Source of the DNA: a virus
DNA: 64,000 bases
Virus record (IMG/VR): IMGVR_UViG_3300048672_001165
Coordinates: 29,685 to 93,684 of that record
Direction: 5' to 3' (one strand)
In this document: positions 1-64,000 of the stretch, one piece after another
Layout of the letters: the number at the start of each line of letters is the position of its first letter
Position numbering within the stretch: position 1 is the first letter of the stretch
The notes under the pieces: model-generated
Database searches by the model: none
Told to the model about the DNA's origin: nothing
The model's input: only the letters and a program-made list of their open reading frames with translations
Position numbers and translations under genes: made by a program

Positions 1-704
1 TACTCTTCTCGGCCGTAGGAGCCGTCAGCTTCTTTCACTTGAATGTGCGGATCAATTTCATCAGCTTTCTTTGTGGTACGAAAAGCTTCTAAAGAAAGAC
101 CACGCACTTTTTCTTTATTAGAATCCGTACCGCTTCCCAAGATACCTGTGTTACGGGGCAGACCCTCAGGCGTCACGTAAGGTGAGAGATCACTCTCAGA
201 CGCGATGCTGATGGAGCCGTTGATGAATGCATCAATGGCGTTCTCAGGAATGACAGCAATCGGGTAGCTGCCCTTTTCCCCTAGGATATCTCGAAGGATT
301 TCAGGAAGCAATGTTTTGACTTTGTACTCTTGCTCAAAGTGAGTCGTGATCTCCTGGATCAACGTACTCGCTAGTTCACTGGTCACGATGTCGCGGGGCG
401 GTTTATAACCCACTTCCGTTGTGACCATATCGGCAGGAGCCAGAATAGAACTCACCAAGATCCTCAAGCCCATGTCCAAGTCAGGAAGGATCTTGAGAAC
501 AGTCGCCGCATCAGCGTTTTGCTTACCGCGCCGAGCAGACTTGCGCTTATAAATCGATAGATCAGGAATCGCCGTTTGACGATTACCTTGATTATCTCGT
601 ACAGTTACAGTGCGGTCATTCGGTACCGCCTTGGACAGCATAGCTGCTGTCTGGGGATCTGAACGCACAAACCTGGAGAACAGAAAATCATTGTCAGTTG
701 TCAT
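1..704 (-). CDS. Portal-like head protein (N-terminal part, truncated by window edge)
   Basis: A minus-strand frame runs open from an ATG at 704 to the window edge, giving about 234 residues with no stop. The protein begins MTTDNDFLFSRFVRSDP and contains a DLDMGLRILVSSILAP segment followed by a stretch around KGSYPIAVIPENAIDAFING. This mix of a helical region and an 'IPE' strand near residues 150-165 resembles the N-terminal part of large-phage portal proteins, which form the dodecameric DNA gate at the capsid vertex. That assignment is from memory of the family and is not proven by a catalytic motif. It is divergent from the next gene, which is probably also a virion protein. Another head or neck protein is the main alternative. 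Confidence 0.5.
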   Translation of the reverse strand, partial: MTTDNDFLFSRFVRSDPQTAAMLSKAVPNDRTVTVRDNQGNRQTAIPDLSIYKRKSARRGKQNADAATVLKILPDLDMGLRILVSSILAPADMVTTEVGYKPPRDIVTSELASTLIQEITTHFEQEYKVKTLLPEILRDILGEKGSYPIAVIPENAIDAFINGSISIASESDLSPYVTPEGLPRNTGILGSGTDSNKEKVRGLSLEAFRTTKKADEIDPHIQVKEADGSYGREE

Positions 705-814
705 GGGTAAGTCACCGCGTGAGTGTAAACAAACAAGTAAGAACTAATAAGAGACTAATATATTTTGTATAGAATTCATTTTTTATTCTTTTTCATTTTT
801 GAAAGATGTGATGT
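705..814. promoter_or_regulatory. AT-rich divergent intergenic region, probable promoter(s)
   Basis: This 110-base gap separates two divergently oriented genes and is strongly AT-rich, with tracts such as TAATATATTTTGTATA at about 757-772 and a T-rich run at 779-799. Divergent genes need outward promoters, so at least one is expected here. No consensus can be fixed from a single example. Confidence 0.35.
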
Positions 815-3007
815 ATGAGTAACACCACACAGTACTACCCACTGTACCAGCAAGCAACCCGGTCTTTAGTCAAGACCATGGTGATCAAATATGGTTCAGT
901 GGCTGCAGCCTACAACCTAGGGCTGCAAGAAAACAATCCGCGTGCCTATATTGACACTGCAGATGAACGCACCTGGCGTTATTATCAAAACATTGCGGGC
1001 ATTTACCATACCACTGATACGGTGATGGACGTCATCTCACTTGACACCAATACACCGATCACGTTTGATAAAACAACACTTCAAACGCATCCCCAAACAA
1101 AAGAAGCTTACCTCTTTGGTTCAGCGCTCCATGCTGAACTCATCAGTAAGTATCCTCAGCAAATCAATTTGATCTTAGGTATTTTATATGCCCCTGATCG
1201 AACCTCTTTCATTGATGAGGTTGTCAATGCCGCTGATGGTACCTTGCTGTACTTTGATACACGCTTTGTAGAGCCTCAAGAACATAGCCTCATCTATACG
1301 CTGCAGCAGTGGCTCTACAGTTACACTAAGCGCTGGTACAATGCCGACTACGCTCGCATTGATAACCTCTACATGGCTGACTTCATGTGGAAGCTGTCAT
1401 ACCACGTGGCTCAAAAACTCTACACAGTCAGGCAAAAGAACTCCAAGACTGAACAAGCTCACACGTTCTACGTGAGGCAATACTTAGCAAGCCATGGTGC
1501 ACTTGACCTGTATATGGATTTGCTCACCCAAGAGCAAATCATTTTCCTCTACAGAAATATTCTCTATATTGAAAACCACTCAGGAAGACAAGAAGTCTTC
1601 TACTGGCTGGTAGAGAACTTGATGACGGTGAGAAACCTGCCTCTATTTGAGTACAAAGTCAATCACAATCTCTTCTATCAAATCCCCAGCGTGGATAACA
1701 ACGGCAGTGAGTCGTTTACACCTGTGCCTTACTTTAAGCGTAAAGCCATTAATTTTACAGAGTTGGCTCTGGCAGGTGCAGAAGTGTCTTACCCGGCTAT
1801 GTTGGCTAAGCTAGACGCTGCTAATGAACACAATGCTCGCTACCACGTTGACCACTATAGCGACATCTATAAAAAGCTAGTCTACTCTAAATCTAGCGTC
1901 ATCCGCACTAAGATCCTAGAGTCTACGCTAGTCGACAACAGTAAAGCAGTGCCTTATCCTTTGGAGGACATGCTAGTCAACCACTGGATGGCTTGGGCTT
2001 GTCAAGGGGTCTATACCGCTCGCGCTACCCTCAGACTTCCTGGTACCAAGAAAGATTATACGCTTTCAGCAGAAGAGCTGCTGGTGCTGATGGTGTACTC
2101 AGAAGCCAAGCTGCTAGGCACAACGCTCACCACCATTCCTACGTTTTATGCTAGCCGCGTCATTCGCCCTGTTGCACCCACATTGCAAGAGCTACAAAGC
2201 GTAGTGAGTTCTTCGTTTGTAGAAGATGCTCTACTGACTCAAGTGTTGTCCACTTGGCGCGCAACAACGCCTATAACCAGCGTGAATCAATTCTACCAAA
2301 AGGTGTCTGAATTGTGTTTACAAACACTGGTTCACCACAAACTGACCTACGGGCAAGGTAATCAAAACGCTAAAGTCCAAATGCAAATTGCATGCAGCAG
2401 GCTGTTTGAAGATGTCAATCTCAGCAGTCAATACACAGGTCAAACGTACGATTCTTTCTTGACGACTCGTGGTTTAGCAGATGACTACTTTACGACTACA
2501 ACATCTGTAGACCTCAAGAATGCAATTGTGGACTTGATCTCCAACTACCAGCTTAATGCGTCTTCAACGCAAAAAGCCGTGCAACGAGCCATGATCAAGA
2601 TCTTCTCACAACTCACGTCTTATTCGACGCTGATTGTGGGCGACATGCTTGATACCGCTATTGACAGCGGGCAAGGTCTGCTCACAGGTGTACAACAATG
2701 GGTAGGTGGTGGATTAGACCACCAAGCTGTTCGTGTTTATCCCCTCAATGAGTTTACCAACGACGCTAGCGCAGCCGATAGAAACATCGTTGAGGTAGAA
2801 GCTTTAGTCGCCAACATCCGCTCTTCTGCTAGCAGTAATCAACAAACACTTGACCTACCAGTGACCACTGTGACGCAACAATCTATCACAGGTGTACAGC
2901 GCATGTGGGTAGACAACAACATTCCGACGGTCTTGAGTCTAGGCGACTATTATGACCAATACGATTTACTGAGCCCTGCTCAGAAGCAAGTCCTTTACCA
3001 AGCGTAA
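815..3007 (+). CDS. Large probable virion structural protein of unknown role
   Basis: The 730-residue product has no recognisable enzymatic motif, signal peptide or membrane segment. It is rich in aromatic residues and predicted helices in the first 400 residues, with many Tyr and Trp. The C-terminal third (about residues 590-730) is more Ser/Thr/Gln-rich. The ATG at 815 is preceded by GAAAG. It lies between a portal-like gene and another probable virion gene, so a head-neck or structural role is an inference from position and size only. I do not recognise the family. Confidence 0.6.
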   Translation: MSNTTQYYPLYQQATRSLVKTMVIKYGSVAAAYNLGLQENNPRAYIDTADERTWRYYQNIAGIYHTTDTVMDVISLDTNTPITFDKTTLQTHPQTKEAYLFGSALHAELISKYPQQINLILGILYAPDRTSFIDEVVNAADGTLLYFDTRFVEPQEHSLIYTLQQWLYSYTKRWYNADYARIDNLYMADFMWKLSYHVAQKLYTVRQKNSKTEQAHTFYVRQYLASHGALDLYMDLLTQEQIIFLYRNILYIENHSGRQEVFYWLVENLMTVRNLPLFEYKVNHNLFYQIPSVDNNGSESFTPVPYFKRKAINFTELALAGAEVSYPAMLAKLDAANEHNARYHVDHYSDIYKKLVYSKSSVIRTKILESTLVDNSKAVPYPLEDMLVNHWMAWACQGVYTARATLRLPGTKKDYTLSAEELLVLMVYSEAKLLGTTLTTIPTFYASRVIRPVAPTLQELQSVVSSSFVEDALLTQVLSTWRATTPITSVNQFYQKVSELCLQTLVHHKLTYGQGNQNAKVQMQIACSRLFEDVNLSSQYTGQTYDSFLTTRGLADDYFTTTTSVDLKNAIVDLISNYQLNASSTQKAVQRAMIKIFSQLTSYSTLIVGDMLDTAIDSGQGLLTGVQQWVGGGLDHQAVRVYPLNEFTNDASAADRNIVEVEALVANIRSSASSNQQTLDLPVTTVTQQSITGVQRMWVDNNIPTVLSLGDYYDQYDLLSPAQKQVLYQA

Positions 3008-3043
3008 TTTTCTTTTTTAGTTCTGACAAGGAGTCAGTTTGTT

Positions 3044-3898
3044 ATGCAAAACGTCGTTCCCACCATCCTGGCTGCAGCTCTGCAAAGTGCTCTGTACATG
3101 GGTAAAACTCATGTCATCGAAGCCAACACCACCCTCAATGAAAAGCTGGGCATCCTGCCTGGTACGCTGCCTCCCAACGGTGTCAACCCTATCCTGGGCT
3201 ATCTGGCTATTGGCTTTGGCGGCCACCGCTTTACTGCTGGTGCAAACGGAATCGGCTTCCCCCAACCATACCAGCACGAAGCCACTGACTTTGCCCTGTT
3301 CGATCAAACCCCTTTCGTTTTGCGTGCGCTGAACAACGACTTGGACGCTCCGACGCGCGCCAAGTACGCAGGTCGAAAGATCATGACGGTTGGTGGTGTG
3401 GACTATATTGCTTACATGCTGCGCCGCATTGACCTGACCAACGCGACCATTGTTTCCAAGATCCGCACCGCGACCGGTCAAGCAGCTCCCGCCTATACGG
3501 AAGTGACGTTTACGCCGTCCGCCAGCAACCTCTCGCCTACACCGCAAGTGATCAGCCCGACGGGCGCCAATGTCATTTCACCCGACTCGGTGGTGGCTAC
3601 TGCTCCTGCATCGATTGGCATGACAGCCGACGAGGCAGCCGAATACGTCAATGCCATCAGCATTCTGACGGGTGACCCGAACCTAGCCATCATTTCTGAA
3701 ATGGCGCTGTGTTCGGGCGTAGACAAGTCTATCACCATCACCACTGGCGGTGCTACCGTGGCATTCAACGAAGCCATCGGTGTGCAAATCAATCATCACC
3801 TGGCCGTGTTCTATTCAATGGTCTATACCAACCAAGGTATCAGCAAGGTGGTGGATCTGGGCGCTAACTCGCCACTGTACAACCTGACGCCGGCATAA
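3044..3898 (+). CDS. Probable virion structural protein
   Basis: This 284-residue protein follows the upstream gene by 36 bases and has a good AAGGAG ribosome site nine bases before its ATG. The sequence is Ala/Gly/Thr-rich with many beta-prone stretches and a Pro/Ser-rich central linker (about residues 150-190), a composition common in phage head or tail proteins. Codon choice is more GC-rich than in the flanking genes, which may reflect high expression. No named domain is visible. The stop codon lies inside a CGGCATAAA element. The structural role is inferred from location. Confidence 0.6.
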   Translation: MQNVVPTILAAALQSALYMGKTHVIEANTTLNEKLGILPGTLPPNGVNPILGYLAIGFGGHRFTAGANGIGFPQPYQHEATDFALFDQTPFVLRALNNDLDAPTRAKYAGRKIMTVGGVDYIAYMLRRIDLTNATIVSKIRTATGQAAPAYTEVTFTPSASNLSPTPQVISPTGANVISPDSVVATAPASIGMTADEAAEYVNAISILTGDPNLAIISEMALCSGVDKSITITTGGATVAFNEAIGVQINHHLAVFYSMVYTNQGISKVVDLGANSPLYNLTPA

Positions 3899-3907
3899 AG
3901 CCGCCTA

Positions 3908-3937
3908 AGAGTAGTACCTGATAAAAGGTACTACTCT
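3908..3937 (+). terminator. Stem-loop after the 284-residue virion gene
   Basis: A perfect 12-bp stem AGAGTAGTACCT / AGGTACTACTCT closes a GATAAA loop. There is no clear T-run after it, so it may be a weak terminator or an mRNA 3' end protector. The next gene starts 15 bases later. Confidence 0.6.
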
Positions 3938-3952
3938 GACTACTTACTTTAA

Positions 3953-4579
3953 ATGACATCCCACATGCTTTATTTACCTCCCCATGAACAAACAGATCTT
4001 TGTATTATAGGCATTGATCCAGGTAGTGAAACCTTAGGTGTTTGTGAACTCAGGTTCACACCACAAAACTACCAAGTCACCGCAATTAAACCGTTCACGT
4101 TTCATGCCAGCAAGTTAGAGTTTAACTTGCAATTTTTTGAAGTCCACGGTAACCGCCTTCAACGCATCTTTGCGCTACAGCAAGCACTGACTCATCTATT
4201 TACTCAGCTCAGACCCAGCGTCATCGGCTCAGAGTCACCGTTTATGAGTATTCGACGACCACAAGCGTATGGCGCTTTAGTGGAAGTTGTGTGTGCTATT
4301 CAGCAAGCTGTTGTGAACTATAACCCGTATCAATCGTTGCATATGGTTGAACCCCCTCGGGTAAAGAATGCCGTCGGTGCTAAAGGTAACGCAGATAAAG
4401 ATGCGGTACGTTCAGCGATGAGTCAAAACATAGAGATCATGTCAACGCTACAAACCCCTTTATCATCTCTGGATGAACACAGCGTGGATGCCACGGCTGT
4501 GGCTTATTCCATCTTGCAAAGTTATCGCACGCCTGCTTGTGTAGACATGTCTACGCAAGTGGCCCCGTTTTCGTATTAG
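3953..4579 (+). CDS. RuvC-like Holliday junction resolvase
   Basis: The 208-residue protein has the RuvC/RNase H-fold signature: IGIDPGSETLGV with Asp22 on strand 1, Glu94 in IGSESPF, and a C-terminal DEHSVDATAVAY with His176 and Asp179. These match the four acidic or His positions that bind metal in RuvC. A VGAKGNADKD segment near residue 141 resembles the conserved basic 'GxGxAxK' loop of RuvC. Such enzymes cut four-way DNA junctions, and in phages they clear branched DNA before packaging. The ORF starts without an obvious Shine-Dalgarno site; Met5 is an alternative start. It sits alone among structural genes. Confidence 0.87.
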   Translation: MTSHMLYLPPHEQTDLCIIGIDPGSETLGVCELRFTPQNYQVTAIKPFTFHASKLEFNLQFFEVHGNRLQRIFALQQALTHLFTQLRPSVIGSESPFMSIRRPQAYGALVEVVCAIQQAVVNYNPYQSLHMVEPPRVKNAVGAKGNADKDAVRSAMSQNIEIMSTLQTPLSSLDEHSVDATAVAYSILQSYRTPACVDMSTQVAPFSY

Positions 4580-4612
4580 GTCTTCTTCTAAATCTTTTCA
4601 AAGTCTGCCATC

Positions 4613-5329
4613 ATGAACGCCCCCGTGTATGCCCACATCCCTGAAACTCACCTCAAGCCTCTGCGCCCCGAAGACCTGCGTCGTCGCGCCCCGCTGGTGG
4701 GTGCAAGCGGGCATCGCTATGGCGACATGACCCTCAACCCCCACTTCCACGATCTCGTGGCAGGTGGCCCGGTGATGCTGTTTCGCCGCATGCCCAAAGC
4801 TGCCAACTTCTACCACGACCCAGACTGCGAGTGGTACAAGATCATGGGTCAAGCTTTGATCAAGCATTCGGTCCGTGTGAAGTTTGACCCCTATATCCTG
4901 TTCGCCCTTTTCATGAATTTTATCCTTGCAAAGCTTTTCATGTTGAAGCAAAACCAACAAAACATCCTGGCCTACGTTGTGACCGCTTTCTTCCTCACCG
5001 TCACGTACATGTTTGGCCTGAACCAAGCTGACATCCAAACTCAACAACAAGTGACTATCGGTCAAATGCAGATGCAAGCAGAACGTGCTGCTGCGACACT
5101 GCAAATCAAAGAAACAGTCATTGACCAACAAGACAAGCAGCTGCGTTTAGCAGGACAAAACATCGACGAGTTGTCCAAGAAAATGGCTCAACTTGAAGCT
5201 GATGTGAAACAAGCCCAGGCGACTCAACTCAGGATGATGCAGGACATGACGGCTGCATTACTCTCAGGTGAACCCGATGCCCGCCTCAAGAAAAAGATGA
5301 GGTCATACATTCGGTCTCCACAGAGTTGA
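4613..5329 (+). CDS. Two-segment membrane protein with C-terminal coiled coil
   Basis: In this 238-residue protein, residues about 91-110 and 118-136 are strongly hydrophobic and form a likely helical hairpin in the membrane. Residues about 140-215 are Gln-, Ala- and Lys-rich with heptad-like spacing and should form a long coiled coil. The N-terminal 90 residues are polar and Arg/His/Pro-rich. No enzymatic motif is seen. It is followed after 39 bases by another small membrane protein, so the two may act together at the host envelope. The function is unknown. Confidence 0.65.
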   Translation: MNAPVYAHIPETHLKPLRPEDLRRRAPLVGASGHRYGDMTLNPHFHDLVAGGPVMLFRRMPKAANFYHDPDCEWYKIMGQALIKHSVRVKFDPYILFALFMNFILAKLFMLKQNQQNILAYVVTAFFLTVTYMFGLNQADIQTQQQVTIGQMQMQAERAAATLQIKETVIDQQDKQLRLAGQNIDELSKKMAQLEADVKQAQATQLRMMQDMTAALLSGEPDARLKKKMRSYIRSPQS

Positions 5330-5368
5330 CCTCGACAAAAATATTTATCCACTCAAAAGGTCTCACCG

Positions 5369-5647
5369 ATGCCCAGAGAACACTATCCACAAACTGATAC
5401 AGACTTTGACCGCACGGTAGGGTACGAGCAAGAAAAAGCTCGTATCCGTAAATCCGAGCTGCTTTGGAGGTTTCTCCTAAAGAGCGGTTTTGTAGCTATG
5501 ATTTTTATCTTCAGTATCATCACTATCGTTATTGTTTTGGAGTATGTTCATCCAGCTCAACCTTCTGCTTCTAAACAAATGCTGGACATTGTGTCGCAAT
5601 TGTTGGACATCGTGAAGGTCATGTTCACACTTTCTGTAGATTCATAA
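5369..5647 (+). CDS. Small single-pass membrane protein
   Basis: The 92-residue product has a charged N-terminus (about residues 1-36), one strong transmembrane helix (about 37-60, Ile/Val/Phe-rich) and a short amphipathic tail. AAAGG precedes the ATG. The arrangement suggests a cytoplasmic head of charged residues. It lies in line with the preceding membrane protein and ends 10 bases before the next gene, consistent with one operon. A holin-like role is possible but there is no specific evidence for it. Confidence 0.6.
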   Translation: MPREHYPQTDTDFDRTVGYEQEKARIRKSELLWRFLLKSGFVAMIFIFSIITIVIVLEYVHPAQPSASKQMLDIVSQLLDIVKVMFTLSVDS

Positions 5648-5657
5648 AAGGACACGC

Positions 5658-6335
5658 ATGTCACGTCGCACACTAGGCGCTTTGGCGCGAGAAGCTTTTG
5701 CTCGTGAAGAAGAGGCTGACGGCACTCGCCAGTTTGAAATTGAATATGTGTACTACGGCAAGATCATTGATCCGGCTATTCTAGACCGAGCAACGCTTGT
5801 TGAAGACCAAGAACAGTGGGAAATTAAGATTCCCAAAACAGACAAGAACGCCACAAGTGGGCGCCAGCGTATACGCAAAGTCCACACGGTCACCAACTCT
5901 ACTGTATCGCCGACTCCTAAGTACGAACTCACCACCAAGATTCAACTTGAGCAAGCAGACCCCAGTGGCCAAAACCGTCCCAACGTCGAAACTGAAATTA
6001 CGGTGGAAGCCAGCCCGGCTTTGTTTGAAGTTTACGAACGAATGGCTGAATGCGGTATGCACAAGCGCCGCTACACCGTTCCCATTCCCAACTCCGATCT
6101 GTCTTGGCAGATCGATCGCTTCTACCAAGCGGATGGCACATTGTCCGCGTGGTGCAAAATCGACATCGAAGTCAAACGCCGTGATCAAGCGATCCCTCAA
6201 GAAGTCCCAGGCCTTGACCACCTGATCACCAATCAAAAAGGTTTTCAAACCGATGAAGAGCGCGCTCAAATTCAAGAACTGTACACCAGCGTCTTTTTGA
6301 TGCAAAACAAGTTTGTGCGAGCAGTTGCCGCTTAA
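5658..6335 (+). CDS. Hypothetical protein, probably virion-associated
   Basis: This 225-residue protein starts with a good AAAAGGA site eight bases before ATG. It is rich in charged residues and alternating beta-strand patterns (for example residues 20-60 and 125-170), with no membrane segment and no recognised motif. Position just before the tail block suggests a tail or baseplate part, by context only. It ends GCCGCTTAA. Confidence 0.5.
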   Translation: MSRRTLGALAREAFAREEEADGTRQFEIEYVYYGKIIDPAILDRATLVEDQEQWEIKIPKTDKNATSGRQRIRKVHTVTNSTVSPTPKYELTTKIQLEQADPSGQNRPNVETEITVEASPALFEVYERMAECGMHKRRYTVPIPNSDLSWQIDRFYQADGTLSAWCKIDIEVKRRDQAIPQEVPGLDHLITNQKGFQTDEERAQIQELYTSVFLMQNKFVRAVAA

Positions 6336-6436
6336 GGCAGCTGATCTTTCTTCCAAGAGGACTACATCACTTGGCCTATACTGCTCAGGTGTGTAGTTCT
6401 CTTTGACCGGGCTTTTATGCCGCTTCATAATTTGAC

Positions 6437-6496
6437 CTTACCTTTTGAGGGTAAGATGTATGCTCAAAACCACTCACCTCACAGCGTGGTTTTGAG
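6437..6496. other. Intergenic region with two stem-loops before the tail block
   Basis: The gap 6336-6548 holds no gene. It carries a TTTTATGCCG element at about 6414-6423, a small stem CTTACC / GGGTAAG near 6437-6455, and a 10-bp stem CTCAAAACCA (6463-6472) / TGGTTTTGAG (6487-6496). A terminator for the upstream genes plus a promoter for the tail block is the likely content. Neither stem has a clean T-run behind it. Confidence 0.4.
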
Positions 6497-6548
6497 TGAC
6501 GCTAGACTCACGACTATTCATTTGTTTTAGACCCTAAAGGACTTCTCA

Positions 6549-8039
6549 ATGACGCTCGCTTTTGATCCGACAGGCCAATCTGCAGCCAACCTGATCATGT
6601 CGGAACAAGTGGTTCCGACGCTGCTGAGTAACGGCTACTCATTTTCTTACGCCATTCTTGCAAATGCGCCAGCTATTGGAGACAGCATTCGCATCAAGGT
6701 AGCTTCTGTTGCGAATGCTGCCAACTACAAAATCTTGAACATGGGTGTGGACTATGAACCAGCATTTGCTTTCCAAGCAGCCATGGGTAAAACCAATCTG
6801 CCTGTGTATGGCGGTGTGCGGTTTATCAATACTGCACTGAGTACGCTGATTGGCTCTACAGGCGTGGCACTGGGCGCGTATATTGTTTATGTGACATACC
6901 AGTCGATGGGGGGTAACTTTGCAGCGTCCCCGATTCAAATGGCAGCTATCTTGGCAGCCAATAAAAATACTGACCCCACGGTTGTGACATGGGAAGGTGC
7001 GTTCGCCAGCATCAACTTGTCTCTTGCGACAATGCCTGCGAGTGACTATGCTTGGCAGCTGGCTAATGTTGATACCGTCAAAAACGCTATTGCTGAGCTG
7101 GAAAAGCTAGGCTTGGTCGTACACATGCGACCTCGCTTTCTTTCTCAACCTAACCAAACGGTTTACATTCCAACCGCTCAAGAAGTGGGCCTTGGTAATG
7201 TCAGCAACTTCCCCGTGGCTACCCAAGCACAAGCCCGTACAGGTCACGCCCAAAGCTACATGACGCCTGAGCGTACGGTCGACGCGGTGGTCTATCAGCT
7301 CACGCAGCTGCTGGCGTCGATGGGCTACAACGTCCCTATCACCTACACTGCGGGACTGCCTGTCAGTAACCCGTCTACCAGTTACCTCTATGATGGTAAC
7401 ATTTACGTGATGCGCCAAGGCGTTGCTCCTTTTACCAGCAGCGGCACGTTTGAGTATAACAGGTTTGTGACCATTGCTTCTCTGGTGCGTGATACGTGGC
7501 AAGCTGTCACCTATACAGTCACAGGCGCTGAAAATCTCGGCCCTTCTGGAGAAACGCTTGCTCCGCTAGGCACCAACATCACAACCCGCTGCCATCTGCA
7601 CGCCATCCTCAACTACAACATCGAGTTGGTGGAAGGTGAAGAAGTTCACCTGGACGGCAATACCCTGGTCATCACGTTCCCAGTCGTTGCTGGGGATGTG
7701 ATCAAAGTCATCTATAAACCCATCAAGTCTAAGCAGTCTGACGATGTGAATGTTTACCGCACGTTCAAAGTCACAGCTGCAGGTCAACAGGTCTTTCAAG
7801 TCGGTAATCTACAAACTGCGTCGACCAGTGACTACCGCGTCACTGTCAATGATTGGTTGATCCTAGACCCTGCTCAAGGGCAATACACTCTGACCAACCA
7901 GGGCGGCATATTGGGCTACGCCCTCAACCTCGCTTACCCTCTTCAGGTAGGGGACGTGATTGAGTTTGAAAATGAAGACTCACTGCCCAGCATGGGTAAA
8001 CAAGCGTTGCGCGCTGTGTTGCTGGCTCGTACTCTTTAA
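6549..8039 (+). CDS. Virion structural protein with an FD-TGQ-A-N N-terminal module
   Basis: The 496-residue protein begins MTLAFDPTGQSAANLIMSEQ. The same start pattern (FDxTGQxAxNL) occurs in the minus-strand gene at 19017-20933, and both have a GVDY motif about 65-70 residues in. Similar starts are typical, from memory, of baseplate or tail proteins in large phages. The rest is beta-rich, with two related C-terminal stretches around GEEVHLDGNTLVITFPVVAGDVIKV and the later QVGDVIEF segment that look like repeated small beta domains. AAAGGAC precedes the ATG. A baseplate or fibre-attachment role is inferred. Confidence 0.65.
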   Translation: MTLAFDPTGQSAANLIMSEQVVPTLLSNGYSFSYAILANAPAIGDSIRIKVASVANAANYKILNMGVDYEPAFAFQAAMGKTNLPVYGGVRFINTALSTLIGSTGVALGAYIVYVTYQSMGGNFAASPIQMAAILAANKNTDPTVVTWEGAFASINLSLATMPASDYAWQLANVDTVKNAIAELEKLGLVVHMRPRFLSQPNQTVYIPTAQEVGLGNVSNFPVATQAQARTGHAQSYMTPERTVDAVVYQLTQLLASMGYNVPITYTAGLPVSNPSTSYLYDGNIYVMRQGVAPFTSSGTFEYNRFVTIASLVRDTWQAVTYTVTGAENLGPSGETLAPLGTNITTRCHLHAILNYNIELVEGEEVHLDGNTLVITFPVVAGDVIKVIYKPIKSKQSDDVNVYRTFKVTAAGQQVFQVGNLQTASTSDYRVTVNDWLILDPAQGQYTLTNQGGILGYALNLAYPLQVGDVIEFENEDSLPSMGKQALRAVLLARTL

Positions 8040-8063
8040 TCTTTTTAATAGAAAGTCTGTTCA

Positions 8064-11000
8064 ATGACAACCTATAGCCAACGAAGCCGAGACGGCCAGC
8101 CGTACGATTTCCCCCAAGGTTTTTCCCTAGGCGGCGTCAGTCTAGACGCAGATGACAGTACACGGTCTATCGGCCTACAAGTCCCGGGTCAAGATGCGAC
8201 CACGCTTTATACGTGGCTGGTACAAACCAGGCAACGCCTGAGCGCTGCACAACAAACACTTCCCTTTGCAACGCAGCAACAAATAACAGAAGGTGTCAGC
8301 AACGCTTTGTTGATCAGCCCGGCTTCTCTTAAGCAAGCGCTGGCTAGCCTCATTGGTGTAGCGCCTGTAGCGCTCGACAGCTTGGCAGAGTTTGCCGCAG
8401 CCATCGGAAATGATCCTAACTTGTCAACCACGGTTGATTCACAACTGGCTCAAAAGCTCAGTCTTTTAGGATCGACTGCAACCGGTCTGGCTGAAACACC
8501 GACACCAACCACCAACCTCAATAAAGCACAAGCCATCAACATCGAGTATTTGCTTGCTAAAATTGATGAAGCTCTGCTCAGTCTGAAAGCGTTGCCGAGT
8601 GCGCCTACACTGGACGGCTTAAGCCTAGCATTGATTGGTCAGACCTATACGCTTAACATGTCTGCTACCGCAGGTAGTGGCTTGACAATTGCTAGCTTTA
8701 ATGTGCTGATCAACGGTGGTAACTTACAAACGGTAGCTGCCACCAACGGCGCCGGTGTTCTTCAATGGACTGTCGTTGGTACTGAAAACCAAACGCTTAC
8801 TTTCAGTGTCGTGGCAGTTGATAACCGTGGCCGTACGGGCCCGTCTGCGACCCTGCAAGCCACCGCCACTGCAACAGCTATTTATACGCCTACCTTTGTC
8901 AGCCCTGCTCAGGATAACCAAGGTGGTCTATCTCCTCACCTGACCATTGAAACCAGTGCGTTCAGCTCCCCGTTTGTGAGCCAAACCCACGCCGCCACTG
9001 ATTGGGCCATCATCAATGTGTCTACAGGACAAGTGGACTGGCAGGCTTTAGCTGATACGGCTAACCTCACCACCCGAGCAATACCTCGCACGTATCTTAA
9101 GAACGCTACGCAGTATACCATCACGGTGCGTTACATCAGTGCATCAGGTCAGACCTCAAGCTGGGGAACGCTACACTTTGGCACTGCTGCTTCTCAAGCA
9201 GCGCCCTCGTCCGTGGCTGGTTTTGGATATGCCCTACCCGGCGAAAACTACGCTGCCACAGTCACGGCTGTGGCCTCTACTGCACTGGATACCACCATTG
9301 AGAGTTACTACTACTCTGTGGATAATGGTGTTACCAAGTTACCTAATTTGCTTGGTTCAGTCAACAATGTCATTGCGGCAGGATCAGACTTGACAGGTCT
9401 TTCTGGAACCATTGACATCCTCTTTTATGTTTACCGAAACTACTCTGGGTTTTCTCTGCCAGTTGCTAAATCGGTGGTAGTGGGCCAAACAACTGCTGGA
9501 GCTTTCCTGTTTCCTACAGAAGGCTTGACGGGGGTGAGTCAACACCCCACATTCACAGTGAGTTCATACACCAGCAACATCCCAACCGATAGTCACTTGT
9601 CCAGTACCTGGACAGTCACGGATGTAGCTTCTAATGAAGTCATTGATGAAATCCACAATAGTGTTTCTGCAAAAAACGCTTGGAGCCCCGTTGGGTTGAC
9701 GGCAGGTACACAGTACCGCGTATCGTGTATTCAGCACGGTACCATCTTTGTAGGCCTACCTGCCGTCACTGTGACGTGTACGACCACGACGACACCTGAG
9801 GCTTACTTGCCCAGCCAGGTCATTTCCACCACCAGTGAAAATAACGCCCAGATGGGCTTTAGTTTGTCGACCAATCAAGACGGCTCGTTGTTTGTTGCAG
9901 GTATTCCTGCTGCAACCATGTACACGTTCAGTACACCACACACCAACAGTGGCGCTGTTGATTTCATTAATACCGCCCTGGCGACGTCCATTAGAACCAT
10001 GTATGGTCTTAGTACGGACATCAATACGCCGATCATATACACGGGTTTAGCATCCGGCATGAATGTGTTTGGTAACGTCATGGTGTACAACACGCGTTTG
10101 CCTAACATTGTCATTGCCGGACGCAATTCATCAGGTACCATGGTGAGTACCTCTGACGTCTTGAACAGCGCCATCACGACTGGTGCGGATGGGTTGGCAT
10201 TTGTCAAGGGTTTTGCACAAACAGATATGGGTATTGACTTTGCTGTGAGTTCTGCAGCAGGTATCCAGTGGTTCCAAAACTCCTCTCTGGCAGCGACCAC
10301 CAGACCGTTCTTGTTGTCCAGCACAATTCCTCAAGACCCGCTGGGGTTGGGGATGTCGCTACAGAGTTATGGAGATAGTCTTTCCATCAGCGGAGATGGT
10401 AATCGCCTTGCTGTGAGTCTTCGTTGGGGTATCAATACCAACGTGGCCAGCCTGGTTGGGTTTGCCGTTTACGACTACAACTCAACCAACAATACGTGGT
10501 CTTCTCCTGTGATTAAAACAGGTATTGTCATGGGGGCGTGGAACTTACCCACTGAGTTCAGTGCCAGCAACTGGATGCAAATGAGCCGTGATGGTAAAGT
10601 CATTGCACTGGGTAACCCATGTAAGTTGTCTAACAATACAGGTAAAGGCGCTATCCAGTTTTGGGTCAGTGACCGAGGCTCTGACCTTTCAGGTGAGACC
10701 TGGACACTCCAGCAAACCCTGGAAGACGCTAGAGGCGATGCCATTGATGGCGGCATGTTTGGTTATAGCTTGGCCTTGTCATCTAACGGCAGTGTGCTGG
10801 TTGCAGCTTGTGCGGGTTATTTGAACGACAACGGCTGCGGTCGCGTAGACTTGCTGCTGCGCACAACCCCGACCTCACAAAGCTGGCGTCAAAAGAATTA
10901 CTCCATGGTGCCGACGGCAATCAATCCTGCTGAATTGACCAATGCTCACGTGGGCTCTGCCTTGACGATAAGTGCAGATGGTCGGGTAGCCATGGCGTCT

Positions 11001-11150
11001 CATTTGAAATACAACGCAGGGTGCGGTGCTGCGCTGGTGTGGAATTTACCTTCCAGCATGATCACCCCTTACAGAGATGCTGGATTAGACAGCATCCCCA
11101 GTAACACCACTGAAGTGAACAATTTTGTGACTCGCGTGTCACAGATCTAA
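8064..11150 (+). CDS. Tail fibre/adhesin paralogue 1 (1028 residues)
   Basis: This is the first of three tandem paralogues. Residues 1-130 hold a shared N-terminal region with GLQVPG, LYTWLV, PFAT and LDSLAEFAAAIGNDPN motifs; the last is a pattern common in phage tail fibres and likely attaches the protein to the virion. Residues about 180-600 contain several immunoglobulin/fibronectin-III-like repeats. The C-terminal third has recurring blade-like motifs (SISGDGNRLAVS, MSRDGKVIALG, LSSNGSVLVAA, ISADGRVAMAS), as in beta-propellers. Such a modular adhesin would bind the host surface. A strong terminator follows the gene. Confidence 0.72.
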   Translation: MTTYSQRSRDGQPYDFPQGFSLGGVSLDADDSTRSIGLQVPGQDATTLYTWLVQTRQRLSAAQQTLPFATQQQITEGVSNALLISPASLKQALASLIGVAPVALDSLAEFAAAIGNDPNLSTTVDSQLAQKLSLLGSTATGLAETPTPTTNLNKAQAINIEYLLAKIDEALLSLKALPSAPTLDGLSLALIGQTYTLNMSATAGSGLTIASFNVLINGGNLQTVAATNGAGVLQWTVVGTENQTLTFSVVAVDNRGRTGPSATLQATATATAIYTPTFVSPAQDNQGGLSPHLTIETSAFSSPFVSQTHAATDWAIINVSTGQVDWQALADTANLTTRAIPRTYLKNATQYTITVRYISASGQTSSWGTLHFGTAASQAAPSSVAGFGYALPGENYAATVTAVASTALDTTIESYYYSVDNGVTKLPNLLGSVNNVIAAGSDLTGLSGTIDILFYVYRNYSGFSLPVAKSVVVGQTTAGAFLFPTEGLTGVSQHPTFTVSSYTSNIPTDSHLSSTWTVTDVASNEVIDEIHNSVSAKNAWSPVGLTAGTQYRVSCIQHGTIFVGLPAVTVTCTTTTTPEAYLPSQVISTTSENNAQMGFSLSTNQDGSLFVAGIPAATMYTFSTPHTNSGAVDFINTALATSIRTMYGLSTDINTPIIYTGLASGMNVFGNVMVYNTRLPNIVIAGRNSSGTMVSTSDVLNSAITTGADGLAFVKGFAQTDMGIDFAVSSAAGIQWFQNSSLAATTRPFLLSSTIPQDPLGLGMSLQSYGDSLSISGDGNRLAVSLRWGINTNVASLVGFAVYDYNSTNNTWSSPVIKTGIVMGAWNLPTEFSASNWMQMSRDGKVIALGNPCKLSNNTGKGAIQFWVSDRGSDLSGETWTLQQTLEDARGDAIDGGMFGYSLALSSNGSVLVAACAGYLNDNGCGRVDLLLRTTPTSQSWRQKNYSMVPTAINPAELTNAHVGSALTISADGRVAMASHLKYNAGCGAALVWNLPSSMITPYRDAGLDSIPSNTTEVNNFVTRVSQI

Positions 11151-11175
11151 CTCTGCGGCATAAAACCACACTCGC

Positions 11176-11207
11176 GGCGAGAGGGCTAAAAAACCCTCTC
11201 GCCTTTT
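11176..11207 (+). terminator. Intrinsic terminator after fibre paralogue 1
   Basis: A perfect 10-bp GC-rich stem GGCGAGAGGG / CCCTCTCGCC with an A-rich loop is followed directly by TTTT. It lies 26 bases after the stop codon, downstream of a GCGGCATAAA element. Confidence 0.85.
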
Positions 11208-11242
11208 ATATCGCTTTTTTCTTTTTACATCACTTCAACATC

Positions 11243-14200
11243 ATGACTCATAGCGTACGCCTGCCTGGCGGTGAGACTTACAATTTTGAACAAGGTATTG
11301 CTATCAGAGGTGCTGTACTGTCGTCACCTGATGGAGCCAAAGTGCTCGGGTTGCAGTTGCCTGGGGACACTAGCCTCAGGCGCCTTTATGACTGGGTGAT
11401 TGAAGCCGAGACTCGCATCAGTGCATCTCAAGCGTCTGTACCGTTTGCGACCGGCCCTGAAGCTATTGCGGGGCTCAGTGCCACTAAGCCTGTGGGGCCT
11501 ATGGGTCTTAAGGCCATCTTTGATGCTATTCGCGCCAGCACACCCACCGCACTGGATACCTTTGCTGAGTTTGCAAACGCCATTGGAAATGATCCTCAGT
11601 TTGCAACGCATATCTTTGCACTGATCGCTGCTAAAGCACCCAGTGCTTCTCCGACGTTTACTGGACTGGTGACGCTACCAAACGTCACCAGTCAATCTAG
11701 CCCTCAGCAAGCGGTCAATATTGGCGACATGGAAGCGGCTATTGAAAATATGCTCTTAGGCTTGATGCCCCCGCCAAATGCGCCAGTGCTTGACGGTGTA
11801 TCATTTGCAGTGGTAGGCACGGACTATGTACTTTCAATGAGTGCTGTGCCCAGTGATCCGAGACTCTCTATTGCTGAGTTCCAAATCTCGTTTGGTACCA
11901 ATGCGCCTGTCGTCGTCACAGCAACAGGTAATTCAGCTGTTTACAGCTGGCCTGCTGCGGGTACCACTGGCGTGTCACTTGACATCACCGTTTTGGCTAA
12001 AGACAATAAGAATAAGTTCTCAACCTCCACCGTGAAAACCATCACGATGCTGGCTGAACTGATTCAACATCCAACGATCATTTACCCGGCTGCCAACGCT
12101 TCTAACGTTGAATTTGACCCGGTCATTGAGCTGAGCCCTTTTACGGTTAACGTCGGCTCAGATACTCACGTGGCGACCAGTTGGGTTATTCGTGAGATCA
12201 GCTCTCAAGCGGTGGTGTGGCAATCGACCACAGACGCAACCAACCTCACCACCATCCACGTACCTCTAGGCTACCTGGCAGGTAGCCGTCAATATACCGT
12301 TGAGGCGACGTATCACGGCCTCACGCTAGGTGTGAGCGGTGTAAGCCGTCAGAACTTTACAACGGCTGCTCAAAAGGTAGCTCCTGCTGCGTCGGTGAAC
12401 GGCAGCAGCAATGCTGTTTTTGATAATGCTGATTTGACGCTGGTTGTTAACAGCACCATGACGACGTCGCCTGATACCGCCGTTGTCAAATACAGCTACT
12501 CGATTGGCTCACCTAACAACCCAGTGGATAAACTGAGCGTTCTTTCACAAGAGACGCTGGTGATCCCCTATAATCAGGTGGTGTTCAATAACCAAAATCA
12601 AGCGACACTCTACGTGTGGGTCACTTACAACCATACCGGTGTGAGCGCTCAAGCTCAAATCACACTGACCAAATACGTGGCTCAGCAAGCAAGCTTCACG
12701 TACCCGTCCTATGTGAATAACGTGGCTTTGTTTGACATTCCTGTCAAGCCTGTTTTTCAAACCACAGCTTATGTGAGTAATGTGCCTGGTGATACGCATC
12801 AGTCTACTGTGTGGACGCTGACCAATCTTGACTCCAACTTTGTTGAACTGACCGAGACGACTGCCTCGGGCAATTTAACCAGCTGGACGCCTTCTAAACA
12901 GATGGCTGTAGGATCACATTACGCCGTCACAGCCAAACAAGTGGGTGCTTATAACACAGCAGGGACTCTGTCTAAAGTCAGTCAGTTTTATACTGAGATG
13001 AACAGCAGCGTCAAAGTGCAGCAATCTTCAAAAACACTCTCGCCTACCGCCTTGGCATCTGCCACCAGTATTGGTCTTGGCAGTGTGGCCATCAGCCACA
13101 CGGGTGACAAAATCATGTTTGGTGACTTGGCGGCAGCGTACGCTCGCGGCGCCGTTTATACACTAGGTCGATCTGTGCTGGGTTACAGCGAACAGTCTGC
13201 TAATCTGGTTGAAATCACGTCGCCTATTTTCATGGCGCCTGACAATACCTATTACCAGGGCTTTGGTTTTAGAAATGCACTCTCTCCTGACGGCAGCTTT
13301 GCTGTAGCGGGTGGGTTTAATTCGGTTGGGGATGCTAACCGGTACTCTAACGTCACGGTGTGGGATACTGCTTTGGGTAACGTGTACGGCTACGGAGCAC
13401 CTTCTGTTTTACCAGGAGATGCTAATAACGTCAACATCTCCCACACCTGGGGGTTGGCTGCGTCTAATGCCAAGAAGCGTGTAGTGTATCACAGCGCTTA
13501 CCGAACGCAAATCAATGGCATCAATGGTACTTGGAGGCATGTGGTCGATACCATCGCACCTAACTTTACAGACCAGGTGCAGCCTTTGTTCTTATCGAGC
13601 GACAATACCAGCTATAACGCAGCTCAGCAGTATGACCCGCGTTATCCGTTGATGGATGGCAAGTATGTCAATCTATCCATTTCTGCAGATGGCAACACCC
13701 TGGCGGTGTGCTCACCTTATCAAGCTGGTGCTAATGGAGACTTCGTCAACGTCGTCACCGTCTACCAAGTTGTCAATAAAGTCTGGGTTGTTGTAGACCG
13801 TTTCTCAGATGACATAGACCGCAGCTACACGGCACTGCAGGCTCAGAATGATCTGGCGTACATGAACACCATGAGCATGAGCGGTGATGGCAACACCATT
13901 GTGTTGGCTGGCCGTACCCAAACCATCAACGGCTCAACCAGCGGGGAAGTCAACGTCTTCACTAAAACCGCAGGCGTGTGGTCTCTCTCTAATACGCTGA
14001 ATCCAAACGTGTCCATTCTGGACCGAGTGGGTCTGGCTGGTTTGGGTGATATTGTGTTTGGTCAAGCTGTCAGCATCAACCACGATGGTACGGTGATGGC
14101 GGTACTCTACCAAGACCAAGCTCAACAAAAACCTGGTTTTTACGACATCTGGCGCCAAGAAAATGGGACTTGGGTTGAGATGGGTTACCGTATTGAGCCG

Positions 14201-14359
14201 GCCAGCGGCGTCTCTTTAGTGCTTAATGCACCGGGCTATCGGTTTGGTTCTTACGACTTCAAGCTCAGTGGAGACGGCTCTACGCTGGCGGTGTCAGAAC
14301 CGTACTCTACCATAGGACAAGGCGGCGCTATTTTGATCTACAAGGTCGGCAACTACTAA
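11243..14359 (+). CDS. Tail fibre/adhesin paralogue 2 (1038 residues)
   Basis: This is the second paralogue. Its N-terminus aligns with its neighbours through GLQLPG, LYDWVI, PFAT and LDTFAEFANAIGNDPQ. Middle domains are again Ig/FN3-like, with sentences such as DTHVATSWVIREISS that match DTHQSTVWTLTNLDS further on, so the repeats are also internal. The C-terminal region carries propeller-type motifs (AISHTGDKIMFG, LSPDGSFAVAGG, ISADGNTLAVCS, MSGDGNTIVLAG, INHDGTVMAVLY, LSGDGSTLAVSE), about six blades. No chaperone or lyase motif was seen. Separate terminators flank each paralogue, so each may be its own transcription unit. Confidence 0.72.
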   Translation: MTHSVRLPGGETYNFEQGIAIRGAVLSSPDGAKVLGLQLPGDTSLRRLYDWVIEAETRISASQASVPFATGPEAIAGLSATKPVGPMGLKAIFDAIRASTPTALDTFAEFANAIGNDPQFATHIFALIAAKAPSASPTFTGLVTLPNVTSQSSPQQAVNIGDMEAAIENMLLGLMPPPNAPVLDGVSFAVVGTDYVLSMSAVPSDPRLSIAEFQISFGTNAPVVVTATGNSAVYSWPAAGTTGVSLDITVLAKDNKNKFSTSTVKTITMLAELIQHPTIIYPAANASNVEFDPVIELSPFTVNVGSDTHVATSWVIREISSQAVVWQSTTDATNLTTIHVPLGYLAGSRQYTVEATYHGLTLGVSGVSRQNFTTAAQKVAPAASVNGSSNAVFDNADLTLVVNSTMTTSPDTAVVKYSYSIGSPNNPVDKLSVLSQETLVIPYNQVVFNNQNQATLYVWVTYNHTGVSAQAQITLTKYVAQQASFTYPSYVNNVALFDIPVKPVFQTTAYVSNVPGDTHQSTVWTLTNLDSNFVELTETTASGNLTSWTPSKQMAVGSHYAVTAKQVGAYNTAGTLSKVSQFYTEMNSSVKVQQSSKTLSPTALASATSIGLGSVAISHTGDKIMFGDLAAAYARGAVYTLGRSVLGYSEQSANLVEITSPIFMAPDNTYYQGFGFRNALSPDGSFAVAGGFNSVGDANRYSNVTVWDTALGNVYGYGAPSVLPGDANNVNISHTWGLAASNAKKRVVYHSAYRTQINGINGTWRHVVDTIAPNFTDQVQPLFLSSDNTSYNAAQQYDPRYPLMDGKYVNLSISADGNTLAVCSPYQAGANGDFVNVVTVYQVVNKVWVVVDRFSDDIDRSYTALQAQNDLAYMNTMSMSGDGNTIVLAGRTQTINGSTSGEVNVFTKTAGVWSLSNTLNPNVSILDRVGLAGLGDIVFGQAVSINHDGTVMAVLYQDQAQQKPGFYDIWRQENGTWVEMGYRIEPASGVSLVLNAPGYRFGSYDFKLSGDGSTLAVSEPYSTIGQGGAILIYKVGNY

Positions 14360-14371
14360 GTCGGCATAAGT

Positions 14372-14403
14372 GGCGTAGAGGTTTTTCTCCTCTACGCCTT
14401 TTT
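14372..14403 (+). terminator. Intrinsic terminator after fibre paralogue 2
   Basis: A 10-bp stem GGCGTAGAGG / CCTCTACGCC with loop TTTTTCT is followed by five T. A CGGCATAA element precedes it. Confidence 0.85.
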
Positions 14404-14435
14404 AGTTTCTTCTATATAAACACTCAAGGATACTC

Positions 14436-17400
14436 ATGAAAGGTTACCGAGCACCTGGCGGCCAAGCCATCAATTTTGTTGATGGTTTACATGTCAAGTC
14501 TGTGGACATGCAAGGCGGCCAAGCGACGCAAGTCTTCAATGTCTCTATTGGTGGAGATGCCGTCAAGACACTCTACAATTGGATTGTCGACGCCAAAACC
14601 AAACTGGATAACATTGCAGACCCTTTGGTCTTTGCAACCAACCAATCAGCTGTAGCAGGTACAGCAACCAATGAAATCATCACACCCGCAGCCGCTAAAG
14701 CCGTGTTGGCCCAGTACGTCGGTCAAGCCACTGCTCAGCTTGATACACTTAGAGAGTTTGCTCTAGCCATCGGAAACAATCCCAACTATGCAGCAGACCT
14801 CACGGCTCGTCTGAACAACTATGCTTCTACCGTTGACGCCGCTTTTTCAGGGCCGCTTTTGGTACCCACTGCCGTCAATCTGAATCATCAAAAGCAGTTT
14901 GTGACGCTAGAACTCTTACAAGCGCTTTTGCAAACGACGGTGTTAGGTAATCAAGCTCCGCCGTCATCGCCTTCAATTGTCAACAGCAGCCCAGCTTATA
15001 GTGGCCTCAATCTGGCATTGACGCTGTCGAGTGTGCCTAATGTTTCTGGTACATTGACCATTTCGTCTTTCAGTGTCCAAGTCGACGGCGGCGCAGCTCA
15101 AACTGTCATTGCCAACAATAACACGGCTATCTTCAATGTGACGGTAGCTAAGCTGGCTGGTCAAACGTTGACTGTAGCCGTCACCGCTACAGACTCTGCA
15201 GGCAAGGTCTCTCAGGTCAGTACGCGCACCTTCACCGTCGAGTCGCTGACGGTCGTGCCGCCCGTTGTCATCTACCCATCGGTGGGGTTGAGCAACGTGA
15301 CGCTGCAGCCCATGCTGCAAGTTCAAAATCACCCTCTGGCCAGTAACGGTGCAGACCTTCAAGTCAGTGGACAACACGCTTCTACCACGTGGGTCATTAA
15401 AGACGCCAGCAATGCCGTTGTTTGGTCAAAGGTGGGTACAAGCGGCACTCCTGATGAACGCTACAGTGTTCAAGCGCCTGCACTCCTACCTCAAACCCTT
15501 TATACACTGGATGTATTCTTCACGGTGACAGGTATTGGGGTATCACCTACCAGCAGTGTGGTTTTTACCACGACGCTGCCTCAAACAGTGCCTGTGGTGA
15601 CCAGCCCTGTCAACATTGCATCAGGTACAGAGTTGGTGTTTTCAGTGACCTCTGACGCGCCATATCCTGACACCAGTGTTACCAGTTTCATGTACCGTAT
15701 TGACAGTAACGGTGCAGGTGCCAATTGGCTGGAACAAACAACGTCAACGGGCAGCGCAGTCATCGCCATGCCGAGTTATTCGTTTTCATCTGCGCCCGGG
15801 GCAACGCTGACCATCAGCATCTACGCCAAAGGTAACAACGGTGCAGAATCGAATCATGTCACGTTTAATGTGGCGCAAGTGATTGAAAATCCATTGACCT
15901 GGGCGATCAATACCACTGATCTGATTTTGTCTTTTGATCACCCCACCGTATCGGTCAATCCTTGGACAAACGTGGTGGACGGTAACCACATTCAAGGGTA
16001 TGACTGGGTGGTCATTGACATGGCCAACAGTAACCAATTGGCTTTGCCTGGTAGTTTCATTCCAGACACCATTGGTAATGTTGGAAATGTGTTTACCATT
16101 CCAGCCATGCTCAAAATCAACCATCAATATCAGATGTACACCAGAGCTATTGCGCCTAAGAAAATCATTGAGTCGCCCACCATCACGTTCACGACCAGTG
16201 ACGCGGCTCAGATTGTAGAAACTCAAAACATCACGCAAGTGGCAGCCAGCACAACCATTGATTATGCTACCACCATCGATGTTGATCAGACTGGGACGTC
16301 GCTGCTTATTTCTTCACCCAGCGATGTCAGTGGTGGACAAACCACGGGTAAGGTCTTTGCTATTGACGTGGCAACTGGATCTCCAGGTGCAACGGGTACA
16401 GGACCTTCAAGTCAAAGTGGTAACAATTTAAAGTTTGGCCAGCGTATTTCATACAGCGGTGATGCTCATACCTTTGCAGCGTGTTTTGATACGCTGCCTA
16501 ACGTAGAAATCTACCGAGGTAGTATTCAATCAGGCTACAGCCTGTATGCCACCATTGCTATTCATGCAGACCGACTCTACCTCAATGAGGATGGCAACTA
16601 TTTAGCTGTTCGACAATTTGTAGATACTGAGTACAGCGTCGTGGTCTATAACCTCTCAGGTGTGACGCCTGTGGTGGAGTATACCGTGACAGCGGACATG
16701 ATCCATTCGCCACCTGGTACGGTGTACAGCTCGGCAGGGGAATCTTGGCGAACAGGCAACGTCATTCGCTTGAGTGCGGATGGGAAATACTTGGTGATGG
16801 GTTGCTGTACAAACTACACGTATGGTTCTGCCAATCGTGAGTTGTCAGCGTTTGTTTTCAAAAATACCAGTGTGGGTTGGGCCAAAGTAGGCGCTGTCTT
16901 TTCTGATGACAAAACCTCTTACGGCTCACTGGGTATGGACACCCAAGATAACTGGCTGGACATTGATGCTAACTGCTCTCGGATTGCCATTGGCATGCCT
17001 GAGCAACCTAGTCAATGTGTAAAAATTTGGGACGTCAACGACTATACCACAGACACCCCTACTTTTTCTGCTCCCGTGGTGATCACGGATGCTTCAACTT
17101 TGGTGATGAGTCAAAGTCGGTTTGGTTTTTCTGTTTGTTTGTCGTCAGATGGACAGCGCTTGGCTGCTACCAGCTTGAACGCCGCCAGCGTCTACATCAA
17201 CAGCACCATCACCAGTTATGTGATCGGTAAATTCTCTGTCTTTGATCTCAAGCCCGCGGGGTGGACACAACAGCCTTATAACTACATCCCTAGTTTGTTC
17301 TCTGCGCAAAACACCAGTCAAACCGCAGAGATGTCACTGGGGCTGGGTACGCGCATGCGTATGAGCGGCAACGGACTCTATGTCTTTTTGAGTAATCAAG

Positions 17401-17477
17401 GTACGGGGTATTTAAATGGGTCTTACTCCACCCCTATCAACAACACCAACGTGTACCGATTCACAATCATGCCGTGA
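14436..17477 (+). CDS. Tail fibre/adhesin paralogue 3 (1013 residues)
   Basis: This is the third paralogue and the most diverged. The N-terminal region keeps LYNWIV, VFATNQ and LDTLREFALAIGNNPN. The middle holds Ig/FN3-like repeats. The C-terminal part has weaker propeller motifs (YSGDAHTFAAC, LNEDGNYLAVR, LSADGKYLVMG, LSSDGQRLAATS, MSGNGLYVFLS). An AAGGA site lies eight bases before the ATG. The three genes probably arose by tandem duplication with the tips diverging, as expected for receptor-binding proteins that must track host variation. There is no terminator between this gene and the small gene downstream. Confidence 0.72.
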   Translation: MKGYRAPGGQAINFVDGLHVKSVDMQGGQATQVFNVSIGGDAVKTLYNWIVDAKTKLDNIADPLVFATNQSAVAGTATNEIITPAAAKAVLAQYVGQATAQLDTLREFALAIGNNPNYAADLTARLNNYASTVDAAFSGPLLVPTAVNLNHQKQFVTLELLQALLQTTVLGNQAPPSSPSIVNSSPAYSGLNLALTLSSVPNVSGTLTISSFSVQVDGGAAQTVIANNNTAIFNVTVAKLAGQTLTVAVTATDSAGKVSQVSTRTFTVESLTVVPPVVIYPSVGLSNVTLQPMLQVQNHPLASNGADLQVSGQHASTTWVIKDASNAVVWSKVGTSGTPDERYSVQAPALLPQTLYTLDVFFTVTGIGVSPTSSVVFTTTLPQTVPVVTSPVNIASGTELVFSVTSDAPYPDTSVTSFMYRIDSNGAGANWLEQTTSTGSAVIAMPSYSFSSAPGATLTISIYAKGNNGAESNHVTFNVAQVIENPLTWAINTTDLILSFDHPTVSVNPWTNVVDGNHIQGYDWVVIDMANSNQLALPGSFIPDTIGNVGNVFTIPAMLKINHQYQMYTRAIAPKKIIESPTITFTTSDAAQIVETQNITQVAASTTIDYATTIDVDQTGTSLLISSPSDVSGGQTTGKVFAIDVATGSPGATGTGPSSQSGNNLKFGQRISYSGDAHTFAACFDTLPNVEIYRGSIQSGYSLYATIAIHADRLYLNEDGNYLAVRQFVDTEYSVVVYNLSGVTPVVEYTVTADMIHSPPGTVYSSAGESWRTGNVIRLSADGKYLVMGCCTNYTYGSANRELSAFVFKNTSVGWAKVGAVFSDDKTSYGSLGMDTQDNWLDIDANCSRIAIGMPEQPSQCVKIWDVNDYTTDTPTFSAPVVITDASTLVMSQSRFGFSVCLSSDGQRLAATSLNAASVYINSTITSYVIGKFSVFDLKPAGWTQQPYNYIPSLFSAQNTSQTAEMSLGLGTRMRMSGNGLYVFLSNQGTGYLNGSYSTPINNTNVYRFTIMP

Positions 17478-17533
17478 CATGACTCGTCAGTCACTTCTTT
17501 TGTTTTTTAGTCTTTAAAAGGAGAACCTTCAGC

Positions 17534-18079
17534 ATGGTTCAAACTGTTTACGCCAAAGTTGATGAACACGGCCGCATTGACCAAATCTACAATGAGAAGT
17601 TTCTCATTGCCAACTCCAAGCCTTTGTCTGACTACGTCAAAGGCTTTGCACAAGAAGCACCCCCAGTCACGCATGCTCAGTACCTGCAGCAGCAAGCGCT
17701 GATTGATACGCAAGGCGTGCTGCAAGTCTCCTGGGTCGTCAAGAACTATACACTGGACGAACTCATCAACCGCATGTCGTTTCCTTTCAATGCGCAAGAC
17801 CTCACGCAAGCTATCGTAGACGCTTGTGAAGCGTTTGTTGATGAGCAGCTTGATCTCTTTGCTCAAAAGAAAGGCTACAAGAACATGGACCGTTTGGTCT
17901 CGTTTGTGACGTCGACGGTCGCCAGTTATAGTTACGACGCCAGCTTTGCAACTCAGCTGCGTGACCAAGTCTGGATTGAGTTCTATAAACTCATGGATCA
18001 ATTCAAAGCTCGTGAGCTGCAGCTGTCTAATTCAGCTCAACTTCTGCAGCGGCTACCCTCTTTGGTGTGGCCGGATTAA
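17534..18079 (+). CDS. Hypothetical protein downstream of the fibre genes
   Basis: The 181-residue product has a strong AAAAGGAG ribosome site. It begins MVQTVYAKVDEHGRIDQIYNEKF, a beta-hairpin-like start that is common, from memory, in small tail-fibre-associated proteins. The remainder is helical with many Gln and Leu. It could be a fibre assembly chaperone or a tail component; placement right behind the fibres supports that, but there is no diagnostic motif. A bidirectional terminator follows, where it meets the minus-strand block. Confidence 0.5.
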   Translation: MVQTVYAKVDEHGRIDQIYNEKFLIANSKPLSDYVKGFAQEAPPVTHAQYLQQQALIDTQGVLQVSWVVKNYTLDELINRMSFPFNAQDLTQAIVDACEAFVDEQLDLFAQKKGYKNMDRLVSFVTSTVASYSYDASFATQLRDQVWIEFYKLMDQFKARELQLSNSAQLLQRLPSLVWPD

Positions 18080-18104
18080 CCGACGTAACCTGATGCCTTA
18101 GACA

Positions 18105-18170
18105 CGGCATACTCGCCCCTGGCAGCTTTCCCTCTTTGAGTGGAGGGTGCTGCCAGGGGCTATATGCCGC
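18105..18170. terminator. Bidirectional terminator between convergent genes
   Basis: An inner 12-bp stem GCCCCTGGCAGC (18115-18126) / GCTGCCAGGGGC (18149-18160) is enclosed by outer arms CGGCAT (18105-18110) and ATGCCG (18164-18169). The plus strand continues into TTTT at 18171. It lies between the plus-strand 181-residue gene and the convergent minus-strand gene. Confidence 0.8.
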
Positions 18171-18172
18171 TT

Positions 18173-18985
18173 TTAAGGATTATTTTGAATTAGAGCTAGC
18201 GCTCTACTCTCGTCAGTCGTTTGCGCCGTGTAGAGCCGATTAGCTAGCTCCGTGGCCCCTTGTAGTTCGAGCTGTAGCGCATTAACAATCGCCAGCTGCT
18301 CATCAGCCTTATTTTTAAGCCCTATCAAGGTCAAAGCGGCATTTTGAGCTGCTGTTAAAGCCAGCACGGCGCTGTCGTCTTGGTAAGACTGTACAGTTGT
18401 TTTCAAGATGGTGAGCTGTGCATCCAAGTAAGCATAGATGGCTTGATGGCCTACAGCATCCCCCATCAGGATGGCGGTCTTAACTTCGTTAATGGCTTCA
18501 ACCAGATACTCTAACCCCACCAAGTTTTGAGCAGACGTCATGTGGGCGGTGGGCGTATAGTCCACAGGGCGGTTAAGCATGTTCTCCCAATGGGGAGGAC
18601 GGTTATCCCTATTGAGATTATCCAACAGAGCTTGAGCCGTATCGAAGTTTTTACTCCAACGACCACCCAGTTCTTGGTAATCAATAGCTACACTACTGAC
18701 TTGGCTGTTGAGAATCAGAATCGTTCGAAAGACCAGTAACCCACCTGTCATGGCGCTGGCTAGACTGAGCAGGTCAACGCACTTGTAATCGGTGCCTGGA
18801 TTCAAAACAGCGTTGGTATCTGTTCGTCGAACGACTAGGCTTTGTTCAAAGAAAGGCGAATGCTCTGGTACAACTGAACGTACCAGTTGAGAGCCCAATG
18901 TGTGGATCTCATTGACACGCTTGTTGGTGGGTGCAGTACCTGTGTAGTCTGCACTGCTGGCATTAGGGACAGGAGAAGTAGCCAC
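18173..18985 (-). CDS. Probable baseplate/tail structural protein
   Basis: This 270-residue protein starts at a GTG (GTGGCTACTTCT) with GAAAG upstream; no closer ATG is available. Residues 25-115 resemble the N-terminal module of its 638-residue neighbour: a 'NRVNEIHTL' start, a GTDYKCVDLLSLAS motif (compare GVDYHVGDFLSLSS there) and a QELGGRWS motif. The C-terminal 150 residues are helical with long Ala/Leu/Gln heptads. Shared modules suggest that these proteins dock on a common baseplate partner. The function is inferred. Confidence 0.6.
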   Translation of the reverse strand: MATSPVPNASSADYTGTAPTNKRVNEIHTLGSQLVRSVVPEHSPFFEQSLVVRRTDTNAVLNPGTDYKCVDLLSLASAMTGGLLVFRTILILNSQVSSVAIDYQELGGRWSKNFDTAQALLDNLNRDNRPPHWENMLNRPVDYTPTAHMTSAQNLVGLEYLVEAINEVKTAILMGDAVGHQAIYAYLDAQLTILKTTVQSYQDDSAVLALTAAQNAALTLIGLKNKADEQLAIVNALQLELQGATELANRLYTAQTTDESRALALIQNNP

Positions 18986-19016
18986 GTGTGGATTCTTTCA
19001 AGATAAAGTTGAATTC

Positions 19017-20933
19017 TTAGGAAGCGTTTCGTTCAATGACAACAGACTCAAGTGCATACTTGACGTTGTTGACTGAACGTGTTTGAATCAGTTCAAACTG
19101 AACTTGATCAGTTTGAAACGTCATGTGAGTCGTCCAGACCCCTTTCGTGTCTGCAGGGTTATGTTGATAAGATCCAATCAAAACCCCATTTGCTCTCAAA
19201 TCAAAGTTAAGTGTTTGACCCGGCTCTACGTGTAGAGTGATGGTGATTTGATGACTTGTTTTAGCAGCGCTGGTGACCGCTTGCGTCCAATCTACCAAAG
19301 AGGTATTAACGCTAGAGCGTCTGCTTAAGAAGGAGCGCCCTACGCCTACTTTAGACAGCACAAAAGCAAACGGGTGGCTCACATACACCATGTTAGGGAT
19401 ATGTTCTACTATCGCTCCTGTACCAGCCCCAAAGGCGGCGTCTTGGCGACCAAAAGAAAAGTCAAAGTCTTGCCAACCACCAGAGAAGTAAGCGTTGGAG
19501 TTGACAACACTAAAGCAGTTGTGATGACGTTTGAAATAGTCATCTAAAACATCGATTTCATACAGACTCAATAGTCGGTTATAGACCAAGAATTCGATCA
19601 CTTGACCAGAGCTGTTAGGCAGAGCTTGCAAACCGACCAGTCCACCTGACTGGAGAGTCAGAGGCTTCTCTAGCCCAGACCACTTGCCGTACTGCCGAGC
19701 ATTTTGACTACTCAAAAAGTAGCTTTGATTCACATCACCCGTGCATGCAAAGTAAAGCACAGTTGCATCTTGGGCATGTCCTTGATAACTCTTAGCGTAA
19801 ACCATTCCGTTAATACGGATACCCACATCTTGAGTCAAGTCGATCTCAATAGTTTCGTGAGCTAGCTTGACTTGTCCTTTGAAGTCATTACTCACCACCA
19901 AGCACAAAGTGACTTCAGCACCCGTACTCACTGCTAAACCGCTGATGTCACTCACCGCACTACTCAGCGACAGGCCAGGCCCTTGAACAGTAGCCCCATT
20001 GAGCATCAAAGACCGAGACTGCCCCGTATGGTCTCTCCAGTACGTGGTATTGTTATCAGCCACTCTAGAGAAATCAAACCAGCAGGTCAAGTCCTGTATA
20101 TACTTAGGACTGTCAAAGTGCCTTTGAGTCAATGCCCACTTGGCAGCGATGTGTTTAAGGGCAAGCGCTTGCGTGATGTTTTGAAAGTATTTCTGTTGAC
20201 GACTATTCATCCACTTTTGCCTGACAAGCCTGTCTTGCAGCATGATGGTGCGGTCGACTGAATCGTCAATCAACGCTTTTTGTTCTAGTGTTTCTTTACG
20301 AATATTAAAAACTTGTTGTTCAATAGCGTCTGTGATGGACTGCTGCCTTTGATCAACAAGTTGGATCAACTCAGCATTCGTCGCCGGCCAGGCCACTTGT
20401 AAGATGTGGTCATGGATCGCCGTATCTTTGACATGCATGGCCGCTTCCAGTGCTTGTATAGGCACAGAGATCTGATCCATGTCGTAGTACGTGTAGAGTT
20501 GATGGATGTGAGGCGCAGGTGTAAACTGCTTGGGCTTTAAAATATCAGTGGTCCAATCAAACGTCTGATTTGGATCAAAGATAGCGTTGTACGCTGCAAA
20601 GAACGCCTGCCGGTTGGCGTACTCTGGACCACCCACATACTGCGCAGTGACGTTAACGCTGGTTGCAGTCACGCCAGCGGCCATCACAATGTTGCAGTGA
20701 ATTGCCTTTTTGAGTTCACGACTACTCAGACTCAGGAAGTCCCCCACATGGTAGTCCACCCCCTTGGTGAGCGTGACCCCTTGATCGGTTATGACGATCA
20801 AAGAGTTGCTATAAAAAGCACCCCACTCTGGAAGAATGAGTTTGTAAACAGGTACAGGGTAGTTCTCTGTTTTCAAGTTGCTTGCCGCTTGTCCTGTTTG
20901 GTCAAACGGTAGTAAAAACACAGTGTCTGTCAT
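19017..20933 (-). CDS. Virion protein with FD-TGQ module and LamG-like domain
   Basis: In this 638-residue protein, residues 8-25 carry the FDQTGQAASNL start shared with the gene at 6549-8039, followed by GVDYHVGDFLSLSS near residue 57. Residues about 290-470 look like a LamG/concanavalin-A-like jelly roll: WFDFSRVADNNTTYWRD at the start and EFLVYNRLLSLYEIDVLDDYF at the end, a typical closing motif. Such domains often bind sugars, so this may be a baseplate-attached adhesin or side fibre. The C-terminus is beta-rich. It is read in the same direction as, and just upstream of, the 270-residue gene. Confidence 0.65.
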   Translation of the reverse strand: MTDTVFLLPFDQTGQAASNLKTENYPVPVYKLILPEWGAFYSNSLIVITDQGVTLTKGVDYHVGDFLSLSSRELKKAIHCNIVMAAGVTATSVNVTAQYVGGPEYANRQAFFAAYNAIFDPNQTFDWTTDILKPKQFTPAPHIHQLYTYYDMDQISVPIQALEAAMHVKDTAIHDHILQVAWPATNAELIQLVDQRQQSITDAIEQQVFNIRKETLEQKALIDDSVDRTIMLQDRLVRQKWMNSRQQKYFQNITQALALKHIAAKWALTQRHFDSPKYIQDLTCWFDFSRVADNNTTYWRDHTGQSRSLMLNGATVQGPGLSLSSAVSDISGLAVSTGAEVTLCLVVSNDFKGQVKLAHETIEIDLTQDVGIRINGMVYAKSYQGHAQDATVLYFACTGDVNQSYFLSSQNARQYGKWSGLEKPLTLQSGGLVGLQALPNSSGQVIEFLVYNRLLSLYEIDVLDDYFKRHHNCFSVVNSNAYFSGGWQDFDFSFGRQDAAFGAGTGAIVEHIPNMVYVSHPFAFVLSKVGVGRSFLSRRSSVNTSLVDWTQAVTSAAKTSHQITITLHVEPGQTLNFDLRANGVLIGSYQHNPADTKGVWTTHMTFQTDQVQFELIQTRSVNNVKYALESVVIERNAS

Positions 20934-20991
20934 AACGTCTTTTCAATTTAAAAGGGTTTAAAAGTCATAGCATTCTGCCGAGGACGGCATA

Positions 20992-21031
20992 AAACAACGT
21001 GCAGCACTTATAAGCATGCTGCACGTTGTTT
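20992..21031 (-). terminator. Terminator after the 206-residue minus-strand gene
   Basis: A perfect 15-bp stem AAACAACGTGCAGCA (20992-21006) / TGCTGCACGTTGTTT (21017-21031) has a 10-base loop. On the minus strand the stem ends in T residues and runs into ATGCCG, the recurrent terminator-associated element. Confidence 0.75.
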
Positions 21032-21051
21032 CAATGTCAATGACAAGCCCG

Positions 21052-21672
21052 TTAAGCGGGCGGCAGGTGCTGAAGGATGTACTGCTCTAAAGAAGCATTC
21101 TTCAGCTGTAACGCACTCAGCTGAGCCTGTAATGTTTCGATCTGTCTGAGGTAAGACGCTTGACTCATCATGTTGTTTTGACGAACCGTATTGAGTACCG
21201 CATGGTCTTCTGGGCTGATGAGCGTCTGAGGGCCGTAAGTCATCACCTCTACACGCGACTCCACACCAATTCGGCGCTTGACCAGTTCAGCCATGTCAGT
21301 GCAAAGAGGGCCCAAGTCTACCGTGTCCGGTAGCGCAGAGAGCGCAATGCCCAGCATGGTCAAACTGTAGACAATCCCAGAGGGGTCAGGAAGACCCAGC
21401 AAATAACGATTGGGGATCTTTAGCAGCTCTCCGTCATAAGACTGAAAAGCAATGACCTTGACACCATCGTTGACGTCTTGATCAAAGTTAGTTTCTAGCA
21501 GGCCATTAGCCTGGTAGATATCAACCATTGGGTCTTGCTCAGACGCCACCATGCCTGAGATCGATTCAATCCCAATGCACTCATAGATAGCACCATCAAC
21601 TACTTTGGTATCAAAAGGAGCGCTACATTTAATCGCTCCTCGCATGCCGACATTGGGGGTAATAAAACTCAT
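21052..21672 (-). CDS. Probable virion structural protein
   Basis: The 206-residue protein has a strong AAGAGG site upstream of its ATG. The first 100 residues are beta-rich; the last 45 (about 160-200) form a probable coiled coil (SYLRQIETLQAQLSALQLKNASLEQY begins near residue 172), which would allow trimerisation. It sits 14 bases behind the 435-residue gene in the same direction, so the two are probably cotranscribed. I do not recognise a family. A tail or baseplate role is inferred from context. Confidence 0.55.
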   Translation of the reverse strand: MSFITPNVGMRGAIKCSAPFDTKVVDGAIYECIGIESISGMVASEQDPMVDIYQANGLLETNFDQDVNDGVKVIAFQSYDGELLKIPNRYLLGLPDPSGIVYSLTMLGIALSALPDTVDLGPLCTDMAELVKRRIGVESRVEVMTYGPQTLISPEDHAVLNTVRQNNMMSQASYLRQIETLQAQLSALQLKNASLEQYILQHLPPA

Positions 21673-21686
21673 CGTGTTTTACCTCT

Positions 21687-22994
21687 TTAAACCGGAGTAG
21701 ACGCCTTAGAACTCACCAGGAACGTCGCGCCGTTATAGTTGCAGCTGATATAGAGGATACCATTGCGAAGCACCTTACGGAAAGCCACAGGCACGTCCAC
21801 CGCTTGAGTGAGTGTCTCAGCAATTGGCATCATGTCAGCTAGTCGACTCATGAACCCTTGCGTGTTCAGATTCATGCGGCCAAAGTCCGTACTGGTACTA
21901 GGCGCTGTGATCAGATCAGGAAACACGTCCGTCAAGTAAAATTTACTGTCACGGTTGTCCGGGTTACCCACTACCCCGACAGCCAAGTACTTGTACGGGT
22001 GCACAATCGCATGTGCTGTATTTTGGATATGAGTTTGATTCAGGGTGGGAAGCACGGCCTTCAAGCGAGTAATCAGCGCACCGAGCTTGATCACGGGCGA
22101 GTTGACTCCTGCCGTATTGGTCAAAGGGGCTACCGCATAATTAGCCCAGTCAGGAATGAGTAGAAACTCAAGACTTTTAAAGATGTCAGGCAGGTATTGC
22201 TGCCACTCCTGAACCGTATGCGTGCTGTGAGCTGCGATATAGTCCAGCACCGCTTGGCGGATCAAATCTTGATCATTGCCACGAGGACCGTAGATCAGGA
22301 AAGACCAATCCGTCGGTGTGGAAACACTTGGGTTAAGCGTATTGACCAGCGCATAAGTCTGAGATGCCAGCACCGTCTCAGGGTAGCTGCTGCGAGCACT
22401 CTGAACCGCGTTGATCTTGGTAATGAAATTAATAGCATTGACTGCTGTACTGACTGCCGTATAATCACCAAAGAGGTTATCCACAGGCATGGGCGGCACC
22501 ACGACGATCTCATAGTCGTCATACTGCACGCGAAACACTGCGTCACTGAACCACAACCTGCACGTCGTGGGCTCGGTAGCATAACTGGAGTCACTCCACG
22601 ACACATCACTTGGCCAGAGCTTGCCAGCAGGCCCCACCACCATTTGGCTGACTGCCACGTTAGTGCACGTCGTGCCAAAGTTGGCTGTAAAGTCACTGAG
22701 GAAAGCCGTCTTGGTGTCGGCACCTACCACCGCTTGCTGGCGAGTCTTCACCCAAGCAGCAATAGCGCTCAGTTGAGTGATCATGACGGTGGGTACGGCC
22801 ATCTTACCAGAGGTGTCTGAGTTGCTGGTAAACACAAGTACTACAGAAGCACCAGTTTGAGCGTCGCTGTAGCTTTTGATGTCCCTGGCAAACGTCCAAG
22901 CGTAGCTGCTGAGTTCACCCACAGGTGCTGTTACATCTGCAGCATTATCCGCAAAACCCGGATAGGCCACAAATCCTTTGATTTTGTACGTCAT
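21687..22994 (-). CDS. Probable virion structural protein
   Basis: This 435-residue protein starts MTYKIKGFVAYPGFADNA with AAGG upstream. It is mixed alpha/beta with no membrane segment and no catalytic motif I can name. Trp, Tyr and Thr are frequent, as in baseplate and sheath-associated proteins. It is the first gene of the minus-strand block 22994-21052 and is divergent from the spanin-like genes. The function is unknown; structural placement is by context. Confidence 0.55.
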   Translation of the reverse strand: MTYKIKGFVAYPGFADNAADVTAPVGELSSYAWTFARDIKSYSDAQTGASVVLVFTSNSDTSGKMAVPTVMITQLSAIAAWVKTRQQAVVGADTKTAFLSDFTANFGTTCTNVAVSQMVVGPAGKLWPSDVSWSDSSYATEPTTCRLWFSDAVFRVQYDDYEIVVVPPMPVDNLFGDYTAVSTAVNAINFITKINAVQSARSSYPETVLASQTYALVNTLNPSVSTPTDWSFLIYGPRGNDQDLIRQAVLDYIAAHSTHTVQEWQQYLPDIFKSLEFLLIPDWANYAVAPLTNTAGVNSPVIKLGALITRLKAVLPTLNQTHIQNTAHAIVHPYKYLAVGVVGNPDNRDSKFYLTDVFPDLITAPSTSTDFGRMNLNTQGFMSRLADMMPIAETLTQAVDVPVAFRKVLRNGILYISCNYNGATFLVSSKASTPV

Positions 22995-23028
22995 GGTGTC
23001 TAACCTTTGCTCTATGTTGAAACAAAAT

Positions 23029-23058
23029 CTACAGCACTGGTGTTCAAAAGTGCTGTAG
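23029..23058. other. Stem-loop in a divergent intergenic region
   Basis: A perfect 10-bp stem CTACAGCACT / AGTGCTGTAG with a 10-base loop lies between two divergent genes. It is upstream of both starts, so it may be a 5' leader structure or operator rather than a terminator. Promoters for both directions should lie within 22995-23117. Confidence 0.45.
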
Positions 23059-23117
23059 GCTATACCATTCTTTTAGGCGATCAAATCTTTATACTCATTT
23101 AAAAAGGGATCTTAGCT

Positions 23118-23582
23118 ATGGCTTTTCCATTTGTCAAGCTGGTGATGGTGCTGGTGAAATATGGCCAAGAGTTATTCCTTGGCCAGCCGCCCGCTCATCA
23201 GCGCCGTCGTAAAACGGATGTACCGTTTAGTCGTTTAGAGTCACTCAAGAAAATATTCATTTGGGCCGGTTCTATCTCAATCATCGGTTGCGTCTATCTA
23301 GTCATGCAGCTCTACCATGTTTCCAGCAAATACAATAAACTCGTCAACGAGAAAAAAGAAGCAGCAGTTTGTCCTGCATCCGATGATCCAGTTGTCAAAG
23401 AAACCCCATCTGTCCCACCTGAAACCCCTAGCGCTCCTTTAGAGCCGCCTCAGCGAAAACAAATCCCTGCACTCATCCTACCGCCTACCAGACAAATCCC
23501 TAAACCTCAAGAGACAACAGATGACGACAACGAACGCCATCAACGACTGCTCAAGCGTTTGCATGAAATTGACAGCCATTAA
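23118..23582 (+). CDS. Single-pass membrane protein, candidate inner-membrane spanin
   Basis: The 154-residue product has a basic N-terminal section, one transmembrane helix at about residues 45-67 and a Pro-rich outer domain (about 90-140: many PxxP and EPP elements) ending in a charged helix. An outer-membrane lipoprotein gene overlaps its 3' end in another frame, an arrangement typical of Rz/Rz1-type spanin pairs that fuse inner and outer membranes at lysis. Unlike lambda Rz, the Pro-rich part here is on the inner-membrane partner. AAAGGGA precedes the ATG. The spanin call is inferred from architecture. Confidence 0.55.
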   Translation: MAFPFVKLVMVLVKYGQELFLGQPPAHQRRRKTDVPFSRLESLKKIFIWAGSISIIGCVYLVMQLYHVSSKYNKLVNEKKEAAVCPASDDPVVKETPSVPPETPSAPLEPPQRKQIPALILPPTRQIPKPQETTDDDNERHQRLLKRLHEIDSH

Positions 23583-23904
23583 ACTCTCTGTTGCTGCAGT
23601 GCTGCTGTGCTTAGGCTCGTGTAGTTTCACGACCCACATCACCATGCCTGCTCCTGTTATCCAAGAGATCACTCAAGCAGCTAAAAGTAGCACGTGCCCT
23701 GTTTACGTGCTACCTCCTGCAACTGATTTACCACCTGTACCCATTGCACGCATGCAAGGTACTGCCCCTGCAGATATAGATGCCAAGATCAACATTTTGC
23801 TTGACGCTTTAAAAGAAGCTCGCAAAGTGCATCAAGAAAGAGAAGCTACGCTTAAAAGTAGCTACCAGCAGTACTTGGCCATCTGCTCAGCTGCAGCGCA
23901 GTAA
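23563..23904 (+). CDS. Outer-membrane lipoprotein, candidate outer spanin
   Basis: Starting at the ATG at 23563 (rather than 23521) gives a 113-residue protein with a clear lipoprotein signal: MKLTAIKL, a hydrophobic core AVLLCL and a lipobox LGSC. The first 20 bases overlap the end of the membrane-protein gene in another frame. The mature part has a short Pro-rich section then a helix with heptad spacing (about residues 70-105). A lipoprotein nested at the end of an inner-membrane gene is the hallmark of spanins in Gram-negative phages. The ribosome site is weak, suggesting translational coupling. Confidence 0.6.
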   Translation: MKLTAIKLSVAAVLLCLGSCSFTTHITMPAPVIQEITQAAKSSTCPVYVLPPATDLPPVPIARMQGTAPADIDAKINILLDALKEARKVHQEREATLKSSYQQYLAICSAAAQ

Positions 23905-23975
23905 AAAGAAACCACATATCACCATCTTGTGTCTGCGACAAAAAAGCTCAACCCCTTTTCACTTTTTGAATACCT

Positions 23976-25460
23976 ATGGCTAAAAAAGAAAAACCTGTTG
24001 AAGACCTTAATCCTACAGGTCTGGTCTACTACACCGATGGTGGTGCGCGTTGGGGTCCTAAGGGCTCTAATCCAGGATACGCTGGATACGGCATCCATGG
24101 CTATTCCTACAACTATGGTGAAATCAAAAAAGGAATTGGCCTCTCAGGTGTGATTACCACTGAAACTGGCTACAGTACCAAGTCGGGTGATAAGGCACAA
24201 GTCAAACCACTACACTACGTGGATGGCTACGGCACGCTTGAAGGTTTTCAGTCTAATAACGCTGCTGAGATCCAAGCAGCCACCATGGCTTTAGCGCATG
24301 CTAAAGAGTACCGACTTGACCACCAAGATGTCAAACAAATCAATATCATCACAGATAGCCGTGGTGTAGTTGATGCTGGTAATCAGTGGCTGAGCAAGTG
24401 GAAGTCTAATAACTGGATCAAGTCGGATGGCACACCAGTCAAGGGTCAGGAGTGGTGGAAGCTGCTGAGTTCTGAGCTGGATAACCACAAGTCTAACGGT
24501 GTTCAAGTCAATTTTGTTTGGGTCAAAGGTCACTCAGGTGAAGTCGGCAATGAACAAGCTGATCAACTGGCGACGCTGGCAGTCACTAAGAATAAAGAAG
24601 GTGACCGAGGCCACACGATCAAAGAAACTCCTCTAGAAAAGTACTGGAGCGAGACTTACCAAAAACATCCGCTCATCACGCAAAGAGCCATGTACTTTGT
24701 GACCGATGGAGCGACTCTAAAACCAGGTTGCTACTACCTAGGCAACCATGGTAAAGATGACGACATGATTGGTACACGTATTCCTGATGGTTACTACAGC
24801 TATGTCGAACTGGCAGAGACTGAACCCATCATGGAGATTCTCATCAAGAGACAGATGGAACTCACCTGCCCTGAGATCAGAATCATTGTGGTCAACTTAG
24901 TCAAGCTGCTGAGTCAAAACGTAGCCAGCAAGGTGGTTCAATATGGACCGCAATGTTTCTTGAAAGATAATCCAAGGCGCTATGACTTGGTCTTTCTAGA
25001 CGACGAACGTATTGCTAAAGAAATGGACCCACCCATTCAAGCGTGGCAAGCGGTAGAAGCTTTGAATATTGTCAAGACCATCTTCAACAGCATCCAGACC
25101 AGTGATCCAGCGTATATCCTTTACGACATCACACCTCGCCTGTACGCACAAAACGAGAAAAACAAAACAGTTTTGAAGCCTGAGTTTGGTACGGGCTACT
25201 GTGAAATGAAAGTCGACATTGAACCTCCTCAAGGGTTTGATGCTAAGCCCATCAAGCTCATCTTCGGCGTCGACCTGCCTGCCAGAAATTCTCTGAAGCG
25301 AATGGAAGACCTAGAGCCAAGTGTTAAGCTGGTGGTTTGGATAGAGGGAGCAGGAATCGTTCGGTTTGCCACGTACGTAGAAACAAAGACAGGCAAAGGC
25401 TTGTTTGTGTCCTACTACAGCAACCGAGTTGTTCTCAAACCGACAGCCCAAGCAAAGTGA
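23976..25460 (+). CDS. rnhA-like: Ribonuclease HI with a long C-terminal extension
   Basis: The 494-residue protein has a complete type I RNase H core: Asp21 in YYTDGGARW, Glu98 in NNAAEIQAA, Asp127 in IITDSRG, His186 in VKGHSGEVGNEQADQLA and Asp196 in the same motif. This enzyme removes RNA from RNA:DNA hybrids such as replication primers. The core ends near residue 205. The remaining ~290 residues have no motif I recognise and exceed the usual ~155-residue length, so they may bind a partner or nucleic acid. An insertion between strands (about residues 50-90) is also longer than usual. Confidence 0.88.
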   Translation: MAKKEKPVEDLNPTGLVYYTDGGARWGPKGSNPGYAGYGIHGYSYNYGEIKKGIGLSGVITTETGYSTKSGDKAQVKPLHYVDGYGTLEGFQSNNAAEIQAATMALAHAKEYRLDHQDVKQINIITDSRGVVDAGNQWLSKWKSNNWIKSDGTPVKGQEWWKLLSSELDNHKSNGVQVNFVWVKGHSGEVGNEQADQLATLAVTKNKEGDRGHTIKETPLEKYWSETYQKHPLITQRAMYFVTDGATLKPGCYYLGNHGKDDDMIGTRIPDGYYSYVELAETEPIMEILIKRQMELTCPEIRIIVVNLVKLLSQNVASKVVQYGPQCFLKDNPRRYDLVFLDDERIAKEMDPPIQAWQAVEALNIVKTIFNSIQTSDPAYILYDITPRLYAQNEKNKTVLKPEFGTGYCEMKVDIEPPQGFDAKPIKLIFGVDLPARNSLKRMEDLEPSVKLVVWIEGAGIVRFATYVETKTGKGLFVSYYSNRVVLKPTAQAK

Positions 25461-25492
25461 TTGTTCTCACAGCTCGCTTCAAAGCGTGAGTT

Positions 25493-25531
25493 AAAAGAGG
25501 CCCTTTCTACGGGAAGAGTCTCTTTTTTCTT
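25493..25531 (+). terminator. Probable terminator after RNase H
   Basis: An imperfect stem (AAAAGAGG.CCCTT / GGGAAGAG.TCTCTTTT) is followed by a T-rich run to about 25537. A smaller stem CTCGCTTC / AAGCGTGAG-like lies just upstream. Confidence 0.55.
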
Positions 25532-25704
25532 TTTATGTTTGTGAGCTGTGGGTAGTGTGCGCTACTCCACCGAAGGCGAAAAAAGGAGGCTCGTGCGCGC
25601 TGCAACCAGTCTTTGTATTTCGGGCTCTCGTAAGAGTGCCGATCTCCCAACCAAACTACCGGTGCTTTTACTTTCTTCTCTTTTGTAAGCGAGTAAGTCT
25701 AATC

Positions 25705-26103
25705 ATGAATCTTGATGCATTTGCCATGAGAAATAGCCGGTGGCTGAAGATCATTTTTTCAATGCTGCCGAGCTGGATCATTCGCTACACGTTTCTAGCG
25801 TCCCTAGCGGCTGCTACGCGTGCTGTCAACCTAGAAGATAAACAAGCCAGAGCCAGTTTGAATGACATCTTGCACCTCGTCAATAAAGACGAGTCACTCA
25901 GTGCTGTAGCCATGGTGTCTAATACGGTGTGGTCGTGTTCTGACATAGCACCTGCTGACTTAGGCGAAGAAGAACTTCGTGGTCAGGTAGAACGCTTGGT
26001 AGAACGCACCCCAGATTGGGCTCGCTATGACGAACCCCAGGTGATGGTCAGAGATGCGCTGGCGATGTTTGAGTTCTCTCGCCACGCTCCACTGTCAAAC
26101 TGA
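25705..26103 (+). CDS. Hypothetical protein
   Basis: The preferred start is the ATG at 25705, giving 132 residues (MNLDAFAMRNSRWLKII). Upstream codons in the same frame look like non-coding sequence. The first 45 residues include a moderately hydrophobic stretch (about residues 18-35); the rest is acidic and helical. No motif is recognised. It is followed by a strong terminator, so it is probably a single-gene unit. Confidence 0.5.
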   Translation: MNLDAFAMRNSRWLKIIFSMLPSWIIRYTFLASLAAATRAVNLEDKQARASLNDILHLVNKDESLSAVAMVSNTVWSCSDIAPADLGEEELRGQVERLVERTPDWARYDEPQVMVRDALAMFEFSRHAPLSN

Positions 26104-26119
26104 TTTAAAACCACTAAGC

Positions 26120-26166
26120 TTTTCAGCAGGAAAAAACTACTTCTTCCTGCTGAAAAACTCTTTTTT
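26120..26166 (+). terminator. Strong intrinsic terminator
   Basis: A 13-bp stem TTTTCAGCAGGAA (26120-26132) / TTCCTGCTGAAAA (26144-26156) is followed by ACTCTTTTTT and then TTTTATGCCG, the recurrent element. Confidence 0.85.
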
Positions 26167-26236
26167 CTTTTATGCCGTCTTTTTCATAAGACACACCCAT
26201 GTGGTGTGATACTAACTTCTTTGAGTATAAACCACC

Positions 26237-26497
26237 ATGACTGTCAACATCCCTCTAACGGTGTATTTAGCTACACTAGACAACATTGCTGAAGTAGGTA
26301 ACATCCATTCTAAAATCAAGACAGATGAAACTGGGATTATTCCAGAAGAGATCATCACGACCATTTACGATAAAGCACATGGTCAGTTCACTTTTGAGAG
26401 TGACACCTATGGCCCTTACGTGATCGACTCTACGAAGCATGTGATACTGCCTGAAAAAGATTGGTATACGCTTAGCGAGCTGTCGTTGAGGTTTTAA
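26237..26497 (+). CDS. Small hypothetical protein
   Basis: An 86-residue acidic protein, the first of three closely spaced small genes. It has mixed strand/helix character and no recognised motif. The stop is two bases before the next start, suggesting translational coupling. There is no clear ribosome site beyond an A-rich leader. Confidence 0.5.
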   Translation: MTVNIPLTVYLATLDNIAEVGNIHSKIKTDETGIIPEEIITTIYDKAHGQFTFESDTYGPYVIDSTKHVILPEKDWYTLSELSLRF

Positions 26498-26499
26498 AA

Positions 26500-26829
26500 A
26501 TGCCTCAAGAAGATATTGTCAGAGTAGAGTTTGTAGACTTGATGAATCACTTGCAGTCTGCAGCTCAGTGTGTGAGGTTTCCTATACAGGTACAGCATCA
26601 CATCCTAAGTCCTAGAACTGCCATGGTGATCATCAAGACCAAAGATCCTATTTACCTCAGAGAGTTGCAACGTATCTTTGATCAAGTCCACCACAATTGG
26701 CTAGTGACCTCACGGGGGGTTTCTGGTATCTATAAACACCACAGGTCTTACGTGGTGGGTGTCAAGTCTTTTTTCTTTGTGTACGTACAAGCTCATAGCG
26801 AAGGCGCATGGATCAACATCAAAGTGTAG
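26500..26829 (+). CDS. Small hypothetical protein
   Basis: A 109-residue protein rich in Val, His and Gln, with no membrane segment. It begins two bases after the upstream stop and overlaps the next gene by 22 bases, so the trio 26237-27170 is almost surely one operon. No family is recognised. Confidence 0.5.
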   Translation: MPQEDIVRVEFVDLMNHLQSAAQCVRFPIQVQHHILSPRTAMVIIKTKDPIYLRELQRIFDQVHHNWLVTSRGVSGIYKHHRSYVVGVKSFFFVYVQAHSEGAWINIKV

Positions 26830-27170
26830 TTAAAAAGTTGGTTGACAGAGCAGTATTTGCTCAACTGAGCTTTAACCAAATATGGGACATTTTAGAGCGA
26901 CTCAGCCAAGTGTCTATCTTGTTAATGGACATTACGCCAACGGTTTACATGAGAGATAACATCAAAGAAAATAAACTCTGCTCTGAGTCGTTAGTCCTCA
27001 TGAAAGAGCTAGAGCAGCTGTTTCTTCGGTATAAAGGTACAGTCAAATTACACCGTCATGGAAGGTGTATAAAGTTGACCTATAAAGACGTACCAACTGA
27101 TTTGATTGACGTGCATAAAGGCTTTCTAGACAGAGCAGCCCGTTTGATTAAACGGCATAGAACGCTTTAA
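26808..27170 (+). CDS. Small basic hypothetical protein
   Basis: A 120-residue basic, helical protein whose start overlaps the preceding gene. The C-terminus is Lys/Arg-rich (DRAARLIKRHRTL), which would fit nucleic acid binding, but no DNA-binding motif is visible. It ends three bases before a bidirectional terminator. Confidence 0.5.
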   Translation: MDQHQSVVKKLVDRAVFAQLSFNQIWDILERLSQVSILLMDITPTVYMRDNIKENKLCSESLVLMKELEQLFLRYKGTVKLHRHGRCIKLTYKDVPTDLIDVHKGFLDRAARLIKRHRTL

Positions 27171-27172
27171 AG

Positions 27173-27217
27173 CGGCATAAAAGGCAGGCCTAGACGCCTG
27201 CTCATTATGCCGTCTTT
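27173..27217. terminator. Bidirectional terminator with CGGCATAA/TTATGCCG outer arms
   Basis: Outer arms CGGCATAA (27173-27180) and TTATGCCG (27205-27212) enclose an inner GCAGGC / GCCTGC stem. A T-run follows on the plus strand and an A-run precedes it for the minus strand. It separates convergent genes. Confidence 0.85.
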
Positions 27218-27227
27218 TGTCAGGGGA

Positions 27228-28073
27228 TTAACCCATCACGTCTTCCACACTAGAAATGGTGGAATCAATCGCGCTGATGCAAGCCAGCACCAGATAGTAG
27301 ATGGTCGCAAACATCTCCAGCTCGCGTGCCACGGAGTGTGCATGCGCTGCCAGCCGGTTAGCAGCTTCTTGAGAAAACTTGCGGTCTTTATTAGTCTTGA
27401 GTTCTTCCAGAATGATTTTGACATAGTCGTTGCATTCTTGAACCAGACTGGAAATGGTATCTCGGTTAACCGAGTTGAGGTTGGTAGAAACTTCATTAAT
27501 CAGCTTGAACACCATCGGCCAGTCATTGTTGCGCTGCACGACCTTGTTATATGTCGTGACGCCTCCAAAGGTGTCTTTACCGTAGCAATGCTGCAGCTTA
27601 GCGTAGAAGTCTTTACGAACCTTTTCTTGTAGATCGGTATCGCGCTTATCCACATTGGCAGACAAACTAAACTGGTGATCGGAAACAAACTGAGCTAAGA
27701 ACTGCGTGTAGGGCTGAAGCATGTTCGGAATGAGCATCTTCAGGTGCAAGCTCAAAGGCTGCAGCACATGCAGCAGCTCCAGATAAGGTTTCACAATCCC
27801 TTCGGGGCGAAATGCCCGAATAGAGCCCATGCTGGTATAGGGCATCTTTTCTACCAGTTTCAAAAACTTCTTCTGGTCAGACTTGAGGTCTTGGATCTCC
27901 ACGCCCCCGATCATGTCATCGGCAAAACGAAAGATGCTTTGCACCTGTTCGACCATGCTCTTGAACATGCCAGATGCATTGAACTTAAAGAAGTCTTCTT
28001 GAGCCAGCGCAGAAGCGCCCAGCTGCGTGAGTCGAATGAGTTGGTCTTGTTGGTTGTCAGTCAGTACGGTCAT
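27228..28073 (-). CDS. Hypothetical helical protein
   Basis: The 281-residue product is almost entirely helical by pattern, with Leu/Gln-rich heptads and a hydrophobic C-terminal helix (about residues 255-275). The start ATG at 28073 has AAGGTGG upstream. No motif or family is recognised. It is convergent with the small operon and divergent from the RecA-like gene. Confidence 0.5.
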   Translation of the reverse strand: MTVLTDNQQDQLIRLTQLGASALAQEDFFKFNASGMFKSMVEQVQSIFRFADDMIGGVEIQDLKSDQKKFLKLVEKMPYTSMGSIRAFRPEGIVKPYLELLHVLQPLSLHLKMLIPNMLQPYTQFLAQFVSDHQFSLSANVDKRDTDLQEKVRKDFYAKLQHCYGKDTFGGVTTYNKVVQRNNDWPMVFKLINEVSTNLNSVNRDTISSLVQECNDYVKIILEELKTNKDRKFSQEAANRLAAHAHSVARELEMFATIYYLVLACISAIDSTISSVEDVMG

Positions 28074-28220
28074 GATTTCTCAGCCACCTTAAAAAGAAGA
28101 AAAAATGAAAAGAGGATCAAGAAATGGACGTATGCAAAAATAGAATGTCCACAGATTCTTTGAACAAAGCCCATGACAGCCATGTCGTGCCACTACTGTC
28201 ATTCACGGAAGACTCAAACC

Positions 28221-29651
28221 ATGCAAATCGACTTTAGCATCCTGCCTCAGACAGAAGAGGCCCCTTTGATTACCCCTATGTTCAACGTTGGTTGCTTGTT
28301 TGATATTGCAACTGGTCGTTTCATTCGTGGTATTCATGGTGAGCATATTCTCAGTGGCGGCGCAGGTGCTGTCACTGGGTTTGTGGGTATTGCTAATACG
28401 TATAAAACCACTTGTGCTGAGTATATGCAGCTCACCATTGGTGCGCGTTTCCCCTACGCCATCATGGACAAGCACTGTACAGAACTCAGTGCACAAGTCG
28501 AGCGTTCTCGCCACCTTGCAAGTCAGATCCCTGAGTACCTTGGAGAAGACCCGACCAGCTACGGTACCAGCCGCTGGAAGCTCACCAACCAAGCACAGTA
28601 CTGGGGCAATGAGTGGTTTAAAGATAAGCGCATTTGGCTTTCAGCCAAAGCAGATAACCGAATGAAGTTTTCGTTCACGTCGCCTTTCCCAGGTAAGGAC
28701 GAAAAACCCATGAAGATGATGTACCCGACCAGCTCTTTGGTAGACTCTCTGACTCGGTTTGAAACTGAATCGGTCAGTGAGATGGATGAGAAAGCTGAGC
28801 TGGGTGACTCTGCAGCCAATACGCTGTACATGAAAGCAGGTCAGGCCAAAGCTCGCATGGTGGGCGCTTTGCCTCGTCTTTCTGTCGACGCAGGTCATCT
28901 GTTTTTCCTGACGGCGCACGTGGGTAAGCTCATTGGTATGGACCCTTATGCTGGTCCGACCCGTAAGCTAACAACTTTGAAGAACGGCGACGTCATCAAG
29001 GGTGTGACTGATAACTTCCTCTTCCTGACCACTCAGTGCTGGCAAACGTATAACGCAGGCCCTTTGATTAACCAAACTACTAAAGCTCCTGAGTATCCTC
29101 GTAATACGGACGACAACGTCTCAGGTGATACTGATCTGGTGCTGCTCACACTCAATCTGCTGCGTAACAAGTCAGGTCCTTCTGGCCTCATGATGAATAT
29201 TATCGTGTCCCAAGAAGACGGCTTGCAGCCTTCTTTGAGTGAGTTCCATTACTGCAAAATCAATGACCGCTGGGGTCTTGGTGGTAACGATAAGAACTAC
29301 TACCTTGAACTGATGCCAGAAGAAAAGCTGAGCCGCACGACAGTGCGAGGTAAACTGGATAAGAACGCTGCGCTTCGCCGTGCTATGAATATCACATCTG
29401 AGATGCTTCAGATGAAAATGCTGTGGGATAATATCCCAGCAGGCTACATGTGTACGCCCTTAGAGCTGTACACTGATCTCAAAGCCAAGGGTTACGATTG
29501 GGGTAAAATCCTCAATAATACCCGAGGCTGGTGGACAGCTGAGCAAGATGATCACCCGCTCAAGTTCTTGTCTACCATGGATCTACTGGCCATGCGTGCT
29601 GGCGTTTACCAGCCGTACTGGGACCCGCAAGACAAGCTGCTCAAAGTTTAA
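28221..29651 (+). CDS. RecA/UvsX-like ATPase
   Basis: Starting at the ATG at 28221 (GGAAG site nine bases upstream) gives 476 residues. A P-loop-like GIANTYKTT lies near residue 60 after a beta-strand (GAVTGFV), a layout like RecA-family recombinases; the usual Gly before Lys is replaced by Tyr. A Walker-B-like hydrophobic strand (GHLFFLTAH) occurs near residue 230, followed by a region resembling RecA DNA-binding loops. Such a protein would pair homologous DNA or act as a packaging/repair ATPase. It has no neighbours of the same pathway except RuvC and RNase H elsewhere in the window. A different RecA-fold ATPase, such as a helicase, cannot be excluded. Confidence 0.6.
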   Translation: MQIDFSILPQTEEAPLITPMFNVGCLFDIATGRFIRGIHGEHILSGGAGAVTGFVGIANTYKTTCAEYMQLTIGARFPYAIMDKHCTELSAQVERSRHLASQIPEYLGEDPTSYGTSRWKLTNQAQYWGNEWFKDKRIWLSAKADNRMKFSFTSPFPGKDEKPMKMMYPTSSLVDSLTRFETESVSEMDEKAELGDSAANTLYMKAGQAKARMVGALPRLSVDAGHLFFLTAHVGKLIGMDPYAGPTRKLTTLKNGDVIKGVTDNFLFLTTQCWQTYNAGPLINQTTKAPEYPRNTDDNVSGDTDLVLLTLNLLRNKSGPSGLMMNIIVSQEDGLQPSLSEFHYCKINDRWGLGGNDKNYYLELMPEEKLSRTTVRGKLDKNAALRRAMNITSEMLQMKMLWDNIPAGYMCTPLELYTDLKAKGYDWGKILNNTRGWWTAEQDDHPLKFLSTMDLLAMRAGVYQPYWDPQDKLLKV

Positions 29652-29667
29652 AGACATTTCCATTATG

Positions 29668-29705
29668 AGGTCAACTGCTGGTGAGGACAGCTGACCTTTT
29701 CCTTT
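29668..29705 (+). terminator. Terminator after the RecA-like gene
   Basis: The stem AGGTCA-A-CTG / CAG-C-TGACCT is followed by TTTTCCTTTTT. Confidence 0.75.
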
Positions 29706-29739
29706 TTCCTCCTCCCAATTCACACACCAAGGTATCCAC

Positions 29740-30342
29740 ATGCGTTTTCTCAAAGTCCTCATGGCAGCCATGCTGCTGATCGTCGGTGTCGTCTTCGGCG
29801 CACATGCCCAAGCAGCACCCTTCGGCCTGATGGCCAACCCGACCTTCCTGCCCAACAACCCGCTGGTCACCGTCAAGGCCGGCTACCTGCAGCCGATCCC
29901 GAGCTGGCAAGGCAGCGGCAAGGCCAACGTCGGCCTCTACCCGGTGATCGACGGCCTCTACATCGGCCAAGCGGCCGGCACCATCTCCGGCTCGGCCAGC
30001 ATGCTGCCCTATGCTGCCAACCCGAGTGTGACCCAAGTCGTGGCCGTGCCGACCAGCTGCCCTCAGCAACGTGTCGATGTGACCTTCGCCTTCATCGGCG
30101 GCCCGGTCTGGAGCCTGGCGCAAGACGCTTTCAAGATCACGGTGAGCAACAGCGTGCAGCGTTACAGCTGGATCACGGCGCCGGCCAAGACGGCAGGCCC
30201 TGACCAAGTCTACAACTACCTGCTCAACCTGCCGGTGGGCAAGACCTACATGGTCAGCCTGGGCAGCGCCATGAGCTACAAGGCCAACACGCCTGCTCCG
30301 GCTGGTATCCAGGTGAAGTACTTCCAGATCACATGCATCTGA
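29740..30342 (+). CDS. Secreted/exported protein with signal peptide, GC-rich codons
   Basis: The 200-residue product starts with a classic signal peptide: MRFLK, a hydrophobic core to about residue 18 and a likely cleavage after AHA or AQA (about residues 22-25). The mature part is beta-rich (Gly, Ser, Thr, Val) with two Cys. Third codon positions are strongly G/C, unlike the flanking genes. Export of a phage-encoded protein to the periplasm or outside suggests host surface change or an anti-superinfection role, but this is speculation. No family is recognised. A terminator follows. Confidence 0.6.
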   Translation: MRFLKVLMAAMLLIVGVVFGAHAQAAPFGLMANPTFLPNNPLVTVKAGYLQPIPSWQGSGKANVGLYPVIDGLYIGQAAGTISGSASMLPYAANPSVTQVVAVPTSCPQQRVDVTFAFIGGPVWSLAQDAFKITVSNSVQRYSWITAPAKTAGPDQVYNYLLNLPVGKTYMVSLGSAMSYKANTPAPAGIQVKYFQITCI

Positions 30343-30365
30343 CTCGTCTACTCTAGGTAAGAGAC

Positions 30366-30402
30366 ATGCTGGTGCTTAAATATAGAAAGCACCAGCATTT
30401 TA
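30366..30402 (+). terminator. Intrinsic terminator after the exported protein gene
   Basis: A 12-bp stem ATGCTGGTGCTT (30366-30377) / AAGCACCAGCAT (30387-30398) is followed by TTTTATAG. Confidence 0.85.
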
Positions 30403-30468
30403 TAGTTTAGCATTATCACACCCCTTCCAACCGTTTTCAACGTGCTTCTTTAAGAGGTTAAATCCATC

Positions 30469-30828
30469 ATGCTCTCGCAACAAGAACTTTTTCGTGCTCG
30501 TCTGCCGGGCGAAATCGATATCGTGGATGAGGTCACTCGCATGTTTCGTGACCGAGGCCACACGCATCCCGACTTCTGGGTCGACCCGCTGAGCCACAGC
30601 ATCCGCGCCAACGTGCGTACGCTCAACTGGCGCCTGCAGATGAAAGCCATCTGCGACTTCTTTGTGCTCAAGATCGGCACCCATGGCCTGGTCAACGGCG
30701 AAGACACTCGCACCGTGCGTGCGTTCGGCCTGATCACGTCTGAAGAGTCTGAAGTCGGTCAAGTCCTGGCTGGCTGGGACAAGTCGCTCGTGATGTACAT
30801 GGTCGACCGCAACGTGAGCGTGTACTAA
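30469..30828 (+). CDS. Hypothetical protein, GC-rich codons
   Basis: A 119-residue protein with AAGAGG upstream. Codons are strongly G/C-ending, in contrast to the next gene. The sequence is alpha/beta with several Arg and Trp residues and no named motif. It stands as its own unit between two terminators. The codon usage is like that of the exported protein just upstream, suggesting a shared origin or selection for high expression. Confidence 0.55.
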   Translation: MLSQQELFRARLPGEIDIVDEVTRMFRDRGHTHPDFWVDPLSHSIRANVRTLNWRLQMKAICDFFVLKIGTHGLVNGEDTRTVRAFGLITSEESEVGQVLAGWDKSLVMYMVDRNVSVY

Positions 30829-30852
30829 TACACGCTTGCTGGCGCAGCAAGA

Positions 30853-30899
30853 ACTACCTAGTGCTTTTCTGAGTAAAAGCCTAGGTAGTCATCTTTTTT
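30853..30899 (+). terminator. Intrinsic terminator
   Basis: The stem ACTACCTAG-TGCTTTT / AAAAGC-CTAGGTAGT is followed by CATCTTTTTTC and the TTTTATGCCG element at 30901-30910. Confidence 0.85.
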
Positions 30900-30962
30900 C
30901 TTTTATGCCGTCTATGGTTTGAGACTGATTTTTTCTATTCACATTTTAAGGATAAAACGACC

Positions 30963-31646
30963 ATGGCCAAACTAGGCAACCGAAAAGCAGCTGAAGCTAT
31001 CATCATGAAGTGGATTCCTCAGATCATCCCGAATGGGGTGAACGAGACAATCTACAAAGAAAAGCTAGCTGCTTTAACCGATGAAGAGTTTCACAACCTC
31101 ATGCTCACACTCAAAGCAGGAGGCACTCTTCCCATCTATACACCTAACTACAACGATACTCGAATCAATACCAAGCACCTGTTCAGGTTAGCCAAGACCA
31201 TGGGTGTGCAGCTCTTTCACCGCATCCAAGTGCCTGAGTCTGAAACGAATCGCCCTTACCTGACACCTCGTAAATACTTGGTGGTGAGGCTGCCTTACCG
31301 ACGAGCGGCTCAGCTGCTTGTCAAAAAGATCAGCATCCCTGCAGACAACAACTCTGTTGACTTCTATACAGGTCAAGTCACCGGCTCCAGTAAAGGCGCT
31401 TCCATTTCTCTGCCTGAGCTGCGCATGCTCTCAGCCATGAATCTGTCCCACTCTGTTGTGGAACTAGAGAAATACAGAGGCGGTGATGAGGGTGGTTTCA
31501 GAGCGATGAACTACACGCTCCACCAGCAGGGTCGAGTCTCCATGAAAGAAATCAGTCAATTTGCCTCTGGTGTGCGTTCCACCTGGACACTGAAGCAATT
31601 CCTCAACGCGGCCCACCTGAAGAACACCTTAACCGATAAAGCATGA
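30963..31646 (+). CDS. Candidate RNA polymerase beta C-terminal (clamp) piece
   Basis: The 227-residue protein has a central segment SKGASISLPELRMLSAMNL...EKYRGGDEGGFRAMN (about residues 135-180). I can align this by eye with the beta C-terminal region that in bacteria reads QRFGEMEVWALEAYG...VKSDDVNGRTKMY. The large beta-like gene in this window ends just before that region, so this detached gene could supply it. It is preceded by an AAGGAT site and overlaps the next gene by ATGA, so the two are coupled. The call depends on a distant alignment made by eye; a DNA-binding or structural protein is the alternative. Confidence 0.5.
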   Translation: MAKLGNRKAAEAIIMKWIPQIIPNGVNETIYKEKLAALTDEEFHNLMLTLKAGGTLPIYTPNYNDTRINTKHLFRLAKTMGVQLFHRIQVPESETNRPYLTPRKYLVVRLPYRRAAQLLVKKISIPADNNSVDFYTGQVTGSSKGASISLPELRMLSAMNLSHSVVELEKYRGGDEGGFRAMNYTLHQQGRVSMKEISQFASGVRSTWTLKQFLNAAHLKNTLTDKA

Positions 31647-32374
31647 ACAACCCCTCTCAACTCTACATTGATATCCAAGCCCTACTCGATACCCGTCTGG
31701 GGTGTCTCATGGGGCTACACGAAGAGTTTGCTCTTTTCGTCACCAAACGAAAAGACTACTACACCAGAGAAATCGACTGCTTTACTCACCCTGAGATGGG
31801 CGAGCTAAGTCGAGAACTCTTTGAAGAAACTCTTTCTAAACAAGGCCCTTCTGTTCTTGACCACAGTCCTATGACCTGTATGGTCGAATGGGTGAGGAAA
31901 TGGCTAGAATACTTTGTCGTACAAGAAGTTAACTCCCCTATTAAAGGTGGGGTCAATATCACGATCAATACCTTTCCTTTTGAGCTAGACTCAGAAGAAC
32001 GAATTGAACTAATAGAAACTTTAAAAGTTTATTGGGGCCCTATTTTCCCCATGTCGGTTATTTGTGTTGACCCACAGAAAATAAGCTTGATTAATGACAG
32101 CCACAGTACCTACATCTTTTACTATGCTCTGGACTGGCTCAAAGCTAACGAACAAGTCATCAACGGCGCTAGTGCGTTTAATAAAACGGTGTATCTACCT
32201 AAGATCAACTTAGTCAGAGCACTGACTAAAGAAGAACGTACACAACTCCAACAAGAAGGTATTGATCCTTTTGATTTGATCAGTGAAGCGTTTAAGATGA
32301 AGTTGAAAGTAGAGTTCTTACCGATACAGCTCTACTGCATCGACGCTCCTGAAAACCCTTCTTGTACGAAGTGA
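31643..32374 (+). CDS. Hypothetical protein coupled to the beta C-terminal candidate
   Basis: This 243-residue protein starts with ATG overlapping the upstream stop (ATGA), so it is translationally coupled. It is mixed alpha/beta with a Cys/Trp-containing N-terminal half and a charged C-terminus. I recognise no family. If the upstream gene is a polymerase piece, this could be another polymerase subunit or associated factor, by context only. Confidence 0.5.
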   Translation: MNNPSQLYIDIQALLDTRLGCLMGLHEEFALFVTKRKDYYTREIDCFTHPEMGELSRELFEETLSKQGPSVLDHSPMTCMVEWVRKWLEYFVVQEVNSPIKGGVNITINTFPFELDSEERIELIETLKVYWGPIFPMSVICVDPQKISLINDSHSTYIFYYALDWLKANEQVINGASAFNKTVYLPKINLVRALTKEERTQLQQEGIDPFDLISEAFKMKLKVEFLPIQLYCIDAPENPSCTK

Positions 32375-32379
32375 AGTGA

Positions 32380-32421
32380 GCAGCATAAAAGGCAGGCCTA
32401 AGAGCCTGCCCCATATGCCGC
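32380..32421. terminator. Terminator with CAGCATAAAA/TATGCCG outer arms
   Basis: An inner 7-bp stem GGCAGGC (32391-32397) / GCCTGCC (32404-32410) lies within outer GCAGCATA / TATGCCGC arms (one mismatch). Confidence 0.8.
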
Positions 32422-32438
32422 ACTGCAATTTTTTCTAA

Positions 32439-32472
32439 TCACATATCACTAAGATGAAGTAGGGAATGTATC
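32439..32472 (+). promoter_or_regulatory. Promoter-like motif before the first hairpin gene
   Basis: AATCACATATCACTAAGATG followed by AAGTAGGGAATGTA. The first part matches the sequence before the gene at 63540 (AATCACATATAAC), and CATATCAC...TGAAGTAGG matches the sequence before 35826. It is followed by TTAGGAG and the ATG at 32495. Confidence 0.4.
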
Positions 32473-32494
32473 TCTACAACTTAGGAGTATTACC

Positions 32495-32764
32495 ATGTCT
32501 GTCCGTCAAACCCTGAGCGTCTCGACTTCGGTCGAGACGTTTTTGTTTAACTTCAGCTCGACTTCGGTCGAGCTGGTTCTGAACCAGCGCGTGGCTGGCC
32601 GCGTTCGCGCGGCCACAGTCCGCGCTTTGTTCGCGGCCGCAGTGGCCGCCTTCTCGGCCGGCGCTGGCGCCGCCGAGGTGGATGACTATTGCGACAACGC
32701 GGTCGTCGCCGGGCTGAACTGGCAAGCGGCGATCGATGACATATTCACTGCAGCGATGCAGTGA
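32495..32764 (+). CDS. Hairpin-packed GC-rich small protein gene 1
   Basis: An 89-residue protein with a good TTAGGAG site. The first 30 residues include a repeated STSVE motif; residues 31-55 are Ala/Arg/Val-rich (RVRAATVRALFAAAVAAF) and may be an amphipathic or membrane-inserting helix. The tail is acidic. The DNA is unusual: at least six perfect inverted repeats with short loops lie end to end from 32518 to 32672. It belongs to a group of similarly structured genes (32860, 33220, 63540). No family is recognised, and the protein may be secondary to the RNA or DNA structure. Confidence 0.55.
   Translation: MSVRQTLSVSTSVETFLFNFSSTSVELVLNQRVAGRVRAATVRALFAAAVAAFSAGAGAAEVDDYCDNAVVAGLNWQAAIDDIFTAAMQ
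32518..32672. repeat. Tandem array of perfect stem-loops inside gene 1
   Basis: Stems read directly: CGTCTCGAC-TTCG-GTCGAGACG (32518-32539, followed by TTTTT), CAGCTCGAC-TTCG-GTCGAGCTG (32554-32575), GCTGGTTC / GAACCAGC (32572-32588), TGGCCGCG-TTCG-CGCGGCCA (32596-32615), CCGCG / CGCGG (32620-32636), GCGGCC / GGCCGC (32633-32649) and CGGCG-CTGG-CGCCG (32659-32672). Three loops are TTCG; in the first two the loop is closed by C-G, the very stable cUUCGg RNA form. A 16-base core CTCGACTTCGGTCGAG is repeated 36 bases apart. Confidence 0.9.
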
Positions 32765-32780
32765 AGTTTCCCAGTAGTGA

Positions 32781-32810
32781 GAAAGAGGGTCAGTAGGCTC
32801 TCTTTCTTTT
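32781..32810 (+). terminator. Probable terminator after hairpin gene 1
   Basis: The stem GAAAGAG (32781-32787) / CTCTTTC (32800-32806) has a 12-base loop and is followed by TTTT. Confidence 0.6.
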
Positions 32811-32859
32811 GCCTGTGCTTACCAGGCTTTGTAGTAAGCAAATCAATTAGGAGTGAATT

Positions 32860-33207
32860 ATGTCTTTCTACGCTGATGTTCTTGCCGGGCGAGTTCAAAT
32901 GCCCCACCCGCAGTCATGGGACAGCGTGTTTGGGGGCTTTGACCAGATTGAGGGGGCGACTCAGGCCGCCTCGCTGGCGAAGATCCCCAGCTGCCGCTGG
33001 GGTATTCTGGCGTTCGACGACCAGAATACCAACCCGGTCGCCATCCCCATTTTCCCCCGGCTTGGGGGAAATGGCCTGGAAGAGGCGGTTCAGGCCGCCG
33101 CTGCGGTGGCCGGCATCTTGTACTCGACCACCCACGTGGTCGACGTGCGGCTGCGCGTGGCGGCTGTCCTGCCTGGCCTGCAAAGTCACGCCAGCTTCAC
33201 CTTCTGA
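32860..33207 (+). CDS. Hairpin-packed GC-rich gene 2
   Basis: A 115-residue protein, MSFYADVLAGRVQMPHPQSW, with a good TTAGGAG site. It is Ala/Gly/Val-rich with no membrane helix or signal peptide; several short strands and a small Ala-rich helix (about residues 74-86) can be guessed. No family is recognised. The coding DNA from 32985 on contains consecutive perfect stem-loops, the last ones crossing the stop codon and the start of the next gene. It is cotranscribed with the next gene, 12 bases away. Confidence 0.55.
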   Translation: MSFYADVLAGRVQMPHPQSWDSVFGGFDQIEGATQAASLAKIPSCRWGILAFDDQNTNPVAIPIFPRLGGNGLEEAVQAAAAVAGILYSTTHVVDVRLRVAAVLPGLQSHASFTF

Positions 33208-33228
33208 AGGGGGGTTATCATGACCCCC
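32985..33228. repeat. Stem-loop array in gene 2 and across the gene 2/gene 3 junction
   Basis: Stems read directly: CCCCAGC-TGCC-GCTGGGG (32985-33002), GGTATTCTGG / CCAGAATACC (33001-33030), TTTCCCCC / GGGGGAAA (33051-33071), GGCGG / CCGCC (33084-33099), TCGACCAC-CCAC-GTGGTCGA (33124-33143), CCTTC / GAAGG over the stop codon (33200-33210) and GGGGGT / ACCCCC (33210-33228). The last has the start codon of gene 3 in its loop and the G-rich ribosome site in its stem. Confidence 0.9.
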
Positions 33229-33903
33229 TTCAACGAGCCGCGCGTTTACGCGGCGGGGTTGTCTACGGACGACCCCACGCAGGCCTTCGCTTATGGCGAA
33301 GGCCTCTTCGTCCGGCAGCGCAACAAGGTGGCGTTCACTACGTCCGGCAATTTCATTGCCGAGCTGGCGCAGGGGCTCTGGTACCAGATCAATGGTACCC
33401 GGGTGAAAAAGCCCGCCACGGCGGTGATTAAGCCGGACATCGCAGTCCGGGCGTTTTCGCATGACCGCTACATGGCGGTGATGTCAGAAATCGCCACGGA
33501 CTGCGAAGCGGTCCAGGGGTTGCTGGAAGGACAGCCCCTGGTCCAGAACTTAGACCTAGTGCCGCGAATGGCACCGCATACGCCAGCTGCCCCGGGAGAA
33601 ATCCCGGAATTTAAGCTGGTGGCATCGCCGAACAGCGGCAGCTCCTTCACGTCGGATGTAAAGTTCGACGTGAAGTTTGGCAATCTGTCTTTCCGAGACG
33701 AGACGGGCAACCGCATCGTCGTGAACGACCTGCTTCCGTATGCGCAGGAGGCATTTCGATTTGACGTGACTATCATGAAGTTTCAGCAGCTGGCCGCCCT
33801 GGTGCGGCTGGCGCTGACCTTTAATGAAAGTCAGACGTCTTGGAAAATCCAATGGGTCTTCGTGCCGCAAACCGGGCTGTATTACAGCCTTGAGGCGGCA
33901 TAA
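33220..33903 (+). CDS. Hairpin-packed GC-rich gene 3, carries a repeat module
   Basis: A 227-residue protein. Residues 4-59 form a module with FNEPRVYAAGLSTDDPTQA, VRQR, SGNFIAELA and WYQI motifs. The same module appears twice in the GC-rich protein at 35826-37556 (about residues 117-172 and 193-250), so the genes are related in part. The remainder is beta-rich then helical. The ribosome site and ATG sit in a hairpin, which may limit translation. Hairpins cover most of the first 450 bases; the last 200 bases have few. It ends GGCGGCATAA. The function is unknown; the module may be a small beta-domain for binding. Confidence 0.6.
   Translation: MTPFNEPRVYAAGLSTDDPTQAFAYGEGLFVRQRNKVAFTTSGNFIAELAQGLWYQINGTRVKKPATAVIKPDIAVRAFSHDRYMAVMSEIATDCEAVQGLLEGQPLVQNLDLVPRMAPHTPAAPGEIPEFKLVASPNSGSSFTSDVKFDVKFGNLSFRDETGNRIVVNDLLPYAQEAFRFDVTIMKFQQLAALVRLALTFNESQTSWKIQWVFVPQTGLYYSLEAA
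33237..33808. repeat. Stem-loop array inside gene 3
   Basis: Stems read directly: GCCGCG / CGCGGC (33237-33254), AGGCCTTCGC-TTATG-GCGAAGGCCT (33281-33305), CGGCAAT-TTC-ATTGCCG (33345-33361), GGTACC / GGTACC (33380-33399), CCGGAC / GTCCGG (33433-33450), ACCGC / GCGGT (33464-33479), CCAGGGG / CCCCTGG (33513-33541), CCGGGA-GAAA-TCCCGG (33592-33607, a GNRA-type loop), ACGTCG / CGACGT (33649-33671) and a last GCCGC / GCGGC (33793-33808). Confidence 0.9.
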
Positions 33904-33908
33904 AGCCC

Positions 33909-33956
33909 AGAGGCGTACAAAGGATTAAACCCCCTTTGTACGCCTCTTTATTTTTT
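33909..33956. terminator. Bidirectional terminator between convergent genes
   Basis: A 14-bp stem GAGGCGTACAAAGG (33910-33923) / CCTTTGTACGCCTC (33933-33946) is followed by TTTATTTTTT on the plus strand. Confidence 0.85.
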
Positions 33957-33957
33957 C

Positions 33958-34383
33958 TCACTTTTTCTTCTGAGAGGCCATGAATGAATCATAGTTCATG
34001 GCAGGCACACCAATGGTCATTTCATCAGGTGCCATAGAGACTTCTACAGTACTCTCATCGAGTTGAGGGGCGCTGCGGGCTGCTCCGTTTTCTACGCGGC
34101 CAATCGCTTTCAAACCACCTTGATCTAGCAAAGCAGCAATCAAACCAGCAGCTTGTGCATTGGCGTTAGCTGCTGTATCATCCACCTTCAGCTTAGCCAG
34201 TTGAATAGCAGCATGGTCCATATCGCGCAGCAAACTACCCAGCGCTCCTATTTTCTCACTGTGCATCTTGCCCAGGTCTTCACCTGCAGCAGCCACAATA
34301 GAGTTTACCAGCGCTTTTCTTGTTTGACGAGCAAAGCGCAAATCCACATCCGCATCAGCCAGATGACTCTTCAGATCCAACAT
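33958..34383 (-). CDS. Hypothetical helical protein
   Basis: The likely start is the ATG at 34383, eight bases after a strong AGGAGG; an in-frame GTG at 34392 would lie on top of the ribosome site. The product has 141 residues: a helical Ala-rich first half (about 1-95) and an acidic, Met-containing tail. No motif is recognised. It is convergent with hairpin gene 3 and divergent from the small gene at 34483. Confidence 0.55.
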   Translation of the reverse strand: MLDLKSHLADADVDLRFARQTRKALVNSIVAAAGEDLGKMHSEKIGALGSLLRDMDHAAIQLAKLKVDDTAANANAQAAGLIAALLDQGGLKAIGRVENGAARSAPQLDESTVEVSMAPDEMTIGVPAMNYDSFMASQKKK

Positions 34384-34482
34384 GATAGACACCTCCTAAC
34401 AAGGGGATAAGCCTTATTACAAAATACATTAATCACAAATTACTTACTAGAACTTATTCAAATATTTATTCAAGAAAGCTTC
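34384..34482. promoter_or_regulatory. AT-rich divergent region
   Basis: This gap between divergent genes is very AT-rich (for example ACAAAATACATTAATCACAA and AAATATTTATTC) and should contain promoters. The motif ATTAATCACAA partly resembles the AATCACATAT motif seen elsewhere in the window. Confidence 0.3.
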
Positions 34483-34650
34483 ATGATGAACAAGTCCAAG
34501 ACTCTGGAACAAGCACATCTAGCTGCTCAAAAGTTTCTTAAGCAAGGCTACTTGCTAATGACTGATCAGTCACTTCAAGCTCGCTTACAAGAAAAGAAAC
34601 CTTTTATAGACATTAAAGAATGTCCACGTCAAAGATCAACTCATGGTTGA
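34483..34650 (+). CDS. Small basic protein (55 residues)
   Basis: An ATG at 34483 opens a 55-residue frame, MMNKSKTLEQAHLAAQKFLK...CPRQRSTHG, helical and basic. AAGAAAG lies just upstream. The codon pattern looks coding and it fills a gap of over 300 bases between genes. No function can be assigned. Confidence 0.5.
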   Translation: MMNKSKTLEQAHLAAQKFLKQGYLLMTDQSLQARLQEKKPFIDIKECPRQRSTHG

Positions 34651-34735
34651 TTAAACGTTACGGACTTTCGTCTGCTTGACTTACCTCACACTGCCTATCC
34701 CCCAACACTTTAGGCAATCAGGAGAAACTCTGACC

Positions 34736-35170
34736 ATGGAACAAAATTCCAATCCTCAACGTGAGCAGCGCACATTGGCTCGGTTCTTGGCAGGCCATAC
34801 AGGCCCGCGTTCACGCCGTCCAAATGCGGCAGGGCGTGTGCTGTGGGACTTGTGGGCCCAAACCATGCGCTCGCTCAACATCTCGTCTGACCGACTCAGT
34901 AGTGCTATTGATACTTACATCAAAGCCATAGAAGCTAAAAACAAACATCTACCTGAGTCAGCTCGTATCAAGCCGTTCTTCAAAGGCAACATCCTACCTG
35001 AACTCTTAGGTTCAAGTGCACTTACTCTTAAGTCCGTCCTACGCGCCTGGCACATCGTCGGCATTGTGCGTGTAGAATTCAATGTCAAGTTGATCACGTT
35101 CAATCGTCAGGAAATCAATGTCTCGACTTCTCTCGATCTTCAAAACATCAAAGCCACCGACGACGAGTAG
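34736..35170 (+). CDS. Hypothetical basic protein
   Basis: Starting at the ATG at 34736 (AGGAGA upstream) gives 144 residues. The N-terminal 45 residues are Arg/Gln-rich and likely disordered; the centre is helical (SDRLSSAIDTYIKAIEAKNK). The last 53 bases overlap the start of the next gene in another frame. No family is recognised. Overlap indicates tight coupling with the following gene. Confidence 0.5.
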   Translation: MEQNSNPQREQRTLARFLAGHTGPRSRRPNAAGRVLWDLWAQTMRSLNISSDRLSSAIDTYIKAIEAKNKHLPESARIKPFFKGNILPELLGSSALTLKSVLRAWHIVGIVRVEFNVKLITFNRQEINVSTSLDLQNIKATDDE

Positions 35171-35705
35171 TCTTAAATTGACCCAAGCCGAAATGAGTGA
35201 AGCCATCACTCATTTTGCTACCATCTTGAGTGCTCGCAGCACCCAAGTCACTGAAGAAGAGAAAGGGGTCGTCTCTTCTTTTTTGAAAGATTGTCATATC
35301 CGTCCAGGGACTTTCTTTCGAGGACAAGTCGTACAGGCTATTAACTTGCAGATGACGGCACACAGCTTCATCTACGAGCTGGTAGAAGATACCATGTTTG
35401 CATTTGCTACCAGCTTTGGTGGGCAAGATGATGCGTATACGCGTCTATGCAACAACCTTGCTTTTGGCTACGACGTCACAGGTCCTGACCCTCGACTCTG
35501 TAGTCTACCAGTCCAAGAAAAACTCTGGTCTGCAGCCAACGCCTTAGCAGATGTCAACGACATCGAACAGCAAGGTACGTGGCTACAACAAAGCCGACTT
35601 GACCCCCCTACGCCAGAAGTACTGGCCAGTCTTTTGCTCAACAACAGACACCTAGTCTTTGTAGCAATGTGTACGTATATGAGTATCCTCACCCCAAAGG
35701 CCTAA
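35118..35705 (+). CDS. Hypothetical protein overlapping its upstream neighbour
   Basis: A 195-residue helical protein that starts within the preceding gene, with CAGGAAA just upstream of the ATG. It has several aromatic and Cys residues but no zinc-finger spacing. No motif is recognised. The 53-base overlap is long for a phage operon, so the start might alternatively lie further downstream, for example Met26 (KLTQAEMSEA). Confidence 0.5.
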   Translation: MSRLLSIFKTSKPPTTSSLKLTQAEMSEAITHFATILSARSTQVTEEEKGVVSSFLKDCHIRPGTFFRGQVVQAINLQMTAHSFIYELVEDTMFAFATSFGGQDDAYTRLCNNLAFGYDVTGPDPRLCSLPVQEKLWSAANALADVNDIEQQGTWLQQSRLDPPTPEVLASLLLNNRHLVFVAMCTYMSILTPKA

Positions 35706-35721
35706 AAAGGAGATACTAAAA

Positions 35722-35769
35722 AACAAGATTCCAACTTTTTATGGAACCATATCACCACCTTGAAGTAGG
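35722..35769 (+). promoter_or_regulatory. Promoter-like AACAAGATT-17-CATATCAC arrangement
   Basis: AACAAGATT (35722-35730) is followed after 17 bases by CATATCAC (35748-35755) and then by CACCTTGAAGTAGG. The same AACAAGATT and CATATAAC pair with the same 17-base gap occurs before the gene at 63540. A 17-base gap between two boxes is the usual -35/-10 spacing. It is followed by a 70-base leader to the ATG at 35826. Confidence 0.45.
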
Positions 35770-35825
35770 CTGCTTAACTTTCCAAAGTAAGTGACTTCAA
35801 CTTGTGAAAGAAAGGGAATAAGTCA

Positions 35826-37556
35826 ATGGTTCTGACTGAAACCCACCTGTCGCCAGAGATGTTTGTGTTCGAGGAAATCCCTCCTGAGCACATTCCACAT
35901 TACCTGGCTCTGTTGTCTGAAGGCCAAATACCCACGGCCGAATTGATCAAGGAACGCATCATGACCACCAACTGCATCGACACCACCACCATCGTCACCG
36001 ACGTCGCCTACGGTGGCGACCAGACCGGCATCAGTGCCGCCCCGGCGCTGACCCTGATCAGCAATCCGCTGGCCGGCGATGATGCCGGCGCTTCCTCGTA
36101 CGAAGCTCCGACTCCGACCACCGCTGCCCCGGTCGTCATCGCCAACGCCGCCTGGGCGCCGGTGGCACGGCCGTCCTACGCCGAGCCGATCCCCTACAAG
36201 GCCGGCCTGAGCACGGACGTGCAAACGCAAGCGTACGTCTACGAAGGCGAGCGGTATATCCGTCACAAGACGGTTGAGCCGTTTGTCACGTCCGGCAACT
36301 TCGGCAAGGAACGCAACGAGGGTAAGTGGTACAAGATCGGCGCAGCGGGCGCCAAGGTCGCTGGCGCCAACGGTACCGTCCTGGCCCCGGCCAAGCCCGC
36401 CGCTTTCAACGAGCCGGTGCAGTACGTTGTCGGCCTCGACACGGCCGACCACACCCAGCCGGTCGACGCGCCGGACGGCAACCGCTACGTGCGGGAACGA
36501 AAGGTGCCGGCGTTCATCGCCAGCGGCGACTTCGAAGCCGAACTGGCCGCCGGCAAGTGGTTCAAGATCCGCGGCCCCAAGCCGGTCAAGGCCGAAGTGA
36601 TCATGGCCCCCAAGGCCAAGACCCTCACCGGCGCTCCGGCTTCGTCGGAAGCCCTGCAGAAGCTGGCCGAGCGCGCCAACAACACCAACCTGGCCAAGCT
36701 GGTGTCCCCGGTGAAGACCGCGTCGCTGCTGCAAGCTGCAGCGGCCGGCTCCGGCCACAAGGCCAAGCTGGCTGGCCTGGTCGCCGCCTCGACCGGCAAC
36801 GATGAGTGGCGTGAGGACACCCTGAACATCTGGACCCGCTCGGCGCAGCCGGTCGGCCAGCTGCTGGACGTCTCCGCTGACAACAACGTCGGCCTCGACC
36901 TCGGCCTGGACAAGGACGGCAACCCGATCTCGGGCGGCACGTTCCGTACCGTCAAGGGTCTGGAACTCTGGCTGCGCCTGAAGGACCAGTCCTTCGAGGC
37001 GATGGTCCAGACGCTGCGCACGGCCAGCAGCGGCAAGCTGCACCATGTGGTCAAGGACCACCCGGAGCATTTCAGCGACCTGAGCCCGGAAATCATCGCG
37101 CTCATCGGCGCGGTGCTCTGGGACCACCTGCTCAAGGCCGAGCACGTCGCTCACCGTGCTGAACTGGCCCGCGCCGGCCAGATCGTGTCGAAGTACATGC
37201 ATGGTGAAGAGATCGACGAAGCCACCGGCGCCGTCCTGACGCCGGGCAGCTGGCGCCACACCACCGAGGCCTGGTGGATCGTCCCGCTGGCGCAAGCCAT
37301 GCAGGATGCGCTGCTGACCGCGGACGCCGAAGGTCGTGATGCGGCTGAAGTCGCCGTCGATTGGGACGGAACGGCCAAGCAGGCCTTCGAAGACAACAAG
37401 AAGCGCATCGAGCGCCGGCAGGCGCAACGTGTCGACTTCAATGCGCCTGCCCGGCGCAGCTCGTTCATCACGGACTACCGTGATCCGCCCAAGCCCAAGC
37501 ACGGCAAGAAGGTCAAGGTCGAGACGGCCGCGCCTGCCAAGAAGGGCAAGAAGTAA
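35826..37556 (+). CDS. GC-rich 576-residue protein with two copies of a repeat module
   Basis: Residues about 117-172 and 193-250 are two copies of a module with YxAGLSTD/YVVGLDTA, YVYEGERYIR/DAPDGNRYVR, SGNF/SGDF and GKWYKI/GKWFKI motifs. One copy also occurs in hairpin gene 3. The first 45 residues are encoded by ordinary, less GC-rich codons; from the in-frame ATG at 35961 (AAGGAA site upstream) the DNA becomes strongly GC-rich. Either start is possible. The middle (about 330-480) is helical and the end is Lys-rich (KKGKK), which could bind nucleic acid. No known family is recognised. It is likely highly expressed, given codon usage and its own promoter-like region and double terminator. 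Confidence 0.6.
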   Translation: MVLTETHLSPEMFVFEEIPPEHIPHYLALLSEGQIPTAELIKERIMTTNCIDTTTIVTDVAYGGDQTGISAAPALTLISNPLAGDDAGASSYEAPTPTTAAPVVIANAAWAPVARPSYAEPIPYKAGLSTDVQTQAYVYEGERYIRHKTVEPFVTSGNFGKERNEGKWYKIGAAGAKVAGANGTVLAPAKPAAFNEPVQYVVGLDTADHTQPVDAPDGNRYVRERKVPAFIASGDFEAELAAGKWFKIRGPKPVKAEVIMAPKAKTLTGAPASSEALQKLAERANNTNLAKLVSPVKTASLLQAAAAGSGHKAKLAGLVAASTGNDEWREDTLNIWTRSAQPVGQLLDVSADNNVGLDLGLDKDGNPISGGTFRTVKGLELWLRLKDQSFEAMVQTLRTASSGKLHHVVKDHPEHFSDLSPEIIALIGAVLWDHLLKAEHVAHRAELARAGQIVSKYMHGEEIDEATGAVLTPGSWRHTTEAWWIVPLAQAMQDALLTADAEGRDAAEVAVDWDGTAKQAFEDNKKRIERRQAQRVDFNAPARRSSFITDYRDPPKPKHGKKVKVETAAPAKKGKK

Positions 37557-37581
37557 GTAAGTTTTCCTGTGGTGGGGTGGT

Positions 37582-37616
37582 AAGGGGGAGTCTTGTTAAA
37601 CACAAGCTCCCCCTTT
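37582..37616 (+). terminator. First of two tandem terminators
   Basis: The stem AAGGGGGAG-T-CTTGT / ACAAG-CTCCCCCTT is followed by TCCTTG. Confidence 0.75.
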
Positions 37617-37651
37617 CCTTGTACCTGCTATGAGAAACTGATCCAACGTGA

Positions 37652-37703
37652 AGAACACTTGAAAGGCTAATCCCCTTTTGAGTGTTCTTTTCTTTTTTCT
37701 TTT
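37652..37703 (+). terminator. Second tandem terminator
   Basis: The stem AAGAACACT (37652-37660) / AGTGTTCTT (37681-37689) is followed by TTCTTTTTTCTTTT and an ATGCCG element. Confidence 0.75.
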
Positions 37704-37769
37704 ATGCCGCTCTTTTTATTTTTGATAAGTATGAAATGATAAGGTCTTGAATTAAAGGAAACACTGAAT

Positions 37770-38903
37770 ATGTCCAGTCCACAACTTGCTTCTACTATCT
37801 TTATCGGCGGAGCTGATGAGAGCTTAGCTGTTAAAGATGTTTACAAAGCCAGCTCAGGTGTCGTCATTAATGACTATACGTCTGGAGCAGCTACAGCTCA
37901 GCTGATTGACTCAGCTCAAGCTGCACAAACCACCGAGATCAACGTAGGCGATGTTGCTTATAAAGGTGACAAGTTTGCAGAAACACCTGCTGCACAAAAG
38001 AAGATTGATAAAGAATCTTTCATGAAGAATTTGGCTGCCTTGAATATGAAGGTGGTCAACGGCATGAAGTCGTTATCCAGCACGATTCAAAGTAATCTGG
38101 CTAAAGCAAATGACTTAAGAAACAAAATTGACGTCACCATTGCAGGTGTGACAACAACCGTCACTGCAGCGGACTTGACCACGGTCTCAGGTCTGACAGG
38201 TATACTGATCAATACGGTTAATGGTAGTGATCTACCCATTAACTTTAAAGACGTTGCCACCGTAGTGCAGATGAGTAAGAACTTGATTGGGGAGGCGTCT
38301 AAGTGCGGCCTCACAGGGTTCTTGACTGCGTTTTCTGGTAATAGTGAATACAGGAAATACGCTCTGACCTCACTGACGCTTAGTGCTGCGCGCAGCGCTT
38401 TAGCCAATAGTGATCACTTCCTACTGAGTGAGATTGTTCATATTGGGGGTGCAAAGCATCTCAAAGCCGCCTACCCTGGCTTTGTGGCGAAGTACAGCAG
38501 AGGTTACCGCATTGCCCCTCGACGTAATGACCGCGGTGTCAAACTAGCGCATAACCCTGCAGAAGAGTTTCGCAATACGATCACCAACTACCTTGGTCTA
38601 GACAGTGGATTTGGAGTAGGTCACCGCAACCAACGCATCGTCATGCGTCCCCAAGCGGGCCCTGACGTCAGCCCTGATCTACAGCGGGGTATGCGTTGTT
38701 ATGTGAGTGCCAATGCGCCTAGTGTTCGAGGCCAGATTGCAGCAGCTAAGCTGAACGGCGCTCTAGGCAGTTTGAATACAGCTGCTCAAACTCCTGACTA
38801 TGCATTTCATCTACTGACCCACAGAGTCAAAACGCTCAGCTGTAAGCAGCAAATCCAAGCAAATCATCCCAAGCTCATACTGCCTGGCCAACTCAAACTT
38901 TAA
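37770..38903 (+). CDS. Probable tail structural protein
   Basis: A 377-residue protein with AAAGGA upstream, Ala/Thr/Ser-rich in the first 230 residues and more basic later (RRNDRGVKLAHNP). Hydrophobic beta stretches (IDVTIAGVTTTVTAADL) are seen but no catalytic motif. It lies 13 bases before a 702-residue tail gene and ahead of the tape measure, so a tail or baseplate hub role is inferred from order. Confidence 0.55.
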   Translation: MSSPQLASTIFIGGADESLAVKDVYKASSGVVINDYTSGAATAQLIDSAQAAQTTEINVGDVAYKGDKFAETPAAQKKIDKESFMKNLAALNMKVVNGMKSLSSTIQSNLAKANDLRNKIDVTIAGVTTTVTAADLTTVSGLTGILINTVNGSDLPINFKDVATVVQMSKNLIGEASKCGLTGFLTAFSGNSEYRKYALTSLTLSAARSALANSDHFLLSEIVHIGGAKHLKAAYPGFVAKYSRGYRIAPRRNDRGVKLAHNPAEEFRNTITNYLGLDSGFGVGHRNQRIVMRPQAGPDVSPDLQRGMRCYVSANAPSVRGQIAAAKLNGALGSLNTAAQTPDYAFHLLTHRVKTLSCKQQIQANHPKLILPGQLKL

Positions 38904-38916
38904 ACGATAACACGAC

Positions 38917-41025
38917 ATGGCACTTCCTAAGATCATCGACCTGGCTCGCCAACAAGCCAAGTACACCAAGCCGTCTAAAGCTGATCCTATTGGCGCACAA
39001 GCCAATAGAACTTGGCTTAAACATGCGTTCATGATTCCGTTCAAGACAGACCCTCGTACAGGGAAAACGGAAATCATGTTAGCAGATATTGATAAACGCA
39101 ACATGGGGTTTTCTTCTGCGTTTTTTAAGTTTACCAATTCGTCGATGGGTGGGAGCTTGTGTATCAATCCTCCGCCTCAGTTTACCCGGTATGCTGACCC
39201 ACGCGTCAAGGGCATTAACCCAGATGCCAGGCGCATGAGCGTACTGCACCAAAAGGGCAGCTTAGGTCAGGGTCGACAATACTCAGAGATGATTGATGAC
39301 AATAGCCAGATCATCCACTTGAGATTTGGTGTACCAAGTTTCAATTCTCTCTTTCAATTCTTCACAGGTTTTTATAACGGCTCTTTAGCTCGCTTAGTGC
39401 GAACCGGTCGTGTAGACCAAACGTTCTTTGAAAAAGTCATTAACGCAGCGCTCACCGTCATCGAGATTGCGATTCTGCCGCTGACAATTCTACCCATGAT
39501 GATCATGGCTGTAGGCAACGCCGTGCGTTTCTTTTTACGCATGCCAGCCAGTAAGTTCTACTATCTGAAACCAACCATGCTCACCTACTGGCATACGGTC
39601 ACCAGTTTAGTGAACATGATGGCTGTGAATCAAAAGTTGGTGACTTATACTCAACCAGACATGACAGAGCAGTTCTTAAACGAAAAAGTGACTCCTAAAC
39701 ATATCCGCTCAATTCTTCAGGATCTATTTCCTGAGATGACAGAGCGAGGAGTACCTGACATGTACTTGATTGCGACCAAAGCAAAACGCTTAGAGATGCG
39801 CCAGCGTGAGAACCTCTTTAAGCAGCTCAGCTCTAGCTGGGAAGGTAAGAACGCAGGGCCTATCGATCCGTCGACTGAGTTTACCAAATCTAACCCGAGT
39901 GAGACGATTCCCTATAGCCGCAAGTCGGTGTGGGAGCGTTGGATGAAATCACCCGTCCATGGTCAAGCTCTGAAGTCTGAAATTGAAACAGATTGGCGAG
40001 AGCCTGCGAAGAAGCCTGAAACACCTGCAGGAACTGCTGAAGAAACTATTGGAGATAAGGTCAGTAGTCTTGCAGACAAAGCAGGTAACTACATCTCTAC
40101 GATTGCTAGTGAGGCGCAAGAGCAGTTTACTGCAACGTCTCAAGACGGCGCAGAGTGGCTGAGTCTTCGAGTCGATTATACGGGCTCTCAAACTGAATCA
40201 TTCTCTACCAGCACAGCGCCCAGTAGCCTGGCTGAGAAGATGAACAGCGCGTCTCAAAGCGCGCGCGAGATTCGCTACAACTATGCCGAAGGTAACCTTG
40301 ACTCGATGGGTTTAGTCAAAGGTGCTATTGACGGGATTGCTGCAGTTGCCACTCAGGCTGCTGACTTGCTGCACATCGGCGGTCTAGCTGCTTTTGCAGG
40401 CAGCAGCTTTGTCGACATTCCTGAACACGTGACGGATACGCAAGCCAGTATCCGCTCTAGCAGTTACTCGTTCAAACTCATTTCTCCTCACGGTAACATC
40501 ATCTCTCAGTTTGTGCACATCTATATTCCTTTGATGTGCATGCTGGCCGGTGCTCTTCCTCGTTCCGTGGGTAAACAAGCACACACTGATCCGTTCCTGT
40601 GTGAACTCTATGACCGGGGGCGTACTGCAGTCAGGCTAGGCGTCATTGATTCTTTGTCGATTACCCGAGGTACTTCCAACTTAGGGTTTGATAAAGATGG
40701 CAGAGCCATGGCCATTGATGTGTCTTTCACTGTCAAAGACCTGAGTACGATTGTAGCTGTACCTATGCATAACTCGCTCAGTCTTAATCCGTTTGAAGGC
40801 ATCTTTGATACGGACAACAAGTTTGTAGACTACATGACCACGCTGGCAGCTATTCCTCTGTACGAGTTTGACTACAGACTACCTATTTTACGAAGGCAGC
40901 TGGATACAAAGATAGCTGACTTGAGGAGCTACTTCTCAGTCAGCAGGTTGGCTCTTGACTTAGGCGGGTCAGCACCAGCGCAGCTGTACGCAGCGCTCTT
41001 CTCATACGGCACACCAAAGAAGTAA
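38917..41025 (+). CDS. Large tail/baseplate protein with hydrophobic helix and tube-like C-terminus
   Basis: A 702-residue protein. Residues about 185-210 are strongly hydrophobic (IEIAILPLTILPMMIMAVG) and could cross a membrane. Residues 330-460 are Ser/Thr/Glu-rich and likely flexible. The C-terminal part (about 500-640) has IDSLSITRGTSNLGFDKDGRAMAIDVSFTVKDLS, a beta-hairpin pattern that resembles, from memory, tail-tube or hub proteins of contractile tails. It precedes the tape-measure gene, which lies convergently. A hub or tail-tip role that penetrates the host envelope is a reasonable inference. Confidence 0.6.
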   Translation: MALPKIIDLARQQAKYTKPSKADPIGAQANRTWLKHAFMIPFKTDPRTGKTEIMLADIDKRNMGFSSAFFKFTNSSMGGSLCINPPPQFTRYADPRVKGINPDARRMSVLHQKGSLGQGRQYSEMIDDNSQIIHLRFGVPSFNSLFQFFTGFYNGSLARLVRTGRVDQTFFEKVINAALTVIEIAILPLTILPMMIMAVGNAVRFFLRMPASKFYYLKPTMLTYWHTVTSLVNMMAVNQKLVTYTQPDMTEQFLNEKVTPKHIRSILQDLFPEMTERGVPDMYLIATKAKRLEMRQRENLFKQLSSSWEGKNAGPIDPSTEFTKSNPSETIPYSRKSVWERWMKSPVHGQALKSEIETDWREPAKKPETPAGTAEETIGDKVSSLADKAGNYISTIASEAQEQFTATSQDGAEWLSLRVDYTGSQTESFSTSTAPSSLAEKMNSASQSAREIRYNYAEGNLDSMGLVKGAIDGIAAVATQAADLLHIGGLAAFAGSSFVDIPEHVTDTQASIRSSSYSFKLISPHGNIISQFVHIYIPLMCMLAGALPRSVGKQAHTDPFLCELYDRGRTAVRLGVIDSLSITRGTSNLGFDKDGRAMAIDVSFTVKDLSTIVAVPMHNSLSLNPFEGIFDTDNKFVDYMTTLAAIPLYEFDYRLPILRRQLDTKIADLRSYFSVSRLALDLGGSAPAQLYAALFSYGTPKK

Positions 41026-41027
41026 AC

Positions 41028-41079
41028 GGCATAAAAGGGCAGGCTATTAAAGCCTGCCCCCTATGCTGCTTTTATGCCG
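41028..41079. terminator. Bidirectional terminator before the tape measure
   Basis: The inner stem GGGCAGGCT (41037-41045) / AGCCTGCCC (41051-41059) is framed by CGGCATAAAA on the left and TTTTATGCCG on the right (41070-41079), overlapping the end of the minus-strand gene. Confidence 0.85.
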
Positions 41080-44000
41080 CCCGTCGCATACTGACAGGAA
41101 GTTTCGGCATGGCATACGTGGTAGAACCAGACTGAGTCACACTGGCTTGCTCCATTGGAGAAGGAGCCGGTGTGGGCTGGTTGTCGTTTGTGCCGCCCTT
41201 TTGAGGCGCTTGACCGCTCATCAGCTGCATGATCTCTAGAATCTTAGTCTGGATCTGGAGTTGCTGGGTCAGTAAGTTTTCAGTCTTGCTCAAGTCAATA
41301 CCGCCCGTAGAGGCGTTAGACCGAGCCATGGCTGACACAGCACTACTGGAGATAGGCGTATCCGCCCGCGCTGTAGAGCGCATCTCAGCAGCAGGAGCAG
41401 GCTTGTAGATCGCCTGGTTCATGCCAGGAGTGCCGCTGTCCAAACGACTACGAGGTGTAGGTGTAGCAGTATTGTTAGAAGCTATCATGCTCGGTGAGTA
41501 AGTATCTTTAGCGACCTTCTCAACCTTGACTGAACTATCCGCCTTGGTATTAATACCAAACTGGCGAGCTTTACCAACCACCTTTTTATCCAGCACCTGA
41601 TAGACTTCAGAGACTGAACGAGGTGTATTGCCGTTATAGAAGATAGGCTTGTTGGCAGCAGCAGGTCCAGGCATGAGGTCAGGCGCGCTCATACCAGGAT
41701 TACGGTCTACTGCATTGATGAGCTGGGCAGCGCCAGCCGGGCCTAAGAAGTGAGCTGCGTACGTATCCGTCGCTGTCACGTTTGGGTCACCTGTTTTCTG
41801 TGCCATGTAGCTGACATTCTCTTTGATGAAGTGTGCCCCCATCAGAGCGCTGTGTTGAGGATCTAAAGGATTAAGCTCCTTAGGATCGTAGCCATACCGA
41901 GGGCCGTACTTTTGAGCCATGTTCTTCCAAGTGGAATCGATGAACTGGTACAGGCCCTTTGCAGAGCTTGTGCCAGCTTTGGCATTAGGGTTAAAGTCCG
42001 ATTCAAGCGCCACAGTTGACATGGCAATACTTGGATCAACCCCAACAATATTGGCCGCATCAGTCACGATTTTCTTCACGTCTTCCTTACCCGTGGCTTT
42101 AAAGTCACCCATGAGTTCGGGTTTTGCAGGCACATCGACTGTAGAAGCAGATACGCTAGAACCGCCTGTAGGCGCCGTAATGCTACTTGGAGCAGCACTG
42201 GTACCAACAGGCCCTGTAAAGGAGCTTGTAGGGGCTGTAGAAGCCGCTACAGGGCTACTGGCTGCAGTCTTTTGTGCGTCTACGGACGACTTCAATGTGC
42301 TGATGTCTTTCTTGACTGTTTCAGCTTGTGCTTTCTTTTCTTCTACAAGTGCTTTGGTCTTATCCAGGTCTTGTAGGAAGTTGATGTTTTCATTCAGACT
42401 GGTAGAGTCTGAATTGATGGCGTACTCATCAAACGGGTTGTATTCAATAGACCACACGTTTGAGCCTTGGAACAGTTTGATGATTTCCACTTGTTCACTG
42501 GGCTTAAGAGCCGAGCCGTCATCTGTTGCGTTTTTACCACGTTTAATCAAGCCGTAATGGTACACCAAATAGATGTAGAGAAAACGCGTTCTAAACCAAT
42601 TACGCACTGCAACGGTTTCATCATTGTTACCAAACAAAATCCAAGGGAATTGTTGGTGCAGAGCTAAAGTCATCTTAGCGGTCAGCTCTACGTCTTTGAC
42701 TGCTTCAGGACCTTTACTCCAATCGATGAACTTAGACAACTCATTTTCAAGAGCTGCCATCATGGCTACCTTATCAGGGTCCAGGGTGGTCAGACCGTAG
42801 GCTTTATACCGCGCTGCATCAATCGCAGAAAGCTTGCCCTTCATGCTGCTCAATTTAAGATCTAAACTGTTCAGTAGATCAGCTGTTTCTTTTTGAAGAC
42901 TGCCTAACTCATCTTGTTTACCCTTAAGGGCTTGAAGAAGCTGAGTGTCAATCACGGCAGGCTTACTGGCAGCGACCATGCTAGCCGACTTAGCTGCAGT
43001 ACCCAAGACTTCTTTAGCGACTTGCCTTTGAGTTGACGCAGCAACGCTTCTGGTTTCTTTCTCAGCTACCTTGACCTGAGTCTGCACGTCTTTCTTAGGG
43101 ACGTCCAAAGCAGAGCCCTTAGTCGCTAAAGGAGAAAACTTATCTGTTTTCTCATCGGGGATGTTGTAGCTTCTTTTCACAGAAGCGTACACAGCGTCTA
43201 CGACGTCTCGCTTCACAGCTGAGTCACCATTAGGCAAAGTCAAGTAGCTGTACGGCCCAGACTCAAACTTTACAGCCTTATAAACGTCAGGCCAATCTGT
43301 CTTCTTGATCAAGCTCGTATCGGTTGAGTTCTTCCCACCATTGAAGTGGTTGTAGATCGCAATGGAGTTCAAATAGACAGGCTTAAAGCGGTTTTGGAAC
43401 CAACCCAAGAACCAACCTGTGTGAGTCTTGTTCTCGTTATTAAGCCCAAAGATCTCCATGGCTTCTTTCAGATTGATTTTACCTGCATCAAAACTAGCGC
43501 CTTCAGGGCCCAGCTTGACGGTAGGATCAATCATGTTTTCCAGAGTCCTCACTTTACCAAAGAGGCTGTGATCCGTGGTGATGAAACCATACTGACTCAT
43601 GCGGATCTCATCAAAAGGACCCGGGTTATTTTGGACGTACTTGTATGCTTTGTAAGCGCCATACCCCAGCAGGGCTGCAGCAGCGACGCCTAGGGTAATG
43701 GGTGACGTCAGCGCAGCCAGAGCAGTCCCGCCAGCCGTAGCCAGCATGCCGCCTACACCGAGTCCGCCTGCTGTAGCAGCAGTCGTCGCAGCAGCGGCTG
43801 TACCTGCAGCAGCTGTGCCCGCGGCAGCAGTGCCTGCAGCTGCACCAGTGGCAGCAGTTGCAGCTGTACTCAGACCACCCATGCCCAGCAAGGAGCCAGC
43901 TGTCTTCAAAAGGTTTCCTCCAGAGAAGAGCCCTTTCAGGCCAGTGAGTAAGTCACCTATTCCGCCTAGGAGGCTGCTGTCTTCTTTCTTGCCAGACTTG

Positions 44001-47000
44001 TTGCGCCTATTTCCATATAGCGCATTCCTAGCACTAGCAGCTTTTTCACGAGCTGCTTTAGCACGCCTTCTGAGGTCAGACAAAGAGCCGTCTTTGACGC
44101 CGTCCCCATCTGAGTCGCCGGCGACCTTAGCGCTATTAGGTAGACGACTATCGAGGATGTTGCGGATATCAGACAGGAGATCTACACTCTCCATAGAGGC
44201 AAGGTAGGTGCCGTCTTTATGAGAGTCAATACCCAACATACCTTTCACACCACGACCTATCGTGCGGCCAATTCTTTTTGCACCACCCCACAGAGCACCT
44301 GCAAAGCGCTTAGACAGCTTCCAAGCTGCCTTGGTGGTGTTCATGACGAGTTTACCTGTGCCCTTGATCAAGCTGCCGATACCGGCGAGTGCTTTAAGGG
44401 CAGGGCTGCGAATGGGTCGACCTTGTACGTCAGTAATACCTTTGCGTAGTTGGTCTAGTGAGAGAACAACGTTACCGTCGTCATCTACCACAACACCATT
44501 GATTTGTGTTGGTCTGGTGATGGTCGTACCATCTTTCTTCAAATGGTAACCGCCATTCTTCATGACAGTGGCCAGTAGAGCAGGATCTTCTTCGCCACGG
44601 ACATAGATGTCAGTAGGCTTATCAAAGAAGTTGTAAAGCCCTGCACCCATCTTACCTATGGTGCGAAAAGCACTTCGCACCATGCGACCTTGCATACCCA
44701 GAAGCGGTTTGAGGACATTTCGACCATAAGCACCTACGCCGCGTAAGAACTTACGCATGCCCTTGGTCACCAGTTTGACCATCTTGCCTAGAGCACCTCG
44801 GGTATAGAGCTTATCAACTTCATCCGCACTGATGACCGTATTGCCGTCTCGGTCTTTGAGCACACCAATGATTTCATCTTGGTGATAAATCGCTCTACCC
44901 GACTCAGTGACATAGACGCCTTGCTTGATGTGTTTAGCTTTCAAACGGACAATCGGGTCGCCTTCAACGTACACGTCTTTGACGCCTGTGACCATGTCTT
45001 TAGCTTTACCGCCCAGCCAAGCAGCACCCTGCCCAGCGCGTGCTAGGTTACGTCCGCTCATTTCAGCAGACTTCTTGAAGATAGTCCCAAACAGAGATAA
45101 AGGCTTAGCCAATCCCCACTTGAAACCAACACGTCCAATGTTGTAAGCTTGGCGAATCAGTGAAGGGTTACTTCCCACTTGAATACCATTGAGCAGCTGA
45201 GCATCAATCGACGCAAGATGCTGCAAAGCCTCCATCATCATCTGTTCCATAGAAGCGCCTTGCTCTTCAGAGCCAGCTGCTCTGGGAGGTACTTCAGCAC
45301 CCGCAGCACGAGGTGTATTACCCGTAGGTGTGCCGTTCTCAGACAAGACGTTAGCGTCTTCAGCGCCGTCTAGGAGACTGCTCATGACAGAGAGTCTTCC
45401 TTCACGGTCTCGCACGAGAGGCAGAACACCTTGACGCTCACCGCCCAGTCCAAGCAGCTGTACACCGCCGTCGTCTACAGGAACAATAGCTTCTTGACCT
45501 GCTTCGCCAGCAACAGCTTCCTTGATCCGGTTACCGACCTTCATCAAGAACTTCTTAGGTCTATCCAGAATAGCCTTGTTAAACAGACCGCCCTTAGCAA
45601 AGTGAGGAACGTTCTCTTCTGAAGGAGGAGCACCATCATCGCTCCCACCATTAGGGATTTGACCATCGCCTAAGCGACGCTTGAGGTTATCCAGTTGCTT
45701 TTGAGCAGCGCTGTCAAGTCGACCAGACAGGTCATTGTAAATCTGATCCATCTTACCAGGATCAAACTGACCATCAGTCATGACAGCATCTTGAATCTTT
45801 TTGAGTTCGTTATCTTTAAACTCTTTGATGCGCTTATCTGCTTTCAATCCAAGAATCTTGATGATGTTGAATGCTTTGGTTTGTGAAAGCTGGTTACCAA
45901 GCGAGTTGACATTATCACGAGCAGAATCCCGTGCTATATCAACCGCATCCCGAACAATGTCAGAAGGCTCTCTACCTGAGTCTCTTTGGTCTTTCCACCA
46001 CTTCTTGACATCACCTACTTTGTTTTTGAGCTTTTCCCACTTCTTACCTAGAAACTTCTTAAGGTCATCTGGGTTTTCAATCTTGTTGATCATGTCCATG
46101 ATGGAGCCTGACACAAAGTCAGCCCCCTTAGCCAGCTTACCCGTGAGACCTGAGAAAGCCTCATCCATACTGGTGCCTTCAGCGTTCAAGATCTCGTCGT
46201 AGGTGCTACCTAGGAAACGACGACCTAGTCGCTCCACATGAGTCTGTCTCATTGGGCCTACAAACTGCCCTTCTGGGTAAGCAGTGCTGTCTGCTTCAGG
46301 CTGTGCAGGCTTAGGCTTTTCACGCTCTTTGTAGCCGCTCTTGAGGTACTCCTCTAGCATGGCGTTCTTATCGATCGAGCGACCATCAGCAGACAAAGCG
46401 TTCATGCCTTGCAACGCTTCTTGCTGACCGGCGTACGCGTATTTTTGTACACGGTCTTCCGTGTTACCAATCAAGCCTGGGATGTTCTTGAAGTCGTTGA
46501 TCGCCACAGACAACAAGTCTTGAGGGATATCTTTGAAGAAGTTAGCCATCAAAGCAGCAGCTTCTTCAGCACCTTCTTTGTCTTTGTACTTACTGGTTTT
46601 ACCAAAGTTTTCAGCGCTGAACGTGCGGTTATTACTACCGTAACGAGCCAGCTGATTCTTCAGCGCTTTACGCCCCGCAGGACTCAGCGCGTCACCGCCA
46701 AAGTCACTGACCATTTGATCCAGGTGTTGATGTAAAGCATCTTTACTACCTTGACCATAGACTTCAGATTCTATTTTCTTTGTAAGCTTCTTTTGCTCCA
46801 TGAACTTACCCGAGTCGTAGTCGTACGTGACTAAATCAACTTTCTCGGTTCGTAAACGCATGCGCGTTTGTTCACGAAGGATACGTGCCAGATAACCAGG
46901 GATCACTTCCGTGATGGATCGCTCAGCCTTGTTACTGTACGTGGCTGGGTCTCCTAGGTTATTCAAGTCGTTTTTCTTGACTTCCGTTCTGGTTTGAGGA

Positions 47001-48268
47001 GGTAGCAGTAGACCCGCTACTCCTCTGAACAAGTTAGAGAACAACCCATCGTCGTAGTTGTCCTTATTGTTCATACGAAACTCATTGAGCTTAGCGGGCA
47101 TTTCAGCAATACGGTTGCTGAGCATATACCCTAGCTCTTTGGTCTTCTCGCTTTTGTCAATGACGTTTTTCTTGACAAACTTGCCCACGCCTCGGCCTGC
47201 TTTTTGGACAATACTTTCACCCAGCATGTTGCCTGCAATCTCTTCAGCAGAACCTTGTCCGCCGTTGATCATCTCAGCAAACTGCTCTGCAGCACCCAGG
47301 CCTTCTTGCATGCCAGACTTCAAGGACTTAGCCGCCCTGCCGACTTGCACGGAGAGGTTCTTCATGACGCGTTCCATATAGTCGCGTCCGCCACCGAAGA
47401 GGTTATTGCCAATGGCTTCAGTGAACTTCTTCTTTTGGAACTCTTTCAAGAACTCCGCGTTAGTTTGCTTGACATACTCAGGCAGACCTGTGTTTTTCTT
47501 AATGTCAGCAAGAGTTTCACCTTGCAGCTGCAGCGTGGTGCGCAGCGTTTGCAAGATGTCTTGCTGAGCAAAGAGCTGGCGGTACTGCAGCTCTAGGTTT
47601 TTCTTTTTGTAGTTGAGGTCAATTGTGGTCTGGTACTTCTGCATACGGTCTAGTGCCATAGCAGAGCGGTTACTCAGATCGATTTGAGCTTGATAGCGCT
47701 TGGTGTCAACACCCGCTTTCAGAGCTTCTTTATTGGCTGTTTCTTTTCTCTCAGCTTCGTGCTGATCCGCTTGCATGGAAAACAGCTCAGCCATTTGGCT
47801 AGAGAGCATAGACTCTCTTTGCTGTTCAACATTTTGGTTGAAAAGATTACCACTTTTCTCAGCTTCAATTTCTTCTCGCCACTCATTGAGCGTGTCCTTG
47901 AAGATGCTACCAATGGTAGAATCTTTCGGGAACATCTTAGTGACGGTTTTCTTGAAAGAGCTGATGGCGGGTTTCAGCTCCTTAGCCGTTGACTCATAAA
48001 GGTCTTTAGCGCGGGTAAGGGCTTCAGAGCCCGCATCCAGCGTATCGCCATAACCTTTAGGGAAAACATCACGAGTCAGACTACGCAGGTAGTCGCTGTC
48101 TTTGAGGCCTTCTTTCAGACCTTCTACAGCGCCGTCTTTGAACTTGATAGAGGGTTTGCGATTATCTCTAGGCGGCTCCATATCGAAGTCGAAGAAATCA
48201 TCATCCAGCCCACTGTCTAAACCAAAGTCATCATCCCAATCGTCTTTGACTTTTCTATTTTTAGCCAT
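41072..48268 (-). CDS. Tape-measure protein with lytic transglycosylase domain
   Basis: The ATG at 48268 has AAGGAG six bases upstream; the product is 2398 residues. The N-terminus is acidic, then about 900 residues are helical and Gln/Lys-rich. A GEAGQEAIVPV motif near residue 925 is typical of tape-measure proteins. Two related repeats (DVYVEGDP...DGNTVIS and DIYVRGEEDP...DGNVVLS) lie near residues 1090 and 1215. An Ala/Gly-rich hydrophobic region spans about 1445-1550. Residues about 2060-2160 hold a soluble-lytic-transglycosylase (SLT) domain with ALESDFNPNAKAGTSSAKGLYQF, Glu likely catalytic, for local cell-wall digestion during injection. The protein sets tail length inside the tube. 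Confidence 0.85.
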   Translation of the reverse strand: MAKNRKVKDDWDDDFGLDSGLDDDFFDFDMEPPRDNRKPSIKFKDGAVEGLKEGLKDSDYLRSLTRDVFPKGYGDTLDAGSEALTRAKDLYESTAKELKPAISSFKKTVTKMFPKDSTIGSIFKDTLNEWREEIEAEKSGNLFNQNVEQQRESMLSSQMAELFSMQADQHEAERKETANKEALKAGVDTKRYQAQIDLSNRSAMALDRMQKYQTTIDLNYKKKNLELQYRQLFAQQDILQTLRTTLQLQGETLADIKKNTGLPEYVKQTNAEFLKEFQKKKFTEAIGNNLFGGGRDYMERVMKNLSVQVGRAAKSLKSGMQEGLGAAEQFAEMINGGQGSAEEIAGNMLGESIVQKAGRGVGKFVKKNVIDKSEKTKELGYMLSNRIAEMPAKLNEFRMNNKDNYDDGLFSNLFRGVAGLLLPPQTRTEVKKNDLNNLGDPATYSNKAERSITEVIPGYLARILREQTRMRLRTEKVDLVTYDYDSGKFMEQKKLTKKIESEVYGQGSKDALHQHLDQMVSDFGGDALSPAGRKALKNQLARYGSNNRTFSAENFGKTSKYKDKEGAEEAAALMANFFKDIPQDLLSVAINDFKNIPGLIGNTEDRVQKYAYAGQQEALQGMNALSADGRSIDKNAMLEEYLKSGYKEREKPKPAQPEADSTAYPEGQFVGPMRQTHVERLGRRFLGSTYDEILNAEGTSMDEAFSGLTGKLAKGADFVSGSIMDMINKIENPDDLKKFLGKKWEKLKNKVGDVKKWWKDQRDSGREPSDIVRDAVDIARDSARDNVNSLGNQLSQTKAFNIIKILGLKADKRIKEFKDNELKKIQDAVMTDGQFDPGKMDQIYNDLSGRLDSAAQKQLDNLKRRLGDGQIPNGGSDDGAPPSEENVPHFAKGGLFNKAILDRPKKFLMKVGNRIKEAVAGEAGQEAIVPVDDGGVQLLGLGGERQGVLPLVRDREGRLSVMSSLLDGAEDANVLSENGTPTGNTPRAAGAEVPPRAAGSEEQGASMEQMMMEALQHLASIDAQLLNGIQVGSNPSLIRQAYNIGRVGFKWGLAKPLSLFGTIFKKSAEMSGRNLARAGQGAAWLGGKAKDMVTGVKDVYVEGDPIVRLKAKHIKQGVYVTESGRAIYHQDEIIGVLKDRDGNTVISADEVDKLYTRGALGKMVKLVTKGMRKFLRGVGAYGRNVLKPLLGMQGRMVRSAFRTIGKMGAGLYNFFDKPTDIYVRGEEDPALLATVMKNGGYHLKKDGTTITRPTQINGVVVDDDGNVVLSLDQLRKGITDVQGRPIRSPALKALAGIGSLIKGTGKLVMNTTKAAWKLSKRFAGALWGGAKRIGRTIGRGVKGMLGIDSHKDGTYLASMESVDLLSDIRNILDSRLPNSAKVAGDSDGDGVKDGSLSDLRRRAKAAREKAASARNALYGNRRNKSGKKEDSSLLGGIGDLLTGLKGLFSGGNLLKTAGSLLGMGGLSTAATAATGAAAGTAAAGTAAAGTAAAATTAATAGGLGVGGMLATAGGTALAALTSPITLGVAAAALLGYGAYKAYKYVQNNPGPFDEIRMSQYGFITTDHSLFGKVRTLENMIDPTVKLGPEGASFDAGKINLKEAMEIFGLNNENKTHTGWFLGWFQNRFKPVYLNSIAIYNHFNGGKNSTDTSLIKKTDWPDVYKAVKFESGPYSYLTLPNGDSAVKRDVVDAVYASVKRSYNIPDEKTDKFSPLATKGSALDVPKKDVQTQVKVAEKETRSVAASTQRQVAKEVLGTAAKSASMVAASKPAVIDTQLLQALKGKQDELGSLQKETADLLNSLDLKLSSMKGKLSAIDAARYKAYGLTTLDPDKVAMMAALENELSKFIDWSKGPEAVKDVELTAKMTLALHQQFPWILFGNNDETVAVRNWFRTRFLYIYLVYHYGLIKRGKNATDDGSALKPSEQVEIIKLFQGSNVWSIEYNPFDEYAINSDSTSLNENINFLQDLDKTKALVEEKKAQAETVKKDISTLKSSVDAQKTAASSPVAASTAPTSSFTGPVGTSAAPSSITAPTGGSSVSASTVDVPAKPELMGDFKATGKEDVKKIVTDAANIVGVDPSIAMSTVALESDFNPNAKAGTSSAKGLYQFIDSTWKNMAQKYGPRYGYDPKELNPLDPQHSALMGAHFIKENVSYMAQKTGDPNVTATDTYAAHFLGPAGAAQLINAVDRNPGMSAPDLMPGPAAANKPIFYNGNTPRSVSEVYQVLDKKVVGKARQFGINTKADSSVKVEKVAKDTYSPSMIASNNTATPTPRSRLDSGTPGMNQAIYKPAPAAEMRSTARADTPISSSAVSAMARSNASTGGIDLSKTENLLTQQLQIQTKILEIMQLMSGQAPQKGGTNDNQPTPAPSPMEQASVTQSGSTTYAMPKLPVSMRRAA

Positions 48269-48444
48269 CAAAGGCTCCTTTGAAAAAGAGTTGGATTACC
48301 TATACAAACAAAGAAAAGTACTATAAAAAGTAACTCATTTCATGGCCAGTCTCTTTGGACTCATTATAAGAAAACATTTTAGTACAAGCGCCAGCAATCG
48401 AGTGAGCATTTTTCAATACGTTTTTTATTGTGAGAAGAGAATTT
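48269..48444. promoter_or_regulatory. Divergent region between tape measure and RNA polymerase genes
   Basis: This AT-rich gap of about 176 bases separates divergent genes and should hold promoters in both directions. ACTATAAAAAGTAAC near 48320 and CATTATAAGAAAAC near 48362 are TATAAT-like. No shared consensus with other upstream regions could be fixed. Confidence 0.4.
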
Positions 48445-50082
48445 ATGGACTTGAAGCCTTTCAATATTGATTTGCTGGTGATCACGGATGAGATCGCTAA
48501 GCTTGTTAACCCTGTGACGTCAACTGACATCTTTGAAGGTGTCACCAAGAACTTGAATAAAGACGGCCTGTACTCCCAAGAGATTTTTGGTGTACGTGGC
48601 TCGGATGTGCGCTACAAGAAGTTCTCCTATATTCAGTTGGGTGCACCTGTGCTGCACCCTCTGGTGTATAAGACACTTCTAAAGATGAAAGGGTTTTACG
48701 GCGACGTCTTTGCAGGTAAAGCTTACGCTAAAGTCGATAAGCTCACCAAAGATTTGGTACCTTGTCCACCTGAAGAAGGTGAGACGGGCTATGACTTTAT
48801 GTTCAAAGTCTGGCCTACGCTGGTGTTTCCTGAGAATGACTCCCAGCAACGTCAAGAAAACATTGACTTCCTTACCAAGTATAAAGGCAAGCACGTGCTC
48901 CAGCGTTGCTACGTGCTGCCTGCAGGCTACCGGGACGTTGAAGTCGATGACCAGGGTCGTGAGAGCAGTGATGATATCAATAGCTTTTACTATAAGCTCA
49001 TTGCAATTTCACGAACCATTGCAGAACCCATTTTTAAGACAAACCCTGAAGTCTATAACCAGCAGCGACTGTCTCTACAGAACACGCTCCTAGACTTGTT
49101 TGACTACGTTCTTAATATCTTGGACGGCAAGAACGGTTTGATCATGAGTAAGTGGGCAGCTCGACACATTGCTGACTCCACCCGAAACGTGATCACGTCC
49201 ATGCGCGCATATACGGCAGATCTGGATGGCCCTGAGTCCATCAGCATCAATACCGCATTCATGGGCGTACACCAGTTCATGCGCTCTTTGCTGCCAGTGA
49301 CCTGTCACCGTTTGATGACTGGTTTTTTGTCAACAGTGTTCAGTACAGCAACTGCTCCTGCACTGCTGACGGATAAGAAAACACTCAAGAGTGCTCGTAC
49401 GAATGTAAGCCCTTATGTCTTTGACAGATGGATGACGGTGGAAGGGCTCACCAAGCTCATTGCCAAGTATGGTGAGCCAACCATTCGAAATGAGCCTATC
49501 ATGATTGGTAACTATTATCTTGGGCTACTCTATAGAGGTCCAGATCAAACCTTCAAGTTGATTCACGGCGTCGATGAGCTACCTGAAGGGCGTCTGCCTG
49601 AACACTGCTCACCAATCACGTATACGGAACTTTTCTATCTGACCATGTATCCGACGTCAGAAAAGTATCCGTTTTTCACAACGCGTTATCCAGTTGCTTC
49701 TGACCGCTCTATCCGACCTGTGCTGGGCTGCCTTGTCCCCACAGTGATGACAGAAGTCAGGCAAGAGTTAGACGGCGTGTGGCGGCCTTTTGAAGGTCCT
49801 GACTATACAGCGGTGCGTTTCCCCATGATAGGGTCTGAGACGTTCAACTCCATGGCCCCGCACAGCAGCTCACTGGTCATGCACGAGGCCGACTTTGACG
49901 GCGACACCATGTCAGCTGTCCCAGTCATGACTGATGAATCGGTTGCTGAAGTCACTGATCTTTTCAATGACAGGTCGTTCTATATCGGCCCTGATGGCGA
50001 TTGGCGCCACGACTACATGACCGACACCATTGCATTTGTGTTCTACAACTTCACAGGTCCTCGCACGCCTAAGGCGGCATAA
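48445..50082 (+). CDS. RNA polymerase beta'-like subunit, N-terminal half
   Basis: Starting at the ATG at 48445 (an upstream in-frame GTG at 48430 is less likely) gives 545 residues. An ADFDGD motif, the catalytic metal-binding centre of multisubunit polymerases, lies near residue 480 in HEADFDGDTMSAVPV. NLNKDGLYSQEIFG and YIQLGAPVLHP near the start match beta' zinc-ribbon/clamp-border segments. The protein ends just after the active-site barrel; the bridge helix and trigger loop half of beta' is absent and not seen elsewhere in the window. Phage enzymes of this kind transcribe phage promoters independently of the host polymerase. Confidence 0.88.
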   Translation: MDLKPFNIDLLVITDEIAKLVNPVTSTDIFEGVTKNLNKDGLYSQEIFGVRGSDVRYKKFSYIQLGAPVLHPLVYKTLLKMKGFYGDVFAGKAYAKVDKLTKDLVPCPPEEGETGYDFMFKVWPTLVFPENDSQQRQENIDFLTKYKGKHVLQRCYVLPAGYRDVEVDDQGRESSDDINSFYYKLIAISRTIAEPIFKTNPEVYNQQRLSLQNTLLDLFDYVLNILDGKNGLIMSKWAARHIADSTRNVITSMRAYTADLDGPESISINTAFMGVHQFMRSLLPVTCHRLMTGFLSTVFSTATAPALLTDKKTLKSARTNVSPYVFDRWMTVEGLTKLIAKYGEPTIRNEPIMIGNYYLGLLYRGPDQTFKLIHGVDELPEGRLPEHCSPITYTELFYLTMYPTSEKYPFFTTRYPVASDRSIRPVLGCLVPTVMTEVRQELDGVWRPFEGPDYTAVRFPMIGSETFNSMAPHSSSLVMHEADFDGDTMSAVPVMTDESVAEVTDLFNDRSFYIGPDGDWRHDYMTDTIAFVFYNFTGPRTPKAA

Positions 50083-50092
50083 AAGCTTTTCC

Positions 50093-50126
50093 TTGTAGAG
50101 TAGGCTAAAAAGAGCCTACTCTACAA
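50093..50126 (+). terminator. Stem-loop between the beta' and beta genes
   Basis: A 14-bp stem TTGTAGAGTAGGCT / AGCCTACTCTACAA encloses a loop of six bases. The downstream T-run is weak (CTTCTTATTT). It follows a GGCGGCATAAAA element at the stop codon. Confidence 0.7.
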
Positions 50127-50159
50127 ACCTTCTTATTTAGCTTATTGATTTTTCTACTC

Positions 50160-53100
50160 ATGAAAAAAGCACAAGTCGTTCAACACGAAATGCGAAACAT
50201 GAACTTTACGCAGTATATGCTGAAATACGGCATCCGTACGGCGCAACAGATCATCGACCCCAAACTTCGAGATCAGAGTGTCTTTGCTCTGCCCCAGCAT
50301 AGTGTCTACCACCATCTGGACTATACGGGCATTTCATTAGGCCCCGCTGCTAGCCACTTTGTTTTTGCAGGCTATACCAAGAGCATCTACTTTGCTAACG
50401 TGACGGAACTCACCAGTCATGAAGGCATGCCTCGTAAGGCCATCACGAACACCAGCTCACTAGAGCGTGAAATCAAATCGAAGAACTTGAGACTTCGCAC
50501 TGCAGTAGACATCTCTGCGGTCGTCAGGGATGGCAATACCCTTCTCATGTTCAACTACAACTTGATTGCTCGCATCTATAGATATACCCGTAGTACCTTT
50601 GCCACCTACTACGCTTGGTACAACACATTTTCCACCATGGTTGATAAAATGGTGGAAGTGGCTAACATCACGGATAACCACCAGTTCATGTTAGCGTATG
50701 TGCCTTCTATGGTGCCGAGTAAGACGCAGTTTGACAAAGCGGCTTTGCGTTTTGATAACGCAGCACTGGCTGTGTTCAAAGAACCTAAAGCGTTCATGGC
50801 GCTTGACATGTGGAAGTGGTTGGGAGAAAACCGCCAATCCTCTATCCTGTCTAAGATCCCTGAGAAAAAACTCAAGCTCATCAACTTGGTGTTTGTAGAA
50901 AACGGCAAGTGGACCATTCTCAATTTGGGTTTCCTGAATTCTTTCCGTCGACCTGACGACCAAAAGAAATGGGAAAGTGAAGAGCTGGGTGAAAACGCAG
51001 GGCTTTCTCCTTCTGATGTGCAAAAACGTTTCCTCATGATGCTGATGGGCGTCATGTCTGCTCGCACTGTGATTGCAGTCGACGAGTCTGATGTGCAAGG
51101 CGCCCACATCGACAAGATTGCTCAAGATGAGCTGATGAAGTCTGGCGATGAGCATAACGCCGTACAGGATGTTATTGCTGAGCAGATTGATGAAGATGCG
51201 GATGAGCGTGTAGAAACGGAAGCTGAAAAAGCCATTCGCATTGAGCAAGAAAACAAACACATTGATTCTACTTTGAGTCAGCTTGAAGAAATTGGTGCTC
51301 GCCAAGAAGAAGGCGAGACTCAAGCACCTACTGTGTCAGAAGTCCTGCAAGCTAAAGCGGGAGACCATATGGACATGGTGCAAAGCAGGCTCGATACACT
51401 AGCCGATCAAAACATCTTGACGGCTGCTGAGTATAAACGCATGATGGCAATTGCTGCTAAAGTAAAAACAATTCCTGCGCCAGACGGCAGCGCTAGTTTG
51501 GATGACTACAGGAAAGTCAACCTGAATGATTTGGCAATCGACTATACCAAAGACCAGTACGTGGACAACGTAGCGGTGGTGGATAAGTCAATGCTGAAAA
51601 GCAGCATCCAAGACTTTGATGAAGTCTATCAGAAAAAAGCACTGGATAAGCACATTGCAGCCATGTGTGTTCAACTTAACCGAGGCGGCTATCTGGTCAC
51701 CGATTATAAGGTAGAAACCAACGCCAGTGCGCTTGGTGTCGAAAAGAACTACGCTTTGAGTATCCAACCTATCGAGGGTGCTCCCAGCACGATTCGTTTC
51801 AAATTGCCTGTACTTAATAAAGACGGCAGCTTTACCACCAATGGGACCAACTACCGACTGTCTAAACAGTTTGGTGATATCCCTATTCGCAAGATTTCAC
51901 CAGAAGAGGTCGCGCTTTCTAGCTACTACGGCAAGTGCTTTGTGCAGCGTGGTCGAAAGAACGCCTATAATGCCACTAACTGGTATCAAAACCAAATCAC
52001 GGCTCAAGCACTCGATGAGTCTGGTGCGTCCACCATCAAAACCATTATCCCTGGTAATGTCTTTGATAAAGATAAAGCCTATCCCAAAGACTACACTGCC
52101 ATTGCTCAAAACTTCAAGTCGATTGAGACTGCTGAGACTAACCACTACTTCAGCCTAGAAGAAGCTTCTAGCGTCTTTGGTAAAGAAGTGGTGAATACTT
52201 ATTACAAGAACGGCAGTTGTGTATTGGCGGTCACCAAAAAAGGCGTCATCTATATCGACAAAGAAAATGCAGTTTGCCTGGACGACAGTGACGGCACCCA
52301 TGTGTTAGGTCCTGTCTATGACTACTTCAAACTCGACGGTGCTCCGCCGATTGAGTTTGCTGAACTGAGCGTCTTTGGTCAGAGTATCCCGCTTGGGCTG
52401 ATCTTTGGTTATTACATAGGCTTGTCTGCTCTGATTAAGATGTTGGGTGCAGAAGTCCAGCGTTATCAAACTGGAACTCGTTTTCAGTTTGACGACAACA
52501 ACGACTTTAAGCTGACGTTTGAAGATGAGACTTTAGTCTTCAGTCGTTCTAACCGTTTAGCGGTATTGATCTTGGGCGGGTTTACAGAATACCACAAAGC
52601 CCTCAAGACGTACGGCTGTCACAACTTTGACCAGCGAGCGGTTTACGCCAACGTGCTGGAGAGTAAACAAATTGCTGTCAGATACTTGCGTGAACTCGAA
52701 CAAATGGATTCTTATTTCATTGATCCTATCACGCATGACATTTTAGAGTACATGAAAGAGCCCACCACTTGGCAAGGTCTTTTGGTCAGAGCGGCTCAGC
52801 TGCTGCTGGATGATAAGCATTACCATGAAATTGACATGCGCGGTATGCGCATCAAAGGTAATGAACGCATTGCTGGCGCAGTCTATACTGAACTCATGAG
52901 CAGTATTCGTGCTCACCATGGTCAGATGGGTAAGAGTAATAAGAAAGTGGAGATGAATCCGTATGCAGTTTGGAATTTGGTCACACAAGACCCTGCTAAA
53001 TTCCAACTCTCGGAAATCAATCCTGTTAAGAACCTTAAGGAAAGAGAAGCACTTACCTTTGCAGGTGAAGGTGGCCGTAGTAAAGACAGCTTAACAAGAG

Positions 53101-54431
53101 ATACTCGCTTTTTCCATCCCACTCATATGGGTATCGTCTCTGAAGCCACTAAGGACTCCAGTGACGTGGGTGTGAACGTCTTTCTCTCTCCGAATGCTAA
53201 GCTGACAAATGCGTATGGCATGGTCGAAATGTATGACCAAAAGAAAGACGGTATCGCCAGTGTTATTTCTACGGCTGTGCTACTATCGCCCGGCAGTGAT
53301 GGCGACGACCAAAAGCGAGTGGGTTTTGTCAGCATCCAGATGGAGCACACCATCGCTGCAGTGGGCTACCACCAGCCAACCATTCGTACTGGCTATGAGC
53401 ATGTGATTGGACAGCGTCAAGACGAACGCTACTGCCTAGTTGCTAGGCAGCCCGGCGTAGTGAAGTCTATGAATGAAACAGGCTTGATTGTTCTCTATGA
53501 TGGAGACAAAGAAGAAACCGGTATTCAGATTGGCAGGTACTACGGCACCGCTGCTGGTTTGGTGGTTCCTCACCAAGTGGTAGCTCACGTCAAAGTCGGG
53601 CAAAAGTTCAAGGTGGGTGACTGCCTGGTTTACAACACGGGTTTTTACGAGCCCGATATGTTGGAGCCAAGTAAAGTCATCTATAAGACGGCGATGGATG
53701 TGACGACGGTGCTCTGGGAGTCTACCCAGACGCTGGAAGATGCTTCTTCTATCAGCCCGCGTTTGGCTGAGCGCTCCACCACCACTATCACTAAGATGAA
53801 ATCTATTGTCGTGAACTTTACTGACGAGATCAGTAAGCTCATCGACGTAGGTGCAAAGACTGAATTTGATACGCCGCTGTGTTACATCAGCGACTCAGTT
53901 GTTGGCACGTCAGGCGCTTTCGACGAAGAGACCATGGACAGCTTAGCCATGCTCAAGTCCCAAACACCTCGTGCAGGTGTGAAAGGTCAAGTCGAACGCA
54001 TCGAAGTGTACTACCACGGTGACATAGAAGACATGTCGGAGTCTCTACAGAAGATCACGATCAAGTCTGATAAGGAAATGAAGCAGCGTGCTCAAGGCTC
54101 TAAAAAGCCTGTCTATACCGGACAAGTCGATGCAGGTTTCCGCAACGACGGCACACCTCTTGGTTACAATGAAGTCACCATCCGAATCTACATCACCAGC
54201 CATGTCAATTCAGGCTTAGGTGATAAAGGTGCGTTTTGTAACCAGCTTAAAACGATTGTGTCTGAAGTCATGCCAGGTGACTATAAGACAGAAAGCGGAG
54301 AACTCATTGATGCCATCTTTGGTTATAAATCCATCGATGCTCGTATCGTGACATCTTCTAACCGCATCGGTTTGGCCAGTACAATTTTGAGACACATTTC
54401 TCAAGATGCAGCTGACGCTTACTTTAAATAA
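50160..54431 (+). CDS. RNA polymerase beta-like subunit, lacking the C-terminal region
   Basis: The ATG at 50160 is preferred; the product is 1423 residues. KLPVLNKDGSFTTNGTNYR (about residue 550) matches beta's 'NGTFIINGTERV' segment. RDTRFFHPTHMGIVSEATKDSSDVGV (about residue 980) matches '[24 protein letters not shown]'. NSGLGDKGAF (about 1350) matches 'GNKG', and SSNRIGLASTILRHIS (about 1400) matches 'PSRMNIGQILETHLG'. The protein stops right there, so the C-terminal clamp-anchoring part of beta is missing. A Glu-rich region at about 330-400 looks like an insertion. Gene order is beta' then beta, reversed from bacterial rpoBC. Confidence 0.88.
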   Translation: MKKAQVVQHEMRNMNFTQYMLKYGIRTAQQIIDPKLRDQSVFALPQHSVYHHLDYTGISLGPAASHFVFAGYTKSIYFANVTELTSHEGMPRKAITNTSSLEREIKSKNLRLRTAVDISAVVRDGNTLLMFNYNLIARIYRYTRSTFATYYAWYNTFSTMVDKMVEVANITDNHQFMLAYVPSMVPSKTQFDKAALRFDNAALAVFKEPKAFMALDMWKWLGENRQSSILSKIPEKKLKLINLVFVENGKWTILNLGFLNSFRRPDDQKKWESEELGENAGLSPSDVQKRFLMMLMGVMSARTVIAVDESDVQGAHIDKIAQDELMKSGDEHNAVQDVIAEQIDEDADERVETEAEKAIRIEQENKHIDSTLSQLEEIGARQEEGETQAPTVSEVLQAKAGDHMDMVQSRLDTLADQNILTAAEYKRMMAIAAKVKTIPAPDGSASLDDYRKVNLNDLAIDYTKDQYVDNVAVVDKSMLKSSIQDFDEVYQKKALDKHIAAMCVQLNRGGYLVTDYKVETNASALGVEKNYALSIQPIEGAPSTIRFKLPVLNKDGSFTTNGTNYRLSKQFGDIPIRKISPEEVALSSYYGKCFVQRGRKNAYNATNWYQNQITAQALDESGASTIKTIIPGNVFDKDKAYPKDYTAIAQNFKSIETAETNHYFSLEEASSVFGKEVVNTYYKNGSCVLAVTKKGVIYIDKENAVCLDDSDGTHVLGPVYDYFKLDGAPPIEFAELSVFGQSIPLGLIFGYYIGLSALIKMLGAEVQRYQTGTRFQFDDNNDFKLTFEDETLVFSRSNRLAVLILGGFTEYHKALKTYGCHNFDQRAVYANVLESKQIAVRYLRELEQMDSYFIDPITHDILEYMKEPTTWQGLLVRAAQLLLDDKHYHEIDMRGMRIKGNERIAGAVYTELMSSIRAHHGQMGKSNKKVEMNPYAVWNLVTQDPAKFQLSEINPVKNLKEREALTFAGEGGRSKDSLTRDTRFFHPTHMGIVSEATKDSSDVGVNVFLSPNAKLTNAYGMVEMYDQKKDGIASVISTAVLLSPGSDGDDQKRVGFVSIQMEHTIAAVGYHQPTIRTGYEHVIGQRQDERYCLVARQPGVVKSMNETGLIVLYDGDKEETGIQIGRYYGTAAGLVVPHQVVAHVKVGQKFKVGDCLVYNTGFYEPDMLEPSKVIYKTAMDVTTVLWESTQTLEDASSISPRLAERSTTTITKMKSIVVNFTDEISKLIDVGAKTEFDTPLCYISDSVVGTSGAFDEETMDSLAMLKSQTPRAGVKGQVERIEVYYHGDIEDMSESLQKITIKSDKEMKQRAQGSKKPVYTGQVDAGFRNDGTPLGYNEVTIRIYITSHVNSGLGDKGAFCNQLKTIVSEVMPGDYKTESGELIDAIFGYKSIDARIVTSSNRIGLASTILRHISQDAADAYFK

Positions 54432-54462
54432 CGCCATTCATCGTTTGACCTTTTTGTGAGGG

Positions 54463-54496
54463 GTAGGGGCAGTCAACTACCCCTACTTTCTTTTTT
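54463..54496 (+). terminator. Terminator after the beta-like gene
   Basis: The stem GTAGGGG (54463-54469) / CCCCTAC (54480-54486) with a 10-base loop is followed by TTTCTTTTTT. Confidence 0.85.
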
Positions 54497-54527
54497 CTAC
54501 TTTGCTTTTTGAAGGACATTTGCAACC

Positions 54528-54737
54528 ATGCAACGACGCTCTGAACACACCATCATGACGCTGGCCAATGTGATCGCACTGGCTGCGGACATCGCAGACG
54601 AAAGCTCCAGCCCGGAGTTCCCGGACATCCTGGGCGGCTCGGTCATGGCGCGCGCCACCACCGACATGCTGGTGGCTTCGCAGATCAACCAGCGCATCAT
54701 CCGTCAACAGTACCATCTCGCTACCAGGTCGGCGTAA
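54528..54737 (+). CDS. Small GC-rich hypothetical protein
   Basis: A 69-residue protein with GAAGGAC upstream. It is Ala/Ile-rich and helical in residues 8-25, with acidic and Arg residues afterwards. Codons are G/C-ending, unlike the polymerase genes before it. No family is recognised. A C10-T9 tract lies just after it. Confidence 0.5.
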   Translation: MQRRSEHTIMTLANVIALAADIADESSSPEFPDILGGSVMARATTDMLVASQINQRIIRQQYHLATRSA

Positions 54738-54746
54738 GCGTTTTTA

Positions 54747-54765
54747 CCCCCCCCCCTTTTTTTTT
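54747..54765 (+). other. C10-T9 homopolymer tract in an intergenic gap
   Basis: Ten C followed by nine T occur between two genes. It is not in a coding frame. It may be prone to slippage during replication or transcription and could tune spacing or expression of the following gene. Confidence 0.8.
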
Positions 54766-54791
54766 ATTTTCTTTTAGAAAGACACCTCACT

Positions 54792-56234
54792 ATGCTGCGC
54801 ATTTCTGCTATCAACGAAGCCATTCAAATCGCTAAGGTCATGGAAAGTAAAGGTCTGCGCATGCTGCCTGCTTCCCAAACTCCTCTGGCGACTCTGGTGG
54901 AGAAGTCGTTCTGTACGACTCAAGACTCCGTCATGAACTCCGGTACCAACGGCGAGTATGAACCGGACGCTCGGTTCATTTCGTCTCGTGCTGAAGGCTT
55001 TGGCCAAAGTACCCGTGGCGACCTCGACGGGCATACCCGTGAGCTGATGAACCTGAAGGACAACATTGCTAAGGTGGTGACTGACCACATGCGCTACGCG
55101 CGTTCGGTGGCGTCCCCTGTGATTGTGGAATGCATCAACGCTTTCACCAATCAACTGGCTGGTTACCACATCGATCCGTCCAAGGACGTGAAGATCACGA
55201 TGTATGACCTGCCGAGCATCCTGTACGACGCTTCGATGCTTCAAGAAGTCAAGAAGTATGCAGGCGCGCCTGCTCGCAAAGTGAATGACCTGGCACTACC
55301 AATTGACATCAATGAAGAAGAGCTGGTTCAAAAGCTCAGTGGTGACAAGGAAGTCGCCACGTGGCTGGCTCTATTGGGAGACGGCTTCTTGCCGTCTGTG
55401 TGGTCGAAGTGGTTTACCAACATCACCAACGACTCCTTGAGCTACATCAGAGACGAATCCGATCTGGATATGGTCTGTGCTATGTTTTTGCTGGCACAAG
55501 TTTATATGGATTCGCCAATGAAGGGCGTGAACTCTTCTCTGGCCAACTACAGTACCACGTTGGCGGCTGTGCGTGATACAGCTGCTAACGTGCTGTCATT
55601 TGTGTCTGATCAGATGCAGTCCTATAAGGACACTGGCATGATCATCAAGAACCACTTTGATACGGAAATCGTGGTGGTCAAGCCCGTCTTTGACGAGTGG
55701 ACTTACAGCAACCCGCGAGGTCTGATCATTGCAGCGTGTTCTCTGAAGAACCCGCCCCGCTATGTGAAGCAACTGACTGAACAAGCTGACCAGCTGATCA
55801 AGAAGTGGGAGCTGCACGTGGCGTCGATCAACCGCATCCAAGACAATACCCGGTTCATGGTGTCTCGTGATATCCTGGAGTCGGTGGTTCAAGGGGTGGT
55901 GGCAGCTAATGCCAAGAAGATCTATGGCCCACTTGTGAACAACCCGGAAACGTTTGACCTGGCCACGACGCCGGAGTTCATCCAGTTCAAGAAGCGTCTG
56001 GGAGTGATCCTCACCAAGCTGGAGTACAACGACTTCAAGAACGTCAGTAAGCTCATGACGCTGGTGGTGGGCAAGTGCGTCTTCTACTTCAGCAGTGCTT
56101 ATGAGATCCTCTCAGGTATTGATGAAGCAATGGAACAAAATCCGAAGCTTTCTTTGAACGAAGCAGCTTACCTGGCGCGTGTGAAGTACATCGCCAACTG
56201 GTGCTTCGATCAGACGCTGGTCACGGCGCTGTAA
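54792..56234 (+). CDS. Helical protein next to RNA polymerase genes, moderately GC-rich
   Basis: A 480-residue, almost wholly helical protein with no catalytic motif. It has fairly GC-rich codons, suggesting high expression. Its position beside the polymerase and not far from the prohead protease leaves two options: a polymerase accessory subunit (some jumbo-phage enzymes carry a non-canonical extra subunit of about this size) or a virion protein. I cannot decide between them. AGAAAG lies upstream of the ATG. It is followed after 22 bases by the next gene. Confidence 0.5.
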   Translation: MLRISAINEAIQIAKVMESKGLRMLPASQTPLATLVEKSFCTTQDSVMNSGTNGEYEPDARFISSRAEGFGQSTRGDLDGHTRELMNLKDNIAKVVTDHMRYARSVASPVIVECINAFTNQLAGYHIDPSKDVKITMYDLPSILYDASMLQEVKKYAGAPARKVNDLALPIDINEEELVQKLSGDKEVATWLALLGDGFLPSVWSKWFTNITNDSLSYIRDESDLDMVCAMFLLAQVYMDSPMKGVNSSLANYSTTLAAVRDTAANVLSFVSDQMQSYKDTGMIIKNHFDTEIVVVKPVFDEWTYSNPRGLIIAACSLKNPPRYVKQLTEQADQLIKKWELHVASINRIQDNTRFMVSRDILESVVQGVVAANAKKIYGPLVNNPETFDLATTPEFIQFKKRLGVILTKLEYNDFKNVSKLMTLVVGKCVFYFSSAYEILSGIDEAMEQNPKLSLNEAAYLARVKYIANWCFDQTLVTAL

Positions 56235-56256
56235 CAACAACTAAAAGGATCTCTTC

Positions 56257-56997
56257 ATGCAAGAAACATTTGATTTCACTAAACTGCAACGAGATCCTGC
56301 CTTCATCAAGTCAACCATGGTAGCAATGGATAATAAAACCATTGTCACCAAGACAGGTTGCAAGATCATCTTCCCGGTGAGCTTTGTCGAACGAGGCTTG
56401 GCAGTAGTTGGCGTCAACAACGTCGTCACAGGCTTCTTTTGTACGATGGTAGGAGAGAAGTTTGCTCTGAGCATGATCAATGCTCAGATGGTTCTCACAC
56501 CTACCGTGATGAGGAAGATCAAGATTGAAGGCGTGGAATACTACGAGTTTGAGTTTGCAAAAGGCGCTGTTGTGATTGCAAACACCATGCTCGTGAAAAA
56601 TGACTTGCTGGTGTACAAGATCTACTTGCAACACGTGGCCAAGGGTAAGGTGCCGCCTTACATGACGTACGAAGATATGGCAGGCGTCTTTGACACCACC
56701 AACAAGTACGCAGGCGCTAACATCGGTCAGCAGCGTGAAGTCACAGAACTTATTCTGTCTTTGATTGCGCGAGACGCCAAGCAAAAGAACATCTACTACA
56801 GCCAAACTGGCCGCCCTGGCGGTATTGGTAGTGTAGCACCTAAGCCGTATTACATTAGTCTACGAGACGTGCAGTACGGGGCCGCTACGACCATGGATAA
56901 GCTCACAGGCGCTTACGCAGGCAGCCAAGGTATCGTGGCAGCTCTGAACAACCCTAGCGAGCGTACAGAGCGTGTAGAGGGCTTCTTGAGGGCTTAA
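56257..56997 (+). CDS. Hypothetical protein, probably virion-associated
   Basis: A 246-residue protein with a good AAAAGGA site. The first 130 residues are beta-rich (VTKTGCKIIFPVSF, LVVGVNN-type strands), the rest is helical then Gly-rich. It has no membrane segment or named motif. It may be cotranscribed with the 480-residue gene. Location near the prohead protease hints at head assembly, by context only. Confidence 0.5.
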   Translation: MQETFDFTKLQRDPAFIKSTMVAMDNKTIVTKTGCKIIFPVSFVERGLAVVGVNNVVTGFFCTMVGEKFALSMINAQMVLTPTVMRKIKIEGVEYYEFEFAKGAVVIANTMLVKNDLLVYKIYLQHVAKGKVPPYMTYEDMAGVFDTTNKYAGANIGQQREVTELILSLIARDAKQKNIYYSQTGRPGGIGSVAPKPYYISLRDVQYGAATTMDKLTGAYAGSQGIVAALNNPSERTERVEGFLRA

Positions 56998-57005
56998 GTA
57001 ATAGG

Positions 57006-57045
57006 CGGCATAAAAGGCGGGCCCAGTAGCCCGCTCATTATGCCG
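57006..57045. terminator. Bidirectional terminator with CGGCATAA/TTATGCCG outer arms
   Basis: Outer arms CGGCATAA (57006-57013) / TTATGCCG (57038-57045) surround an inner GCGGGC (57017-57022) / GCCCGC (57029-57034) stem. It is placed between convergent genes. Confidence 0.85.
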
Positions 57046-57060
57046 TAGTGCTGTATCAGC

Positions 57061-57825
57061 TTACCACTTTGACCAACTCGGCAAGTCCGTACCGTCGACG
57101 TTGAAGCCCAGCTGTTGGAAGACTTCCAGACCAAAGGAGCGGTCCGCTTCAGTTGCAGTAACAATCTTCTTTTCTTGAGGAAGGATCAGCGGCAAGAACA
57201 TCTCGCGCTTGACTTCTTTTTCCATGAAGGATTCAAGAGAGGGTGAGTTGTACTTGGTGGCAGTAGCAATGCCAGGTGAGCCCACCTTGTCAAACGTGAC
57301 GACGCTGGTAAGCGTGCGCATGTTGATACCACCACGACGTTTATCGTCGGTGAATGCGCGAATAGAGAAACAGGTATTGACTCTCGGGTTAACGATGGCT
57401 TGTTCAAGAACATGCTTGACTTTACCTTCGGGCCTGACCTTACCCATGATCGTGATCACGGTTTGACCAGACGCGTCCTTGACATTGTCCATGTCCAGCC
57501 AGATCTCTGCGATGTGGTGACAGATGTTGTCTTCTTGGACTTTCAGATAGCGATAGAGATACTCATCTTCCGTCATCCCCTTTGTCCACTCAGGGTGACC
57601 GTTTTCACCATAGAGTTGACCAGAGTTGACTTTACGCATAAAGGAAGACGAACTCTCGAAGAGGTTTCGCGCACCCTCATAGGTGTAGTATTCACCTGCA
57701 GAGTTGAAGACGTTGAGCCCACCTAGTGGGTGGGTGTAGTAACCATCCTCATCAGCAACAAGCACCCCTTTTTTGTTGAGGGGCATTGTCGTGCATGTAA
57801 AACGAACTTGAGATTGACCTGCCAT
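57061..57825 (-). CDS. Prohead maturation protease (S80-type)
   Basis: The ATG at 57825 with AAGAGG upstream gives 254 residues. The YGENGHPEW motif with His77 and the CFSIRAF motif with Ser154 match the catalytic His and Ser of T4 gp21/HK97-type prohead proteases, separated by the expected IWLDMDN...VITIMGKVRPEGKVKHVLEQ beta region. These enzymes cleave scaffold and capsid precursors inside the prohead. The family usually has a third acidic or His residue that I cannot pin down here. It is on the opposite strand from its neighbours. Confidence 0.75.
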   Translation of the reverse strand: MAGQSQVRFTCTTMPLNKKGVLVADEDGYYTHPLGGLNVFNSAGEYYTYEGARNLFESSSSFMRKVNSGQLYGENGHPEWTKGMTEDEYLYRYLKVQEDNICHHIAEIWLDMDNVKDASGQTVITIMGKVRPEGKVKHVLEQAIVNPRVNTCFSIRAFTDDKRRGGINMRTLTSVVTFDKVGSPGIATATKYNSPSLESFMEKEVKREMFLPLILPQEKKIVTATEADRSFGLEVFQQLGFNVDGTDLPSWSKW

Positions 57826-57929
57826 AAAAGACCTCTTGATGAATGTGCGAATGAACAAAGAAAAAATAACGGTCAATCAATGGTCAATAAATAAAACAAA
57901 AACTCATAAAGAGAAAGGACTAAAAAGTG

Positions 57930-58055
57930 ATGAACATAAAACGTTGTAAGCCTTTGTTTATTATTGGGGCTATTGTGATCGCCCTCTATTTGATTTTTAT
58001 TGAGTTGTTTGCAGATTGGTTTCCAAACCCGTCAGAAAAACCAGATTCCAAATAA
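57930..58055 (+). CDS. Very small membrane protein (41 residues)
   Basis: A frame from the ATG at 57930 gives MNIKRCKPLFIIGAIVIALY followed by about 20 more residues. It has one clear hydrophobic helix (about residues 9-27) and a charged tail. AAAGGA lies 11 bases upstream. It lies in an otherwise empty gap after the divergent protease. It may be a small envelope-targeted peptide. Confidence 0.45.
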   Translation: MNIKRCKPLFIIGAIVIALYLIFIELFADWFPNPSEKPDSK

Positions 58056-58201
58056 AATACAGACTATATTACTAACTTGATCCATGGGCCTGAATCATTT
58101 ACTTTTCAAAAGTAATAAGGCTTTGTGATCAAGTGCTAGCAGCGTCTACACTGAACAGCACTGAGCGTTTTTCAACCCCCATCCCAAAAGGAACACGAGT
58201 C

Positions 58202-58642
58202 ATGAGCAAGCATGAGCAATACGAAGCGATCAAGGTCGCCCTGGGTGCACAAGTCGAAGTCGTTGACGGTGGCGTGACCATCGCTGACGACCAGTACTAC
58301 GTGGTCGCCGAATCCGTCGCCAGCCTGAGCAAGGAAGTCATCAACCAGGTCAACGGCTACAACGGCGACTACCAGGCCGCCGCTGCTGTCGTCATGGGCG
58401 AGCAAGCCCTGAAGATGCTGGCCGGCGACGACAGCCTGTCCGAAGTGGTCGGCAACGCTGACGCCGGCGGCACCATGGTGACCAGCCTGACGCAGCGCGA
58501 GCGCACCTTCACCAACCCGCGCACCGGCGAGGCCCAGACCACCAGCGGCCACACCACCATCAAGGTCCGCACCGCCACGCCGGGCCTGCGCCTGGCCAAG
58601 CACGACCTGGAAGAGCTGCGAAAGACGCACTTCCCCAGCTGA
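58202..58642 (+). CDS. GC-rich hypothetical protein
   Basis: The ATG at 58202 with AAAAGGAA upstream gives 146 residues. The N-terminal half is helical; the C-terminal half has a Thr/Gly-rich beta section (TFTNPRTGEAQTTSG). Codons are strongly G/C-ending, in contrast with the AT-rich gene after it, and the hairpin packing of other GC-rich genes is not seen. No family is recognised. It is its own unit, ending at a strong terminator. Confidence 0.55.
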   Translation: MSKHEQYEAIKVALGAQVEVVDGGVTIADDQYYVVAESVASLSKEVINQVNGYNGDYQAAAAVVMGEQALKMLAGDDSLSEVVGNADAGGTMVTSLTQRERTFTNPRTGEAQTTSGHTTIKVRTATPGLRLAKHDLEELRKTHFPS

Positions 58643-58662
58643 AGAAAACCTGTACCTCTTGT

Positions 58663-58693
58663 AAAAGAGCGTGGGGATGACCCACGCTCTTTT
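58663..58693 (+). terminator. Intrinsic terminator after the GC-rich gene
   Basis: A 13-bp stem AAAAGAGCGTGGG / CCCACGCTCTTTT with loop GATGA is followed by ATGCC, the recurrent element. Confidence 0.85.
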
Positions 58694-58725
58694 ATGCCTA
58701 CTTCTTTTTTACGAGGAATTGACCC

Positions 58726-59271
58726 ATGAGCTTTGAAATAGTTACCCGTCGAGACATTGTGCTTGAGTTTAACCATGAAGAACTTTGTAAGCACGCCGTT
58801 GAAATAGTCAGTAAACGACCTGACAGTTTTTGCGAGCTTCACCATGACACGTTTCAATGCATACACTTTGTACCTGTTCCCAATCGTGATGGCGTACTGT
58901 GGGTTGAGAAATATGCAGATGGTTATACCACTCATGGTGAACACATCACTAATGTTTCTTATTTCATTTCGTTGAACTCTAACAATCTATTACATCAGAA
59001 ATTCTCAAAGACGTACAACTATTTTGTAGGTATACATGATGGTCGTGCTGTGTTTTGCAGCTCGCGTTATGGCGCATATGGCGTCTCGGCGTCCAACTAT
59101 TCTTGGATTGTCTTGCCTGTGCATAAAACAAAGCAACTTGTTGAACAAAAGAAGCTAAAGCCCAAATCTCTTAATAAGAAAGGTATGTTGGAAATCACTT
59201 TGGCTAAAGGAATATTTACCCGTACTGTTGAAAGTCAAACCCATGAAACAACGACAAATAAGGCGGCATAA
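58726..59271 (+). CDS. Hypothetical protein
   Basis: A 181-residue protein with GAGGAAT upstream, alpha/beta, rich in His, Phe and Tyr, with no recognised motif. The 3' end overlaps the next gene by about 29 bases in a different frame. It ends GGCGGCATAA. It is the first of a run of unknown genes with ordinary codon usage. Confidence 0.5.
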   Translation: MSFEIVTRRDIVLEFNHEELCKHAVEIVSKRPDSFCELHHDTFQCIHFVPVPNRDGVLWVEKYADGYTTHGEHITNVSYFISLNSNNLLHQKFSKTYNYFVGIHDGRAVFCSSRYGAYGVSASNYSWIVLPVHKTKQLVEQKKLKPKSLNKKGMLEITLAKGIFTRTVESQTHETTTNKAA

Positions 59272-59551
59272 AGCGCGTGCTATCAAGCACGCTGATGCAG
59301 ACATACAAATCTTTCGTCGGCTAAAGAAAAAGTTTTCTGTCGCCATCAGGTTTCTCAATTACATTAAAAAGACTGGTGCGGATCTGGAGAAGATGACCTC
59401 GTGGTGTAAACCCCCCCCTGAACAATATTCTTTCCAGTGGATAAAGGAAAGATCAACTGAGCTTTTTGGTCCTAACCAAATCACGTATTACGCCACACCT
59501 TTTAACACGAGTGATAATGAAACTGCGTCAAATCCGAAACAAAACAAGTAA
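59243..59551 (+). CDS. Small basic hypothetical protein
   Basis: The ATG at 59243 gives 102 residues; a TTG at 59228 is a less likely start. The N-terminal 40 residues are very basic (KQRQIRRHKARAIKHA), consistent with nucleic acid binding. It contains a run of eight C in the DNA at 59411-59418. The gene overlaps both neighbours, so the trio is tightly packed. Confidence 0.45.
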   Translation: MKQRQIRRHKARAIKHADADIQIFRRLKKKFSVAIRFLNYIKKTGADLEKMTSWCKPPPEQYSFQWIKERSTELFGPNQITYYATPFNTSDNETASNPKQNK

Positions 59552-60023
59552 GCATTTTCGCTTACATCCCGTCAAGAACGCCGGTGTGATTCAAGACCTC
59601 TTTATTGAGGTCGAAGACATCTTTCCTGATGAGTACGCTGATGAGGGAAGTGTCTATCTTTGTTTCACATCTGATCTGCATTACAAGAAAAACAAGAAGA
59701 TCAAACGTAAAGCGTGCTGGTACTACGTGCCGTCATACTGCTGGCCTAAAGGGTGGCCGGGTCAAGACCCAGACTACCCTGACCATACAGAAAGCTTGGT
59801 TGATCAGATCGATATTGGTCGCGGAGTTTCTTTTGCGGCTAATGACCCTGAAGCGCCTATTACGGTGGTGTTCTACGAAAAGCACTGCAAACTGGAAAGC
59901 TTTGTACGTGAACAGTTTTTGCAGAAAATTCAGATGGTAAATCATTGTACTGTGGTCTATCAAGATCGCAGAGGCAAAATGCGTGAAGAGCTTGCGCCCC
60001 TCATCTGGAACTTTGTGTCCTAA
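59517..60023 (+). CDS. Hypothetical protein
   Basis: The ATG at 59517 is the likely start (168 residues), overlapping the preceding gene by 35 bases. Residues 25-60 are acidic and the middle holds an aromatic-rich CWYYVPSYCWPKGWPG segment with two Cys. No family is recognised. The ribosome site is weak, suggesting coupling. Confidence 0.45.
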   Translation: MKLRQIRNKTSKHFRLHPVKNAGVIQDLFIEVEDIFPDEYADEGSVYLCFTSDLHYKKNKKIKRKACWYYVPSYCWPKGWPGQDPDYPDHTESLVDQIDIGRGVSFAANDPEAPITVVFYEKHCKLESFVREQFLQKIQMVNHCTVVYQDRRGKMREELAPLIWNFVS

Positions 60024-60055
60024 TCTTCTCTACTCTTTCTTCAAGGAATTCCCCC

Positions 60056-60634
60056 ATGGCACCCTCATTTCCCCTCATCAACACATCTGACCAGCTCAAA
60101 ATGCATAAGCTTGGTGTTCATGCAGTTGGCTTCACCTATGAAGCCAACCCTAACATGATCAAGTACAACACAACCACGACCATGGAAATGGACGTGAAGT
60201 ATATCGTTGATCATGTCACTAGTCTTGTAAAAGAAGATTTACACGTCAATGAAGCGGCTTTCTTTGACAACAAAAGCCGCTTGCAGTTTGTGTTGTATGA
60301 CGTAGGTGGTATCAATAAGCTTGAGAAAGGCAACTTTGTGATGGTGCGGCAGTGCTTTGACAAAAGTGTACAAGAGCAGCTTGGTCACGAAATGCACTAC
60401 ATTGGTAAGAATGACAAGTACGCCGTTTTCATAGCTTTACACCGAGGCTCGTTTGATCAAAGCAAAGTTGATCAGTACTTTATTGTTACCCCTTTGGATC
60501 TTTATCCGGCATTTAAAGATCAGGAAAACCAAGTGAGCGTCACTATCACTGACACTGTTGAATATGGCCGTAGTGCTTTCATGGATGTTATTGATCTGCG
60601 CCGCCCTCAAGATTCATTCACCGCCACCATCTGA
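60056..60634 (+). CDS. Hypothetical protein
   Basis: A 192-residue alpha/beta protein with CAAGGAA upstream and no membrane segment or recognised motif. It ends 20 bases before the next gene and probably shares its transcript. Some segments (YIVDHVTSLVKEDL, FVMVRQCFDKSVQEQ) are general folds without a diagnostic signature. Confidence 0.5.
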   Translation: MAPSFPLINTSDQLKMHKLGVHAVGFTYEANPNMIKYNTTTTMEMDVKYIVDHVTSLVKEDLHVNEAAFFDNKSRLQFVLYDVGGINKLEKGNFVMVRQCFDKSVQEQLGHEMHYIGKNDKYAVFIALHRGSFDQSKVDQYFIVTPLDLYPAFKDQENQVSVTITDTVEYGRSAFMDVIDLRRPQDSFTATI

Positions 60635-60654
60635 CCTTTTTACCTGCCACCACC

Positions 60655-62775
60655 ATGCATTCTGACAAAATCCCCCTGTCCGCGCTGAGCGTCTGGTACA
60701 CTATCGGTTCCAGTTTTGTGCCGCCCATCAATCCACTGGTGGGAAATAATCTTTACCTTGAAGTGTACTCTGGACCGCAAGCTCAACCTCTGGCAGTGTT
60801 TGACAGGGATGACGCATATCTCAGCATTACCCTTTGTAATACCGATGTCATTGCTGCCAGACATATAGAAGATCTGTTTCCCAAACATCTTGAGGAATTT
60901 CGTCAACTGACGTGGAAGCACTGGGCTGTAAATGACATCAAGGAGGCCTTTGTGAACATCATGCGCACCTTCTACGGGCGACTTGAAACCAACCATCTGG
61001 ATGTACCCGACATGGCCAACGACCTCAACGCTCAACTGGTGCAACTTCGGAAGGTTGATCAGTTCTACTTTCTTAACAACCAAAGTCGAGAACGAAAAGA
61101 AATGATTTTGGTCAATAGCGACAACCCCGCTGAAGACCGAGTCTATGTTGATGGGAATAAATACTACATTGCTATCAATTACAGGGAGGTTAAAGTCGCC
61201 CATAAAGATCAACCTGTAACGCTTTTGCGCAACTACTTGAACTTGCGCATAGAAAAGTTTGCAACTGACGTCTTTAAGCTTGCTGAGATGGTGTCTATCC
61301 AGTGCCAAGGCATGCTTATCCACTATAACTTGGCTGTCTACATGGCAGAACGCTTGAAGCTGATTATGAACAATGAATCCCCCAACACCCCTTTCATGCT
61401 CCAACAGATGCACCCACAGGCCCCCATGCAACAACCTGCACAATTCCCGTTTCAACAATACGGCTACCCTGCCAATCCGCCGCTGTGCGAGCAGATCAAG
61501 ACGGTTGAAGAAGCTCTGATGGTGTTTCCTCAGCGCCTGGCTCATACAGTCTTCAAGCCAAAGGTAGAGTGCCCTGCAACAACGGTGGTCATCCTTGAAA
61601 AGCATGAAGGTGTTATCCCAAATGGCATGTTTGCTGTGACATGCAACTACGCCAACAACCTGTCAACAGTGGTTGTGACGGTAGGTAGCAACTATGCGTT
61701 ATCTAACAGGCATCCTTTGTATCTGTCACTGCTTGTTGAGCAAATGCAACACCTGTTGCATACACCCATGATGAATATGGGCTACTTGACACAATATCAC
61801 CCGCTGGAGCGAGCCAATCAACTCAACCCGCTAGTTTATCAAGCTGCTAAAGCTTTGGCTACAATGCTAGACTTTTTCTACGGGCGTTCTGCTGTTGTTG
61901 CTCATCGGTATTCTCCCCTTGAATACCTCAACACCATTGACTACATGTCAAATACCAACGTCAACGCAACAATTTGGCTGACACAAAAAGAAATGGTTCC
62001 GTACATTGATCTGGTATCAATCCATCAAGGACAGTCGGATCGTATCCGTTGCAATGTCCTTATTTCTACAGCACCCGTTGCCAAAGAGGCTTACGCCCGT
62101 ACTGATGATCCGTTCTTAAACTGCGTTCTTGCACAAATGCTCGCCCATGAGGTCATGGAAAATTTAGGCAAAAACGAAGAACAGGTCAAGGGTATTGCAA
62201 ATCGCATTTCCAAGACCATTTCAAACCAGCTGTTCATCGCTGGTGTTCTCCAACCCCGAAAGGAAGAAACCAACATGTCTACTCAAGAACAACCCGAAAC
62301 TTCCACTCAAATGAACACTGAAAATACCCCAACCAAAACCTACGAGCAGGTCATGGATTCGCCTGCACGTGTTAAGAACCAAGAGGCTGTCGATCGTGAG
62401 ATTGATGATGCTCTAGGTCTTAAACTGATGCAGCTGCGCATGTCCGTTGAGACGTATGAAAAGCTGTCGAAATACGCGGGTCAAAAGGGTATTATCCCTA
62501 AGGCTGCTGTGCGTCAGATCGTAGAACAGTTCCTGAATGGAGCGCCTGAGGAAAGTGAGATCGATCAAATCCGCATGTTGTGCATTGGTGAAACGGCGCG
62601 CTACGGCCTGGAGCAATTCAAGCAGCTGGAAGACCTGCCTGTAGGTTCGCAAGCGCGTCACGACAAGGCTCTGATCATTGTGCGTGAAATCACCACGGCT
62701 CTGGGCGAAGTGGGTGAAATGGTCACCCGCTACGCCAGCTACAAGGACGTCTTGAAGAACGCTAACCTGGGCTAA
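60655..62775 (+). CDS. Large hypothetical protein with a possible nested in-frame second product
   Basis: A 706-residue protein with no clear ribosome site at its first ATG. Residues about 1-240 and 275-530 are mixed alpha/beta and may be related halves; between them is a Gln/Pro/Met-rich linker (about 242-275). An in-frame ATG at 62275 (residue 541), with AAAGGAAG eight bases upstream, opens a 166-residue C-terminal part that begins Gln/Thr-rich, then is helical and more GC-rich. It may be made separately. No catalytic motif is recognised. A terminator follows. Confidence 0.5.
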   Translation: MHSDKIPLSALSVWYTIGSSFVPPINPLVGNNLYLEVYSGPQAQPLAVFDRDDAYLSITLCNTDVIAARHIEDLFPKHLEEFRQLTWKHWAVNDIKEAFVNIMRTFYGRLETNHLDVPDMANDLNAQLVQLRKVDQFYFLNNQSRERKEMILVNSDNPAEDRVYVDGNKYYIAINYREVKVAHKDQPVTLLRNYLNLRIEKFATDVFKLAEMVSIQCQGMLIHYNLAVYMAERLKLIMNNESPNTPFMLQQMHPQAPMQQPAQFPFQQYGYPANPPLCEQIKTVEEALMVFPQRLAHTVFKPKVECPATTVVILEKHEGVIPNGMFAVTCNYANNLSTVVVTVGSNYALSNRHPLYLSLLVEQMQHLLHTPMMNMGYLTQYHPLERANQLNPLVYQAAKALATMLDFFYGRSAVVAHRYSPLEYLNTIDYMSNTNVNATIWLTQKEMVPYIDLVSIHQGQSDRIRCNVLISTAPVAKEAYARTDDPFLNCVLAQMLAHEVMENLGKNEEQVKGIANRISKTISNQLFIAGVLQPRKEETNMSTQEQPETSTQMNTENTPTKTYEQVMDSPARVKNQEAVDREIDDALGLKLMQLRMSVETYEKLSKYAGQKGIIPKAAVRQIVEQFLNGAPEESEIDQIRMLCIGETARYGLEQFKQLEDLPVGSQARHDKALIIVREITTALGEVGEMVTRYASYKDVLKNANLG

Positions 62776-62784
62776 TGACTTCTG

Positions 62785-62816
62785 GGTGGGTATGATAAAT
62801 ACCCACCTGCCTTTCT
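62785..62816 (+). terminator. Intrinsic terminator
   Basis: A 9-bp stem GGTGGGTAT / ATACCCACC with loop GATAA is followed by TGCCTTTCTT. Confidence 0.8.
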
Positions 62817-62836
62817 TATTCTACCGGAGAAAATAC

Positions 62837-63382
62837 ATGGATGAGTTGAAAAAGAAACTGCTATCGCCCATGACAGAAAGTCTCAACAAAGTCTTAAACA
62901 TGCTGACAGACTTATGGGGTCAGTTAGTAGGCGTGGCCAACGCATGTGCTCTTATTGATAAGCGTTTGGCTATCCTGCAAGAACAAGTCGATAGACAACA
63001 AACTCAACTAGACCAGCTTACCAACACCGTCAAGAGTTTGATGACCGCCACAAGTATTGATCCTATGCAGTTTAATAAGGCTTCTCAGTCAAGCATATTT
63101 GCTGAAGAATATACTGCTCTGCAAAAAAGCATGAGTGCCCATAATGAGCAACTCGTGCAAGCAGCAATGCAAGAAAACCTAGAACGCTTCAAAGCAGAAC
63201 AACAGCGCCTCTTAGCTATGAAAGAAGAAGAGATCAAAGCGCTTAAGAAACAAGTAAATGAAACAACAAAACGACCAGCCTCACCCCTAGAAAAAATAAC
63301 AGAGCCGCCAGTGCTTAATCACAAAAGCTCAAAACCTAAATGGAAAGTATTAGATATGTGGCCTAGTACCCCAAGAAAATAA
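62837..63382 (+). CDS. Coiled-coil protein
   Basis: The ATG at 62837 with GGAG upstream gives 181 residues. Residues about 30-65 and 85-150 have heptad patterns rich in Leu, Gln and Glu, so an extended coiled coil is likely. No enzymatic motif is seen. It may be a small structural or scaffold-like protein. A terminator follows. Confidence 0.5.
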   Translation: MDELKKKLLSPMTESLNKVLNMLTDLWGQLVGVANACALIDKRLAILQEQVDRQQTQLDQLTNTVKSLMTATSIDPMQFNKASQSSIFAEEYTALQKSMSAHNEQLVQAAMQENLERFKAEQQRLLAMKEEEIKALKKQVNETTKRPASPLEKITEPPVLNHKSSKPKWKVLDMWPSTPRK

Positions 63383-63396
63383 AAAAGGTAATAACC

Positions 63397-63447
63397 AAAG
63401 GTAGCTTTTATAAAAGCTTACCTTTTTCTTTTATGCTGGCATAAAAG
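63397..63447. terminator. Terminator plus palindromic element
   Basis: The stem AAAGGTA-GCTTTT / AAAAGC-T-TACCTTT (63397-63425, one bulge) is followed by TTTCTT. Directly after it, CTTTTATGC-TG-GCATAAAAG (63428-63447) places two copies of the recurrent element head to head. Confidence 0.75.
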
Positions 63448-63450
63448 AAA

Positions 63451-63512
63451 AACAAGATTGCAGAAATACGCAATCACATATAACAACTATGAGATAAGGA
63501 ATGTCTTCTTAT
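63451..63512 (+). promoter_or_regulatory. Promoter-like AACAAGATT-17-CATATAAC arrangement
   Basis: AACAAGATT (63451-63459) is followed after 17 bases by CATATAAC (63477-63484); the same pair with the same spacing precedes the gene at 35826. AATCACATATAAC also matches the region before 32495. GGAATGT follows, as before 32495. Confidence 0.45.
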
Positions 63513-63539
63513 CCAAATGTGTTACTTTAGGAGTTTGAC

Positions 63540-64000
63540 ATGACCCGCATCGTTAACCTGACCCAGCATACCGGCACCCCGACTCAAAGTGAGCAGGGTC
63601 TCATCGAGGTCTCTGCCGAAGACCGCAGCGCCCTGACGGCGCTGCTGACATTCGATTCCCCCCCGGAAGCGGGGGAGATCGACGAACGTGCAGGCGCGAT
63701 CGTGCAGATCGCGCAGAAGTACGGCGCCACGCGCGCCATGATTGGAGGAGCCATGTGGCTCCAGGGCCCGCTGGAGCGGGCCCTGTTCTGTGTTCGAATC
63801 GAACCCGTCTACGGCTTTTCTCGGCGCGCAAGCGTCGAGGAGAGTCTTCCGGACGGCACCGTCCGGAAGGTGCAGGTATTCGAACACGTGGGGTGGGTCC
63901 GCCCGTATAAGGCGGACTTCGAAGTCCGCCCGGAGGCGCCGGCTCCGGCGGTGGAAGGTTGGGTGGTGGTTTGCCTCCCAACCAAACCCTGGGGGGGGCC
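63540..64000 (+). CDS. Hairpin-packed GC-rich gene 4 (runs off window end)
   Basis: An open frame from the ATG at 63540 (TTTAGGAG site) continues to the window edge, about 153 residues, MTRIVNLTQHTGTPTQ at its start. Motifs LLTFDSPP, AMIGGAMWLQGPLERAL, IEPVYGFSRR and LPDGTVRKVQVFEHVGW match, from memory, a widespread bacterial/phage family of small proteins of unknown function whose members begin 'NLTQH.ATP'. The coding DNA is nearly filled with perfect stem-loops. Its leader resembles that of hairpin gene 1, so it probably belongs to the same group. The role is unknown. Confidence 0.6.
   Translation, partial: MTRIVNLTQHTGTPTQSEQGLIEVSAEDRSALTALLTFDSPPEAGEIDERAGAIVQIAQKYGATRAMIGGAMWLQGPLERALFCVRIEPVYGFSRRASVEESLPDGTVRKVQVFEHVGWVRPYKADFEVRPEAPAPAVEGWVVVCLPTKPWGG
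63625..63983. repeat. Stem-loop array inside gene 4
   Basis: Stems read directly: GCAGCGCC-CTGAC-GGCGCTGC (63625-63645), TCCCCC / GGGGGA (63657-63676), GCGCGATC-GTGCA-GATCGCGC (63694-63714), GGAGCC-ATGT-GGCTCC (63747-63762), CAGGGCCCGC-TGGA-GCGGGCCCTG (63762-63785), GTTCG-AAT-CGAAC (63792-63804), CTTCCGGACGG-CA-CCGTCCGGAAG (63846-63869), GTCCGCC / GGCGGAC (63897-63917), GGCGGAC-TTCGAA-GTCCGCC (63911-63930), CGCCGG-CT-CCGGCG (63937-63950) and GGTTGGG / CCCAACC (63957-63983). Confidence 0.92.

What the first reader, a model, noticed from the sequence alone, without database searches (positions are those of the whole stretch)
63540..64000. A second, distant gene with the same stem-loop packing
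Eleven perfect inverted repeats cover most of 63625-63983, including 10-11 bp arms (CAGGGCCCGC / GCGGGCCCTG; CTTCCGGACGG / CCGTCCGGAAG). The protein looks like a member of a known 'NLTQH' family and is unrelated to the proteins at 32.5-33.9 kb, yet the DNA style, GC-richness and leader are shared. So the hairpin trait follows the nucleic acid, not the protein fold. That points to a process acting on a class of accessory genes.
Basis: partly seen in the sequence, partly recalled or inferred. Interest (0 to 1): 0.85.

Follow-up and report, generated by a model that had tools for sequence, protein, structure and literature searches.

The report
Hairpin-packed phage ring-nuclease-like gene
A large bacterial virus carries a gene, distantly related to enzymes that switch off type III CRISPR immunity, whose DNA is packed with perfect hairpins far beyond chance, and relatives of the gene in many other viruses share the trait, most likely because hairpins are copied into being during DNA replication and then tolerated or kept.

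Summary
The gene at 63540-63998 has 56 bp in perfect stems against 10-12 expected when codons are shuffled synonymously. GC alone does not explain it: the 63% GC capsid gene of the same contig shows no excess. The contig is a fragment of a phiKZ-like jumbo phage. It holds four hairpin-packed units, each preceded by the same promoter plus stem-loop leader; the leader motif occurs only at these four places. The protein is Csx20-like, a distant relative of cA4 ring nucleases, so a likely early anti-type-III-CRISPR gene; it does not reach the curated Csx20 cut-off. The stems were not acquired only here: 86 homologues average 3.1-fold excess, and several equal this gene, some at 40-50% GC. Neighbouring genes are partly hairpin-packed too (1.8-fold), while control phages have no piece this dense. 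So the trait follows certain accessory genes across phages. Tests for the cause conflict: stems are perfect Watson-Crick, shift register between homologues and mostly show no G-U preference, pointing to DNA template switching; but the family shows some G-U extension and compensatory change, pointing to mRNA selection.

The parts
63477..63484 (+). Promoter-like box CATATAAC of the phiKZ-group early type (phiKZ: TATATTAC)
   Evidence: consensus from PMC7058600 Table 2
63490..63515 (+). Leader stem-loop; conserved motif GGAATGTCT at 63498, loop ATGTC, stem GATAAGGA/TTCTTATC that differs by paired changes from the other three leaders
   Evidence: motif occurs exactly four times in the 93.7-kb contig, all before hairpin-packed units
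63540..63998 (+). Csx20-like (NLTQH) gene, 153 codons readable, cut by the contig end; 65% GC, packed with hairpins
63625..63645 (+). Perfect hairpin GCAGCGCC CTGAC GGCGCTGC
63660..63675 (+). Perfect hairpin CCCCCG GAAG CGGGGG
63694..63714 (+). Perfect hairpin GCGCGATC GTGCA GATCGCGC
63762..63785 (+). Perfect hairpin, 11-bp arms, encodes QGPLERAL
63846..63869 (+). Perfect hairpin, 11-bp arms, encodes the family-typical peptide LPDGTVRK
63911..63930 (+). Perfect palindrome GGCGGACTTCGAAGTCCGCC in the C-terminal extension
63937..63950 (+). Perfect hairpin CGCCGG CT CCGGCG
63968..63988 (+). Perfect hairpin GGTTTG ... CAAACC
32442..32490 (+). Same promoter and stem-loop leader (CATATCAC; GGAATGTAT at 32463) before the second hairpin-packed unit in the window
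32495..32764 (+). Hairpin-packed orphan gene (stem fraction 0.30), including two hairpins that share the core CTCGACTTCGGTCGAG but have different, still complementary, outer arms
32860..33207 (+). Hairpin-packed orphan gene
33220..33903 (+). Hairpin-packed orphan gene

Best explanation
The gene encodes a Csx20-like protein that the phage probably makes early in infection to destroy cyclic tetra-adenylate, the alarm signal of type III CRISPR. Its hairpins most likely arise at the DNA level: while the gene is copied, the polymerase briefly uses the other arm of a near-palindrome as template (quasi-palindrome template switching), which turns imperfect inverted repeats into perfect ones. This happens repeatedly, mostly through synonymous changes, in a class of accessory genes carried by many phages, and the products are tolerated or mildly favoured at the mRNA level. 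Shown: the excess, its spread through the family and into neighbouring genes, and the shared leader. Inferred: early expression, the ring-nuclease function, and template switching as the source.
For: Stems in the eight packed genes of this contig are almost purely Watson-Crick: 265 pairs with 3 G-T and 2 A-C mismatches. Excess structure is nearly equal on both strands (mean z -5.6 sense, -5.0 antisense). Between related phages, stem pairs break to G-T as often as to A-C (65 against 60), and stems diverge at rates close to background. Dense neighbouring genes show no G-T preference (54:61). At one conserved peptide (FSxRESVE) different homologues carry perfect hairpins in different registers. 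Single examples look templated: L047:3126 has a four-base change in one arm only, and L079:2736 differs from L067 by five of seven bases in one arm only. Some compensated pairs are transversions such as G-C to C-G. This contig has 2.1 times the expected stems over all its genes, against 1.0-1.6 in six stretches of related phages. The mechanism is known to make hairpins and coding multi-base changes elsewhere (PMC8794818, PMC8604942). Protein: all six family members tested match Csx20 models and the profile comparison with two true Csx20 proteins gives 90% probability.
Against: Changes were not concentrated in one arm overall: 11 stems with one-arm changes against 14.7 expected. Compensated pairs exceed chance, 17 against 6.1, with some events counted in both directions. 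In the family itself stems extend through G-T more than A-C (69:35 against a null near 1, p 0.001, sequences not independent), and sense structure is slightly stronger than antisense; both favour selection on the mRNA. A purely mutational process does not explain why four units with one special leader carry the trait while a GC-rich capsid gene in the same contig does not. The Csx20 model score is 21.9 bits, far below its cut-off of 70.
Confidence: 0.42

Rival explanations
1. Selection on the messenger: codons are chosen so that the early mRNA folds into tight local hairpins which, with the leader stem-loop, shield it from nucleases or from RNA-targeting defence.
For: The four packed units share one structured leader found nowhere else in the contig. 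Family stems extend through G-T pairs on the coding strand (69:35) and sense folding is somewhat stronger. Compensated pairs exceed chance. Stems cost no amino-acid identity (odds ratio 1.22 against 1.13 +/- 0.12). Two genes at 32.9-33.9 kb show sense-specific excess.
Against: No wobble preference in the packed genes of this contig (7:6) or in dense neighbouring genes, almost no G-U inside stems, stems diverge close to the background rate, and registers shift between homologues.
Confidence: 0.33
2. The stems are an inherent by-product of GC-rich codon usage or of the protein sequence of the family.
For: Some stems fall on conserved peptides such as PDGTV with palindrome-prone codons, and the Azotobacter gene has a shorter stem there.
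Against: Synonymous shuffling keeps protein and codon usage and removes most stems. GC-rich genes elsewhere in the contig and in control phages lack them. AT-rich homologues have them (L083, 40% GC).
Confidence: 0.05
3. The packed genes are recent imports from GC-rich phages that have a strong hairpin-forming tendency, and this phage only added its own early promoter and leader.
For: Packed genes are 55-65% GC in a contig of about 50% GC. Other phages with the family also have packed neighbours.
Against: The other packed genes that were searched have no detectable homologues, so a donor cannot be shown. The origin of stems in the donor would remain unexplained.
Confidence: 0.15

Closest known systems
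Csx20 cA4 ring nuclease of type III CRISPR loci (PMC12409355)
   Same: Similar length, collinear profile match at the C-terminal half, near full-length matches for some family members; Csx20 reported in four phage genomes by that paper
   Different: Below the curated cut-off; two bacterial genomes hold a true Csx20 as a separate gene, and those two Csx20 genes are not hairpin-packed
Coding palindromes in mitochondrial genes of Nematomorpha (PMC6649704)
   Same: Perfect inverted repeats inside functional coding sequence, compatible with conserved protein
   Different: There up to 284 bp; here many short stems of 6-13 bp with loops mostly of 3-6 nt, in phage accessory genes
Template-switch mutations that create and repair hairpins (PMC8794818, PMC8604942)
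   Same: Perfect Watson-Crick stems, multi-base and compensatory changes
   Different: Known as scattered events in RNA genes and yeast genes; here the excess is concentrated in particular phage genes, and direct footprints are only anecdotal
phiKZ-group early promoters (PMC7058600 Table 2)
   Same: CATATMAC or TATATTAC box before the units
   Different: Four units add a specific stem-loop leader with the motif GGAATGTMT

Membership tests
Csx20 ring nuclease (NF040559) | Score above the curated cut-off of 70 bits | tested here: not met
   21.9 bits
Csx20 ring nuclease (NF040559) | Homology to Csx20 | tested here: met
   All six members match NCBIfam and PADLOC Csx20 models; hhalign 90% probability, E 1.7e-6, over 48 columns
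Csx20 ring nuclease (NF040559) | CARF-like (derived Rossmann) fold | tested here: inconclusive
   Confident model (pLDDT 87.7), but no significant PDB match; cA4-bound Cam1 at rank 3 and ring nuclease Sso2081 at rank 20, both non-significant
Csx20 ring nuclease (NF040559) | Degrades cA4 | not testable with these tools
   Needs biochemistry
phiKZ-like jumbo phage | phiKZ-type major capsid protein | tested here: met
   41% identity over 94% to Burkholderia phage FLC9, 209 phage records matched
phiKZ-like jumbo phage | Phage nucleus shell protein (chimallin) | not tested
   Contig is a 93.7-kb fragment; not searched
Quasi-palindrome template-switch products | Changes confined to one arm and copied from the other | tested here: inconclusive
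   Individual examples but no overall excess of one-arm changes
Conserved functional RNA structure | Same stems kept with G-U intermediates | tested here: inconclusive
   Family G-T extension 69:35, but registers shift and pair breaks are neutral in related loci

The most novel reading that the evidence does not exclude
Phages that face RNA-targeting immunity fold the messages of their early anti-defence genes into continuous hairpins, in this phage marked by a common leader, so that type III or type VI guide RNAs and RNases cannot gain a hold before the anti-CRISPR protein is made.
Probability: 0.13. Interest if true: 0.88.

Novelty: new variant of a known kind. Interest (0 to 1): 0.62.

Why it matters
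Coding sequences packed end to end with perfect hairpins are very unusual, and here the trait can be followed through some 86 homologues and their neighbours. It makes it testable whether replication itself sculpts phage accessory genes or whether phages armour particular messages. It also points to a widespread viral Csx20-like family as candidate anti-type-III-CRISPR proteins. That fits nucleus-forming jumbo phages, whose exported transcripts stay exposed to type III immunity (PMC13282480).

Tried and rejected
GC-richness or codon usage as the cause (rejected). Ordinary feature of phiKZ-like phages (rejected: FLC9 and LucasX, about 280 kb of coding sequence, have no packed gene). Stems acquired only in this genome (rejected). 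Feature of all phage early or accessory genes (not supported: D3-type exonuclease neighbourhoods 0.83-fold). One-arm clustering as proof of template switching (not confirmed). Protein cost of stems (none). Finding relatives of the other packed genes or of the phage's capsid protein in viral contigs (nothing). Leader motif TAAGGAATGTCTCTTTACC in other viral contigs (none). Pfam and PHROGs for the protein (none). A first run of the strand-folding test timed out.

Full report
What the thing is. The window is positions 29685-93684 of a 93,684-bp virus record. Its major capsid protein is 41% identical to that of Burkholderia phage FLC9 and 36% to Xanthomonas phage LucasX, so the record is a fragment of a phiKZ-like jumbo phage. 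The finding concerns the last gene, 63540-63998, which runs off the contig end.

Observation. The two quoted stems are exact. With arms of at least 6 I count eight separate perfect repeats rather than eleven. Permuting synonymous codons, which keeps protein and codon usage, lowers stem content from 56 bp to 10-12 bp; none of 100 shuffles exceeded 36. Folding energy is 6 standard deviations lower than in the shuffles. The 63% GC capsid gene and a second 63% GC gene show no excess, so GC is not the reason.

The rest of the contig. Further packed genes lie at contig 10726-12076 (two genes), 19799-20453 (two genes) and window 32495-33903 (three genes). In FLC9 and LucasX, about 280 kb of coding sequence, no gene reaches a stem fraction of 0.12; here seven do. 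The whole contig has 2.1 times the expected stems, the relatives 1.0-1.6 times. Note on method: automatic ORF choice took the antisense frame for the gene at 10726 and for the finding's gene, and the small gene at contig 20208 was analysed one base out of frame. The finding's gene was analysed in its true frame.

The leader. Each of the four packed units begins with a CATATMAC or TATATAAC box and a stem-loop with the motif GGAATGTMT. That motif occurs four times in the contig, every time at these places; about eleven boxes of this promoter type exist, and the others have different leaders. If leaders were dealt at random among eleven units, the chance of this exact match is 1 in 330 (my arithmetic). 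The stem differs between leaders by paired changes (GGTAAGGA/TCTTTACC, GATAAGGA/TTCTTATC, GTAGGGA/TCTCTAC). The box matches the promoters listed for phiKZ and 201phi2-1 (PMC7058600). Early expression is therefore inferred, not shown.

The protein. Pfam and PHROGs give nothing. All six diverse members tested match Csx20 models, ten of twelve bacterial genomes carrying the family ring with the Csx20 model, and profile comparison with two true Csx20 proteins gives 90% probability. Two genomes hold a true Csx20 as a separate gene, in one of them about 6 kb from csm1. The curated cut-off is not met, so I call it Csx20-like. Csx20 degrades cA4 (PMC12409355). The AlphaFold model is confident but has no significant PDB match.

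The family test. I fetched relatives from IMG/VR and GTDB. In 86 loci the family gene has stem fraction 0.106 against 0.035 expected; neighbouring ORF pieces have 0.050 against 0.027 (p 9e-15); the family gene beats its neighbours in 66 of 84 loci. Fourteen percent of family genes reach 0.2, 3.5% of neighbouring pieces, and none of more than 1,700 pieces in control phages and control families. Cellular members show it less strongly (0.088) than viral ones (0.111). So the stems were not acquired in this genome, but the trait is far from ordinary. The controls are mostly cultured or Pseudomonas phages, so a broader environmental control would be useful.

Why the stems exist. I ran tests that separate DNA-level from RNA-level causes; they conflict. 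For DNA: almost pure Watson-Crick stems, similar excess on both strands, no G-T preference when stems break between related phages (65:60) or at stem ends in dense neighbours (54:61), divergence near background, and perfect hairpins in shifting registers over one conserved peptide. For RNA: G-T extension in the family (69:35), slightly stronger sense folding, more compensated pairs than chance (17 against 6.1), and the shared leader. One-arm clustering, the hallmark of template switching, was not in excess (11 against 14.7), although single examples are striking. Stems do not cost amino-acid identity. I commit, with modest confidence, to template switching as the source and tolerance or mild favour at the mRNA level as the reason they stay.

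Biological sense. Nucleus-forming jumbo phages hide their DNA, but their transcripts remain exposed to type III CRISPR (PMC13282480). An early Csx20-like gene would answer exactly that threat. Whether this phage forms a nucleus was not tested.

Noticed in passing
L005:10063-13558 (contig 10063-13558): A run of five genes that may be diverged paralogues (13-30% identity to the second), of which only two are GC-rich and hairpin-packed; the hairpin near the start of both packed copies lies at about the same place with entirely different stem sequence.
   Followed up: partly
58065-58140: A phiKZ-type promoter box followed by a strong stem-loop (-20.4 kcal/mol) and no obvious start codon close behind; possible small RNA.
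   Followed up: no
35826-37556: A 576-aa orphan gene of 65% GC with a moderate hairpin excess (93 bp against 40), behind the same promoter type but without the special leader.
   Followed up: partly
63985-64000: The contig ends in a run of eight G inside the hairpin-packed gene, so the assembly may have broken because of its structure.
   Followed up: no
L115:3-389: A different small phage gene family starting VINLTPH is also hairpin-packed in a locus that carries the NLTQH gene.
   Followed up: no
L043, L044, L047, L051: Four related environmental phages whose whole accessory region is packed with hairpins, a good natural system for studying how the stems evolve.
   Followed up: partly
L249, L250: Two campylobacterial genomes hold both a true Csx20 (in one about 6 kb from csm1) and a separate NLTQH-family gene, suggesting the latter sits on a mobile element.
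   Followed up: no
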